From Tetmemena sp. SeJ-2015 (lineage: Eukaryota > Ciliophora > Spirotrichea > Sporadotrichida > Oxytrichidae), in assembly GCA_027382625.1 (NCBI GenBank), contig JAJKFJ010021794.1, positions 1-64,000 on the forward strand: a DNA stretch of 64,000 nt. Reading direction: 5' to 3'. The notes under the pieces are model-generated. The model saw nothing but the letters and a program-made list of their open reading frames with translations. It ran no database searches and was not told the origin of the DNA. The translations under genes and the position numbers were made by a program. Shown piece by piece: positions 1 through 64,000 of the stretch (position 1 is the first letter of the stretch; every line of letters begins with the position of its first letter).

Positions 1-3000
1 AGTGGACGAAGTTATGATGACTTTTTTCGAAAAGTGATGTTGCCTGATCACCGGCACTTCCCTGTCCTGAAAACACCATATCCCACCTAATTCTGGGCTA
101 AAATGATGACGGATACGGTGTTCGTTTTGATGGGCGCGTGCGGAACATAGAGATCTCGAAAATGAGGAAAAAGTTGATCGAAGTTATGATGACTGGGTTT
201 TCGAAAAGTGAAGTGGATTTTTGCCCTATCCCGGCATCTTCCTGTACCTGAAAACACCGTTTATCCATACTAAGATTACTGGGCTTACCAAAATGAGGAT
301 CGGAATGACTTTTGATGGGCGCCGCTGCAGGACATATCGATCTCGAAAGATGAGGAAAAAAGTTTGATCGAAGTTATTGATGAAACTTTTTTTCGAAAAG
401 TGTGATATTACCCTTCCGGGCATTCCTGCTATCCTGAAAACAACTCATCCCACCTAATCGATCTTAAAAATGACGGATACGGTGTTCGTTTTGATTGGCG
501 CGTGCGGCATATCGATCTCGAAATTGAGGAAAAAAGTTGATCGAAGTTATTATGACTTTTTTTTAGAAAAAGTGATTTTGCCCTTCCCGGCACTTCCCTG
601 TCCTGAAACCACCGTATCCCACCTAATTCTGGTAAAAATGACGGATACGGTGCCGGTTTTGATGGGCGCGTGCGGACATATCGATCTCGAGAAATGAGGA
701 AAAAAGTGTGATCATAGATCTTGATGACTTTTTTTATCGAAAAGTGGATTTGCACTTCCGGCATTCCGTCCTTGAAAACACCGTATCCCACTAATTCTGG
801 GCTTAAATGACGGGATACGGTGTTCGTTTTGATGGGCGCGTGCGGGACATATCGATCTCGAAAATGTGAGGGAAAAAGTTGATCGAAGTTATGAAGATTT
901 TTTATCGAAAAAGTAGAATATTACCCTTCGCGCACTTCCCTGTCCTTGAAAACAACTTCATCAATCCTAATTCTGCGGCTAAAAATGACGGATAACGGTG
1001 TTTCGGTTGATGGCGCGTGCAACGCGGAACTATCGATCTTCGCAAAATGAGGAAAAAGTTGATTCGAAGTTATGATGACTTTTTTTCGAAACAATGATAT
1101 TTTGCTGCCGGCACTTTCCCTAGTCCTCGAAAACACACGATATCACCTAAATTCTGGCTAAAATGACGGATACGGTGTTCGTTTTGATGGGCGCGGGCGG
1201 GAACATATCGATCTCGAAAATGAGGAAAAAAGGTGATCGAAGTTATGATGACTTTTTTTCGAAAAAGTTATTTTGCCCTTCCCGGCACTTCCTGTCCTGA
1301 AAACACCGTATCCCACTAATTCTGGGCTAAAAATGACGATACGGTGTTCGTTTTGATGGGGCGCGTGCGGGACATTCGATCTCGAAGAATGAGGAACAAA
1401 AGTGATACGTTATGATGAACTTTGTTTCGAAAAAGTGATTTTTTCCACTTCCCGACTCGCCTGTCCTGAAAACAGCCGCTATCCCAGCCTAATCTGGGCT
1501 AAATGACGGATTGGTTTCTTTGAAATGGGGCGTGCCGGGAACATATCGATCTCGAAAAATGAGGAAAAAGTTGGAAGTTATGATGACTTTTTTCGAAAAG
1601 TGATTTTGCCCTTCCCGGCACTTCCTGTCCTGAAAACACCGTATCCCACCGGAATTTGGGCTAAATGACGGATACGTGTTCGTTTTGATAGGGCGCGTGC
1701 GGGGACATAATCGTCTCGAAAAATTGAGGGAAAAAGTTGATCGAAGTTATTGATGACTTTTTTTCGAAAAAAGTGATTTTTGCCCTTCCCGGCAGTTCCC
1801 TGTCCTGAAACCACACGTATATCCACTATTTCTGGGCTTAAAAGATGACGTACGGTGTTCGTTTTTAATGGGCGCGTGCGGAACTTCGATCTCGAAATGA
1901 GGGGAAAAAAGTTGTCGAAGTTATGATTGACTTTTTTTCGAAAAGTGATTTTGCCCTTCCGGCACTTCCCTGGCCTTGAAACACCGTTGATTATCACACC
2001 TAATTCTGGAGCTAAAAATGACGCGAGATACGGTGTTCGTTTTGATGGGCGCGGGGACATATCGATCTCGAAAATGAGGAAAAAGTTGATCGAAGTTTGA
2101 TGATTTTTTTCGAAAAAGTGGATTTTGCCACTTCCCGGCTCTTCCCTTGTCCTAAAAACCTATATAATCGCCACACTTAATTCGTGGGCTAAAATGACGG
2201 AATAACGGTCGTTCGTTTTGATGGGCGACGTGGAACATATCCGATTCGAAAATGAGGAAAAAAGTTGATCGATGTTTTGATGACTCTTTTTTCGAAAAAG
2301 TGATTTTTGCCCTTCCCGGCACTTTGTACTGAAAACACCGTATCCCACTAATTCTGGGCTAAACATGACGGATACGGTGTTCGTTTTGATGGGCGCGTGC
2401 GGGGAACATATCGATCTCGAAAATGAAGGAAAAGTTTGATCGAGAGTGGTGAGTGATGAACTTATGTTTCGAAAAGTGATTTTTTTGCCTCCCCCTTTTT
2501 TTCTTCTTTTTTTTTTTCCTTTCGCCCCGTCACCTCTCCCGGTCACTTCCTGTCCTGAAAAACCGTATCCGCACCTAATTCTGGGCTAAAAATGACGATC
2601 GGTGTTCGTTTTGATGGGCGCAGTGGCGGACCATATCGATCTCGAAAATTGAGGGGAGAAAAAGTTGATCGAAGTTTATGATACTTTTTTTTTCGAAAAA
2701 GTCGATTTTGCCCTTCCGGCACTTCCCTGTCCTGAAAACACCGATATCCACCTTAATTCTAGGGCTAAAAATGACGGAACCTGTTTCGATTTTGATGCGC
2801 GGTGCAGGAACATACGATTCGAAAATGATGAAAAAATTGATCAAGTTATTTTGATGATTTTTTTTTCGAAAAAAGTGATTTTGCCATTCCCGGCACTTCC
2901 CTGTCCTGAAACACCGTATCCCCTAATTCTGGGCTAAAATGACGGATACGGTTTTCGTTTTGATGGGCGCGTGCTGGAACATATCGATTCGAAAAAGAGG

Positions 3001-3880
3001 AAAAAAGTTGATCGAAGTTATTATAACTTTTTTTCGAAAAAGTGATTTTGCACTTCCCGCACTTACCTGTCCTGAAAACACCGTATCCCACCTAACTTCT
3101 GGGCTAAAATGAGGACACGGATGTTCGTTTTGAATTGAAGTCGGTGAATGCAATGATAAAATGAAGGCAAAAAGTTGAGTGAAGTTATGTTGACTTTTTT
3201 TCGAAAAAGTTGATTTTGCCTTCACGCCTTCCCTGTACACTGAAAAACCGGTATCCCACCTATTTCTGGAGCTAGCTAAAATGCGGATAACGGTGTTCGT
3301 TTTTGATGGCGCGTGCGTGGAACATATCGATACTCGAAACAATGAGGAAAAACAGTTGATCGAATTACTTTGATGACTTTTTTTCGAAAATAGTGATTTG
3401 CCCTTCCCGGCACTTCCCGTGCGAAGACTCCGCTATCCACCCTAATTCTGGCTAAAAATGCACGGATCGGGTTCGTTTTGATGAGGGCGTGCAGGGAGAC
3501 ATATCGATTCGAAAAATGACGGAAAAAATTGATCGAAGTTATGATGACTTTGTTTTTCGCAAAAGTGATTTTGCCCTTCCGGCACTTCCCTGTCTGAAAA
3601 CACCGTATCCCACCTATTCTGGGCTAAATGACGGATACGGTGTTCTTTTTGATGCGCGTGCGGGGACATATCGATTGTCTCGCAAATGAGGAAGAAAACA
3701 GTTGATCCGAAGTTATGAATGACTTTTTTATTCAGAAAAGTGGATTTTGCCACCTGCCCGGCAACCTTCCCTGTCCTGAAACACGTGTCCCACTTATTCT
3801 GGAGCATAAAAAATGACACGCGATACGGTGTTCGTTTTGCATGGGCGCGGTGCAGGGACATATTCGATCTCCAAATATGC
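1..3880. repeat. Satellite array, unit about 170 bp, about 22 copies
   Basis: The same unit recurs about every 170 bp. It can be followed by the recurring words TTCTGGGCTAAAA, GATACGGTGTTCG and CATATCGATCTCGAAAA, seen about 22 times in one orientation. Each unit carries a 12-base inverted repeat, AACACCGTATCC and GGATACGGTGTT, with a loop of about 28 bases, so each could fold into a hairpin. Copies differ mostly by scattered one-base insertions and deletions rather than shared substitutions, which looks more like uncorrected long-read error than old divergence. The array has no open frame that holds across units; the small frames in it are chance. Hypotrich germline satellites of about this unit length have been described; I could not compare sequences. 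The array runs off the left edge of the window. Confidence 0.95.
2488..2545. repeat. Pyrimidine tract inserted in one satellite unit
   Basis: One unit is interrupted by about 55 bases made almost only of C and T, with T runs of 8 and 13. No other unit has it. It may be a real insertion or a sequencing artefact inside the array. Confidence 0.6.
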
Positions 3881-4504
3881 AAAAATAAGTTTTCAGAAAG
3901 ATGTTGACTCATAAAAAAAGTGAATTGCCACTTTTTGTACTGTTCTATATGAAATAATCTGACTTTTTACTTTATAGTTCTAAGATTTAATTTTTGGCGC
4001 TGAGATGAATATTATTATTAAATTTCTTGGTGTTTATTTTTTCATTATGAATTTCGATTAAATTTTTTATATATCTTATAGATGACTATATTATTTTTAT
4101 TCTATTTGATCTATCATTTAGAAGTTCTTCGAATTGCATTTACAAAATAACACTACATTCTTACATTTTATTTTTTTTTTCAATAATCAAGCTTCTGTGA
4201 CAATTATTTTCATGAAAAGTTAAAGCTAGTATCTGCCTTTTTTTGTTTACCATATAAGGCTACAGTCCTTGATTTAAATTTCTAGATCTTAAATGTTATA
4301 TTATTTAGATTAGATGCTTAAATTTATCTTCTCTTCACATCTTCAGATATATAAAATAAGCTATTGAAAAAATTGTCTTTGACTATTTTGTTATTTGTTT
4401 ATACCTTTAATAATATAAGTGGATTTTAAATTAAAAAATTATATATAAGAGTGTGAAACAATATTTTTTTCTTTTGACTTGAATATGTAAGTATTGAGAG
4501 AGAT
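3881..4504. other. AT-rich spacer, no gene seen
   Basis: About 620 bases of AT-rich sequence between the last degraded satellite copy and the polymerase segment. I found no frame with plausible protein, no repeat and no RNA-like fold. The missing motif A segment of the polymerase is not here on either strand. Confidence 0.6.
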
Positions 4505-6427
4505 GTTTTCAATTGCCTAGTTGAACTAAGTCCATTTATAGAGAGCTTCACAACATCTTTTTCCCTCTTCCTCCATACCTTTTTCTTAGAAGAACTTATA
4601 TGCTAACCCGTACTCTCCTTTTTCAGGCTTACCAGCTAATTTTTTAATGACAGGGGTATCTGCAGATGGTAAACCACTTGCTGTGTAATCTATAGCAGGG
4701 ATACCGAAGCCTGATATTTTCATTTCTCTGAATTTAAGAGCTGATTCTTTGCCTTCTTTAATGAAGCCTGCCTGATTCCCAACTCTGAATTCTCTCACTG
4801 TCGGGTAATCATAGATTCGTTCCCCATCTGGGCCATACTCTGGCTTTTTATTTTTCTTATCAAAGGGAGCGAAAAGAAGCTGTTAAATTTGATGTGCACT
4901 CGAAGCATTGAACTCTTGAGCATCACTCTGAACCGAGTAAACCCAGTCAAGGAAGTTCTATTCGTACTGCTTTTGCTCTTTCTCAGCAATCATCTAGATC
5001 TCTTTCAAGTAGTCTACATCGATTTATATGCCTCTTCTCTCCATATCTGTCAAAACTTCTCCAAAGGGAAGCCAGTATTTAGAATACAAGCCAAGCATAT
5101 CTTCCATTCCTTCCTCTTCAGTCTTCAACTTGATAAGCATCTAAGCGAGAGTCTCTCTTAAGAAAAAGGTGATTTCAGCATCAAAACAGGAGTACTCAAC
5201 CCAGGGCGTGACAAATTTTTCATCTGTGTGCATCTACTCTATGTCTGGGAACATGAGCACTTTGCCTTCAGTCCCATCCTTGAGCTATTTGTAAAAACCA
5301 AATGTCTCCTTGATGTTAACCTTCTTGATTTTGACTTCCTTCTGGTACTCTTTAATTCTTTCTATCAAGTGCTTATTTTTGTCTGGATTCTTATTATACT
5401 CTTCTAATAGCGAGTCTATCATAAGCACTTTCTATTGGACTATCTTATCTTCTAAGGACTCAGTCAGTGCAGACAAGGCATACTGATTAGGCATTTTAGA
5501 AGGATCTTATAGTCGAGCCATGTGCATCGTATCTCCTCCAAAGCCCTATACATCTATTCCATGGTTATAGAAAATGTGCCTATCAAATCCATAGTTGTGC
5601 CAGCACTTCAAATAAGTGGGGTCCTCTAGGTATTCTTTGAATTCCATAATAGTGTCGAGTGCATCTGCATAGTTATCAATGAACAGCCTTGGTCCATTTC
5701 CAAAATCAACTTCAGGGCCAATAAAAACTGAAGCGCAAATTATGCTACCATGCCCAACTGGACTCTCTTCCTTTGCATCTATATGAATAGTTTCAGTATC
5801 CCATGCATGTACTCTATCTGGATATTATTTTAAGATCTCCACAACTTTCCTGGCCTCTTCCTTAGTTCGAATGATAGTTGTATTTTGAAGTTTTAAATTC
5901 TTGATAGCTAAATTAACCCCATCCACAAGTTTAATTTTGCTTTCCTCTGGTACGACGATGGCCTCTTAAGCTTGCTTTTCTGCCGCTTTACTACTTTTAG
6001 GTTTCTTTGCACTAAGTGTATTACTTTAGTTTAGTAAATCTATCTGAGCAGAGTCAACTTCACCAAGAGCTGCGGCTTCTTGCAGTTTTTTAGACTTCTT
6101 TCGTTCCTTCTTTTCCTTGACTTCTTACTTATCTTTCTAAAGTTTAGCTCTCTTCTCTTCCGATGCTTGATCAGTAAAGTCGAAGCTTACGTATTTATTA
6201 AATATATTTTCCAAATGGAGTTTAGTCGTTCTTTTAATTTCTTCAGTCAATCTTTTGGAAAGGAGTTTCTCAGATTTGATCTTTTTGATTTTTTTGGTAT
6301 CAGTAGTCATGCCAGAATCTATCTCCATATAGACTTCTGTGGTTGATGTTTCTTGCAGACCAGAATCCAATTCTTCTAGTCCTACATTCTTACTTCCACT
6401 GGTTTTAATACTTCTTGACGCCCAAAA
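4505..6427 (-). CDS. POP-type DNA polymerase A, exonuclease segment (inverted MDS 2)
   Basis: This is the long middle segment of a family A DNA polymerase of the plant and protist organellar (POP) type, which replicates organelle DNA. Read on the minus strand with TAA/TAG as Gln, it gives a Lys-rich N-terminal linker, then the 3'-5' exonuclease domain: Exo I HAWDTETIHI, Exo II WHNYGFDRH and Exo III YSCFDAEI. The start of the polymerase domain follows (YSKYWLPFGEVLTDMERRG, then a Gly-Leu-Pro-Ser-Ala-Asp stretch and AYKFF). It stops near QAIENI, before palm motif A. The first coding bases sit at pointer TTTTGG (CCAAAA on + at 6422-6427), which matches the end of the + strand segment 6515-6604. 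One single-base frame break lies near 5025, in the codons after RRGIYK; I treat it as sequence error. The 3' limit near 4505 is approximate. Confidence 0.93.
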
Positions 6428-6514
6428 GAAATTAAATATATGTTTGAATAATTAAGATCAGAGGCTTATTGAAAGACTGGTTGAAGCTTATTCTTTTTAG
6501 ATGAGTCTCAAATT

Positions 6515-6604
6515 ATGACTGCAAGAGCAATTAAGACTGTCTTTAGAGGACTCTATTCCCTATGGAGGAACCTAATTTGTTGGCCTTGCCAATTATTATT
6601 TTGG
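6515..6604 (+). CDS. POP-type DNA polymerase A, N-terminal MDS 1
   Basis: Ninety bases start with ATG and encode an Arg-rich, acid-free leader (MTARAIKTVFRGLYSLWRNL) that looks like a mitochondrial targeting presequence. It ends with TTTTGG. The same six bases open the inverted exonuclease segment on the minus strand, in the same codon phase (Phe-Trp in both), so joining restores one frame: leader, Phe-Trp, Ala-Ser-Arg-Ser-Ile. This explains why the minus-strand segment has no ATG of its own: the frame there opens after a TGA with no Met. The call depends on the predicted join; a macronuclear copy would settle it. Confidence 0.75.
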
Positions 6605-6707
6605 AGAGCATGTTTTTTTAAAACTATTAGTGATTAATTATTAATTCATTTCCTTATATTGAAAATTAATGAGAGAATGAGAAAAGCACATATGGCTTTT
6701 AATTGAT

Positions 6708-7460
6708 GGTATGTATCCTGAAATTAAGAAAGACTTGGAGTTTGTATTTAATTTGTATTTGAGTCAGGGGATGTTCTACTAGAATGGGACAACTCTTAAG
6801 GAAAAGCTCCGAAGCCACTCTTGAAAGACAAATAAAGTATAATATTAATTTCACACATTAAAGTCAGTATATATTATTTTATGCGAACGAGAGAAAGAAA
6901 GCAAAGGTGATGAATTTCTCAATAGCATATGGAAAGACAGTGCATGGGTTCATGAAAGACTGGAACTGCAGCAAAGAAGAGGCATAAGCAACTGTAGACT
7001 TATGGTATGCAGATAGACCTGAAGTAAGAATGTGGCAGAAGATGGTTTAGTCTATAGCCATCACTAGGGGCTGGACTTAAACTCTGCTAGGGAGATACAG
7101 AAATCTCACCAAGCATTTCTTACTGGATGTAAAACCAGGGGAAGAAGGCGCAAGACCCAAGAGCAATATGATGAAAGAGCACGGACTCAGAGCTGCAATT
7201 AACACCCCTATCAAGGAGGTGCAGCTGATATAGTTATTGCAGCTATGGTCAAACTTAATAAAGACTAGGTCCTAAAAGATCTAGGCTATTAGCTACTACT
7301 TTAGATACATGATGAAGTCATATTGGAAGGACCAGAAGACAAAGCACAGTAAGCACTAGATAGAGTAGTTTTCATTATGGAAAACCCACTTGATGAAAAA
7401 CTTAGAGTCAAGTTGGAAGTAGATGCCAAAATAGCAACTACTTGGTACGAGGGTAAATGA
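6708..7460 (+). CDS. POP-type DNA polymerase A, palm/fingers segments (C-terminus)
   Basis: This carries the C-terminal third of the polymerase on the plus strand, opposite to the exonuclease segment. It comprises three macronuclear-destined segments. The first codes GMYPEIKKDLE. The second, after pointer GAGT, codes GDVLLEWDNSQGKAPKPLLK. The third, after pointer TA, runs from ERKKAKVMNFSIAYGK (motif B, fingers helix) through LLGRYRNL and NTPIQGGAADI to LQIHDEVILEGP (motif C, with the catalytic Asp of HDE) and ends at TGA, 7458-7460. Motif A (Asp-Tyr-x-Gln-Leu-Glu-Leu-Arg in this family) should lie just before the first segment but is not in the locus. The 5' limit, near the Gly of GMYP, is approximate. 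Confidence 0.92.
6742..6764 (+). other. IES, pointer GAGT (polymerase)
   Basis: GAGT at 6738-6741 and again at 6761-6764 flank 19 AT-rich bases. Removing one copy and the interior turns a broken frame into Lys-Asp-Leu-Glu-Ser-Gly-Asp-Val-Leu-Leu-Glu-Trp, the order expected in POP polymerases. Confidence 0.88.
6835..6881 (+). other. IES, pointer TA (polymerase)
   Basis: TA at 6833-6834 and 6880-6881 bound about 45 AT-rich bases between the PLLKD and ERKKAKV coding stretches. Joining gives Leu-Lys-Asp-Lys-Tyr-Ala-Asn-Glu-Arg, as expected. The two-base pointer is the shortest inferred here, so the exact edges are less sure. Confidence 0.75.
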
Positions 7461-7510
7461 AACTATCTATTTCATAATTAGCATCTTAATTTTAAGGGTA
7501 ATTATTTGTA

Positions 7511-8370
7511 CTTGAATTGATTTGACTTAAAATCCAAAAATTTGTAATATATTTGGCAAAATGGTAAGACAAATTTTAATTCAAATTTAAACAAAGACTT
7601 AGCTGTGGATTATGTTGCTGACTAATGTGATTATAGTGGGCGAACATCTGCTGCAGTCCTTACGCACATGCGAGAACTAATACTTTTTGGGAGCATGTTA
7701 AGCAAAACAACGACATATACAAATTATTGTAAGAACTATGAGCGTTTAATCATTGGTGTAGTATGAATGAGAAATACCTGCCTAAGCATATGAGAATAGG
7801 CTTGATAAACAGAATAATCCGCTTTGTTTTTGGGCCCTTGAGTATTCTGTCTGTGCTAACTCTACTATACTATCGTTCTTAGTTTACAGATATTTACGAC
7901 GCCTGCAGTCTCAGGTAATCCAAAATCTCCTTAAAACCAATTTAGGGCTGACTGTTTTGCTCATTGCGTTAATGATAACTTCCCTAACTTGGCTTGCAAG
8001 GATGTGAGCACAAGCCTTACATATCAAGGCAACACCTATAATCAGCTGTACTTTTATCCTTATGCTAACTCTAAAAACTACAACGACTGCCTTGGCTACG
8101 TTTCAAATGTAAATTATATTAAATTTAGTTTGTTGTAGAATGGAGAAACTTAATTTGCAGAGGATGAGCCTTGGCGCTAGTGGAAGACTCATACTTGCTT
8201 TTATAACTGCAAACAACCGGGAGATTGCTATATTGGATTTGATGAAGACAACAGAGGAGAATGCAGCACTTGGAATCCAGACATTGAAGGACTTCTCTGT
8301 GTCATGCCCACTAGCGATTGCGAAAACTATGTTATGTCCTCAGAGATTTGCCTCAATTCTCATTAAAAAC
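7511..8370 (+). CDS. Cys-rich ectodomain, probable N-terminal part of the sensor-phosphodiesterase
   Basis: Four open segments joined at pointers TATGAG, TAC and AATG give one continuous frame with many Cys: NYCKNYE, then NNPLCFW and EYSVCANS, then ADCFAHCVNDNFPNLACKD, then the last segment with CFYNCKQPGDCYIGF, GECSTW, GLLCVMPTSDC and SSEICLN. The spacing and low charge suggest a disulfide-bonded extracellular domain. I do not recognise a named family. No ATG starts this frame; an upstream segment with the signal peptide is either missing or was not recognised. The last segment stays open into an AT-rich stretch, and the next clear segment (from 8555) begins just before a membrane helix on the same strand, so I infer one gene with the voltage-sensor/phosphodiesterase part; a separate gene is possible. 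Confidence 0.65.
7743..7794 (+). other. IES, pointer TATGAG
   Basis: TATGAG at 7737-7742 and 7789-7794. Removal joins Asn-Tyr-Cys-Lys-Asn-Tyr-Glu to Asn-Arg-Leu-Asp-Lys in frame, while neither side is open through the interior. Confidence 0.8.
7866..7897 (+). other. IES, pointer TAC
   Basis: TAC at 7863-7865 and 7895-7897. Removal joins Val-Cys-Ala-Asn-Ser-Thr to Thr-Pro-Ala-Val-Ser-Gly in frame. Confidence 0.72.
8110..8142 (+). other. IES, pointer AATG
   Basis: AATG at 8106-8109 and 8139-8142 bound 29 AT-rich bases. Removal joins Gly-Tyr-Val-Ser-Asn to Gly-Glu-Thr-Gln-Phe in frame. Confidence 0.82.
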
Positions 8371-8554
8371 AATTAAGCTAAAAATTTTTGAAATATCTAT
8401 AGGAAACTAAATATGAAATAGAAAATAAAATATATTATCTTTTTATCTTAAAATAAAAAAAAAATTTTCTAAATGTAAATTTATAGTCTTTGATTTGTTA
8501 ATTAAAGAAAAATTATTCACATAGATATTTACATATATCAAGAGCAAATAAGAG

Positions 8555-11341
8555 CAAAGATTAACTATTTTATGGCAGATAAATTCTGATAAAACGATTT
8601 GCATTGACATTCAGTTCATCTTCCTGTCGGTGATCATCGGAAATATTCTGTAAATAATATTCGAGACTAGTATGCTCTACTCTTTGGAAGTCACTTTCAA
8701 ACCCACTAATTTTGACAGACTTCAGGATCCAGATCGATATCAGGACGAGCAAAATCAAGAAAACCCTGACCAAAAGAAGGAACTGGATCTAACTCATTTA
8801 TTTTAATGGATTGTGGGAAGGTGATGATGAAATGCTGGGGAGAGATGGTGTTCATCACCTGCTACTTGGTGGTTATCTGCTCGTTTGTTATAGGTTTGGT
8901 GTTTGCACTCAACTATGGAAGGCCACTTTCAATTATGGTAGATTTCTTTATCGCTTGGGCTATCGATCAAGCAAAGAACATAAATTAAATGTATCTCTAT
9001 GCTTTAACATTCCAGTTCAGTTTTTCATTTATTGGGCTGTGATCAGGCGCTTTGGGTTTTATGATAACGTAAACTTCTAAGAATGGGATGACGAGCAGAT
9101 GGCAGAGAAGGGTCCAACCATATCCTTGCTCTTTCTAATGAGAAGAACGGTAGCAAACACTTTAGAGAAAAGACAAGTTTCTCGTTTTATTTTGGGTATG
9201 GTTATCCTACTGTGTGTGGTGATTTTCTCAGAGTTATCTCTGACAACCTAAATTGAGGACTCCCCTTCCCTTACCAATTTTTACTATGTGCTAAACTACA
9301 TACTGCTGGCGTTCTTCGTGATGGAAATAGTTATAAAGCTGTTTGCTTATGGACACTTATTCCTAATGGAATACATCAATTTGTTCGATTCCACTATCGT
9401 CATAATCTCATTCATCATGCAGGTACTCAACCTGAAAGCCAAGGTGCTAGGAATTCTAAGAGTGCTCAGGCTCATCAAGGTCATCATCGAGATGAAAAAG
9501 GTTGCAGACGCAAAGAAAGAGCAACAAGAAATGATAAAAGAGCAAAAGAGACAAGGTTCCTAAATGGCTAGCTATGTAGAGAGAGTGCTCGATTTCTATG
9601 AGAGACTCACCTAAAACTTAAATTCTTATTATAAACAATGACATACCAAAACATCTAAAGGAAGATATCCAATGGGCTATAGATGTCATCAGTGGAAATA
9701 GACTCTACGTGGGAGGATTTGAGGGCTTCAAACTTTCAGAAGACAGACCAGAAGTCAAAGCATGGACTGACTTGATTGCACTCAGAAATCTTCCGATTAT
9801 TCCAATAAATAAGGGAAATATTTGAGTATCAATCAAAATAGGTTCTTGAAATAACAAGTTGGATTACGATAGACTAAAGCAATTCGAAATCCTGGACCAA
9901 CCTAACAAAAACGAAGATAAAGGAAAGATTGTGATGAGAAAGTCTGGTGATGCAAATTAACCCTCTGCACACAAGAAGAAAGGAGATAATTCCAATCTAG
10001 AAAATTATTCTTCTTTTATCATCATGCTTAGAATTTAGACGACAGTAAATTGGGACTATTAGCAGGTAAAGGTAGTTAAGTAGAAGCATCTGCTGGAACT
10101 CCTAATACTAAACAAGGTCTTCCTGCATCTTTCTAGAAACTCAAGACTAACACTATGCCAAATGACTACAGCGCACAAGAGACAGACGAAGACCATGAGT
10201 TCTTAGTCCTGACTGATTTAATCGATATGGAACGCACTTATCTTGATAGTGCTGTGGAGAAGTTTGATGAAACTAGCTTTGATGCCTTTACCTACTCTCA
10301 GATCTTGGGAAATCACTCTCTACAGTATCTGACTTTTAAGATAATGCAGATGTATAACCTTATACACCCTTTCAACATCTCTCTTGAGAGACTTGCAAGT
10401 TTCTCTTTGGAGATATAGAATGGATACTTCTAGGACAATCCCTATCACAACATGGTTCATATTGTAGATTGCTTGCAAGCCATGCATTACTTGTTCAGTG
10501 TGGGAAATATAAAGCGTTACTTGAAAAAGCATGATTTGCTCGCATCATTTGTTGCCAATCTCATTCACGACTACGAACATCCGTAAGATCTTTCACATAT
10601 TTACAGTTTATAGTGGTTACTCGAACTAGTTTGTGATAAGGACTAAGCACCCTCTGGCAATCAGATATAGCGATGTATCAGTTTTAGAAAACCACCACCT
10701 AGCTGCAGCGTTTGCCATCTTGCTGAATGAGGATAACAACATCTTTGAGAACCTTCCTATAGACACTTATCTAGAAGTTAGAAAGATCATATTACTGAGA
10801 TTAATGTTAATAGTTTAATCTTAAATTTATGGATATAATGAATAATAAGGAGTGTGCTGAACACAGACTTGAGCAAGCACTTTGGACTAATGACTGAGCT
10901 GAAGACTAAGTTGGGGAATAATTTCCCAACAGATTCTCTGGATGACAGAGTGCTGATAATGTCAGTGTCACTGAGGATTTGTGATAAATTTAAAGTGACA
11001 AGAGGAACTACTATCTTCTTCAAGTGGATGGACGCCCTTTTTGAAGAGTTCTATAAATAAGGAGACATGGAAAAGGCTTTAGATTTGCCTATCAGTAAGT
11101 TCATGGACAGAGAGAACACTAACAAAGAGAAGGCCTTCTCCAACTATCTCAATTGAAATTTAGAGTATTATTGTTAAGCATAAACTCTTATTTGACTATG
11201 AATGTTGTGTGCAGACCTTTGTTAACAACCTTCTTAATCCTTGTAAATGATGACGAAGTTTATGGGGCAATGATAAGAGAAGGAATAGACAAAAATAAAA
11301 AGAATTTGGAATAGAGGATTGATGGAGACTCTGGAAAGTGA
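8555..11341 (+). CDS. Voltage-sensor-like domain fused to cyclic nucleotide phosphodiesterase
   Basis: After pointer joins this reads as one membrane enzyme. In order: a helix (ICIDIQFIFLSVIIGNIL), a helix (VFITCYLVVICSFVIGLVFA), a helix ending IYWAVIRRFGFYD, and an S1-S4 module with S1 FILGMVILLCVVIFSE, S2 VLNYILLAFFVMEIVIKLF, S3 INLFDSTIVIISFIM and S4 LGILRVLRLIKVI, whose Arg-Arg-Lys recur every third residue. A charged helix (KKEQQEMIKEQKRQ) and no pore helix follow. The C-terminus is a class I phosphodiesterase hydrolysing cAMP and/or cGMP: YHNMVH, LIHDYEHPG, SVLENHHLAAAF, NTDLSKHF, ending at TGA 11339-11341. The invariant Gln that holds the nucleotide ring is not evident near VVCRPLL, close to an IES junction. 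Single-base frame breaks near 8810 and 9030 are unexplained. Voltage-sensing phosphatases are a precedent for S1-S4 plus enzyme; voltage control of cyclic nucleotide breakdown is my inference. Confidence 0.88.
9618..9636 (+). other. IES, pointer AAAC
   Basis: AAAC at 9614-9617 and 9633-9636 bound 15 AT-rich bases. Removal avoids a TGA and joins Glu-Arg-Leu-Thr-Gln to Asn-Asn-Asp-Ile-Pro-Lys. Confidence 0.85.
9821..9853 (+). other. IES, pointer GAAATA
   Basis: GAAATA at 9815-9820 and 9848-9853. Removal skips a TGA and joins Asn-Lys-Gly-Asn to Asn-Lys-Leu-Asp-Tyr. Confidence 0.87.
10007..10035 (+). other. IES, pointer AATT
   Basis: AATT at 10003-10006 and 10032-10035. Removal joins Asn-Ser-Asn-Leu-Glu-Asn to Leu-Asp-Asp-Ser-Lys in frame. 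Confidence 0.8.
10583..10613 (+). other. Spliceosomal intron in phosphodiesterase
   Basis: This 31-base GTAAGA...TATAG sequence cuts the metal-binding motif between HDYEHP and GYSNQF. It has intron ends and no direct repeat that would restore the frame, so I call it an intron and not an IES. Confidence 0.82.
10800..10852 (+). other. IES, pointer GAG
   Basis: GAG at 10797-10799 and 10850-10852 bound 50 AT-rich bases. Removal joins Arg-Lys-Ile-Ile-Leu-Leu to Ser-Val-Leu-Asn-Thr-Asp-Leu-Ser-Lys-His-Phe, a conserved phosphodiesterase stretch. Confidence 0.87.
11154..11203 (+). other. IES, pointer AAT (or ATT)
   Basis: AAT at 11151-11153 and 11201-11203 joins Phe-Ser-Asn-Tyr-Leu-Asn to Val-Val-Cys-Arg-Pro-Leu-Leu. 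An ATT pair (11152-11154, 11190-11192) also keeps the frame and adds three residues. AAT aligns better with other phosphodiesterases. Confidence 0.7.
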
Positions 11342-11501
11342 TATTTTATAATATTTTTATTTTTCAAATTACTTTTATTTTCTTTCTAGCAATTATAATA
11401 ATGTTATCTTCATTGCTAGTAGTCATAATATCAAAATTTGATATTTAGATTATGAATGAAAATCTGGGAAAGTTTGGATAATTTCTATTTTAAAATTCAA
11501 A

Positions 11502-12725
11502 TGGAACAGCTTCAAATTCAAGAGCAAACTGCCATCTCTGATGAAAATTAACCTCAAGTACCAGTAGAGCAACTATTCTAAGAGAAAGAATAAGTTGAGC
11601 TACTTCAATAGAAACTGAATGATCTGCAAATAAATGATGAGAAGGAGAACGGCGTTTAAGTACCACAAAACTTGAAATAGTAAAACGAAAACAAAAATGT
11701 TCTGCTTGATTTCTCAAATACTTTCAAGTCGAATACAAGAGCTTTCAAATCTAAGAAAAAGCCAAACCTTAAAAATATAGCCCCTAAAACTGATCAAACA
11801 ACTAATGAAGTCTAAATATCCTAGGTTTAATTTTTTAAAAGAGACCAAGCAAGGTGAAGAAGTTTAAAATGGAGAACCAAACATCAATAAAGATCTAGAA
11901 GATGAAAACTTTTTGACACCTGAAACCACTCCATTAACTATTGAGATACCAAGAAACTTAACTCTAACTCAGCAATAAATGATGGAAAGAAAATTCATGG
12001 ATCAGAGAAGATGGTTCTGTATGGCAAGGCCATAACATCCAAAATCTTGCGGGATATCATCTCTTACATCGGTGTGGAACTTCTTATTTTCAACTCTGGG
12101 AGCAGGTAATCATCGCCCTATCAGCACTGAGGAGGCTCTGGAAGTATTGGGATTCAAGCCTCCTTATACCAATGTAGATTTTGGGTCGTTCACTGGGAAT
12201 GATACTTTGATCTAGTGGTTTGGCCTTTTGAATAAGTTTTTCAAAGTAAAGGGTTAAGCTCAGTTGGCTTGGAAAATGCATGGCAAGAGCACAACTCAGG
12301 GTATAGATTCAGACCAAGCAAAGCAAAACTTAGTCAAAGGTTTGAAAGATGAAAGCAAGGCTTATATTTATCACTGCTGGAACCACTATTTCTGTCCAAT
12401 TGGGTTTGAACTGACACCCACTAAACCATATGATGCTTACTCACCAATGGAAGAAATCTGTGAATTGGATACGTGGATTATTATAGGAGAAGTTTCAAAG
12501 TGCTATCCGGTATTCCACGTCAAAAAGTGGTAGGACATATCTACTGACATCAGCTGTGCATTCCCCAAATATTTAACCTGTGTATTCTATATATATTTCA
12601 ACATCAGGAAGACCGATCTAGGAATTCAAGAGAAGACCTCCAAAGCTTTCACAGAAGGATCAAAGCAAGGTGGTAATTTGCACTGTATCATAGAATTTTA
12701 AGCTTTAAAAGACTTAGCGGAGTGA
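11502..12725 (+). CDS. BIVM-like protein
   Basis: About 400 residues resembling the BIVM family (basic, immunoglobulin-like variable motif-containing), conserved from protists to animals but of unclear function. The N-terminal 150 residues are Gln, Lys and Glu rich. The conserved part begins at [20 protein letters not shown] and continues with [72 protein letters not shown] and [14 protein letters not shown], then TGA at 12723-12725. I recognise the family from memory of these blocks. The start is the first ATG of the open frame, at 11502. One single-base frame break lies near 11835 in a T run and may be an error. No IES was needed, unlike its neighbours. It lies 160 bases after the phosphodiesterase stop on the same strand. 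Confidence 0.85.
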
Positions 12726-12837
12726 AAATATAGTTAAAGAAGTATTAATCTTTATAAATTTTACGAAATTAACATTATGACCATTTTATCCTTGCATCTC
12801 TGCTATTCTCGTTAATCTAGCCATTAAATAACGTGTC

Positions 12838-13299
12838 TCACTTTTTCTTCAGTGGATAAATTAATAATTTTGTCTATATTTAATGATTAACCCATATTTT
12901 TTACAATATGACCTATTAAATTAATGTAAATATGAAAAATAAATTTAATAAAATATCATCTCTTATTATATTTGAGTGGGTTTGATTTTTATGGGCTGAC
13001 TCAGCTGCTTTTTTTCTGTAGAGTAGATAGCCTTGGCAACTTGCGTTGCACAAATGGCAAGCGAAGAGCAGGTAGTTTCTGGGCTGCACTTTGTAAGCGA
13101 AGCGCATAAACAAACAAGAGTAGAAGAACAAGACTGTAGTCATGCGAGTGATATCATTTCAGGAGGCTTGTTAGAATCAAGGATACCTGCAAGTACGAAT
13201 AAATAAATAATAAAATCCCCAGTTGGCGACTGGACCCCAGAAGTGAGAGGTCTTAGGACCTACGGGTGAGTTGAGGATTGCTAGGATCTTATCGCTCAT
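12838..13299 (-). CDS. MPC1: Mitochondrial pyruvate carrier subunit 1
   Basis: A small inner-membrane subunit of the heterodimeric carrier that brings pyruvate into mitochondria. From ATG at 13299-13297 it reads [20 protein letters not shown], then the family hallmark [44 protein letters not shown] and [13 protein letters not shown], with the usual helices. An IES of 16 bases (pointer ATT) lies between ANWG and LAGI. A single-base frame break sits near 13168, between EMIS and MTTV. The C-terminus is uncertain: the frame stays open in AT-rich DNA to TGA at 12838, longer than usual for the family, so the true end may lie near 12990 with an unseen junction. The partner MPC2 is not in the window. 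Confidence 0.9.
13201..13216 (-). other. IES, pointer ATT (MPC1)
   Basis: On + the repeat is AAT at 13198-13200 and 13214-13216. Removing 16 bases joins Asn-Trp-Gly-Phe to Val-Leu-Ala-Gly-Ile-Leu-Asp in frame. Confidence 0.78.
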
Positions 13300-13395
13300 C
13301 TTGGGAATCTATTATCTTATTATAATTTAGCTCATAAATTTAATTCAAAGCTCATTTCAGATTAAGGCAACATTCTAAAAATAAATGCTTTTAAA

Positions 13396-14329
13396 TCAAT
13401 AACTCAGAAATCCTAAAATCAAAAGAAGAATAGCAGTAACTTATATAATAGAGCTGGTGATTTATTTATTTTTAGTGAGGACAAAAGCATTAGAAGATCC
13501 AAGCTGAAGTGTTACATATACGTATGAAGGAGTGGCTACGACTAAGCTGTAAGCAACTCCGTACTAGACATAGTTATTTGCTCCTTCAGTGATATTAGTG
13601 TAGCCCCCTGCACTGTTTACTGCGAAATAGCGGACATCAGATGGATAGAGTGATGTATTTCTGTAGACTTAGAACGATCCATATGTGTTTGACATATCAT
13701 TTCCTCCTGTCATTTTGTCAGCGTAGCTCGGTTAATCGTAGTAATTGAAATTGGTAGTTGGATCTGCAAGAACAAAGTAATTCAAAATTACTTAAGTAAA
13801 TGGTGTATGTGCATATCCCAGCAGCACTTATCTTAAGAGTCTCAGTGGAGTACTACCCATTAATTATGAAGTAAGTTGTCGTGCTTCCACAAGCTGAGGA
13901 CACTGGACACTTTGAAAACTTTGCACCAGCTGATACTTGAAGGTTTGTGCAGTAGATGAATCCTCCATTCAATATAATTTAAGCATGATATCCAATTATA
14001 TTAAATGTTTTTTGAATTGCAGAAATCCCCAACTGTGCTCATGCAAACAATTATTTAAATCTAATTTATGTTATTTGGATGCTATTGCAGCAAACTCCAG
14101 ATGATTATATAAATATAATAAGTTTGGATGAGTAAATAGCCGAATTAGAGGCAGAACAGTACTCTTAGTTATTAATTAATAAGCAACCGATGCAGTTATT
14201 AGTATAAGTTGCGACTTAAGTGGACTGTTTAGTTTCTTGAACGAGTACTGAAAGAAAAAGCAGTACTAAAATAGCCTAAACCTGCTTGTTTATCTCTGCT
14301 CCTTTTTTGTTTAAGTTTATTTTTATCAT
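13396..14329 (-). CDS. Small Cys-containing surface protein, unknown family
   Basis: From ATG at 14329-14327 the protein starts with a charged stretch and a hydrophobic segment (VQAILVLLFLSVLV) typical of a signal peptide. A Cys-rich part follows (NNCIGCLL, SGVCCNS, GDFCNGGFIYCTN, KCPVSSACGSTTTYF), then a Thr/Tyr/Asn-rich domain. It ends in a hydrophobic tail (VTAILLLILGFLSY) right before TGA at 13398-13396. Signal peptide plus short hydrophobic C-terminus suggests a GPI-anchored or type I surface protein; that is inference. Two IESs and one intron interrupt it. The stop is about 100 bases upstream of the MPC1 start on the same strand. I do not recognise a named family. Confidence 0.78.
13764..13791 (-). 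other. Intron, 28 bases (surface protein)
   Basis: On the minus strand GTAATT...TTGCAG. Splicing joins Thr-Ile-Tyr-Leu-Asn to Pro-Thr-Thr-Asn-Phe in frame. Confidence 0.78.
13970..14018 (-). other. IES, pointer AAT (surface protein)
   Basis: On + the repeat is ATT at 13967-13969 and 14016-14018. Removal joins Gly-Asp-Phe-Cys-Asn to Gly-Gly-Phe-Ile-Tyr-Cys. Confidence 0.72.
14045..14092 (-). other. IES, pointer GCAT (surface protein)
   Basis: On + the repeat is ATGC at 14041-14044 and 14089-14092. Removal joins Val-Cys-Cys-Asn-Ser to Met-Ser-Thr-Val-Gly-Asp-Phe-Cys. Confidence 0.78.
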
Positions 14330-14433
14330 TTTACTTTTTAGTTTAGAATTTGATTATAAAAGTTAATTAATCTGAGTTTTTAGGATAATTAATTAAATGC
14401 ATTGGATGCTTATATTTATCTCTTCTTCCTCTT

Positions 14434-15237
14434 TCAGTTTTAAACTGGTTTAATCTAAATGAAAGGTTATTTATTGGAAAGATAATTACTCTGAAGTGAA
14501 GACTGATAATCGAAAAAACGAGGCACTTGAGGTCTTGCAATAAGTAGTAAAATACTGTGAGACCATCTGGGTCCTTGCTGCTCCTCACATCAGAAAATGA
14601 TCCAAATTTGGAAGTCTAAATATAAGTCAAAATATTTTGAACAAATTTAAGCACTGAAAAACAGATAGCGCTGCTATTATTCTACAAGACTTACAGTAAA
14701 TGAAATGTGCTCGTTTCCATGGAGAATTTCCAATTCTTGTCTTCCAACTTTGTCAGGTTGAGGCCAGTTCTTGTCATCCTCTCTATAATTCAATATATCT
14801 CAAAGCCTATTGCTTACTTCATGATGTCTGACTCTTGAATAATTCTTTTGAGTTCATCCAACAAGGTATCGTTCACATAGACTATAAAGAAGTTTATAAT
14901 TTGATTTGCCATTTATTGCGATAATGAGTGAGTTGCGTGATCTTACCCTCCTTCCTGATTAGAGTCTCAGATTTGTATTGAGAGTTATTAGCGTATCTCA
15001 TTCTTCCATTAGACCTGAATTCAAACTCTAAGAACTCATGCCCAAACTTTCCCTTGTGACCCACACTAATTTTAGTTAAGAATGCTGCAGGATAATTACT
15101 ATTGATCAAATTAATTTTAGTTAATTAAATAAAAGTATCCCTGCATTTATCTGAGAATAGTAACGTAGATAGAAGTCGTCTGGAGCATCCATATTTTCAT
15201 CTCCTTATTTGCTCTGTTCTTGCTCTTTTTTCTCCAT
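14434..15237 (-). CDS. MAGO: Mago nashi, exon junction complex core
   Basis: The Mago protein pairs with Y14 (RBM8A) in the exon junction complex that marks spliced mRNA. From ATG at 15237-15235: [12 protein letters not shown], then [128 protein letters not shown] and TGA at 14436-14434. It is full length and almost colinear with the animal protein. Four introns with GTAA...TAG ends (65, 35, 79 and 35 bases) and one IES of about 93 bases, between LRYY and VGHK, interrupt it. The last intron hides the true end LHFRIKPV; reading through it gives a false, longer C-terminus. Confidence 0.95.
14455..14489 (-). other. Intron 4 of Mago nashi
   Basis: GTAATT...TTTAG on the minus strand, 35 bases; joins LHFR to IKPV. 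Confidence 0.88.
14616..14694 (-). other. Intron 3 of Mago nashi
   Basis: GTAAGT...TTTAG on the minus strand, 79 bases; joins HISFT to TSKFGS. Confidence 0.88.
14783..14817 (-). other. Intron 2 of Mago nashi
   Basis: GTAAGC...TATAG on the minus strand, 35 bases; joins SDIMK to EDDKNW. Confidence 0.88.
14882..14946 (-). other. Intron 1 of Mago nashi
   Basis: GTAAGA...TATAG on the minus strand, 65 bases; joins LIRKE to VYVND. Confidence 0.88.
15065..15157 (-). other. IES in Mago nashi
   Basis: About 93 bases interrupt LRYY and VGHKGKF. There are no GT/AG ends that keep the frame. The pointer may be as short as one T or is hidden by sequence error, so the edges are approximate. Confidence 0.7.
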
Positions 15238-15611
15238 TATTCAAAATTTATAATGTTATTTATAATTAACTCATATTTTTAGCTCAAAATAATGTATTTA
15301 GCTATTCCTGAACCCTACAAGATAGTATCTGTTTGATCAAATAAATAGCCTAATATTTTAAAGTCTATTGAAGGAACCTCAAGCAGAAATTACAAATAAG
15401 TTGTAGCAATCCTGGAAATTCATAGAAGTCTATAGTAAGAGAATCTCACTGTCGATGTTGTATCCAACTTAAAAAGTAAATCTAAATAACACTTTAATTA
15501 TTTACAGCTCAGGATGAATTGTGATAGAAGGAGTTGTGTAGTTAAAATAACGATTTATTCTTTTTGGTTTGTAATTCACAAAAATTCTCTAAAATGTAAT
15601 ATTATTGAAAT
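15238..15611. other. Divergent spacer
   Basis: About 370 AT-rich bases between two divergently transcribed genes (Mago on -, secreted protein on +). No clear feature. It should hold both promoters. Confidence 0.5.
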
Positions 15612-16614
15612 ATGAAAGGAAGTTAAAGTTAATCAGTTGCCAATAATTTAAGCAGCCGCCGCTTCTGGAGCCAGACACTCCTACCTTGTCTTATTGGCTT
15701 GACACTTCTAACCACAGAGCTTTCACAATCAATCCTTGCTCGAAAGACCTACATAGTAAAAGCTCAGAATAGATAAGTCCACTCACCTAGAGTCAAAGCT
15801 TATGACTACACTCTTATCAACATTTAGAATAAAATATATTTCATTAAATTGAATGATTTAGTGGAATGATGATAGTCATTTCGTGGTGGACACTAACTCA
15901 AATCTGCTACTTGGGTGGGAGTTCCTCTAAACCTATGGGCTCTTCTAAGCTCAGATCTACAAATACTGGAAAATCAGACTGAATCTCTACACAACTCATT
16001 CTTGCATTTAAAGTAAATATAGGACTAATACTATGGTGAAGTAACTGCAGACTTGACATAGTTTTAAGCTAACCTCTACGCTGAGACTCTTCTGTTTTTT
16101 GATTCTTACAACCTCTGCGCTAATTTTATATATTAATGTTGGATAAGATAGAGATCCTGTTCACTGTTGAGACTTCAAATTAATTGCTACAAAGTACTAA
16201 TTGAAACTCTGCTCTAAAAGTAGCTTGAAGACTTTAGTACTCTGTGGGATGTGTGCACGGCTAGTAACGATGAGGCAGTTTAGTTGTACAAATACAATCC
16301 AGTCACAACTCAAAAAGATAAGAGAACAAATTTTTTATGGTTCAGGAGCTAATGGAGGTGCTTTGTGCACCGCCCTTCCCTTATCGAAATCTAGAGCTGG
16401 AAGAGTTTTCTTGAAGCTATTTGAGAACTACATGGACTCACTTGAGACCCAAGGCGCCTTCGATAAAACTACCAAGAAATCAAAGCAGGCTAATCTCATC
16501 GGACAACAATCAAATTCTTCAAATTACGAAAGTGAGTACGAGCAGAGAGCACTTGAAAAGGCCAATAAAAACAAATACTACATCAAGCAGGCTGAACTCC
16601 ATGATAGATCATGA
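15612..16614 (+). CDS. Secreted protein, paralog of the 18.4-19.4 kb gene
   Basis: From ATG at 15612 the product has a hydrophobic leader (LLPCLIGLTLLTTELS), then KTYIVKAQ, AYDYTLINI, a segment with LLLGWEFLQTYGLFQ, then YYGEVTADLTQFQANLYAET and VCTASNDEAVQLYKYNP. It ends with a basic Lys/Gln-rich tail and TGA at 16612-16614. The minus-strand gene at 18.4-19.4 kb shows the same blocks in the same order (KTYKLVQ, AGWEFVSKY, VTAELSSFKSYVFGELL, CTKSNDETITLY), so the two are paralogs in opposite orientation. At least two IESs interrupt it, one near 15830-15890 with unclear pointer and one of 11 bases at 16020-16030. A single-base break lies in the T run near 16335. I do not recognise the family. 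Confidence 0.72.
16020..16030 (+). other. Very short IES, pointer AATA
   Basis: AATA at 16016-16019 and 16027-16030 enclose only seven bases. Removal joins Gln-Ser-Lys to Tyr-Tyr-Gly-Glu-Val-Thr, in the frame shared with the paralog. Confidence 0.62.
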
Positions 16615-16857
16615 GTAATAAAATTAACTATTTATTTTATGTATGAGCATCTTCAATATTGAAAGCTTCATTTGTGTAAAATGATGATTAAGATATAAAA
16701 CACGAGGCATCGTGCTCTTAGATAAAGATTTGAAAACAATTCAATTTTAGATAGCAATGGTATCATATATTTTCTGTCTCAATTCAAATAACTGTTAGCG
16801 TTTAAATCGCATTATTTTCTCTTTTCACCTAAAAGCTGGGAATAGGAATATTTTTTA
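16615..16857 (+). other. AT-rich stretch with a possible coding fragment
   Basis: A frame from ATG near 16681 stays open for about 60 codons to a TGA near 16863. It includes NNSILDSNGIIYFLSQFK. It could be a coding segment or chance, since TGA is the only stop. Confidence 0.3.
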
Positions 16858-17467
16858 TGTCACTGAGCAGTCCATTTCCTACCCAATTTAACTTAAAAAT
16901 ACAAAATGAAATCGATGATGAACTTTGGAACAATCAAGAAAATAAATTCGAAATTGTGATTTAAGATGTGATTTTTGAGTGGGAGCTACTGGCACAGGCA
17001 AGTTAAATGTGAATGACTGGACAAACTGGGTGGGAATCACTGCTATGAATTAATCTCTACGAATGGAGCCCCGTCCCTTCAGCTTAAGTTGACTAATATT
17101 GGGTTGAATCTATTATCCATTGCAGCTCAGTGACTGCTGGCCAGGAAAGAAATTCGCCACTGGTTCGATCGAAATATTAAAATAACTTTTACTCCTTATT
17201 ATATTGATCGAAGATAGAATCTTAGATAAGATCGTAATGAATGTGCTTAAATCCATGGAAAAGTAGAAAAACGCAGAGTTCCACAAGAAATATACTCACA
17301 ACGAAACTGAAAATAAACTAGAACAGAATAGCAAACACTGAACTAATCCATCAACAAGTGAAAATAGTTCACCTATCAAATCTTTTAGAAACTAAATTGG
17401 TCGCACATTAACAAAAATAAAAGAGTAGATTTAGAAAATTTGATATGAAACCTACCTAAAGAAAGAA
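16858..17467 (+). CDS. Unidentified gene segments left of element A
   Basis: From ATG at 16858 an acidic, Gln/Asn-containing stretch reads through IDDELWNNQENKFEIVIQDV and then breaks. A second frame gives NVNDWTNWVGITAMNQSL. A third gives ARKEIRHWFDRNIKITFTPY and, one base shifted, LDKIVMNVLKSMEKQKNAEF. The pieces look like one gene cut by IESs, but I could not find convincing pointers and I recognise no domain. The reading frame appears to continue across element A at 17468-18276 into a basic stretch with KKRVNFRDRAR, which would make element A an IES as well; that is weak. Confidence 0.4.
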
Positions 17468-18276
17468 TGGGGGGGGGGCCGAAAGTGCACCTCCCTCTTT
17501 TTTATGGTAAAAAATGCTTAAAAATTGTCCATTGGCTGAAATCTGCCCAAAAAAATTAAGAAATTTTAGCTTTTAAAATTTCTATGAAGGTAAAATTTAA
17601 TGATTTCATTTTTTATAAAATAACTTAAATTCATTTTAAGTCAAATTTAACAACTAAAATATAATTTTTAAACGATCTAGCTCTATTTTAATCTATAATT
17701 AAAATCTGTTCCTTCAATATTTATAAACCTTGCAGCTATTAGGATTCCTTTCCAACTTAGAGAAATTTTCTTCGAATATATTTACTTAAGAAGAATAAGT
17801 CGAGTTAATTTAAAAGTCGAGATAATTTCATCTATTGCAGTACTTGATCTCTTACTCTGACTTTAACTCAAAGAGAAGGGTAATTAATGCTATTTTAAAA
17901 AGTATAGCATGATTTATTGATTAATTTTAGCAAAATCATTAAAGTTCTTTAAAATTAAGTATATTGCTTCTCCCATCAATCATTGGATTATCATATAAAT
18001 TATACAAGCTTCTTTTAAAGAAGCTGAATACATAGTAGTTCAAATGTGCTCAGTAATCAAAAAGAGATGAAATCCCAAAAACATTATAGTAGTCTTCAAA
18101 ATTAATTTAAATAATCAAAAAATACATCATTTTTTTTAAAAAAAATTGAAATCATGAAATTTGACCCTCAAGGAAATTTCAAAGACAAAAAAAGCCAGAT
18201 TTTTTGCCTCTTTCGGCATATATTTACAATTTTATAGCATAAAAAGGAGGGAGGTGCTCTTCCGTCCCTCCCCCTT
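17468..18276. mobile_element. TIR element A, 809 bp, 9-base flanking repeat
   Basis: A run of ten G opens the element and a C-rich end closes it. The two ends form imperfect inverted repeats; both inner sequences contain CACCTCCCTC followed by a T run. AAGAAAGAA flanks both sides (17459-17467 and 18277-18285). The size and end design match element B at 23507-24317 (811 bp), so I place them in one family. The interior is AT-rich with no transposase-like frame, as in non-autonomous elements. A flanking repeat of 8-9 bases fits hAT- or Mutator-type insertion, though these repeats could also be pointers. Confidence 0.75.
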
Positions 18277-18399
18277 AAGAAAGAAACGAGTTAATTTTAG
18301 AGACAGAGCTAGGCTTTGCTTAAGATCAGAGCTGAGCTGTTTCAAACTAATGAGATAATTTTCTAAAATTATTTTCGTTTTAGGATTCAAATTCCTTAT
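18277..18399. other. Short coding-like stretch right of element A
   Basis: Open on both strands. On + it continues a basic stretch (KKRVNFRDRAR); on - it could be the tail of the next gene (ISLKQLSSDLKQSLALSL). I cannot decide. Confidence 0.3.
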
Positions 18400-19391
18400 T
18401 CTTTATTGAGATGAACAATTACGTTATATTTTATTTAATTCGTAGAGAGTAATTGTCTCGTCGTTACTCTTAGTGCATGAGTCGTAGATCTTAGCAATGA
18501 ATGTTGTTCAGTCAGTGATAGTGTTGAAAATAGTTTTATAGCAGTCTCTGAATGACATATCCATGGTGAGAGTGAATTAGATGGCATCAGTTGCCCAACC
18601 TGCATTCAAACAAAGCGTGTGATCTTCAAAATATAGCAGCTCTCCGAAGACATAAGACTTGAATGAGCTTAACTCAGCTGTTACTGTGTTGGAGTATAGT
18701 AAATCGATTAAAGTTTATTTGGAACAATCAAACCGTCAGCAGACCCATATAACTTAGCTCTTTGGTTGTATAAGTACTAAGAGACTGTGCCTGTTTACTA
18801 ATATTATTCACATTTTATAGTATTATAGAGTTAATATATATATTTAAAATAGAAAGCAAGCTTTCACTATAAAGTAACTCATTAGAGAACAAGATCTCCA
18901 TCTATTTAAGAGTAAGATTAAGGAATAAGAGTAGAAATATGGTTTATGATCTACTTAAATTTTATAAACAAACAAGATTAATCAAGTTTAAACGAAATTA
19001 TAGAAGGATGAAATCAGTTTTTATAAGTGTTTTATGAATTTGATTAACTGAGATTTAAATTATTTGTATATTTTGAGTAAATCTTAGCCATAATTTGTAA
19101 GTAGGTCCCACTCCACTGTAAATTGAGTACTTTGAGACGAATTCCCAGCCGGCCTTGACCTCAACAGTAGTATCAATGCAGATTTCATTGGTTCCATCAT
19201 TCAAGTAGCAGAAAGAGTACACATCTGCGTTCACGAGTCGACGAGGTACATAAGCTTTCTTAGTCTCCTTGTGCTCTTGAACAAGCTTGTAAGTCTTTTT
19301 AGTCTCAGTTAAGGTGCTCAACATAGAGCCCAAAAGTAAAATATATGCTTATAAGTAGAGTTGTTAGTATAACAGCTGCTTGCTGCTTCAT
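18400..19391 (-). CDS. Secreted protein, paralog of the 15.6-16.6 kb gene
   Basis: From ATG at 19391-19389: MKQQAAVILTTLLIS is a signal peptide. After an IES with pointer AGCA come TLTETKKTYKLVQEHKE, NADVYSFCYLNDGTNEICI, EVKAGWEFVSKYSIY, then, past an interrupted stretch (18840-19060), LYNQRAKLYGSADGLIVP, VTAELSSFKSYVFGELLYFE, DMSFRDCYKTIFNTITD, TTFIAKIYDSCTKSNDETI and TLYELNK. The blocks follow the same order as in the plus-strand paralog. An in-frame TGA near 18480, between ITD and TTF, marks another junction or an error. The stop was not found; the frame continues toward element A. Function unknown; secretion is inferred from the signal peptide. Confidence 0.72.
19319..19349 (-). other. 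IES, pointer AGCA (secreted paralog)
   Basis: On + the repeat is TGCT at 19315-19318 and 19346-19349. Removal joins the signal peptide (Leu-Leu-Ile-Ser) to Thr-Leu-Thr-Glu-Thr in frame. Confidence 0.8.
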
Positions 19392-19652
19392 TTAAAGTTT
19401 AAGTAATTGATTATTATAAATGTGCTCCTCTCTAATTTAAAAATATTCAACAGTAAATGCAAAATGAAAATCATGCAAGTCAAACGATAGAATTAAACGT
19501 TAAGCATCTTTGTAATATTTGGATAGATAATCAGGATTCAGAAAGATATGAGGCTGATTAATTCTATTTTACTTTATTGAATTTATCTGTCTGAGTTATT
19601 ATCCCATATTATGTATCATGCCTTAATATCATTAGGAATGATGGGATGTTGC

Positions 19653-19994
19653 TCACTTAAGTTCACTCTCCTCAGTTTGGTCTAGCAAAACTTGAGAAAC
19701 TTCAGCTGGCTTATTAGTGTGAGGAAGTGGTCTGAATATCTTAACATGAATGTAGTCTCCATTCAAACTAATGCCTTATTCAAATTGAATATGAATAATC
19801 ACTTATTGATCGTCAATCTTAATCTTGATTCTGTAGTTTGTTCCAGCAACAACTTAAGACTTGCAGCATATGGGCTCAAATACTTTGAATTCTTTACCCT
19901 CTGCTGCTGCTTGAATCTATTCCCTTAAACTGTGAACTAGCTGTAGTTCTTCTTCTTCGAGTTGTCTTCCTTGAGAAAATCCTCCGCACTACAT
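19653..19994 (-). CDS. Cystatin (stefin-type cysteine protease inhibitor)
   Basis: A 113-residue intracellular cystatin that should block papain-like cysteine proteases. ATG at 19994-19992 gives MQCGGFSQGRQ, matching the short N-terminus with an early Gly pair used for inhibition. An acidic helix follows, then the hallmark QVVAGTNYRIKI (first hairpin loop), YIHVKIFRPLPHTNKP (second loop region, LP-H) and TGA at 19655-19653. No signal peptide is present. The region after KIDD has about 14 residues more than stefins usually have (QVIIHIQFEQGISL); because 42 bases is a multiple of three, this could be an in-frame IES that the ORF hides. Confidence 0.9.
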
Positions 19995-20127
19995 TATTAT
20001 TTATTCCTTATTAATATTTCTACTATTAATTCTCAATCAAAATTTATTCTCTCAAAGTGGATTAGATTCACGACGTATGTGTATAATTTAGAGTGTTGGA
20101 AGATAAAATTTTAAGATAATCTTGTAA

Positions 20128-20370
20128 ATGATATCCGAATATAGCAAAAATCATCACAGGGGTCCATCTCTAAATGAGGACACCATTTTATTTGACTTTG
20201 GAACTAACTAAGCAACTTTGAACCTCCTAATTCAGTAGTAAAGCATGCAGAAGTAGGGTAATAAAGACTAGAGCACAAATTCTGCTTCAACAAATTTATC
20301 TGCTAATGAATAGAGCAAGCAAATTCTAATGCAATAGCAACTCTAGTTATTATATTCTCAGAATTTAATA
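20128..20370 (+). CDS. Gln-rich N-terminal coding segment
   Basis: From ATG at 20128 it reads MISEYSKNHHRGPSLNEDTI, LFDFGTNQATLN and then a Gln/Ser/Asn-rich stretch, with many TAA/TAG Gln codons, before dissolving into AT-rich DNA near 20370. It may be the first segment of the gene that resumes at 21414, or a separate small gene. No domain recognised. Confidence 0.5.
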
Positions 20371-21413
20371 AAAAATAAACATTAAAGATAAATAACTATT
20401 TTTAAACACATTCTGAATAAACCATCTAGCTTTTTATAAGAAGCAATTCTTTATTTAAATTTCGAATTCAAACTCAAGAACTTTTTATATAAGCTCTAAT
20501 TGAATCATAAAATAGTTTAGACCTCCCAAATGCTAAATCCATTTCATATATTTTTAGATAATAGGCATGATCTTAACCTATAAAATCCAAAGATCAAAAT
20601 TAAAAATAAAATTGATTGCTTTTTTATTTAAAAATAACCACTCCTATATTTTAATGGGATAATAGTTGTTGAATTGGTTTATAATTGGTGGATAACTTAA
20701 TTAATTCATGTAGAATATTTATCAAGTAAACTATAATTTCCTTTGAACAGTCAATCTAGAGAGTAGATTGAGCATTGACTCCTATATAGAATAGCTGCTC
20801 ATCCTTTGAACATTAGTTCACCCCTGGACCTGTAGCCCCCTCTTTTTTATCCTAAAAGCATAAAAAGGAATGATTTCTATGAAAAATAACCTCCATGTAT
20901 ACACTTCATAGAGTCTACATACTACAGTTTACTGATGTTTTTTTCCCTTGAAATTATTTCACTTTTTGTGGTTAAAGAAGGGGGCTGCCACGGTATTAGA
21001 GGTATTAGCGGTTCCAGGAGGTGAAGGGTTCCTTTTACCCACGCTATTTATATTTTCATATTATATAGAACTGCGATGGAAGACCCTCTCTCACTTATTT
21101 TGATATTAAATTTTCAAGCTTAAATTTAAAGCATTTTAAACTAAAATTTGATAAAAATATCCCTTAATTTTTTTAGGATATTAAAATCAGCTTCTATTCT
21201 TTTATCTCCTCAAATTTCTTTTGATTTCTTGAATATTTTGAAAAATTATTTGTATTAAAAATTTTAAGAGAATCTATTACTCTTGACCCATTTATTTAAA
21301 TAAGTAAATTATATATTTCTTTGAATAATAGTTTTTCAATATTTTAAGAACTATATGGAATTAAATATTAGCATTTAGAAAAATATCATAAATAATTATC
21401 TATAAATCTCGAT
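20371..21413. other. AT-rich non-coding stretch holding element C
   Basis: About 1 kb of AT-rich DNA between two coding segments. Apart from element C it shows no convincing frame. It may be a long IES or an intergenic region. Confidence 0.5.
20816..21036. mobile_element. Short inverted-repeat element C
   Basis: The left end TTCACCCCTGGACC...TAGCCCCCTC is mirrored on the right by GAGGGGGCTGCC-like sequence (AAGAAGGGGGCTGCC) and GGTTCCAGGAGGTGAAGG. The inverted ends enclose about 150 bases with no ORF. The C/G-run ends followed by T runs recall elements A and B at smaller size. The borders are approximate. Confidence 0.5.
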
Positions 21414-22415
21414 ATGGAGGGAGGAGACTCATAAAACTCGGATCAGAGTGAAAGATAAGACCCAGATGAAGTACAAACTACATTTTATATCTCTCTTAAA
21501 ATTTTGAATATAGTCCAAGAAAATGATGAGTAGAGAAGGGCGGAAATGGAAACGGGCGAGAAAAAGAAAAATGTGAAGATTTGACTTGTTGAAGAAAGCA
21601 GCCTTTTATTAGCCAGAGAGAGTAAGATTATTAAAACTAAACGATATTTTTAGAATAGACAGGCCGAAGAAGAGAAGTAGGGAGCACCAAAAACTCATGC
21701 CATTCACCTCTCAAAAATGTAATTCGTGCCAATCAAGAACTCTTTGAATGACGCTAAAATGTTCGAGAGCAAAGATAAAAAAATTTAAGTGAGCAGTGAT
21801 GCTTAGGAGCAAACACCTCTGGAGCAGATTTTTAAAAGCTTCGAAGAATTTTTCAACAATTCTTCGGCCTAGGATTTAAATTCTTAAATAATTTAAGAAT
21901 CATAGGCGAGCTAACAATCAGCTACTGATTCAGCAAGTGTTCTTGCACCCTACTCTGAGTTTGATCAACAAAAGGTTAGTCTCCCTACCTAGATAACTCA
22001 GAAGAAAGCGTGGAGTGATTTCGTGAGTTCTTACTTAAAAAATGAATAATAATTTTATTCATTGATCAAAGATTTCGAAGTGAATGGCATTGAATTGGAG
22101 AATTCCGACACAGATTGCACGATATAATAGATTAGCACTTTGATTCGCTCAAAGCACCAGCAAATCCTATTTCTTCAAGGTTCCTCAAAATTTTACATTG
22201 AATAGTAAGAAACGTATTTTTTCTATGTAATAGATAATTTTTTCCTCCAAGCCTCACCCTGGATAAGCACAAGAAGATAAGTTTTTTTGACTTTTTTGGT
22301 TATTGAAGAGAACTTTGCTGCTCTAAGATAATAGATATCAGATCTCGAATAAGAAATAAGAATGCTCTAAATGATTCTTGATGATTTCATCAAACAAAAT
22401 CAAAATTTGAAGTGA
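21414..22415 (+). CDS. Hypothetical acidic, Gln-rich protein
   Basis: From ATG at 21414 (MEGGDSQNSDQSERQDPDEV) the frame runs about 330 codons to TGA at 22413-22415, with one frame break near 21565. Later parts include VSSDAQEQTPLEQIFKSFEE, QKKAWSDFVSSYLKNEQQ, SDTDCTIQQISTLIRSKHQQ and a C-terminal coiled-coil-like stretch (ALRQQISDLEQEIRMLQ). No named domain recognised. Many TAA/TAG codons act as Gln. Confidence 0.65.
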
Positions 22416-22581
22416 ATAATATAATCTCTAAAGCTTTGTTTCTAAATTTCAATCTAAATTCAAACCTAATATCATCTATCCTCGTAAATCTTATTAAAAT
22501 ATCAATCTCTTATTCTTTTGACTTACATTTTTAGATCTTGAAAGTAACATAGTAATTTAACGTAGAGGTATTGTTAGAAAA

Positions 22582-25500
22582 ATGCAGATATTAGATTTAT
22601 CAATAACTTCGATGGATTTAGATTCTAGGTATAATATTTTATTGTCGGGTGATTTAGGTGGTTCGCAGGAGGGATTGACTATCGCTTGCGAACAGCACAA
22701 AATATTGGCAGTGTTTTATTCAAACCAGCAACAAAAGTACAAGTGCTTTCGGTGTCTGCTGGAGGAGCAAGACCTAATTTATATTGACATCAAGTTTAAA
22801 AAAGAAATGGAGGATTACGAGAGAATCAAAAACCTCACGGCTGACATTCATAGAATATCACTTATATATGTTTAATTGAGTTTTGATTAATTAGGATTAT
22901 AAAGGAGCACTCAGTGGACATGAATCTGATGAAGGTGTGGAAGGCAGAGATCCGCAAGGCTCTTATGGAAGTAAGAAAGCAGTTCTTGGAGTGGATTGAC
23001 ACTATGACAAAACAATTCGTGGACAGCTTTAAGGGACTTGACAACTAGAGAGAAGTGAAGTAATATAGGGGTGAGGATAGGAGATTAAATCAACAGCTTG
23101 AGGGTCTCAGAGACAAGTACATGCAAGTTTAAACTATTTCTTTCCTGTTAAATTATGAGAACATTCACTGTCATATCCAACTGCAGAGCTGAAGAGAAAG
23201 TGGAAACCATTGAGAAATTCAGACAGCAGATGAATACCATTGAGTCAGAAGTCATGCGGCAAAGTCAGTACATCAATAAGCAAACTAATAGCATCAAGGA
23301 GACACAGAGAAAGATAGTGGCAATTGAGGGGTTGAAAGAAAAGTTAGAGGTCAAGTTTATTCAATACTTTGAAAAGAAGCTTAGTCACTTGCGCCAATTA
23401 GGTACTCATAATGACTCATTGGGCGTATCTATGATTTCCCAAAATATGAACTAGAATATCAGAAAGACTGCTCATAATGATTCTATAATCATATAATAAA
23501 AGCATCGGGGGGGGGGCCTTTCCTCGTCATCCACTTTTTTTCATGAAAATATGAAAAATCACTATCCAGCCTAAAATCAGCCAAAAACAACAATTTTTAG
23601 GTCCAATTTCAAATCCAAAGTGTCTATCCTATTGATATTTTTTAATTTAGAAAATTTGGGAGAACCTACAAAGAAATTTTTTTTTTAAAAATTTAATTCT
23701 ATAGAAATGGTATTATAATCTAAGCAAATTCAATGGCTTTATAAGCTTGAGATTTCTTAAGTATCATATTACTCATAGATATCTTAGCTTATACAAAATA
23801 GCCTTAGAATTCTCTTCTTACTTTAGAGCACGCTTAAAACCTAGTTACTTTTAAAATAAACATGTTATACTATTTATTTTTATTGCAACAATTTTTTCTA
23901 TATAAACATGATGAATTAAGAAATCCTTTTTAATATAAGTTTTTTCAAATATTTTATAATTAATGACTTCTGTCTTTATTATTTATAATATTTAAAGCAT
24001 ATTTGTAAGAAATTTATCTTATTATATGGCTTTTGTGCATCAATATCTTGTCTATTATGTAATATATTTTTGAAAAAATGCTATAATTTTTAAATAAATA
24101 AAGTTAGGTTTTATAAAGCTGTTTTAAAGAGTAAATTTACTGTCCTCTTCGTATTAAAAATTTATGACCTATCTTCTAAAGAAAAGATTTCAATAGAATA
24201 GACACTTTGGATTTGAAATTGGGCCTAAGAATTGTTGTTTTTGGCTGATTTTAGGCTGGATAGTAATTTTTCATATTTTCATGAAAAAAAGTGGATGACG
24301 AGGAAAGGCCCCCCCCCAAAGCATCAAGCCCAAAATAATAGAAATACACAGGCAGAATCTGCTTCATAAAGCAGCCAGCCTAATACCAACGAGAAGACTG
24401 CCGCGGCTCCATCTTCTTCAATGCAAAAATTAAATGATTGCCTGCATATTGTTAAATTTATTTGAGCATATGTCTAATCAATAAATTCCACAATAAAAGA
24501 GTAACTTACCACCTGCACAGTAGTAAACATAGTAGAGATAGATGAATAACAATGAATAAGATGACTTTGAAAACAGATTGTAGATGGATACACTGGACTT
24601 GAGTGGTATTCAATTCGGCGGAGGAAAGGGAGGGTTCTTGGATTAATCTAGTATATTACCTGAGCTCTTCGACTTCAACCCAGATAGGGATCTTAAGTCT
24701 AATTAAAAAGGTGCAGGAGTTCCTCAGATCAGGGTCTCTCCTCAAGCCTAGGTGCAGCAAATCACTAAACAAGTAGATCCCAGATAAAGCTCAAACATGA
24801 ACCAACCCCAGCAATTTCTTATTTAGCATAAGACTTAGCACTAGAAATGTTAATATGATATATTTTCAAAAATAGCAGGAGGAAGAGTCAAAGAAGTTGT
24901 CGTCTTCAGAGTAGGGTACACCAAAACTTACAAAGCATGCTTTGGATATGCTTAATTAAAAGGAACCTAATCCAAGGAGTTCCTTCCACAAAGTAGAGGA
25001 TATGATTCGGAGAGACTAAAGAGACTAACTTTTCATAATTTATTAAAAATTAACTTGATAATCCTGGACAAAGAAATTCCTAACATAACAATTCAGTGAC
25101 TTACTCAAACTCTTTACTAGAAGCATCAACAATCAGTAAGTACAAGCATAAGAACTAGAATAGTATCTATTATCTGAAGCCACAGACTAAGGAGATCTAC
25201 ATGCTTGATTTCAAACAGCAAGGATTCATAAAAGAGCAGCTATTCATGTAGTTCCTTCTCCCAAGATGCTTCGTCTCTCAGCAGCTTCAAAATGGTTCAA
25301 TCTATGTGATGGTATTCAATATTTTGATAGATGATGGGAGGAATATATTCAGACTCAAAGAAGTCAACTTCATGCTTGCAAATTGATGCAAACATGAATG
25401 TTCTAGAAAAAGATTAAATGCCCAAAGGGCCAAGATCCAATCTTGGAGTGGCTCTAATCCTTGACAAGTTTATTTTCTGTATTGGAGGAGATGAAAATAG

Positions 25501-26143
25501 CACTCAGGCACCAACGAGCACTACTGAGATATATGACACTCAGCAAGACTGCTGGTATCAAGGGCCTAATCTTAACGTGGGAAGGTCTAGCATATCTGCT
25601 TGTGCCTTGAATCATAAGTTTATTTACACATTCCCTGGATTGCAAGCAACAAGTCATTCAACTCTTGAGTTTTTGGACTTAGGTTCTTGCATAGATCCAA
25701 GTGAATTCAAGAAAACTAGTTGGCAATTGTTCATTGTAAAGAATTCAACTTTGGCAAAGTAGTCTGGATTTGGGTGTGCTCAATTGAATCAAAATGAGGT
25801 GCTGATATTTGGAGGGATGTCAGGGCAAACATACATATTCGATATTGCTGCTACTCTAAAGAAAAGCAGCGCTCTAAGTCTGTTCAAGGCTAATGAGCTA
25901 ATCAATTACATATAATTTGGATTAGCTTAAGTTCACACACCTCAAGAAATATAAATTATAGGTTAATAGAAAAGTCAGATGTGCAGTGAAAGAACGTAGC
26001 TGTGCCATAATAGCGACTTCCTTGCCAGAGTTTATGGAAATTACATGTACGCTCTAGATGGGGAAAATATGGGTCTGCACGTCTATTCAATCCCGCAGAA
26101 GCAGTGGAATTTCTCCACACTTAAAGAGCTAGGAGTCAATTGA
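22582..26143 (+). CDS. B-box/coiled-coil/kelch protein interrupted by TIR element B
   Basis: From ATG at 22582 a B-box-like zinc site (CEQHKILAVFYSNQQQKYKC, then FRCL) leads into a coiled coil (MKVWKAEIRKALMEVRKQFL; EKVETIEKFRQQMNTIESEV). Element B (23507-24317) then cuts the frame between two AAAGCATC copies; removal gives Gln-Gln-Lys-His-Gln-Ala-Gln. A long Gln-rich linker follows, then kelch-type repeats: NGSIYVMGGIYSD, FIFCIGGDENS with TTEIYDTQQDCWYQGPNLN, and EVLIFGGMSGQTYIFDI, ending GLHVYSIPQKQWNFSTLKEL and TGA at 26141-26143. B-box, coiled coil and beta-propeller in this order resemble TRIM-like or kelch scaffold proteins of ciliates; no RING is visible, so ligase activity is not supported. 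Further IESs use AG (near 23130-23190), GCATAT and TGATGG. Some junctions (24840-24890, 25035-25105) are unresolved. Confidence 0.82.
23507..24317. mobile_element. TIR element B, 811 bp, acting as an IES
   Basis: The ends (23507-23634 and 24191-24317) are inverted repeats of about 127 bases that differ at only a few positions. They start GGGGGGGGGCCTTTCCTCG. AAAGCATC stands directly outside both ends (23499-23506 and 24318-24325). The interior is AT-rich with no transposase-like frame. Removing the element and one AAAGCATC copy keeps the reading frame of the B-box/kelch gene. The eight-base repeat may be a target-site duplication that now works as pointer. Confidence 0.92.
24450..24471 (+). 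other. IES, pointer GCATAT (kelch gene)
   Basis: GCATAT at 24444-24449 and 24466-24471. Removal skips a TGA and joins Asn-Asp-Cys-Leu-His to Met-Ser-Asn-Gln-Gln. Confidence 0.85.
25313..25337 (+). other. IES, pointer TGATGG (kelch gene)
   Basis: TGATGG at 25307-25312 and 25332-25337. Removal restores the kelch signature Ile-Tyr-Val-Met-Gly-Gly and also cures the frame break that appears near 25390. Confidence 0.9.
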
Positions 26144-26230
26144 ATTATCAAATTTATCATTTTAATAACTATTGATCAAATGTAGTTTTAAAGCAACTCT
26201 TTCAAGTTAAAAAAGAAATTATAATTCAAA

Positions 26231-29369
<3,139 letters not shown>

Positions 29370-29395
29370 GAACCTTTTTGTTAAAGCCAAGTTAA

Positions 29396-30663
29396 ATGGC
29401 ATCTACTTAAAGTATTCTTCAGAATTAGAATGGCGGTGACTCTGATTTTGCAGTTAGCAATAGAACTGGCACTAATCCAGTTCAGACTTTAAACTCCCAG
29501 GCTATGAATGAGTAGAGTGGACTGGAGTAGCAGTGTGAGCTACAAATGCATGAAATTCAGAGTCTTAAGAAAGCATTTGATGACCAAGGTGAGAAGAATA
29601 ATCTTGACTCATTTTGTTTTTGTTAAAGAACGAGGAAAATCTTCTAAAACTGATGCAGGAGTTCAAATTCCTGGACGAGAAACACAAGCGAAACATCACT
29701 CGCTACAAAGGAGACAACAACAAATTAAATGCTGGTTTAATATATAATCTATAGCCAAGTTCACTTAAATAGTAGAGGTGTTGAAGCAGCAAAAACACTA
29801 AATAAAGAATGAGCTAGAGTTATAAAAAAGAAAGGAGATGGACTACTTACAAGAGATTGAAGATTTGAAAAGATAGTTGGAGTATGTGTAAACTACACAC
29901 AGAGCAGCAGATTACTAAAGTGTGGCCAGTACAAAGCATGCACTACAGATGAATTAGCATCTGAGTCAGCTAATTGAAAAGAAACCCGCGACTGCTGAGT
30001 ACCTCAAAACTCTCGAAGCTCCCTCCAACCACCCAAACCAACAACACAAGTTTATAACTAATTTTACTTATTAAATTGATGCTTGGCTCTAGCATTAAAC
30101 TTTATATTAGCTTGCACCACCAAACTAGTTAAGCAAGTAGCTATCAAGGAGGCAGAGGTCATACTGCGTAAACTCTTTAGAGTGAGTTAGGCTAAAGGAA
30201 GAGAAACACCTTCACTACCAAAGAGGGAGAAGTCAGACTAAACATCCTTGACCCTGCTATTCAGAGAGGGCATCCTCAAATCTCAACTGGAAATTACTAT
30301 ATTTTTGAAATTCTGGGTCTGCTACAGTGGGTAATTCTAGACTGGGCACTCAGACCAAAGTAAACGGAGCTATGGTGATAAATCAAGCAAATAGCAATGC
30401 TTAAAATTCAAATAATCTAAACTATCAGCAACATCACAACTAAGTAGATAGTGGAGCCAACGTCTAAATTGTCAATGCTTAATTTTATTACAATTCTATT
30501 ATTAATTTATCTTACTATGAAATATTAGTATTTGAAATTTTGTAAAGCTGTGGGTTCAGTGATTGGGAGTGCAAGTGTTGCAGGAAGAAATAGCCAGAGT
30601 ATTGTAAGTCAATCTCAAAGTAAGCTCTCCACCTCTTCTAAATTCAAAGCCAATCATCACTGA
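29396..30663 (+). CDS. Coiled-coil protein, unknown function
   Basis: From ATG at 29396 (MASTQSILQNQNGGDSDFAV) the protein passes through a Gln-rich part into coiled coil (NEENLLKLMQEFKFLDEKHK; NELELQKRKEMDYLQEIEDL; EYLKTLEAP). Then comes a Gly/Arg/Ser-rich tail that contains TTKEGEVRLNILDPA and ends at TGA 30661-30663. Three or more IESs interrupt it; the one at 30296-30312 is clear. It starts just after the BEACH segment on the same strand and could be its continuation, but the ATG and change of composition favour a separate gene. Confidence 0.62.
30296..30312 (+). other. IES, pointer AAATT (coiled-coil gene)
   Basis: AAATT at 30291-30295 and 30308-30312 enclose twelve A/T-only bases. Removal joins Ile-Ser-Thr-Gly-Asn to Ser-Gly-Ser-Ala-Thr-Val-Gly. 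Confidence 0.8.
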
Positions 30664-30772
30664 ATAAAATATATACACTTACTTAACTCTTTCTATAAAG
30701 AATATGGTTTTATATTGCAATGAAGGATATAGAATATAGAATAATTTTTAATAAAAAAGTAAGCGATATTCA

Positions 30773-33606
30773 ATGAACAATAACTAATAAGTCTCCTCTT
30801 CTAACTCAACCACCAATCAAATGCTCAAGACTTCACAACAGCAGCAGTAATCATTTCTAACCTACAGCTCTAATACCGAGAACAATGATTTAATTATGAT
30901 GGTAGTATTTTTACTATTGATTTGCAGACTAGGAATACCATAATTTATCAAATGTAAGAATGAGAGAGTTGAATTATTATTTAGGGGAGAGTTTAGTGGA
31001 GGGAGTCCTTCGAAGGATGCATATGATATTTTTACCTAGAAGATAGAATCAGAGTACTTGGTTTCATCCAGTGGCTAAACTACTCAAAGAAATGCAGTTG
31101 ATACTCTCCGCCAAAGCACAGAGAGATAAAATAACCGAGTAATTGCCTATCAATAGCCAGTCCATGAGTAATACATCGTCTATTCCAATTTATTATTGCT
31201 TATATTCAGATGCCATAGTTAATTCAGAGCATATTCTAAGGCGCACTCCTCTCAATCAAGATATCAACTTATAAAAAAGCTATTATTAATTTGTAAGCGA
31301 GGGAAATCATGAACTTTCAAAATAAAATTTAATAAGTAGGAGTAATGTAACAACCTATTAAAACAATCAAGTCCACAAAAGTAGAACACAAACCACCCAT
31401 CAACAGTAGTAAGAAGCATAGACACACAGAGTACCTTACCAAGGAAGTACAACAAAAAAGTTGAGCGACCATCATCATGATAGTATGGCTGATGATAGTC
31501 TGAACAGCAGCAAATAAATTAATGGGTAGAAGGAGAGAGTAGGCTAGAATTTTACTAACTAAAGCCACAGTTAAAGCCTTGACAAGCAATACTAGAGTCA
31601 CCAGCGATCTGAAGATAATCAGTCAAACTCAGATGTAATAAGAGCAAAGATTATGGGAGTGAATTCCTCAATCGAGTACAAGCACACTAAGAACATTCTT
31701 TCTCTGGGAGGGACTAGTGATAATGTACTTTCTTTTAGTGATGAGATCGTTTAGTTTGATCAGACTTCGAGGAAAAACTTAGTGATGTCTCATTCCCACT
31801 CCAATAGCTGCAGCAATCAAATGGAAGTCATGAGCTAGGAGAGAACTGAAGCCGCCTTTCAATATCAATTTACAGAGGACAAAAATGAAAACTTTAGCAC
31901 TCCTAGCAAAATAAAAACCAACGAAGTACCAAACTAAAAAGGTGTGCTCAAATATACTATATATATCAGAATGTAATCATTTTATAGGTATGAATCAAAA
32001 TAAAAACAACAACGTTACATTTGACCAAATGAACAGCTCAAGCAATGTAAATTCACCTTTGAGATTTGGTCTGTAAAGTACAGGATAGAAGAATGATTAC
32101 GATCAGTTACTCACTCCAAATATTTCTTCCTCCAAGCAAAATCAGAATGATATCATCATTTAAAATTGTAATTGCTTAAAGTTATTTAAAATAAAAGGCT
32201 TAATCTTATTTATTAAGCTATAATTACTATTTCATTATAATTATATAAGACTACTTTATATATATATATATTTAACTGTATAAAATGCATAGATATTAAT
32301 AGAAACATCGATATTACTGCTGAAACCTTTTAAGCATAAGCTACAAGTTACAAAGAAACCGCAAACTAAAATTTGAGAGACAGTTTTAAAAACTACGACA
32401 GTGTTCATTAGATACAACCAAATTTAATTATTTAGTTATTGCAAATATATTAAAATGATAATAAATTCTTAGAAAGGAATAAATCGTTAACTATTTTTAC
32501 AAGGAAATGCGATGAGCTAGTAGATGTCTAACTAAGATTTAAAACAAAGAGAGAATTCCTAGAGTGAGAGTTTATCGAAACAGTATTTAAGCGTAGGTAG
32601 GGAAAATAACATGAATTAGGATGGAAATGAAATAGAAGATGTCATGTCTTTGAACAGTAACAGTAAAAACCAAGCAGCTTCCAACAGAGCTCCACTATAT
32701 CAACGCATAGCAAAAACAAGAACATTTAAGCTTAAAGTAGAGTTAAGAAACAGTGAGGGGGAGCAATGCTTCAAAATGAATAACACAATTTGAGAAATTA
32801 AAACAGTCACTACCAACATATAGAGAGCGAGTAAGATTTGGACAAAATAATGATCACTCCTCCTACATAGTCAAGTTTAAAGAATGCATTATCCACAGAA
32901 AGGGGTATATCATCTGAAGAGATCATGCAAAACTCTATGAGGTCGTCATAGATTGCAAACTTACATAATCAGAGGCAAGTTTCGCCATTTTAGAATGAGG
33001 TCTAAGTTAATTAGGCAGCCTTAAGAAGCTCTCTTATATATTTGTTATAATTTATTATAGCAACGTGAGAGAAGAATTTTTCAAAATTAAGATGCCAGCC
33101 AGATTGAGAAACTAAGCGATGCCAAGTAATTAAGCTTAGACTATAACTACTATTGGTTAAAGTATTTCTTAAATATCAAAGGACCACTCTGACATCTCTC
33201 TGACTTAGAAATGGAACAGTGATTCTGCAATAGAATGATTCTAAAGACAGAGATGCTTTTTTTGAACGTTCCTAGGCTGAAAATATTATCTAAAAGATTG
33301 GAAACTAGCCTTCTAGTGGTCCTTAATTCGGAAGATCAAAATCTCAAATTAATGAGGGAAGATCTCAAAATTAAATTGTCCTTGAGAGACCAAGAGAAAA
33401 ATCAACAACGCTATCACAGAAGTCTTAAATCTCTAGTTTCAATCATACATCTTAAATTATATGAATCAACTTGCTGGTTCTAAACTTTCTATTCACTATT
33501 TCTTAGGAACAAAAGAGAAAGAGTAAAAACTTCAGAAGGAGGAATTTGAGTTGAAAATTAAAAACTCAATAAAAGATCTTTAAGGCTCCAAGATGTTTGG
33601 GGACTT
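30773..33606 (+). CDS. Asn/Gln/Ser-rich protein(s), unknown function
   Basis: Open segments from ATG at 30773 (MNNNQQVSSSNSTTNQMLKT) are full of Asn, Gln and Ser, with TAA/TAG as Gln, and are separated by short AT-rich IES-like gaps. Notable pieces: DTLRQSTERQNNRVIAYQQP, TRTFKLKVELRNSEG near 32720, DKIMITPPTQSSLKNALSTE near 32860 and a Lys/Glu coiled-coil-like end (EKEQKLQKEEFELKIKNSIK) near 33515-33590. I see no domain. Whether this is one gene or two is not clear; the frame changes several times and I list the outer limits. Confidence 0.5.
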
Positions 33607-33947
33607 TCAAATTTATTATTTAGTAATTAGGCATATAATCTCCAATCTTAAAGTAATCTTTGTCGAATTTTCGTAATATGTGGAGGGAGGCACGATGGGT
33701 AGTAAAATTCAACCCATAAACTCAAATTTAATGACGCTTTATACTTTCCATCTTTTCCTCAAACTTAAATACAAATTTTATCTCTAAACGATATTAGCTT
33801 GCCACTTCAAAGTATAAGTAGAATCTTTACGAGCGCATTTTCAGTACAACTTGCAATAAAATTACTAAAAAAGCAGATTTTAATGAATTCGGTTCTATTT
33901 TAACCCGAATTGCTCTGCATATATATCGAAACCAACACCACACAAAT
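33607..33947. other. AT-rich spacer, no clear gene
   Basis: About 340 bases. A frame stays open on + but its composition is hydrophobic and AT-driven, so I do not call it. It contains a GGAGGGAGGCACGATGG patch near 33682. Confidence 0.4.
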
Positions 33948-34792
33948 ATGAATGAGGATGCATCTCAAATCTATTCGCAATCTATGATAGGTTCTCCTGA
34001 CAATAAAAGCTAATCAAACTTCTATACTTCTCTTTATAGCAATAACAATAGAGAGATTATAAAGTAATGCTTAGAGCCAAATGACTACCTTGTCAAATTT
34101 ATTGACGACTACTTGTTTGATATATAAATATAGGGCAGATAAAAAAGCCCATCTACTAATGAACTCATCCTAGATAAATCGACAAGTAGATTTCATTTAT
34201 GAAATAACTATACTTTTAAATTAATTAAAGTCAGTTTGGATAAAGCGTATAAGTTCCTAGAGAGAATGATGTGCAGAAGTATTTGCAAGAGTATCAAGAT
34301 AATAAGGAGATTCATCGCCTATTTTAAAAAGAAGAAGCTTTTCTTAAGAAGGTATTTGATGTGTATTGCGAATCCAACAAGAGAAAGATAAAGATTATAA
34401 ACATGAGGAAGTTCAAATTCCTACTTAGAGATCTGCAAGTCATTCCCCATTTTTTAAAAATAAATACCATATCACGACTGAGTACAAGACGCAGCAGATT
34501 TACAAATACTTAGAGAGTAGTAGCTCAAACCATAAACTGTCAAAATCTAGTGATGAGACCATCACTCTCCATTCTCTTCCCCAAGCTCTCTAATTAAATG
34601 AATAGTTGATAATATAGTATCTACTTGATCTTCTGTCTAACACTTGAAGATGACTCTTCAATCTAGGAGAAAGTTAACTTCATAATTAAGTGGCTGAAGC
34701 AGCATTCAAAGAATAAACTAGCTGGCTAAAATTTGGTGAGAGAAGAAAGGCGTCTTACATTTACAAACCAAAGGCTGTTCAATTAAAAGTGA
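33948..34792 (+). CDS. Hypothetical protein with charged helical region
   Basis: From ATG at 33948 (MNEDASQIYSQSMIGSPDNK) it gives EPNDYLVKFIDDYLFDIQIQ, then after an IES near 34200-34250 a charged stretch: NDVQKYLQEYQDNKEIHRLF, EEAFLKKVFDVYCESNKRK, INMRKFKFLLRDLQVIPHFL. It continues through a break near 34610 to WLKQHSKNKLAGQNLVREER and TGA at 34790-34792. The FLKKVFDVYC and MRKFKFLLRDL helices look like an EF-hand-like or similar helical fold, but no calcium loop is visible. Function unknown. Confidence 0.58.
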
Positions 34793-35069
34793 TAGCAACA
34801 ACAAAATTCAAAAATTTTAGGTAATCAAATAATTGTAATCATTTATTTCATGAATAAACTGTAATATCTCTTACATTTGATCGAGTGGCTTATATTTGAA
34901 TTAATTAGGTAAAAAAGTAAACTCCGTAACAAGCTTTATCAAAATTTAAATAATTATAGAGATGGTTGATTTAATTTGGAATATATAACTTTGCTTGATT
35001 ATAATAAGCAATATGCTTAAATTGATAGATAAAATTCCTCTTGGGTTTAATTTATATCTATTGGATCAA

Positions 35070-36989
35070 ATGGGTAAAAACAAAAAGAACTAAGGCCCGA
35101 CCTTTAAAGCCAAGGACGCTCCGAAGCAAGTTATGCCTAGCTCTAGGCAAGTACGAAAAATATAAGAAGTAGAGGGAGGTTACTATGACGAAGAAGGCTT
35201 CTACATTCTGCCAGAAGGAGGTAGGTAAAATTTATAGTCTCAAAAGGGAATCTATTTTGACATATCGAGTGCGGTGATTAATTGATATTCTAGATTTTTA
35301 CGATCCTGATGGATATTACTTTAACAAGGAGGGACTGGATGAGTTTGGAGGTCGCTATGACGATGATGGCCTTTATCTTCCAGGCGAGGGCAATAAGCAT
35401 GAATTCGAGGATCTTTACGGTTAAGGAGAAGAAGACGATGTTTACGATGATGAGCTGATTAGACAATTCGAGAACGGAGGAGACGATGATGATGACTAAG
35501 TGGATGAGGAGCAGGAGAGGCTCTACAAAGAGTTCTTGAGAAAGGAGAAGCATGCAGTTGCACACGATGACCTTCAATCACTTTAATAGCTTCACGCTTT
35601 AATATTGTATGTAGATAACTAATTGAAGGGGAGGAAGAAGAGGAAGGATTCGAACAAGAGAGGAACTTCCGACAGAAGAAACATAACTCAAATTATCACA
35701 ACAACAAAAGATCGCACTAAAATAATCAAAGCAATAACTATTACAATCAGTAGAATTAGCATTATTTATTAAAAACTTTAATGAGATAGAAAATTTTTGT
35801 AAGCAATAGCAGTAGCAGTATCAAAATTTTTAATACCCTCAGTAGCAATTTTATCAACAGCAGCCAGTGCAGCCATACTTTGATCCAAACACAGGCATGT
35901 ACTATGACCCTACTCAGATGCAAATGATGGGTGGGTATCAGATGAACTAATTTGGAGGTTATGATTAGATGATGTTGGCACAGCAATTCTAATAGTAAAT
36001 GCAGTTAGGATTTATCTATATTCTGTTTGTGCTATATGTTTATATTTGCTCCACAAGGATTTGCAAATTATGTCCCTCCAATGAATCAGGCTTATGACCC
36101 GAACTTAATGATGCAGCAGCCAGTTTAGTTCCCATAGTAAGTGTAACCTACAGCTTTCTAAGTGCCATCTAGTGAAGATGGAATGTTTTATTAAATAATT
36201 AATATGCCTAAGAAGACGGTGCAGGAATTCATTCCATCCTACAAGAGAAATAAAGATGTAATTTATTTTTATAAATCAGGCTGAATAGCAACAACCTGCT
36301 AATGTTTAGACAACTGACTCCTAAGCTAATTAGAACTCATAAAAGCTTGCTGAAGCATAGTTAAGTGAAGAGCCCTAGCCTAATACAGCTGAAGCAAGCT
36401 CAGAAAATCAATAACCAAGCGTCGAAGAAGAGAAATCTTCAATAAAGTCCTCAGAAAATTCTGTGCTTGAAGAATCAAATAATATTTTATATGGGCTAAT
36501 ATCTTTCTATGTCTTTTTTAAAGAGAAAAAGCAAGAAACTGAAACCAAAGTGCTCAAAGCCAAGAATAGAAATAATAAGCAACCTAACTTCAAGCCAAAA
36601 TAAACTCAATAACCAAACGAGACACAAGTTAGTAATAACTCAACCCAATAATTCTAGAAGAGAGAAAATGCTCCAACAGAAAACAAGCTAACTAACAAAA
36701 ATCAAGATAACCAAACTAAGCATGCTTAGAGTAAATAGACAGAGAAGAAGGAGGAGTAAAAATAAACAAGCTCAAAGCAATCGAGCCCTCAAAAAAGCAA
36801 ACCAGCTGCAGCATCACAGAATAATCCCCAACCTAAAGAGCAATCCTGAATCTAAACCGATATGAATTTTATTTTAGACAGGTGGATGGGAAGGCTTCTA
36901 ATTTTGATGCAAACTAAAGCTCATTCTCTAATTATGAATAGTAATAAGAATCAACAATATATCAAGATTCATTAATTACAATTATGTGA
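35070..36989 (+). CDS. Gln/Tyr-rich, prion-like protein with acidic repeats
   Basis: From ATG at 35070 (MGKNKKNQGPTFKAKDAPKQ) come repeats of the type YYDEEGFYILPEG, FYDPDGYYFNKEG, GGRYDDDGLYLPGEG, then an acidic run (GGDDDDDQVDEEQERLYKEF). A Gln/Tyr/Met-rich region follows (QYPQQQFYQQQPVQPYFDP; GMYYDPTQMQMMGGYQMNQF), next VQEFIPSYKRNK, then a long Glu/Gln/Lys/Asn-rich tail ending at TGA 36987-36989. The EFxP core in VQEFIPSY resembles a PAM2 motif that binds poly(A)-binding protein; weak. The composition suits an RNA-granule protein. An intron (35221-35293) and several IESs (one with pointer AGGATTT) interrupt it. Confidence 0.68.
35221..35293 (+). other. Intron in Gln/Tyr-rich gene
   Basis: GTAGGT...TTCTAG, 73 bases. 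Splicing joins Leu-Pro-Glu-Gly-Asp to Phe-Tyr-Asp-Pro-Asp-Gly, keeping the repeat pattern. Confidence 0.75.
36014..36062 (+). other. IES, pointer AGGATTT
   Basis: AGGATTT at 36007-36013 and 36056-36062. Removal joins Met-Gln-Leu-Gly-Phe to Ala-Asn-Tyr-Val-Pro-Pro in frame. Confidence 0.88.
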
Positions 36990-37284
36990 TTTCTTATTAG
37001 ATGCGATGTCCATAGAAACCTTTTATAAGTAGTAAATGTATTAAGCTTTCAAGCCCTTCTTTTGCCCCATTACAAACAAAATTAAATAACCTTTTAAAAT
37101 CTAAATTTACTAGATCTTTCTAACTTCTCTAAGAGATATGACTTTGGTCTGTCAATTTAATTTAAATAATTTGAGAAGTGGCTTGATTGGGTAGTGGTTG
37201 GTAAGAGTGAGGAATGAAAGGTGAGTGTAAAGAATAGTTGGAAGATAAACCCTGTATGTATTAGCTATATATAGTTCAGAAGAG

Positions 37285-37420
37285 ATTAGCTGTCAGCCTT
37301 GGTAGTGTGCGCTGGGTTACTCGGGTGAGATGCTGCCACTTCAACTTGAGCTAGCTTAGGCTGAAGTGGCTGCTGAATCCCGACTCACACCATATTACTT
37401 GCTCGCAAGCACAATATTAC
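37285..37420 (+). ncRNA. Possible structured RNA (SRP RNA-like 5' domain?)
   Basis: A GC-rich island of about 110 bases stands in AT-rich DNA. It contains GCCACTTCA and TGAAGTGGC as stem arms around a 17-base loop, extended by GCTG/CTGC-like pairing, and GGGTTACTCGGGTGAG upstream, which resembles the Alu-domain loop region of signal recognition particle RNA. TATATATAG lies about 25 bases upstream of the GC-rich start and TTTT follows at about 37416. There is no coding frame. The S-domain motifs expected of SRP RNA were not found downstream, so the class is open; another small RNA is equally possible. Confidence 0.4.
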
Positions 37421-37826
37421 TTTTCATAATTCGCTTTTGCTCATATTCTTTCCCTTTGGGAAAGATTCATTATAGTTTAAATTAAATTAAAATCAAAATT
37501 TTAAATGAAAGTGTTTATTCTTCTTATATGACGATGGGAACTCTTTGTATGAGATTTTGATGTTTAAAATTTTTTGAACAAAGAAATTAGCCAAGTTCTG
37601 AAGGTTCTAACTGAAATAACTCTTTTAGTAGTCCTGCTACTAGGAAGAAGTCTTAAGGATGAAAAGTGCTTAGAATTTGAAGTTTATAGAATGGAAATTA
37701 ATTTAAGTTATATACTCTCACTTAAACTGAATTTATTATATTTTATTATTGATTTAATACTCTATTTAGTAAATTGGTATGTATATTATATTGTTTATAA
37801 ATAGAAATATTAATTTATAAATTGAT
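37421..37826. other. AT-rich spacer
   Basis: No supported gene. A + frame at 37574-37804 encodes mostly Leu, Ile and Tyr from AT-rich DNA and is probably chance. Confidence 0.45.
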
Positions 37827-39345
37827 ATGACAACTAGTAGCAAAGCAGATTAACAGCTGCAAACCTTAAATTAGCAGCAACTCTCACCAATTTTACCTCA
37901 CTCCAGAAACCACCCCTCAAATCTATACACCATACCTTCTCTATCAAAGAAATCTTAAAATCCCTCACTAGCTACTAAATCTGCAAGAGTGCACATTACA
38001 GAGCAAAATCTAAAATATTTTATAGTTAGAGCGAGAAAGAAAGAATCATTCTCCGCTAGACAAGTTCCAAAGTTTTCTAGATACGAAACGAAATAGCCCT
38101 CATAAAACTGCGAAGCTCCACCATATTTCCATTAGTGATGCACAAAAGCAATCTAAAATCTAGGAACCAAAGTAGGGTGAAGACGAGCGGTCTAAATTTT
38201 TTGGAATGAGGTTCGCTCAACAAAAGAGTACACTTTCAAACAGTGAACTCGTTAAATTGAAGAAGCTGCAATATTTATCATTGTTTTTAGTATAATTTAA
38301 TAAATGGACCAAATTAGGGAGTTCATAGTGAACAACCAACATCCTCTCACTCCTAGATAACAAGTCTTAAATACCAATAGTTTGACTCTTTCAACTTATT
38401 TGAACAGATTCGAAGAAACTCATAACCCTCACACTAGAGCTAGATCTATTAGTATATAATAATGAAATAATTTATCTCTTGCTCTTCTAAAGGATATAAG
38501 TTAAAAGGAGACAAAAATTAATTCTAAAATTTTGGAGGACTATGTCAAATTTGGTGCTGAAAAGAAAGATCAAGCTATTTAAGATAGCCTCCTTCCTAAA
38601 GTTTTGCATTAAATTTTTTAGCTTAGTCTAATGATTTAGTGCATCTCTATTAAAATAAAAAAGAAGTTTAAATAGCAAAAGTCCTTGACTAGTCTAATGA
38701 ATAAATTTAAAATGTGAGCGACAAACTGAGACTGTTTTAATTCAATAAAATAGGAAGAGCAGGCTTTAAATATGGTTTATTTTTTTGCTTCGGTAAATAC
38801 CAAAGAATGAGCGGTAGTATTCAAAACAAGAGTTCCTCACTTCCATTTAAATACCTTGGCTAGGATCAAGCGACTAGAGAAGCTCTTTCTTAAATTAAGT
38901 AAATGTTTCAAGCCAAAGGAGGACTAAGGTCAGATATCTAAAACGCACTAGAACAAATAAATTATAATTTAAATGAGGGGAAGTCAAACTCAGAGACAAA
39001 AGGAAGATGAAGACTAAACATAGTATAGACATTTGAAAAAGTGCTTAAGTATTTTTATAATTGTTTGTACAGTGTTGTCTTAGATTCTATTCAATAGTCA
39101 AGTCTCTAAATACACACTTTATTTATTATTTCTCCATTTGAAGAGCTATCTACTCAATCAACAAAGCCTAAATAGTATTTATCTTATAATAAATATAAAA
39201 GCTCTTAAGCATTAGGATCTGTAAACTAGTCTCCAGATGCTTTGAAGCATTTGAACTCTCAACAACAAATTGATCCTATTGCAAGTGACAAAACTAATCT
39301 TCAAAAATATAACTTAATCAATTAATCAAATCTGTAATTATTTTA
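37827..39345 (+). CDS. Hypothetical Ser/Gln-rich protein, segments
   Basis: From ATG at 37827 (MTTSSKADQQLQTLNQQQLS) several open segments follow one another on +: DKFQSFLDTKRNSPHKTAKL, ERSKFFGMRFAQQKSTLSNS, DQIREFIVNNQHPLTPRQQV, KILEDYVKFGAEKKDQAIQD, FNKIGRAGFKYGLFFCFGKY and QATREALSQIKQMFQAKGGL. Frame changes at AT-rich gaps suggest about five IESs. No domain recognised; the segments may belong to one large gene reaching 41790. Confidence 0.5.
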
Positions 39346-39479
39346 AGAATTAAATTAAGTCTTTTTAATATGCTAATGAAATTATTTGATTATGAATTAG
39401 CTTTTATTTTGAAAAGCATTTTGTCCAAGTAAATTTTGAATTTAAGTAGAAATTAAAAAATTAAATTTATATTTTAACT

Positions 39480-40617
39480 TAAGAAAGCTGAACTAATTCG
39501 TCCCCTTTTTTGCGGAAAGAGACAACGTGGGCAACTTAATTCAGCACTCAAAACTGTAGAATAAAAGAAAAGGTACTTTAACTGATATCTCGCCAAGTTT
39601 CAAAACATAACAGTCCCCCTAAAATCAAGCCTTCTCCACTTTGAAGAATTCTGACTAAACAAACGAAGGTAATAGAGGAGTATTTCGATGGACAAAATTA
39701 GGTGGAAGTCAACAACTAGAAGAAATTATTTTTCCTTTAAGAAAGATGCAGCTATTTTGGGAATAGACTTAAGAAAAAGAAGTTAATCTCAGCAAGCTCA
39801 TTACATCTACTAGAATATAAAGCAGAGTTCTTAAGCAGTGGGGTAACTTGATACCCCTTAGAAATTTAACATAATACTTTTATTGTACTTATTTTATTTG
39901 TGACGACTGAAGTAAACTATGGTGGGAAGAAGAGGAAAAGTAAATTTAGAATAAACTAAGAGGCATATTTCGGGTCAACTGTCTCTTAAATTATTAATTG
40001 AATTGATGAGGACATAGACAGAAGGGAGTAGACTTTTAGGCAGAAGTTCAAATGCAGAGACGTATTTGACCAAGAATACTTTGAATCTGTCCACTTAATT
40101 TAAATTGATTATAGCCCAAACTAGGCAGCTATAGACAAAGAACTTGAAGGGGAAGCTATCCACTTAAATTGCAAAGTATACAAACAAAGACAAGGAAGCA
40201 TTGGTGAGGGGATCTATTTAAGTTCAGCCAGTAATCTTAACTCCAACTTAGTCGCAGGAGTTTCCAGCCCTTCTCTAGAGCTAGTTTCAGTTATCTTTAT
40301 TTTTTTTATGGTAAATTTAAGTTAAGTATCCCAAAGCTAAGTCAACTTTAAAAACTGGCTGACAATTAAGGTGAAAGCTTGGAGAGGTTTGAAAATTATA
40401 TAAGAGCAAACTTAGAAACAAACTAAAGGTATAGAAAATCTCCCCTTAAGGATTAAATCATTGATGAAGACATGTTTGAACCCAACTAAAAGTACCTACA
40501 GCATAATTCTTCTTACATCAAGCCAGACTACTCCTCTAAAATTCATCCATTATATATTTCAGGGTAGATTGCAAATACTCATAGTCAACACATTTAAAAT
40601 TATAAATAATTTTGCTT
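39480..40617 (+). CDS. Hypothetical protein, segments
   Basis: Open + segments separated by AT-rich gaps: ERDNVGNLIQHSKLQNKRKG, then IDEDIDRREQTFRQKFKCRD, VFDQEYFESVHLIQIDYSPN, SIGEGIYLSSASNLNSNLVA and, after a gap near 40300, ERFENYIRANLETNQRYRKS with IIDEDMFEPNQKYLQHNSSY. The short acidic pattern I-D-E-D recurs. No domain recognised; it could continue the gene that begins at 37827. Confidence 0.45.
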
Positions 40618-41040
40618 TGAATTCATAAATAAATATCTATACACTAATTTTTTACTACTAAAGAGTGAAATTAAAAAGGAAATCTTTAAGTTAATATTAT
40701 AATTTGGAGAATTAGAGCATTTAAAATTTTCTTCATTAATTTTTGATTTAATTAACTGAGGTTTATTCTAATTTATCGATATCTATGAGTTTAAACAATA
40801 AATAAATTATTTAGCTCTAAAAATTGAATTTAAAAAAACTGGAATTTATTTACTAATTTTAGGTATATTTGAATCACTGATGAGTTTGAGACTAAAAACG
40901 AATTAAACCAATTAAGCAAACATAGTATTTAGATATCTGAACAATTTTAAAGTTAATTAAGTTTATTTACCTTGTCAATAAACATTAAATAAATGAAATA
41001 TATGTTGTAAAATTAGATATGTGCCAAAATTTATGTATAA
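40618..41040. other. AT-rich stretch without clear coding
   Basis: About 420 AT-rich bases. Nothing supported; it may be a long IES. Confidence 0.4.
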
Positions 41041-41790
41041 AATGAAAGATGTGTACAAATCTCCCAAGGGACACACTATAGTAGAAATCCAAGAAGTTCT
41101 TTCAAGCGACTTTAATGAAGCGTCCTCCAAAATTACATAGCAGCAGTAGCAACAAGATTCCACATTTCCTACTACCTAATCTATAAATAATTTATAAATT
41201 TGTTGTTTGAAAATCTACCATGCAGAGAATAAAGCAAGCTAGGCCTAGAGTTATTACCAGCAGAGAGAGCAGCTAATAAATTAAAGACAAGGTTATGAGA
41301 GCTATCAAAAGAAATCCAACTCAACACGACATAGATAAAATAAAAGTTTCTCCTGTCAGTACCTTACCATTTGCTACATTAATATTGCAAATACTTTATT
41401 TGAAGAAGTAGAAATGGGTAAGACTTTGCAATAGAGTTATCTCAACAGAGATTTGTCTACTTAATTCCTTAATCAGTAAATTAATGACCATTATCAAAAT
41501 CATTGCTTATTTTAATGTGATTTTAAAATCCTAGTCAAGAATTAGAACTAAACGAAGGAGAGGAGGACTATAATAATCTAAGTAACTATTAGAGATAGAG
41601 AATACAAGGACAAGAGATAAGACAGAGTTTTCCTAATGATGTGAAGGACACCTTGTCAAGACTTGGACTGAAGTCTAGTGATATTGCCTCCTAACTTATG
41701 GCTAGGTTCACTTAATAAGGAAATTTAATTCAACCCCAACATATAGCTTAATCCTAAATACTCACTAACAGCTCTCAGAAACGAAGATGA
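41041..41790 (+). CDS. Hypothetical Gln-rich protein, C-terminal segments
   Basis: MKDVYKSPKGHTIVEIQEVL and SSDFNEASSKITQQQQQQDS lead into several Gln-rich pieces. The last segment reads ELELNEGEEDYNNLSNYQRQ, VKDTLSRLGLKSSDIASQLM, ARFTQQGNLIQPQHI and TGA at 41788-41790. The amphipathic LSRLGLKSSDIASQLMARF may be a short helix or motif. It ends tail-to-tail with the GAF gene on the other strand. Confidence 0.5.
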
Positions 41791-41849
41791 ACTTTTAATT
41801 TTATTATTTTAGTACGAATTTTATAGTTTTCAATCAATGATTAAGATAA

Positions 41850-43486
41850 TAAACATTGATGGAATAGATTTTAAGAATAAGAATAAGAAATTAAATCTTT
41901 TAAGTTCTCTTTAGCTGAGTGTCGAAATTGATTTAGTGACCAAATTGTTCAGAGACTGTTTGAAGAAGGTAGATCTTTACCTTGAGTAATACTGACAAAT
42001 TTAGCTCTGAGTCCTGAAAACACATCGCTCACCAAAGATTTGAAATAAATGAATAGAGATTTATCTCCACCGAATACGTATTCTTTCTTATGGTTGACTA
42101 ATTGATTAACTTAGTTGCTCATAGTTACTATCATTTGATCTAGCATGGCCAAGTTATTTGCACCTATGAATATAATAAGATGGGAGGGAATTATAAGATA
42201 TATATATGTCTTTGTTTCTATCGAAGACTGTACTAGTGATCTTTCCCAGGCACTGTTTCAATGCTATAGTCAATATTAAAGGGAGGAAATGTCATGGGTT
42301 GACACTTGGCATAAGGGACAGGTCACACCGGTTATGATCGTGTTATTAGTAGGTGATATAAAAGCCTATTATATATACCCTAGCGGGGTGTTTAATTCTG
42401 CTCATAAACTTAACTTAAAGGGAGGAAATATTACCATAGCTTAGTCTTGTAATTTCCATAGACTCATCTGCTGTTCTGATTATCTCTCCCATTGCGGGAA
42501 GTAGAGCTCTCAACTCTACCTGATCTTTAAAAATAAAAATCTTGTTCAGTTATTCTAGAGTCCTCTGCGCCTCCCTGCTTGTTGATGAGTTATAGCACAC
42601 CCTTCACATCTCCATTCTTGTCTACCATGGCTCCAATAAGCATGTTAAAATTAACTGTGACATTGAATTTAAGTTGTCTATCTTATTAAGGTTAGTGTAG
42701 TTGTCAACCTCTGGAGCGAACTGCCTGTCTTTGGATCCGCTCTAGCAAATGATCATGCCCTTCTTTTGGATTGACAGTCCAGTCAGACCAATAAAAAATA
42801 TACTAATATTGTTTGGGTATCTCACTATATTCTCCTCGTGTAGATCGATTGCAGTCCTTTCATAGTCGTCTGAAGTTATGCAGTACAAGTGCTTTGTCTT
42901 CACATCTACAAAAGTTATGTCTAAATGTATATTACCAGTGAAGAGGATTCCTATGTCTTTGAAACTGAAAAGTCTCGGGAACATTTAAAGCATATGATAG
43001 AATAGCAGCGCATGATTCCTTTCAGCTAAAAGAGTCTTGAAGATGTCCAGAATATCAAAAGATCGCTACACAGCAATTTGACTACGCTTCATAGAATGTA
43101 TTGAGTAGATCACGCTAGAAATCAAGTGCCCAATTATGTTCATCACTGTAGCGTCAATCGCTTTAAATAACATTAAGTAATTATTTAAGCTTTGTACTGG
43201 AAATTCTTGTATCCCTGCACTTGCACTATCATATGCATCTCTGGATTATAGGAGTCTCCCGGAATAAAGTAAGAATGACTTCCTGTTTTTATGGAAGTAT
43301 TGTTAGAGTAGATAGGCCAGCAGATATTATTGTTCTTGACCATTCCATGCTAGATATCTTTATGAGTGAACTCAACCTTGAGGTTGTTTATATTCTCTTG
43401 ATCTTTGTTAGCATCCCAAACCACTACTTCATACCACTCTATCAAAGCATTATAGGAGAGATACGATAAGGTGATCAATGGTTGAT
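41850..43486 (-). CDS. GAF-domain protein
   Basis: Read on the minus strand: NALIEWYEVVVWDANKDQEN and SHSYFIPGDSYNPEMHMIVQ, then after an IES SVIYSIHSMKRSQIAVQRSF, HALLFYHMLQMFPRLFSFKD, IGILFTGNIHLDITFVDVKT and then NMLIGAMVDKNGDVKGVLQL followed by INKQGGAEDSRITEQD. The last block is a typical GAF end (Gly-Val-Leu-Gln-Leu-Ile-Asn-Lys), the small-molecule-binding fold found in phosphodiesterases and sensors. A downstream segment (41990-42160) reads MLDQMIVTMSNQVNQLV. No catalytic domain is visible. A frame break near 42675 and the region 42170-42430 (direct repeats) are unresolved. No start codon found. Confidence 0.72.
42276..42429. repeat. 15-base direct repeat, possible long pointer
   Basis: TTAAAGGGAGGAAAT occurs at 42276-42290 and 42415-42429, 139 bases apart, in a non-coding part of the GAF gene. 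A perfect 15-base match is longer than the other pointers here and fits a scrambled junction or a longer IES. Confidence 0.7.
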
Positions 43487-44170
43487 ATTATGAAATTTAA
43501 AGAGATATATATTAAGGAAGTCAACTGATTAAAATTGTAGAATTAAAATTATAAATCAAAATGCTTTAGTAAAATGAAAGAAAAGCATGGCGGAGCGAGC
43601 TTGCACTTATCTCCTTAGAAAACATTACTTAAATCTCTTGTAAGTATAAAAAACAAGTAAACCTTTTTTATTAAATAAGCTTTTGAGCTATAAGTGAATA
43701 GTTTAGCGATATTTATTCTCATTCACGCATTAACTTTGATAAATATAGGCAAGGAAATAGATGAGATAAAAGGAGATGATTTTCTTGAGAGTTGGATCAA
43801 GAACGCATTTTTGTATTAAATCCAGCTCTCTTACAGACGAGATCGTCATTTAAAGCTCAAAGAGTTTGTTTGCTTTTATATGATTTTTGGTAATTTTACT
43901 ATGACATAAACTAATTTTTTAGTGATAAGGCATAGAGACAGTCTCCAAAAATGACAAAAATAATAGTAAATTCTCAAAAGTACAACCAAATTAAGAAAAC
44001 AAATGCAATTATAAAACGAAATGTTTCAAGAATATCGCAAATACCTAGCAAGTAGAAAAGCACTGAAATATTTGTATTTTTGAAAAAAAATGATTTACGA
44101 TAATGCAATCGTATCCTCCCTATAATAGGATAAATTGATCTTACCGTTTTCAACTCTAATGGAGGAGGTG
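43487..44170. other. AT-rich stretch, no clear gene
   Basis: About 680 bases. A minus-strand piece (KRESPPPLELKT near 44140-44180) followed by GTAAGA...TTTCAG (about 44055-44150) could be a last exon and intron of the coiled-coil gene to the right. Otherwise nothing supported. Confidence 0.4.
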
Positions 44171-44177
44171 ATTCCCT

Positions 44178-46153
44178 TTTCAATTAAGTAGTCTCTGCTC
44201 AAGAGTTTTGATTTCAGTAGCAAGAAGCATCGTTCGCTCTTAAAAACGCTTTTTAGAAGAGATCTAACCTGAATGAAAAGCTGCTTGAGTGTTTAGCAAC
44301 CTAGCAGCTGCTTTGAACACTTGCTTAAGTACTCTAATTTTTAAGTAAGAGTCAAGCTCTTAATTGCAAGATGGGGATTCACCTACTAACTTGGCTGCAC
44401 ATCTTCAGTTTACTTCATATTCATAATAGGCTGTGGTTAAGTCTTTTGAAGCATTTCAATCTCTTAAATGATAGAAGCCCCATTTCAAAGAAATACAAAT
44501 GAAATGTGATAAGATTACTTATTTCTTTCATTAAGATTGAGAGAGGCCCTTTTGCTTTTAGAATTGATGGGGATAAGAGTGCGATTCATAGTAGTACTTG
44601 AGTCCAAGAACAATGAGTTGTCATCAATCCTCGAGTCCATATTTTAACCTTAAATATATTTCTTTTGTTATGATGCTTTGACTGATTGTATGAGTCGAAT
44701 GGCCAGTCTGGAATCCTCAGCTTATTATTTGGCATCTGCTTTATCTTTTCGTGTTCAACTGATTCATGAAACTGACTTTGTGAAATCTAATTAGAGAGCA
44801 CTAATGAAGCCTGGCTTGTCATGCTTTCCACTTTCATCGTGTAAACTTAATTCACATATTTAATAAACTCCATTTGACTTTCTTGTTAGGTCGAGCTAGT
44901 TTTGAAGTTCTTGCACTTTATTTTCTGATTCAACTAGTTATTTTAAAATTAAATAAATTGAATTTTTTAAGTTGCATATCTAAAATAAGCCAAAGTTTAT
45001 TTTAAAGAAGACAACTAGTAGCTTTCTATATTTTTGAATCTGATTTGTCAAAAAGGTATTCTTTTTCTTTAAGTAAAAATTAAAGTCTATGAGTTTCGCC
45101 TCCAAGTTAAAAATTAAGTTAATATTTTGCTGTCTAATAGACTCCTTTTCATGCTTCGCATTCTCCACGTCTTGCCTTAAATCAGTCAGAAACAAGTCTT
45201 GGTAAAGTCTGTGCACTTCCAAAGTTGACCCTCTCCCAAATTAGGGTTCTTGTTAAAGTGTTATTGACTGAGGAGTTCCATCTAATATGGTTTATATTAG
45301 AAATCTAATCTTAAATATAGGAAATATATGCTACTGTCAATTTATTTACTCGTCTAATCAATCTAAGAATCGTCAATGTTTATTTATTGGTCTTAGTTTT
45401 ATTGATTTTAACTTGTCTCTAGTTATTTTTTAGCAAAGGCTTTTACTCTTTACAGTTCCTCTTTAAGTAAATAAATAATTTGGGAGCATTAAAATTTTTA
45501 AGAGACTTCATTTCAGTCTCGAGTGAGAGAATCTTTTTGAGTTGCTCTGACTCTCTTTTTCTGCCCTCTTTGATTTAATGATTCTTTTACTCCAATAAAC
45601 ACAGAGAACTAAACCTCTGTTGATTCTTAAGAGAATTGAACTGCGGATTCCTCTCTTGAATTGAACTTAAGGTGTTGGCTTCATTGGGCGTTCCTCTGCT
45701 CTTGCTGTTGTGGATCTAAGTCATTTCTCGAGTATTGAATCCAGATGTAAAAGTAAGCAAATAATAAAGAATATATTGCCCTCTAATTATAATTAAAGTC
45801 TAATAGACCCTTTTATACTCTAGCTTAGAGCTGTTTTTCGCATCGTATGAGTCATTCTTCTCTCTTTGCTTTCCAAATGAAATCAGCTCTGCTTCGAGCT
45901 CTTTCTCTAGTGAAAGTCCTTCTTCATTTTAGATCAATATAACTTCAAAATAATTATCTATGTTTATTTGGATTGGTAGTAATATTACTAGCTCTTCTGA
46001 ATCTACTCTGATCATTAAGATGCTTATCCCAGTCAGGCTTGGAACTTGTTCCCGTAGAGGCTCCTTTGAATCTGATGGTGGTATTAATATTATTCCCTTC
46101 TTGAGAGAGCAAGTTGTGTCTCCAGTTTTATTACGAAGACAATAAATGCCCAT
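44178..46153 (-). CDS. Coiled-coil protein, unknown function
   Basis: From ATG at 46153-46151 (MGIYCLRNKTGDTTCSLKKG) the frame runs through EEGLSLEKELEAELISFGKQ, then Gln/Asn/Ser-rich stretches, GRKRESEQLKKILSLETEMK, the segment at 45222-44980 (RQDVENAKHEKESIRQQNIN, LIFNLEAKLIDFNFYLKKKN) and ends with QVFKAAARLLNTQAAFHSGQ and MLLATEIKTLEQRLLN. The heptad-like Leu/Glu/Lys pattern supports coiled coil throughout. Several AT-rich gaps look like IESs. Its start lies about 115 bases from the internal C4A4 block. Confidence 0.6.
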
Positions 46154-46269
46154 TAGTGTTATAACGGCTGTTTCTTGTCTGTGAGTTTGAATAAAGAGAA
46201 GACTTTGTAGTATTTTGTTTCAGGTTATAATGAGAATCTTGGGCCTTAGCTGTCGATGGATGAGATAAA

Positions 46270-46291
46270 CCCCAAAACCCCAAAACCCCAA
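46270..46291. repeat. Internal telomere-type repeat (C4A4)2C4A2
   Basis: Twenty-two bases of exact C4A4 repeat, the hypotrich macronuclear telomere sequence. In germline DNA such blocks mark the ends of TBE-type transposons. It coincides with the start of the anomalous region to the right, so it may be a transposon end or a chimeric join with macronuclear sequence. Confidence 0.85.
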
Positions 46292-46680
46292 TTACCCAAG
46301 GTGAGAGATAGAGTTAAGGGATGAGAAATGTGCAGATTTAATTGCACGTGACAAGACTCAATAGAGTCGTTAGACCTGACCTCTATATCCGGGTTCAGAT
46401 CTGAAAAATGGCGAGGCCCATTCAGATGAAAATTTTGACCCCACCGCTATCTCAATTATGCCCACTCTACTTTCTGGCTCTTTGTCATCACCGATAGATG
46501 CATAGCACTCATTTTCTATCCTCAAGTCACGCATTGGCTGATCTGACAGGATCCCTTCCTGATGTGAAGAAGTTGATGCGTGCCGAGATAGTACTAGCAC
46601 CCTTTAGTTGTGAATCAGCGATAGCCATGTTTGACGAGCCTCCCCTTATATTATTAACTTATATAATTTAAATGTCTAAA
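46292..46680. other. Normal-composition stretch after the C4A4 block
   Basis: About 390 bases of ordinary composition. A minus-strand frame (46600-46370) reads MLVLSRHASTSSHQEGILSD and CYASIGDDKEPESRVGIIEI, but I cannot assign it. If 46270 is a transposon end this would be its subterminal region. Confidence 0.35.
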
Positions 46681-49600
46681 TCAAACAGGGAGGCAAGAAA
46701 GCAGAGAGACATGAATGAGAGATGCAAGTAGGTCTTCATCTTAAGAGCTGCAACATTCAGATCTTTTGGTTTTTTAGGATATAAAAGATGCAAAGTCAAA
46801 CCAACTCCATCGATGGTTTCTTTTTTCTTTTCCAAAAACTAAACTCCCCTTCAAAACCCATGAGACCGCCGCTTTCTAAAGAGAAATGAAGCGCACTCCT
46901 CCACCCAGAGGACTATGGCCAGTCTCCTCAGCTTATCTGCTCCTCAAGACGGGCATGCGCGACACCTCTCTCACAAGTCTCCGGCCCCCATTTTCGTTGC
47001 CCATGGCCTTCCCGGACCCCCGCCAGTTTTGGGCAGCAGGGCCTCCCCCCTACAAACTCCGAGCGCAAAAACGATCTCGGGGCTGTTTTTGAAGTATTTC
47101 CTGGGCAGATATCCCCCAATTTTCCCGAGCACCTCCGGCTCCCAAGCGGTATTGGGTAACACCATGCGGGGCACTTCTCCTAGGCCCTCCTTCTAATTTG
47201 CCGGTTAGTTTTCTCCCTCATCCCCCCGGACTAGCTCCAGTGCCCCGGGGTATGGGCGAGCCTCCAAAATCACACCCTTTTGAGAGATCCCTGCCTTTGA
47301 GATGAGCTTAAAGGACTTATTCTCAGCGGAGACTTGCTAAAGGGGAAATCATCCTAGCCTTTTCACTATATAGAATTTTTCCCAAGGATGCCCTCGTTTA
47401 TAAAAGCTCTCTCCTTAAAAGAGAAAGTAAGTTTTAAAGAACAGCATCCCCCACTCATCTCGAATTGGGCAAGGCTTTGCTCTAGCCGCCATGAGTTGAC
47501 CCAACTCTACCAGCTCAACTAAGAGACCTATGCTGGGGATCCCAAGCTTGCGGCTGCCGAATCTCCTCTCCTTCAAGCGGGCAACATGCCACAAATGAGA
47601 TGGTGAGGTTTAAAAAGGTTCCCTTTTTGGTTTTCGGCCGCTTGCTTTTGGGCCATTTTTTTAAAAGCTTTTTTTTCAAAAAAAAGGGGACATTCCCCCC
47701 CCCCCCTAAAACGGAAGGGCCCCCCCATTTTCGAGCCATCAGCTTTTAGTTAAGCCTGTTGCGGATGCTCAAGGCCCCCCGGGGCTCAATCGCTGCCCCT
47801 TTGGGCTCCATCCTTACCAAATGGTCCAGGCATTTTGCGAAAGTATTAAGAGGCCTCCAGATTTGGATGGGGAGGGGGGGGTTAGCTGCGCATTTTTCTT
47901 GTGCCTGCCAGACCATCCCCTAGAGGGAGGGAGTTGCCCGGTCGTCAAATGCCCTGACAGGCTTTCACCTTCCCCAAACCACCCCCAAGTTGCCTAGGAC
48001 TATGGCAGTTGAGAGCCATATCAAGGCCATCTCTCGCTCCTCGCAACATCACTCCTAATCAAGCAGGGTCGTTCAAAGCCTCACCTTGTCATGACGATTC
48101 TTTTTCATCCCCCGTCCGACTCCAGTCATCGACATCCTCGCCATCGACTAGAAAAAACTCGTCCTTTGGGGGAAGTTTAAGCGAAATGGGTATGGTAGGG
48201 GCATATCGGGACGATTTCCTTTGGGCCCCAGTGGCATAAAAACCCCTGCGGGTCCCCCCGGGGGTTTTGGAAAAGAGAGGGTATTAGGGCTTTTTGGAAA
48301 TTTAGCCCATTCGGCGATAAATCAGAGTGGGATAAAATTCCCCCCCACTGAGCCCAGACCATGACAGGGGGTTCTATCTCGCCTGTTTTGCTTCGGGGGG
48401 ATGTATGGCTCCCCCCGCTAGTTTTGGGGATATCTAAATTTGCGACAGAGGGGACTATTACTTGGGACCATCTTTGGGGGATAGAAACCTCCGTAATAAA
48501 ATTTATAATCTACTGGCTAGTATTTTTAATTTAAAGGGCCCTTAAAAATTAAAAAACGTCACTCCACAAATATTCTACTATTAGGAAAACTGCGTTTATC
48601 TGGGGGGGGCCCTTTTTTCCCCTGCATGTCTATAACCCCCCCTTTCGTGAAGATAAAAAGTTTAGCTGCTTGTACCCAAAAGCAAGCCCTTCAACTTGAT
48701 CCTTAACTTCCTATCTCTTCCCTACTCTTTTTTCTTTTGCTTTGTACTGGGGTCTTCCCGTTTATGGCCTCGGTGCTTCTTTGATTTTCCTAAAACAATA
48801 TGCCCGATCGTTTTTTTCTCTTAGCACTCTGCTTAATCAAAAAGGGGCGCCCCCTCCCCCCTCTAGACTACAGTTTTTGTTTTACTCCTAGGAAAAACCC
48901 CCCTTACCCCCTGAATGAAAAAAGATTTAGGAAATGCGTTTTTCCAAATCTGGCTTAATTTTTGGCCCCGGATAGGGGTTTCTGGCTACCGATAAAAGTT
49001 TTTCGCCCCTCAAAATTTTTACCCTTTTCTGTTTCTTTACTTTTTAAACCCCATCAGTTCCAGGGAGAGTGGGCATATCAGTGTTTCCACTTTTTTACCC
49101 AAAAGGGGAGCCAATCGCTTTGGGTTCCGGGAGAAAACGTAGGATAGAGGGCCTGCTCTGAGCATAGTCTAAGAAGTCCTCAAGGCAGAAAGGGCCTTTC
49201 AAATCTGGGGAACCCCCTGCCACTATAAAAATCGCTGCCCCTTTTAAGTGCTATTAAAGTTACGAACGGGAAATTTCCCCTCCTTTTTCTCCGGGTTCAG
49301 GTTTGCTCCGAAGAAGTAAAGGGTTGGTGCAGTTAAATTTTTGGGCAAGTATGCTCCCCCTTTGATTAAAAGTCAAAATACTCCTTCTTGCCCCCAAAAT
49401 CTTTTTTCCCTTTCACCTCTTTTTCACGTGAATCTGGGCCCGGGTTTTCTCTCCTTTCGCTCGCCTATATTACCCTAGTGAACTCTTAAATCGAGGATCC
49501 TCCAATTTTGGTTAAAATTTAAATTTTTTATACTCTTAAATTAAGTATTAAAATTAATAAATTTTAAAAAATAAGATGTTAAGTCACTAAACCCAAAACC

Positions 49601-49751
49601 CTAATCCCTCTTTTACTTTTCATTTTCAGAGGAAAAAGAAAAAAACTCTTAAACTTTCTAGGTAAAACCAACCAGAAGAATTTTTGTTTTCAGTAAACAA
49701 CTTTAGATTAATACTTACCTGGAAGACAACAGCGCCAGGTGCGGATGCTAG

Positions 49752-50557
49752 AAAACTAGCAAGTTAGCGAAGCCGACTCGGATGAGCTCCTTGAGGAAGC
49801 CCAGGATGCTGAAATATGCAAGACCACTGGCCTCATCATCGTGGGCGCCAACAATGCTACCCCAAGACATCTTCTTCCTTTGACCTATCAAGGGCTGGAA
49901 GCGATGGAGTTGAGAGCTCGGGCGCGTTTAGAGGGGAGGGTATTTTCTACGCAGATTCTCGATCCAAGGCGGCAAATTGATAATCTTGAGGGTACTTCCA
50001 GAGTTGAAGGAGCACTGTCTTAGGCAGAAAGAGGGCATCTTTTGGAGCTTGCATAGTTGCTGCGACCTACTTCGCTCTCAATGGAAGAAGTCACTCTTTT
50101 TCAATCCCTTTTCTGCCGCGAGGAAGGGAAAAAGGGCCCTGCCGGGCTTGAGTGTTCTGGCCCCGATAGCGCCCCAGTCTTCCCAAAAGGGTAACGATTT
50201 GGGGGTTTGAAATATGGGAATTTTTCAAATATTTTCCTTTTGGGGAAGGCCTGCTCATTCCAAGAAGCAAAAGGTCCCGATATTTCCCCAAAGAGAGTTT
50301 AAAGGGAATTTACCGCTTGGGGGACTTTCCATGATGGGGGCTTAAGAAAGTCCTCTTTGAGCCGCTTCGGCCTCAAACGCATGCTCTTGTTTAAAACTTC
50401 TAGGCCCAAAAAGAAGAAAGGGAAGGTGCCAGTATTACAATACTGCAGGCACATGCTTGGAAGTCGGGAAGGGTGTGGGTTTTCCCGAGTTGTCGCACCG
50501 AATTTTAGGAAGAAGGAGGGAATCCCCTTATCAAACCAAGGTCCCTTCTGGAATTGA
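49752..50557 (+). CDS. Long open frame inside anomalous region
   Basis: With only TGA as stop, about 268 codons are open. The first half looks protein-like (SEADSDELLEEAQDAEICKT, TGLIIVGANNATPRHLLPLT, YQGLEAMELRARARLEGRVF) and has balanced composition; the second half is Gly/Lys/Phe-rich and follows the homopolymers. It may be a fragment of a repeat-borne gene. I recognise no family. Confidence 0.3.
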
Positions 50558-51287
50558 ATTTGGCCAAATTTTTTAGTGGGGCCGAAATTTTTCTCAATGT
50601 TGGAAACCTTTTAAAGGGGGATGCTGAGGGCAGATTTTAGGCATGTCTTATAAGGGAAAATATACTTCCTCATGCCCGGAAAAAACTAGGAAAAACCCGC
50701 TTAGGGGAAAAGGCAAAACTGCCCGCCCACATTACATTAAGGCCCTCAGCAAAATCGCCCCTCATCCCTCCCAATTTCGAACCCAAACTTTTATCCAGAC
50801 ATAGGGGCTTATTTTGAGAAAAGGTTTGGGGTTTTTCGGGAAGGAAAGGGTTCCCTCTCAATGGGCCCCGAGAGAATGTATGGCTTTTAGGGGGTGGCCG
50901 CATCCTTCAGCGGGGAAAGGTTCCCCCTAAGGGGTACCCCCATTCCCTTTTGGGTCAAAAAAACTCCCTAACAGTCAAAGTTCCTCTTTTGAGCTGGCTG
51001 CTTATTTAGACAATGAGGGCCTAGACTGGAGGAGCCGGTCGAGTTTTCTTGTTTGACAATCAACCTACCACCGGGAGCGCAGAGAAACATAAGACCCCCT
51101 GCGCCTGTTTAGGGCCTCCGTTTGATATTTCCCGGGGGCCTTTTCAGTTTTAGCTGGCCCAGTTGAAAAAAAAACCTTTTTGCTTTCTTTTTCAAAAGAA
51201 AAACCAAATGCGAACAGGAAAGGGCCCCCCAGGGCTCGAAGGGGGAGTTTGTAAGAAAATTAAACCAAACCCACGTCCCAAGGGTCA

Positions 51288-51491
51288 TCATGGAACTGGG
51301 TCAAAGAGAGCTTCCTCAATTGTTTTCCCTTTTGCACTTGATGCACTCGAGTTACGAATGATTTGAGTAAGCTTTAGTACCCTATCTATTAAGTTTAATT
51401 CGTCTTTGCCAAGAATAGTCAAGCATTGCCTGTCTGCACCCCTAAGTATAGAATAGTATGTTAGATGAAACATCTTTGGCTTTATAAGCAA
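51288..51491 (-). CDS. Short open frame in a normal-looking pocket
   Basis: Reads MFHLTYYSILRGADRQCLTI, GKDELNLIDRVLKLTQIIRN and SSASSAKGKTIEEALFD. Composition and codons look natural, unlike the flanks. Family unknown. Confidence 0.35.
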   Translation of the reverse strand: MLIKPKMFHLTYYSILRGADRQCLTILGKDELNLIDRVLKLTQIIRNSSASSAKGKTIEEALFDPVP

Positions 51492-51669
51492 TCTTCTTGC
51501 AAAGAGATGAGCGCAACCTTTAGTTTTTCATTCGGGAAAAGCCTCATCTCTTCGATGAGAGTCTTCAGCCCAGCTTGCCTTCAAGTGAATTGAATCTAAA
51601 GAATCCCAAGTGCATTTCTATCTGGAAGTGATCTCCAATTAGGCAATTATGCTACAAGTGCCACGGAGC

Positions 51670-52120
51670 TATGAGGTACCAGAAATTAAGCTCGCTGATA
51701 GAATATCGCCACGTTGAGTGAATGGGATTTCTACTCTCTCTCGGGACTGTTCTGAATAGATCTTGTGCCTATTGAATGCACGAGATAGTCAAAGCAGCGG
51801 ACAGATTATACTGTTTCTCAAACTAGTTGGTTCAAAGGACTTTGAAATCACTCTCCTTGTTATAAGCGATGAGAACAAGAACTACCTCTCCATTTACAGG
51901 AGGGAAATGATAGAAGCTTAGGAAATCTGATATGCCAAATCGCATTGCTTGAGCAAGACTTCGCGTCTAGCAGTTTCCTCCTCAGAGATGTGATCTATGA
52001 GTCGCAAGCAGTATTGTATTGTGGGAGTCTTAAAGCAAAGAGGTTCCACTTATTCAAATCTCAATCGCACATAGCGGAGTTTGGGCCTAATCTAATCAAG
52101 AAGTTTCAGTCCTTTGCCGA
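51670..52120 (+). CDS. Coding-like segments in a normal-looking pocket
   Basis: Frames on + give ILCLLNARDSQSSGQIILFL, KLVGSKDFEITLLVISDENK, NYLSIYRREMIEAQEI and then, in another frame, LEQDFASSSFLLRDVIYESQ with KRFHLFKSQSHIAEFG. They look like pieces of one gene with a junction near 51930. Family unknown. Confidence 0.38.
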
Positions 52121-53950
52121 GTTTTTTTTATTAAAACCCCTCTCCTGTTTGTATTTTGGGGGTTTTAAACGAATTCCCTTTTTTAGATATGGGTTTCTAA
52201 TTTGATTTAAAAGACAGCTCGCAGCGCAAATGTGTGGTTTCCCCCTTTGCCAAGTTTTAAAGGGCATACACTTTAGCACTTTAACTCCTGAAGCAAGGGA
52301 AACTTTTGGTTCTCATCATCACTTCCCCCCTTGGGGGAGGAGCCAAAAAAGGAGGATAGAGGGAAGCAGCTGCTAGTTTCATGGCTTCCAGGTGAGAAAA
52401 ACCCGATTTTATCTAATCAGAGCGCGGGGGACGGCTCGGGGCTCTTTTATGGAGGCAAACTTGGGTCAAAATTTTGGGGGGGGGGGACTCCCACAGCCCA
52501 AAACCCCTTAAATTTTCATCCAAGAAATCGGAGCCTTTTTGGGCCACACTCCATTTTCATCCTCCCCAAAATCCTATTTTCTACCCCCATCCACCCTCCC
52601 TTTTTTCATCACCATCCCCCACATTCCGCATCCCTCCTGGGGCTGATTGCAGCCCCCCAAAAACTCCTTTTGGCAAAGGAACTTCACCTGCCCCCTCACC
52701 CCTTTGGGGGCCCCCCCGGGGCTTTTTCCCCACACCGGGAATGTTCCCGAATGTGGAAATGAAAATGGCTTTTGGGAGGAGTGGGGGGGCTCATCTTTGA
52801 GAAAGCCTTATTTTCCCCCCTGGGGTCTTACTGCCCCCTCGGTTAAAATTTAAAAATAGTTTTAAATTTAAAATTTATAAAGATTTAGGCCTTTGGACCT
52901 TTAAAAAGGATAACAAATTTGGGAAAGGGTTTAAATTTAAAAGTTTGGCCCAAAATTTTTCAAATTTTACTTTTGGGGGTTTCACCCCACATTTAAAAGG
53001 CATTTCCCCCTTTTGCATTTCATTTTTAATTTAAACCTTAAAATTAAAAAAATCAAATGTCTTGCTCTAGCCATTATAAATAATTAATTTGAAGTAGGCT
53101 TTTAATTGAAACTGAAAGGCTCAAAGGTTTAAAAAAACAAATAGAGGATTGATGTCTTAAAATTGGCCATTTTCAGCTCTTCTATTTAGAACTTAGAGAA
53201 AAAAATAAAAAATTTTGAATTATCCCCCAACCCCTTAATTTATTTTGGTAGACTTAAATTCAAATTGATGCTATTATTAAAAGTCTGTTACGGGATCTTT
53301 AAAAGTCCAGGATTTATATCTAAAATTTGCCTTTCCCCCAAAGTTTTGGGGAAAAGATTTAAATCCCAAGCACCTTCGAAATTGGGGCTGTTCATTTTCT
53401 TTGCTTTTCTAGGGGAATTCCCAATAAATCAATAATAATATTTTTATTTTAAAAATCCCGTAGTATTTTGGTAAAATTTGAGGGGATGTGTTCCTTTCAT
53501 TTAATTTTGGTTTAAAAGAATTTAAAACCCCATTGTTTTAAAAATTTCCCCCCGGGGAAAGTTTTAAATTTTCTTTTCTCTTTCAACTGATGGGTTTAGA
53601 GGGTTCAATGGGGCTATCTTTTCAAAATTTTCCCAATTTTTGAAAAAGGGGGTTTTTTTTAAAAAGGTTTTCTTTTTTGGGTTTTAAGTTTTTAATTTTG
53701 CCTTTTTTAAAAAATTTTGGTTTCCCATTCCCTTGCCCCAAAGGATTGCCCCCGTTAAATTTTCTTTGGGGGTTTCAAGGTTTTTGGTATTCCTTGAAAT
53801 TTATTGGGAAAACTTTAGTCTGGGGACCCCATAAATTCCTAAAAATTTTTTTCCCCTCTCTTATTTAAAAAACCCCGAATAAAATTTTTAAATTTAGTAA
53901 TTTTTGGGAAGTTTTTTGGGAGGAAGTAAAAGATATGGCAAGTTATTGGG

Positions 53951-54644
53951 CTCGAAATTAACTCATCTCTATTTTTATTTTACTCATTTTGTGGATTTAA
54001 TGTATCTGCTGGCTTGCTTTCTTATTCCAAGTTTTTAAAAAGCTTAAAATAGCATGGAAAGTTAGATAAAATTAATTATAAACTAATTAGATTGATCAAA
54101 GCTATCTCTCAAAGTGAATTTTTTATTATTCCTGAATAAATGAGTTATATTGTTTGCAAATGAAGAAAAAATGAGGATGAAAATGAAAGCAACTTCTAAA
54201 AATGAGAGAGCATTTTATATTCAGAGGAAAGTAATCTTATCATTTTAGTATATAGATGAAACTTACTCTTCGACATCAGTCGTCTCACTTTAATCTTAAT
54301 TGTTTAAGACAGGCTTCTGAATTTTCATTTATGAATAAATTAAATAATCTGAGTAAATCTCCCCAAATTAAACAAAATTAATTAATTTTTAATTTAAATT
54401 TAAAAATTTTTAAAAATTTCTGGCACTTAAAATAAAAACTTAGCTTAATAAAAATTTAAATTTTTATAACTTTTAACTAAATTTAAATTTTTAAAAAAAT
54501 AAAAAAAACCTTTTTAAATTAATTTAATTTTTTTTAAGGATTTTAAAAGTTTTTAAATTAATAAATTTAAGATTCTAAATTTGTAATTTCTTTAAATTTT
54601 AATTATCTTAAAGATAATGTGTAATCTTGCAAAATATTGCATGG
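53951..54644. other. AT-rich stretch, no gene seen
   Basis: About 690 bases of AT-rich DNA after the anomalous region. No supported frame, repeat or RNA. Confidence 0.5.
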
Positions 54645-56173
54645 TCAGTGAACTGACCTGTAACCTGCCTCAGCAGGGGCAGCTAGAGTACTCATCCTTC
54701 CTCCATCCATTTCATGTCTAGTGCTTAAGGTAGATCTCTCCAAAGGAGTGAATGAATTATCATTGTAGTTGATTTCGGAGCCAACTCTACCAGGTCTGAC
54801 ACGATCACTGGTGACTGATTTCCTGAGATCATAGGGATGTCCTAGTTCGTGAGAATCGTAGTTCCCTCTGTCGAACTAGTCAAAGTCTACCTTCTCTCTC
54901 TTCTAGCAAATCATGCACGACAGACAGTTGTTGTTCCCTTCTTCTTAAAATTATTTAAATGAAACTACTAAGTAGTCATAAAAATAAGTTAAGAGTTTAT
55001 CCTGCGCGATATTTGATATCCTTCCACTATCTTCTATCTTCCAATCTCCTAAATATATAGATTAGCATTTTATAAAAGAGTAAGCAAAAATTAAATAGAG
55101 TAAAGTTTGCTAATGAGAAGACACTATCAACTCTTCTTTTAAAAATAATCTGGCCTGAGTAACTATTCTTACTTTTCATGAAGAGCATTTTACCAGAGTA
55201 CTATGAATTCATTGAGGCCAATTCTGTACCTCTATCTTGAGTTATAGTAAAAATAGAAATAATTTAGGAAAATTTAAATTTAATAGATTATTTCAAAAAA
55301 TTCGTTAAGAATATCTCAATTATAAACAGTTTGTAAAGGAGTTAGAAAAATTCAGGTAAATATGCCAAAAATGAATGATTTTGAGTTAGTTTGAATGAGA
55401 ATTAAAAATTAATTGGACTTAATCCTTGGTATTTTTCTTAATTATTTAAAATGATAGAATTATTTTGGCTTTGATGTCTGGCACCTCCAATTAAAAACAA
55501 ATCAAACATATTTTTTAGGTCATGTCAGAAAATTCAAGAATCAGTCAAAGTCAACAGGACAAAAACTTCCTACTTTTTCATGGGCTTTCCATTGATACCC
55601 ATATTGATATGATTTTAATAAAATAAATTAAATATATATTTTGAATTCAAATTTAAATTAAATTAATTAAAACAGACAATAAAATGGAATCATACACAGA
55701 GACATCAAGCCTTAAAATAATAACGTTCACTCATGTGTTTAATAATTATATTTAATTTCACGAAATTATTTCTATTTTTTCAATAATATCTTTCTTGAGG
55801 AGCATTTGAATGTGCTCGTACAAGTCATCCATTGCTGGGGAAATCCGCTTCCTCTTTCTCATAAACACCATCTACAGATCTAGGTTTCTTTTAAACTCAA
55901 GCATCGACACCTCCTTCTCTAAACTTACCAATTAGAAATATAATTTTAGCTTTTAAATTTTAAGTTTATTAGAGTCAATAAGCATGAATGAAAATATACT
56001 TGTGATATAGAATAATTAAATAATCAGTAAAATATTTTAGTAAGTGTGATGTTCATTTGTTGGAAAATTTCCTTCAAAGCCAAATTTTCACTTTGGGTAA
56101 GTCCGTCTAAGAAATACTTTTCTTCATCCCTTCGCTCGTCAGCAAACATGCTGCAGCCACTTCTGTTTCCCAT
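54645..56173 (-). CDS. Unknown protein with Met-Gly start and CxxC motif
   Basis: From ATG at 56173-56171: MGNRSGCSMFADERRDEEKY, FLDGLTQSENLALKEIFQQM. After an IES near 55930-56040 come VSLEKEVSMLEFKRNLDLQM, VFMRKRKRISPAMDDLYEHI and QMLLKKDIIEKIE. Further segments read DRGTELASMNSQYSGKMLFM (about 55240-55130) and EDSGRISNIAQDKLLTYFYD. The last reads NNNCLSCMICQKREKVDFDQ, YDLRKSVTSDRVRPGRVGSE, GGRMSTLAAPAEAGYRSVH and TGA at 54647-54645. The Met-Gly-Asn start could be myristoylated, and CLSCMIC could bind metal; both are inferences. No family recognised. The central order of segments (55240-55770) is uncertain. Confidence 0.6.
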
Positions 56174-56404
56174 TACAAATTTATTAATCCAAAATCAATT
56201 TATTATTTTATTCTTTAATAAGCTAAGTTAAATAACTAAGTAAGTCGATTTTAAGATTCTTATAGATTCTTTATATCCAGGAGTATTAAAGTCATTCATG
56301 AAGACTATAAATATCAAACTTTTGCTTTGTTTATTATATTGTAATTGTATGATAATAGTAGTGTGTAATTTAGGAATGCGAGAAAATATAGAGATTTATA
56401 ATTA

Positions 56405-59169
56405 ATGAGCGCTTCAAATAATTAATCTTCCTCAACGCCTGGATAGCAAACTCTCAACAACTCATACTTTCAGCCCTTAACCAGAAACCAAACGCCTGTG
56501 CAAATACTGGCTGAGTCTCAGATTCCTAATAAAGCAAATAATATATCTAGCTCACATAACAAAAGTTCCTCCTTTCTTTAAATATCTCCAACTCTTTCTC
56601 AAGCACAATTAGCCAATATGGCGCAGTTATAGTAAAACTTACAATTAAGTTCAGGCACTTCACTTTCTTCTTCATCTTACAGGCACATCAAATAAACTCC
56701 TGCTTCTGCATCTCGAAACTAAAGCCAGAACATTAGCTCATTCAATTAAATGAGTGCTCAACTGTAAAAGAGTATGGGTGTCGATGGATCTAGCCAGCAA
56801 AATCAGATTACTATGTAGAAGAAACTAATCAATAGTCCTTTTATTAATCATTATAATTAGAGCCCTTACAATCTGTAGCTTTAACAGTAGCAGTTAGCGT
56901 CAGCAACTAATCTTCTGAATCAGATTCAAATAAATCTTAAAATTTAGATAATAAATATATAGCGGAGCCAAGACTGACAGATCAATGATAGTTTAAACCT
57001 AAAATTTAGAAAAAGCAAGCACAACTAAACATGGAAACTAAAATCCCCAATCAAAATAGATGCGCAGTCTATCTATCAAAATATATACAATTTTATTTTT
57101 TAATGATCTCCCGACTTCTATGCTGCAAAGATCGTATCTAAGGACTCTGCACAAATCTCTGCAAAACAAATACATTATATTTATTGATGTATGTATTTCA
57201 ACAGTCAGGAAAGAAAGGGTAGAGTAATTAAAATTAAAGTAATAGCAGCAGATTATATAATTAAATGATGATGAACATACAACAAATCGTGCCTGCCCAG
57301 GATTTATTATCATGAACTTTATATTTCTCAGTGAGTCAGAGATCTCCCAGTTTGGGCACTGCAAGGAGGCCTCAAAATAAAAACCAAGTTAGGCCCTAGA
57401 GCAAACGAAAGAGCCACGGAGGCAATTCAGCTGTGGAATATATAAAAGAGGATCCAAAGCAAGAGGACTACTAGTCAGAGCAAATCAAAAAATACAAAAT
57501 TAAAATTAGAAAGCTCAAGAGCGAGAATCAATATATCTAGTTTTAAATGTGATCAGCAGTTGATGGCCATGCTTTAACAATAGGATACAGTCATAATGGA
57601 AAGACTCAGTGAAAACCAAAATGAGTAGCTTTAGACTAATCAAATTCAGCAGAGGCTGCAGAGCTACATGATATAGAGTGGATTCGCTGAGCCACTAGTA
57701 TTTAATCAAATTGCACCGAGAAACTCCTACCTCGACTTACTGCTACTTGTTGAATAAATGTTCCTTTCGAAATGCAAGAAGAACTCAAACCTTAAAGATT
57801 CTAATTAACTACATCATTATTAATTATAAGATAATTACTTCATGCTAATTATCAGTTACTCCCATAGATTGATTCATAAATAAACGACCCCATCATCTTA
57901 AAGGAAAATCTATCTCTAAAGCAGTAGATAGCCAAGCTCGAGAGCAGATTAAGCTACGTAGAGAAATAGTTTAAGCAGGTGCTATTCGAGAGCCAGAGGA
58001 AGCATACCGAGCTTACTGAGCTGAAGGCTTTGAAAAAATCGATTGCGCAATATTTTACCTCTCAGAATTGCGAGAGTAACGCCACCACTGGACTTTGGCC
58101 AACAGAGAAAATACTCTCAAGCTATAGAGATGACCAAGTCAAGACTAATCTTTGAGAATAAATAGCATTTTCTTAACTAATGACGACCCTATTCCGTCTT
58201 TCATGAGGGCAGTGATAACGGATTAATTGCTCGAGGAAGAAGATGCATTGAACATATAACCGATCCCAATAACTTATCAAGGTACTTTAAATCCTTTCTA
58301 TTATTGTTTCCCATAAACGAGGAAGAGGTTCAGCCATAGCAGCATTCTAAAAAACCCTCTATATAGATGACTCCTAGTCCTTTGAAACAAAACTACAAAC
58401 TCTAAAAATAACTCCTTATATATGCTAAGTGATATTCTTCTTTAACTGCATCAAATAGGAGGAGGAATTTATTAGCAGAACCAATTCTTCCCTAACTTTC
58501 AAAACAATTTCAACATGCTAGAGAATTCAGGCAATAAAGATAATTCTTTAAGTGCCTCGAATTTGTAATCTCACAGCACCTTCGATCTTCTCGCTAGCAA
58601 CTCCCAGCTAGGTTATAGCATGATGGGCCTTGCAGCTTCTTAAAACAATATCAATTTCAATAACAACAACTAAGCCATGCTATAGAATAACATAGAGGCT
58701 AATGAATTCAGTTTGCCAGACATTTCATAATCTAATCATATCTAGGATATTGCTAAGTGTATTAAAGTTAAATTTGTTATTACACACAACTAGTAACGTT
58801 TATTAAATAGTAGTCATTAGAAAAGCTCTGGATTATTTGCAATAAATTAAGGCACAAGTTAACTTAGGATTTTAAATTAAAGCTTGATATATTTTTCCAT
58901 TAAATTTAATTAGGAATGGTGGAGGATCTCTAGGGCAGCCAAAGAATAGTGCAAATCTTGTAACTACATCTGGTTAGATGAAAAATTTCAATATAAAGTC
59001 CGCAACCAGAAAACCCTCTCAACAATAGTCTAAAGTGACTACCAACTTTTACGAGCAGTTTCTTAAATAGGGAAGTAATATTAAAGAGAAGGGAGGTCAA
59101 TAGAGCACTTAGCTTACAAATTAATAACAACTGTTAAATTAAATACAAATCAGGTAGAAGAAATAGTGA
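56405..59169 (+). CDS. Ser/Gln-rich coiled-coil protein
   Basis: From ATG at 56405 (MSASNNQSSSTPGQQTLNNS) a long Ser/Gln/Asn-rich part is followed by a basic/acidic stretch (GGNSAVEYIKEDPKQEDYQS; EQIKKYKIKIRKLKSENQ). Coiled coil comes next (MERLSENQNEQLQTNQIQQR; KENLSLKQQIAKLESRLSYV; EKQFKQVLFESQRKHTELTE), then further Asn/Ser/Gln stretches (NNFNMLENSGNKDNSLSASN) and GGGSLGQPKNSANLVTTSGQ, with TGA at 59167-59169. Frame shifts at AT-rich gaps (57060-57340, 57810-57870, 58160-58190 and others) indicate several IESs. No domain recognised. Confidence 0.6.
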
Positions 59170-59537
59170 TCATATAAAGTATAGTAACCCATTAAAGTAG
59201 TATGGGAGAGTATGAATTTATAAATTATTAGTTTAATTATAATTATCTATCTATCTACTGGATATAAATAAAAGGAAAAACTAAAAAATCAAATCTAGAT
59301 CTGTGTCTCATTCGTATAATGAATTTAATTACATAGCTGAGTAAATAAATTGAAAATCATACTGTTTTTCACTCCACTTATTTCTCCCTCTACTCTTATA
59401 TTCAGTGATTGAAAATTATTATAAAATTAACATTTATTTTCAATTCAAAAATAAAGTTTAAATTTAAATTTGTCTTATGCGACTTGCTATATTTTATTTA
59501 AATTAGATTATAATTATTATTGGTCTATAATATTTAT
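59170..59537. other. AT-rich spacer between convergent genes
   Basis: About 370 bases; two genes end here tail-to-tail. Nothing else seen. Confidence 0.5.
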
Positions 59538-60300
59538 TCAACGAATAATCATCTCAATCTTTTTGCCATCTTTGGAGTACTTTTACTTTATATCTTTGAG
59601 TGTAAATGTGTCATACTTGTTTATTTCTTTGAGCGCCTATATGACTTCTCTCTCTTCGATGCTTTTGGGTCCTATCAGTCTGAATTTATTAAGATTTGAA
59701 ATAGAATATTAGTTATATAAATTTATGTAGAGTGTTTGGGAGTATTTGATGCTCAAACTTCTATGATTTCTAAAGTGCTTTTACTTCTGAGTTATACTTT
59801 TGAAGATTTCTCTACTCGAACTAGTTTTAGCTTCGATGTTGCGAATTAGGAGAGGAATATTTGTCTCTGAGGTCAAGAGCATTGAGAGTAAACTTCCTGT
59901 TGAATTCATCCTCCCTTTTACTCAGCAGTGCATCAGTTCGCGGGCTCATATTATCGATTCTACTTTAAATTAAATGGAAGAATAATAGATTCGTTAAGAA
60001 GGGGTCAAGAGCTTACTAGACTTTGGTTTGCTGACTGTGCCTTCACAAATTGAAGAATAAGCTCTCTAAGGTTTTGATTCTTGGAAGTCTGTGCCCCTGC
60101 TTGTCATATTACACTCACTTGTGATACTCTTCCAAGTTTCTTCAAAGTTATTGACTCCACTCTTTTGATCCAGACATTTAAAAGATTCTAGGTGTTTAGA
60201 TGTAGGGCTTACTCTGTGCTTTAGTTAAGAACTTGGAGAATTCCTTTCTTCCAGCAGGTTTATATTCTTAGCGTCAACAAGACTGTCATACAAACAAATA
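59538..60300 (-). CDS. Hypothetical Ser/Lys-rich protein
   Basis: On the minus strand: LVDAKNINLLEERNSPSSQL, KHLESFKCLDQKSGVNNFEE, TWKSITSECNMTSRGTDFQE, then across an IES with pointer GAATC the order SQRIDNMSPRTDALLSKRED, EFNRKFTLNALDLRDKYSSP, and, after another gap near 59700-59760, LIGPKSIEEREVIQALKEIN, KYDTFTLKDIKQKYSKDGKK and TGA at 59540-59538. No ATG was found for the first segment. No domain recognised. Confidence 0.55.
59956..59987 (-). other. IES, pointer GAATC
   Basis: On + GATTC stands at 59956-59960 and 59988-59992. Removal joins Pro-Ser-Gln-Arg-Ile to Asp-Asn-Met-Ser-Pro in frame. Confidence 0.78.
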
Positions 60301-60360
60301 GTTAAATTGATGATAATTAACTTAAATCCGATTAAATGTTATTATATTTAATTAATTTGG

Positions 60361-62475
60361 ATGCAACCAACTCACGAAACCCATTCAGACATCTAAACCT
60401 CAGATATTTAAGAAAACTCCTCCTCTGAGGAGAAAATATAAGTTGACTAATAGCTAGCGAGTGCTAGCAAAAGAGCAACCGTTGATGCATCTTGCCAAAC
60501 TGCGCCTAACTTAGCGAAGCCAAAGTTAGCAAATTAGTTCTAGACTTTGGAAGGAGCAACTTGATTGATAGTTTTTCTGGGATGATAGAGGATTTGATGA
60601 AAGTTATTTAGGGTGGGAAGTAATATCTACAAAGCATCGTTGAAGATGTCAAAGCACAACAATTAAGAAACAAAGAGCTTATTAAACTTGAAGAAGTAAT
60701 CTGCAAGACTCTCTGGCAGCTCTCTTATCAGCTCTCCAAGAACTACAGCTTCCTCAAGTCCAAGATGTAAATATTATATTTTATTAAAAAGCAAAGATAT
60801 TATGAAATTTAAGTTAAATTATAATGATGGAAGAGATAGCAACGATTTAAATTAATTTTTATTGTCAAAAGCTCAGCTAAACTAGTTGAAAAACCTGATT
60901 TAACTTAAAAGCAACAAATGCAAAGCGATATTTCAAACGCTTTACAATCTCTATTCAACCTCTAGAAAGAGACAAGTATACATCACAATATCATAAGAAG
61001 ATTAAAAAAATAAATTGATTTAAATTAGATGGAGGCTATAATTTTGAAAGATGATATAAATTATTTCCATAATAAATTGTTTAAAAGTTTGTTTGTCAAA
61101 TTATTTTTTTGTAAACTAAATTCGTATTAATCTTTTATTCTAGACATCCTTTATTTGTATAATTTTTTTATAGTTGAGATGGCAGGAACCATTTAGACAA
61201 TGAAGAGTTATAGATTGAAAATGATAAAGCTAAATTAAGTTCTCAAGGATTAAAGGAATTAGCTTCCAATGAATTAAAAATCGGAGGCCTTTTGAGTAAG
61301 GCAGAAATTTTAGCCAAATCTTTAGCAAAGGAAGAAGACGAGAAAGTCCTTTCTCAAAATGCAAAGCTCTCCTAATAAATTTCACAGAAAACTTATCAAT
61401 AACCAGGTTAAGCAATTGATAATTCTAGCAGTTCAGAGAATATTCAATAATTTAAAATTAATAAATATATTCATAAATTTAAATCTAAGAATTAGCATTT
61501 TCAAATTCATTTAATTAAAAAATACCATATAATTTGTGTTAATTTTTAATCACAGCTCATAATGAAATTTATTTTAATAGATAAATCTCAATAAAGTTAA
61601 ATTCAAACATATTAAGACAATTTAATTTTGTCATCACTTGGAATATCAAAATTTTTTCACTTATAAATATAGAGATGACTAGAAAATTAATATAACATCA
61701 AAAGTCGCGCGTCATTTTGAAGATTTTAACTTTGCAAATCTCAATCTGAAAAACCTGTTAAGATTTTAAAGAAAGAATAGGAGAATTTTTTTTAGGTAGA
61801 AAATTTAATTAAAAAATCTCTTAAAAAAGGGGATTCATTAATATAAACTGTTTAATTAAGTTTTGACCTTTCTCAATATTAAAATATCTTTTGATAATTA
61901 TAAAGCAATCAGTACTGAATTAGTTACACACAAGTCTTGAAACGAGCTTAATTTGCTCCTGTGTTATTTATTAATAGCTTCAAACTATCTTTTTATTTAA
62001 TCTTATATAATAAAAATATATTAACTTAAAAATAAGATTTTTATATTCCATCAATTTCTTTTATTCTTAATAATTAAAAATTTCTATAACAATATTGGAA
62101 CTTAGGCTATTAAAGAAACAGAAACAAAAACTACTGATTCAAAAAACTTAATAAAACCAAATTTGCAAGATAAGCTGTCATTCTAAGGCTACTTTCCAGA
62201 TGCTTTTGTTCTTAGACTCTCCTAGGTTCAAGGAAGTTAGTAATTTACTAAAAATTATGATGATTGGGGCATAAGCTTGAAGAAAACTAAAGATTAGATC
62301 CAAAGTTTAATGAAGATTTTTAGCATTGACGAAAAAGCTATTAAAAATCTAGGTAATAATAATCATTTACCTTAAATTTCATTTAGAAGAGAAAGTTGAC
62401 AAAATCCTTCAAGTTGAAATCAAACATATTCCCAAACTAAAGAAGAATCATAAGATTGAAAAATAATCCTCTGCT
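60361..62475 (+). CDS. Coiled-coil protein, unknown function
   Basis: From ATG at 60361 (MQPTHETHSDIQTSDIQENS) an acidic Ser/Gln part is followed by LDFGRSNLIDSFSGMIEDLM, EDVKAQQLRNKELIKLEEVI, QKQQMQSDISNALQSLFNLQ, then after gaps LSSQGLKELASNELKIGGLL, SKAEILAKSLAKEEDEKVLS and, near 62110-62350, DKLSFQGYFPDAFVLRLSQV with YDDWGISLKKTKDQIQSLMK. An intron (62353-62386) leads into EEKVDKILQVEIKHIPKLKK. A frame break near 60550 is unexplained. The true stop is uncertain; the given end is the last convincing codon. Confidence 0.58.
61450..62100. other. AT-rich stretch inside the coiled-coil gene
   Basis: About 650 bases without clear coding between segments; possibly one or more IESs. Nothing else seen. 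Confidence 0.4.
62353..62386 (+). other. Intron, 34 bases
   Basis: GTAATA...TTTAG. Splicing joins Lys-Asn-Leu to Glu-Glu-Lys-Val-Asp-Lys in frame. Confidence 0.68.
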
Positions 62476-62619
62476 TAAATAATTTTTTATTCTAAAGCGC
62501 AACTCTATTTCTTCATTTATCTTTTTTACAATGATAAATTCATAAGTTATTTTCACAAGCATTTAGAGACGTATTTTTTTTATTTTTCTGTCATCAAAAT
62601 CTTGGTTTCTTTCACTTGA

Positions 62620-64000
62620 TTGCTTTTTATAGCTAGACTATTGCTTAATTCCTGGTTGGAAGCGATTAAGATTTGAAGGCGGACTTTCTTCCGGTCCTCC
62701 AAATGAAAAATGATATCGTCCAGTCTCATCATCATAAAATTAATTTATGTTTTGATAAATCAGCTACGTTTTCAGTATCTTAAAAATCTTCGTTGCTCTA
62801 ATTTCGCAATCTTTTGATGATTCTTTCTTTTGGTGGTTTTATTTCCCTAATTTATCTGCTTTTATGGTCTATTCTGAGTTTGGTATTCTTATCAGACTTA
62901 GCATTTGACTTTTCTTGCCCTTTAAAATTAAAATTTTGCTTTTGTTTATAAGATAGATCTGTTGATTCCAAGTGACTTGTAGATCAAGTCATTGTTGTTT
63001 TAACTGACTCTCAGTCTAGCAGATGGAGAAAGGTAACTCAACTCTGATTCCTTCTGTTTAGATTTTGCTTTATTATGAGGGGAATAGCTGCAACAAAGGG
63101 CTGAAACTACAGACTGACAAGCATCGTCGCTCTAAATAGATTATTCGGTTGGAAATTATTCCTCTTGAGTATTGCTCTCGTTTGCATTTCTAAAAGAAAG
63201 TTTCCCACTAGACTTCCTTCGTGCTTATAAAAAACTCCAATATTAAAAAAATTTATTGATCAGTGTTGTTTCTCATATTTGTTATTTAGATCTCTGGTCC
63301 GAATTCAGTTTAAAGATTTTGAATATTTTATAAACCTAGTTATTCTTATTGCAGATCAGGGTACTTGGGAGTTTGATAATTAGAATGTGAGTAGCTAAGT
63401 GGTTCATCTAAATACGGATTACTTGTTAAAACTAGAGATTAAAAATAACTCATTATAGATCTGTCGACACTTACAAATTAATATAAAATAAAAAATATAG
63501 CTTTTCTTGGACTTTGTAAATATAAAAATAGCAAGATTATACGTTTTGAGCTGTCATTAAAAAGCTCATGATTCTCTGGCTCAAATTATATGGACTAGCC
63601 AAAAGGCCTTTAAAGTCCTATATTCTTTTACTTTATCAAAGCATCTATCTCTATGCCATCATCGCTGTCGTTATCTTCTTATTTCCCAAGTCTACTATTG
63701 CCGCTCAGTGAAGGGCTTTCCTCTCCTCTCTGGCTCATTTGAATGTTATCGTAAATCCTACTCTGGTCGATACTGTTATAAAAATGCCATAAGAATTGAA
63801 AATGAGATTGAATTATTGAAGCTATTGAGCAAGCTATTCATGGAACTGAATTGGTGATTAGAGAGTTTGCCAGGGCTCTCTCTTTTGTTGAAACGGATGA
63901 CAGTCTTCACAGATTCAGTATCCCTCGATTGCTGGTTCAGCTTTTCAGCTTGCCTCTAATTTACCTAAAAGTTTGTCTTAGGTGTTGTATTGTAACTCTT
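62620..64000 (-). CDS. Ser/Lys/Gln-rich protein, runs off the right edge
   Basis: On the minus strand from the edge: RQAEKLNQQSRDTESVKTVI, RFNKRESPGKLSNHQFSSMN, then past an IES with pointer ATC, SIDQSRIYDNIQMSQRGEES and SRLGKQEDNDSDDGIEIDAL. Further left: FRNANESNTQEEQFPTEQSI, KAKSKQKESELSYLSPSARL, FNFKGQEKSNAKSDKNTKLR, KPPKERIIKRLRNQSNEDFQ and DDETGRYHFSFGGPEESPPS. The ESVKTVIRF block faintly recalls a kinesin start, but no P-loop follows, so I do not call it. The start lies outside the window; the end is uncertain. Confidence 0.52.
63772..63808 (-). other. IES, pointer ATC
   Basis: On + GAT stands at 63769-63771 and 63806-63808. Removal joins Phe-Asn-Asn-Ser-Ile to Asp-Gln-Ser-Arg-Ile-Tyr in frame. 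Confidence 0.72.

What the first reader, a model, noticed from the sequence alone, without database searches (positions are those of the whole stretch)
8555..11341. Voltage-sensor-like S1-S4 domain fused to a cyclic nucleotide phosphodiesterase
An S1-S4 module with an Arg/Lys ladder in S4, no visible pore, and a charged helix is followed in one frame by a full phosphodiesterase domain. This is the same plan as voltage-sensing phosphatases but with a cAMP/cGMP hydrolase. It would couple membrane potential to cyclic nucleotide breakdown, which controls ciliary beating in ciliates. Ciliates are known to fuse a K+ channel to adenylyl cyclase, so a matching phosphodiesterase is attractive.
Basis: partly seen in the sequence, partly recalled or inferred. 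Interest (0 to 1): 0.88.

Follow-up and report, generated by a model that had tools for sequence, protein, structure and literature searches.

The report
Voltage-sensor phosphodiesterase of ciliates
A single ciliate gene encodes an enzyme domain of the kind that destroys the messengers cAMP and cGMP, built onto a membrane voltage sensor with no ion pore; relatives in other ciliates keep the sensor's key residues, which suggests that membrane voltage directly switches messenger breakdown.

The parts
7625..11341 (+). Whole gene, 1031 aa after removal of introns and inserts; TGA stop at 11339-11341
   Evidence: start codon tentative (M-W start shared with P0003 and P0004)
7627..7635 (+). Tentative 9-bp germline insert (direct repeat GTG) behind the start codon
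   Evidence: weakest junction
7636..7914 (+). N-terminus and TM1 (intron 7729-7761, GT-AG, 33 nt, inside)
7915..7945 (+). Intron, 31 nt, GT-AG
7946..8344 (+). Most of the Cys-rich ectodomain (intron 8109-8138, 30 nt, GT-AG, inside)
   Evidence: no PDB relative found by sequence
8345..8595 (+).
   Evidence: GC 18%
8596..8976 (+). TM2, charged loop, TM3 (insert 8784-8806, repeat TGGAT, inside)
   Evidence: junction supported by P0001
8977..9005 (+). 29-bp insert, repeat AACAT
9006..9613 (+). Uninterrupted segment with S1-S4 and the charged helix
9171..9239 (+). S1 helix (residues 56-78 of the folded segment)
9264..9350 (+). S2 helix with Phe429 and Glu432
9372..9425 (+). S3 helix with Asn450 and Asp453
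9441..9608 (+). One predicted 56-residue helix: S4 (Lys471, Arg477, Arg480, Lys483, Lys489) continuing into the charged helix
9614..9632 (+). 19-bp insert, repeat AAAC (several other junctions possible)
   Evidence: same length as P0001 across the junction
9633..10002 (+). Linker with conserved segment EDIQWAIDVISGNRLY (insert 9815-9847, repeat GAAATA, inside)
10003..10031 (+). 29-bp insert, repeat AATT (junction choice ambiguous)
10032..10582 (+). Linker and N-terminal part of the phosphodiesterase (His779, His783, His819, Asp820 at 10446-10571)
10583..10613 (+). Intron, 31 nt, GT-AG
10614..10796 (+). Phosphodiesterase, middle part (SVLENHH)
10797..10849 (+). 53-bp insert, repeat GAG (alternative: intron 10806-10849, three more residues)
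   Evidence: length matches P0002
10850..11150 (+). Phosphodiesterase, metal-ligand Asp930 (10983) and Phe981 (11136) in place of the usual Gln
11151..11200 (+). 50-bp insert, repeat AAT; holds an in-frame TGA
11201..11341 (+). C-terminus of the phosphodiesterase and stop

Best explanation
It is one membrane protein: N-terminus, TM1, Cys-rich ectodomain, two further membrane helices (a third is clear in relatives), a pore-less voltage sensor (S1-S4), and a long helix that runs straight from S4 and leads through a linker to a class I cyclic nucleotide phosphodiesterase. SHOWN by computation: one open frame; S1-S4 fold with charge-transfer centre and gating charges conserved; no S5-S6; phosphodiesterase profile and metal ligands; same plan in other ciliates. 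INFERRED: movement of S4 on a voltage change shifts the S4 helix and the linker, and so switches the enzyme, as in voltage-sensing phosphatases. Likely direction: depolarisation activates the enzyme, the mirror of the ciliate cyclase that raises cAMP on hyperpolarisation. In this subclade the lost Gln implies altered substrate choice or affinity.
Against: No transcript, voltage record or enzyme assay was available. Gln to Phe at 981 (Tyr in P0002 and P0003, Leu in four others) could mean weak or no cAMP/cGMP hydrolysis. S4 position +3 is uncharged in 22 of 22 rows. The paralogue on C2961, not among those rows, has lost one metal His and the +12 charge, so decay occurs in the family. P0027 has Arg for the S3 Asn. 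The full-length model of P0003 is poor outside the two domains (mean pLDDT 52.9), so the coupling geometry is unknown. An ectodomain could make the protein ligand-controlled instead.
Confidence: 0.68

Rival explanations
1. The phosphodiesterase of this subclade is a weak or dead enzyme; the protein works as a voltage- or ligand-controlled binder or scaffold.
For: Usual Gln replaced by Phe/Tyr in the window, P0002 and P0003, and by Leu in P0130, P0132, P0133 and P0134: 7 of 20 rows, two places in the tree. Paralogue with a lost metal His.
Against: Metal ligands, catalytic His and the ENHH Glu/His kept in 20 of 20 rows, which a dead enzyme need not keep.
Confidence: 0.2
2. The sensor is vestigial or only a membrane anchor, and the Cys-rich ectodomain controls the enzyme as a receptor.
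For: Ectodomain conserved, with eight Cys columns invariant in the 5 sequences aligned.
Against: The charge-transfer Phe/Glu/Asp and two S4 Arg are among the ten invariant columns of 12 aligned sensors; an anchor would not need them. P0027 has the sensor and the enzyme in 580 residues, too short for this ectodomain.
Confidence: 0.12
3. Two separate genes, a channel or sensor gene and a phosphodiesterase gene, lie side by side.
For: PMC8670190 reports PDEase_I and Ion_trans as always adjacent in Euplotes (section 8 read); no cDNA here; relatives are predicted proteins.
Against: One frame without stop; one annotated protein each in Euplotes crassus and Stentor, and in 13 other clusters; linker alignable across the supposed border.
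Confidence: 0.03
4. The sensor itself conducts protons or cations (Hv1-like or gating-pore current) and the enzyme only rides along.
For: Sensor profile matches Hv1 at 7.4e-17; S4 position +3 is uncharged in 22 of 22 rows, and VSDs that lack an S4 charge can pass gating-pore currents (PMC10651576, abstract passage).
Against: S1 of the window holds no Asp; that Hv1 needs one is recalled.
Confidence: 0.1

Closest known systems
Voltage-sensing phosphatase (Ci-VSP)
   Same: Pore-less S1-S4 joined by a linker to a cytosolic enzyme; predicted fold of the window sensor matches the Ci-VSP sensor
   Different: Enzyme is a cyclic nucleotide phosphodiesterase, not a PTEN-like phosphatase; extra TM helices and ectodomain
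Ciliate/apicomplexan K+ channel-adenylyl cyclase fusion (Weber 2004, not seen itself; told in PMC5746546, PMC4588038 and PMC10651576)
   Same: Alveolate membrane protein that links a voltage sensor to cyclic nucleotide turnover
   Different: That protein has a pore and makes cAMP; this one has no pore and a hydrolase
[quoted passage not shown]
   Same: Ion_trans sensor without pore homology, joined to a cyclic nucleotide enzyme; alveolates included
   Different: Cyclase instead of phosphodiesterase; no ectodomain described in the section read; not compared by sequence here
Sperm Na+/H+ exchanger SLC9C1
   Different: Transporter, not an enzyme; its cyclic nucleotide-binding domain is recalled
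Class I phosphodiesterases PDE1/PDE4
   Same: Catalytic domain and metal ligands
   Different: Membrane sensor; Gln replaced in this subclade
Plasmodium membrane PDEs
   Same: Alveolate phosphodiesterases with up to six predicted TM helices (PMC5746546, passage)
   Different: No voltage sensor mentioned in the passages seen; not compared by sequence here

Membership tests
Voltage sensor domain (S1-S4) | Four helices of the VSD fold | tested here: met
Voltage sensor domain (S1-S4) | S2 Phe/Glu and S3 Asp charge-transfer centre | tested here: met
   22 of 22 rows; role of these residues recalled
Voltage sensor domain (S1-S4) | S4 basic residues every third position | tested here: met
   0, +6, +9, +12, +18 basic in 22 of 22 rows, +3 and +15 neutral
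Voltage sensor domain (S1-S4) | Moves charge with voltage | not testable with these tools
   needs voltage clamp
Class I cyclic nucleotide phosphodiesterase | PDEase_I profile and fold | tested here: met
Class I cyclic nucleotide phosphodiesterase | Metal ligands His, His, Asp, Asp | tested here: met
   20 of 20 rows
Class I cyclic nucleotide phosphodiesterase | Purine-binding Gln (invariance recalled) | tested here: not met
   Phe981 in the window; Gln in 13 of 20 rows of the family and 6 of 6 other PDEs aligned. So the claim is class I domain, not proven cAMP/cGMP hydrolase
Voltage-sensing phosphatase | PTEN-like phosphatase domain behind S4 | tested here: not met
   PDEase_I there instead
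Six-TM voltage-gated channel | S5-pore-S6 | tested here: not met
   Ion_trans match stops at 113 of 241; highest 19-residue hydropathy in residues 500-760 is 0.71
Hv1 proton channel | Asp in S1 | tested here: not met
   no Asp in S1 of the window; requirement recalled
Ciliate K+ channel-adenylyl cyclase | cyclase domain and pore | tested here: not met

The most novel reading that the evidence does not exclude
An ancient alveolate family of voltage-gated phosphodiesterases, the hydrolytic mirror of the voltage-linked cyclases, lets depolarisation directly clear a cyclic nucleotide at the membrane without any ion flux. In the Euplotes-hypotrich branch, and separately in another branch, loss of the purine Gln has shifted it to a different cyclic nucleotide or to a low-affinity, high-concentration regime. 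The ectodomain adds a chemical input, so the protein is a voltage-and-ligand coincidence detector.
Probability: 0.35. Interest if true: 0.92.

Novelty: new variant of a known kind. Interest (0 to 1): 0.82.

Why it matters
Membrane potential sets ciliary beat in ciliates, in part through cyclic nucleotides. The cyclase side of that link is known as a channel-cyclase fusion (PMC4588038 passages); in the papers and passages I saw the removal side was not tied to voltage. [quoted passage not shown] A pore-less sensor on a phosphodiesterase makes voltage control of messenger breakdown directly testable, and could give a genetically encoded tool for electrical control of cAMP or cGMP.

Tried and rejected
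Rejected: two adjacent genes; an Hv1-type channel as the main function. My first models started at ATG 8572 (832-833 aa) and the first used repeat AATG at 8805-8830; relatives showed both to be wrong. One search was mis-set by one base and its protein was not used. An intron at 10806-10849 was replaced by the insert 10797-10849 because of length agreement with P0002; both keep the frame. The direct repeats were not tested for significance, and several (3-4 bp) are easily chance; the case rests on frame, GC contrast and relatives.

Led nowhere: viral contig scan (none of 8 candidate stretches a relative); Rfam and tRNA scans of the window (none); ectodomain profile against the PDB (one match at 0.91); Foldseek 'pdb' search (not completed). 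The P0003 full-length model has mean pLDDT 52.9, so no claim is made on domain packing or on the ectodomain fold. In one search the 50 rows shown are phosphodiesterases that filled the list, so the sensor was folded alone. Before the tree I dropped P0135, P0006 and P0001 of 28 rows, leaving 25. P0135 (Perkinsus, named a PDE1B variant) looks to have ectodomain, sensor and linker by eye, but its model ends near the start of the enzyme and carries no PF00233; it is not counted as a fusion.

Full report
WHAT WAS CLAIMED.

THE DNA. TAA and TAG are read as Gln and TGA as stop: the gene model uses 16 TAA/TAG codons and one TGA, its stop. A C4A4C4A4C4 telomere-type repeat lies at 46270. Next to the gene, a family A DNA polymerase is split with its exonuclease part on the minus strand and its polymerase part on the plus strand. 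Together with the insert pattern this points to micronuclear (germline) DNA of a hypotrich-like ciliate; the taxon assignment is my inference and no species was identified.

THE GENE. Translating all frames shows the two parts in changing frames. The frame is restored by removing short AT-rich stretches. Four are GT-AG introns of 30-33 nt (7729-7761, 7915-7945, 8109-8138, 10583-10613). Nine are inserts flanked by direct repeats, as internal eliminated sequences are (recalled): GTG (tentative), GATTTGC (251 bp), TGGAT, AACAT, AAAC, GAAATA, AATT, GAG and AAT. Removed DNA is 20.9% GC against 39.5% kept; 0 of 5000 random interval sets reach this. The product is 1031 aa. Relatives agree with the junctions in length and sequence where they overlap: P0001 supports TGGAT and AAAC, P0003 the two N-terminal introns, P0002 the enzyme part. 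S1-S4 with the charged helix is one uninterrupted segment, 9006-9613. The AAAC and AATT junctions have alternatives of equal merit; all those considered keep the frame.

CORRECTION OF THE COORDINATES. P0003 (989 aa, Euplotes crassus) and P0004 (966 aa) align from their residue 2 to 7637 onward.

RELATIVES. A search with the enzyme part found 349 proteins, 120 listed, 7 of them with both Pfam domains. A profile of four full-length relatives found 15 (only the 8000 best candidates scored), of which 14 carry both domains, incl. Stentor coeruleus P0123; the 15th is the incomplete Perkinsus model P0135. In the same genome 12 phosphodiesterase loci on 11 contigs show; 4 of them have a matching sensor in the same orientation upstream: C2860, C2961, C2358 and C3277. 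The others were only compared by tblastn, so 4 of 12 is a lower bound.

TOPOLOGY. Hydropathy gives TM1, TM2, TM3, S1, S2 and S3/S4 in the window, with a weak stretch (1.05) after TM3; P0003, P0004, P0007 and P0011 have a clearer fourth pre-S1 helix. Four helices before S1 would put the N-terminus, S4 exit and enzyme in the cytosol and the Cys-rich domain outside; this is inference.

MECHANISM. Steps shown by computation: sensor, long S4 helix, enzyme domain, one chain. Steps inferred: S4 movement, transmission through the helix and the conserved linker, change of activity, direction. In Paramecium hyperpolarisation raises cAMP through a cyclase linked to a K+ channel domain (PMC4588038 passages); an enzyme that removes the messenger on depolarisation would complete the pair.

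LITERATURE. Searches cover open-access PMC papers only, and for I saw 20 of 63, 31 and 32 papers. None of the listed titles and abstract starts is on a voltage-sensor phosphodiesterase, with five spellings and 'VSD-PDE', gave 0 papers. [quoted passage not shown] P0003 from Euplotes crassus suggests that these may be one gene. I did not test the other Euplotes species, nor that their regions are orthologues of P0003. PMC12223298 (section 15 read) describes the matching sensor-cyclase proteins.

VERDICT. A real, conserved, pore-less voltage sensor fused to a class I phosphodiesterase; anatomy near certain, voltage control likely, substrate open.

Noticed in passing
window 4343-6370 (-) and 6784-7457 (+): A family A DNA polymerase gene looks scrambled with an inversion: exonuclease part on the minus strand, polymerase part beside it on the plus strand.
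   Followed up: partly
window 7-3868: Tandem satellite with a unit of about 170 bp, some 22 copies in two adjoining arrays.
   Followed up: no
window 46270-46289: CCCCAAAACCCCAAAACCCC, a spirotrich-type telomere repeat (type recalled) inside the contig, at the edge of a GC-rich 46-52 kb block; transposon end or chromosome junction.
   Followed up: no
window 11697-12725 (+): ORF that resembles BIVM from memory ([21 protein letters not shown]); no Pfam match.
   Followed up: partly
window 25331-26143 (+): Kelch-repeat protein.
   Followed up: no
L014 (C2961:56500-60900): Paralogue with ectodomain, sensor and phosphodiesterase matches, but YHNTLR in place of the metal His and Val at S4 +12: possibly a decayed enzyme that keeps the Gln.
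   Followed up: partly
L017, L022, L023 (C3405, C560, C4142): Three loci with closely alike phosphodiesterase matches, likely copies or haplotypes.
   Followed up: no
P0130, P0132, P0133, P0134: A second clade of the family with Leu for the purine Gln, an apparently independent loss.
   Followed up: partly
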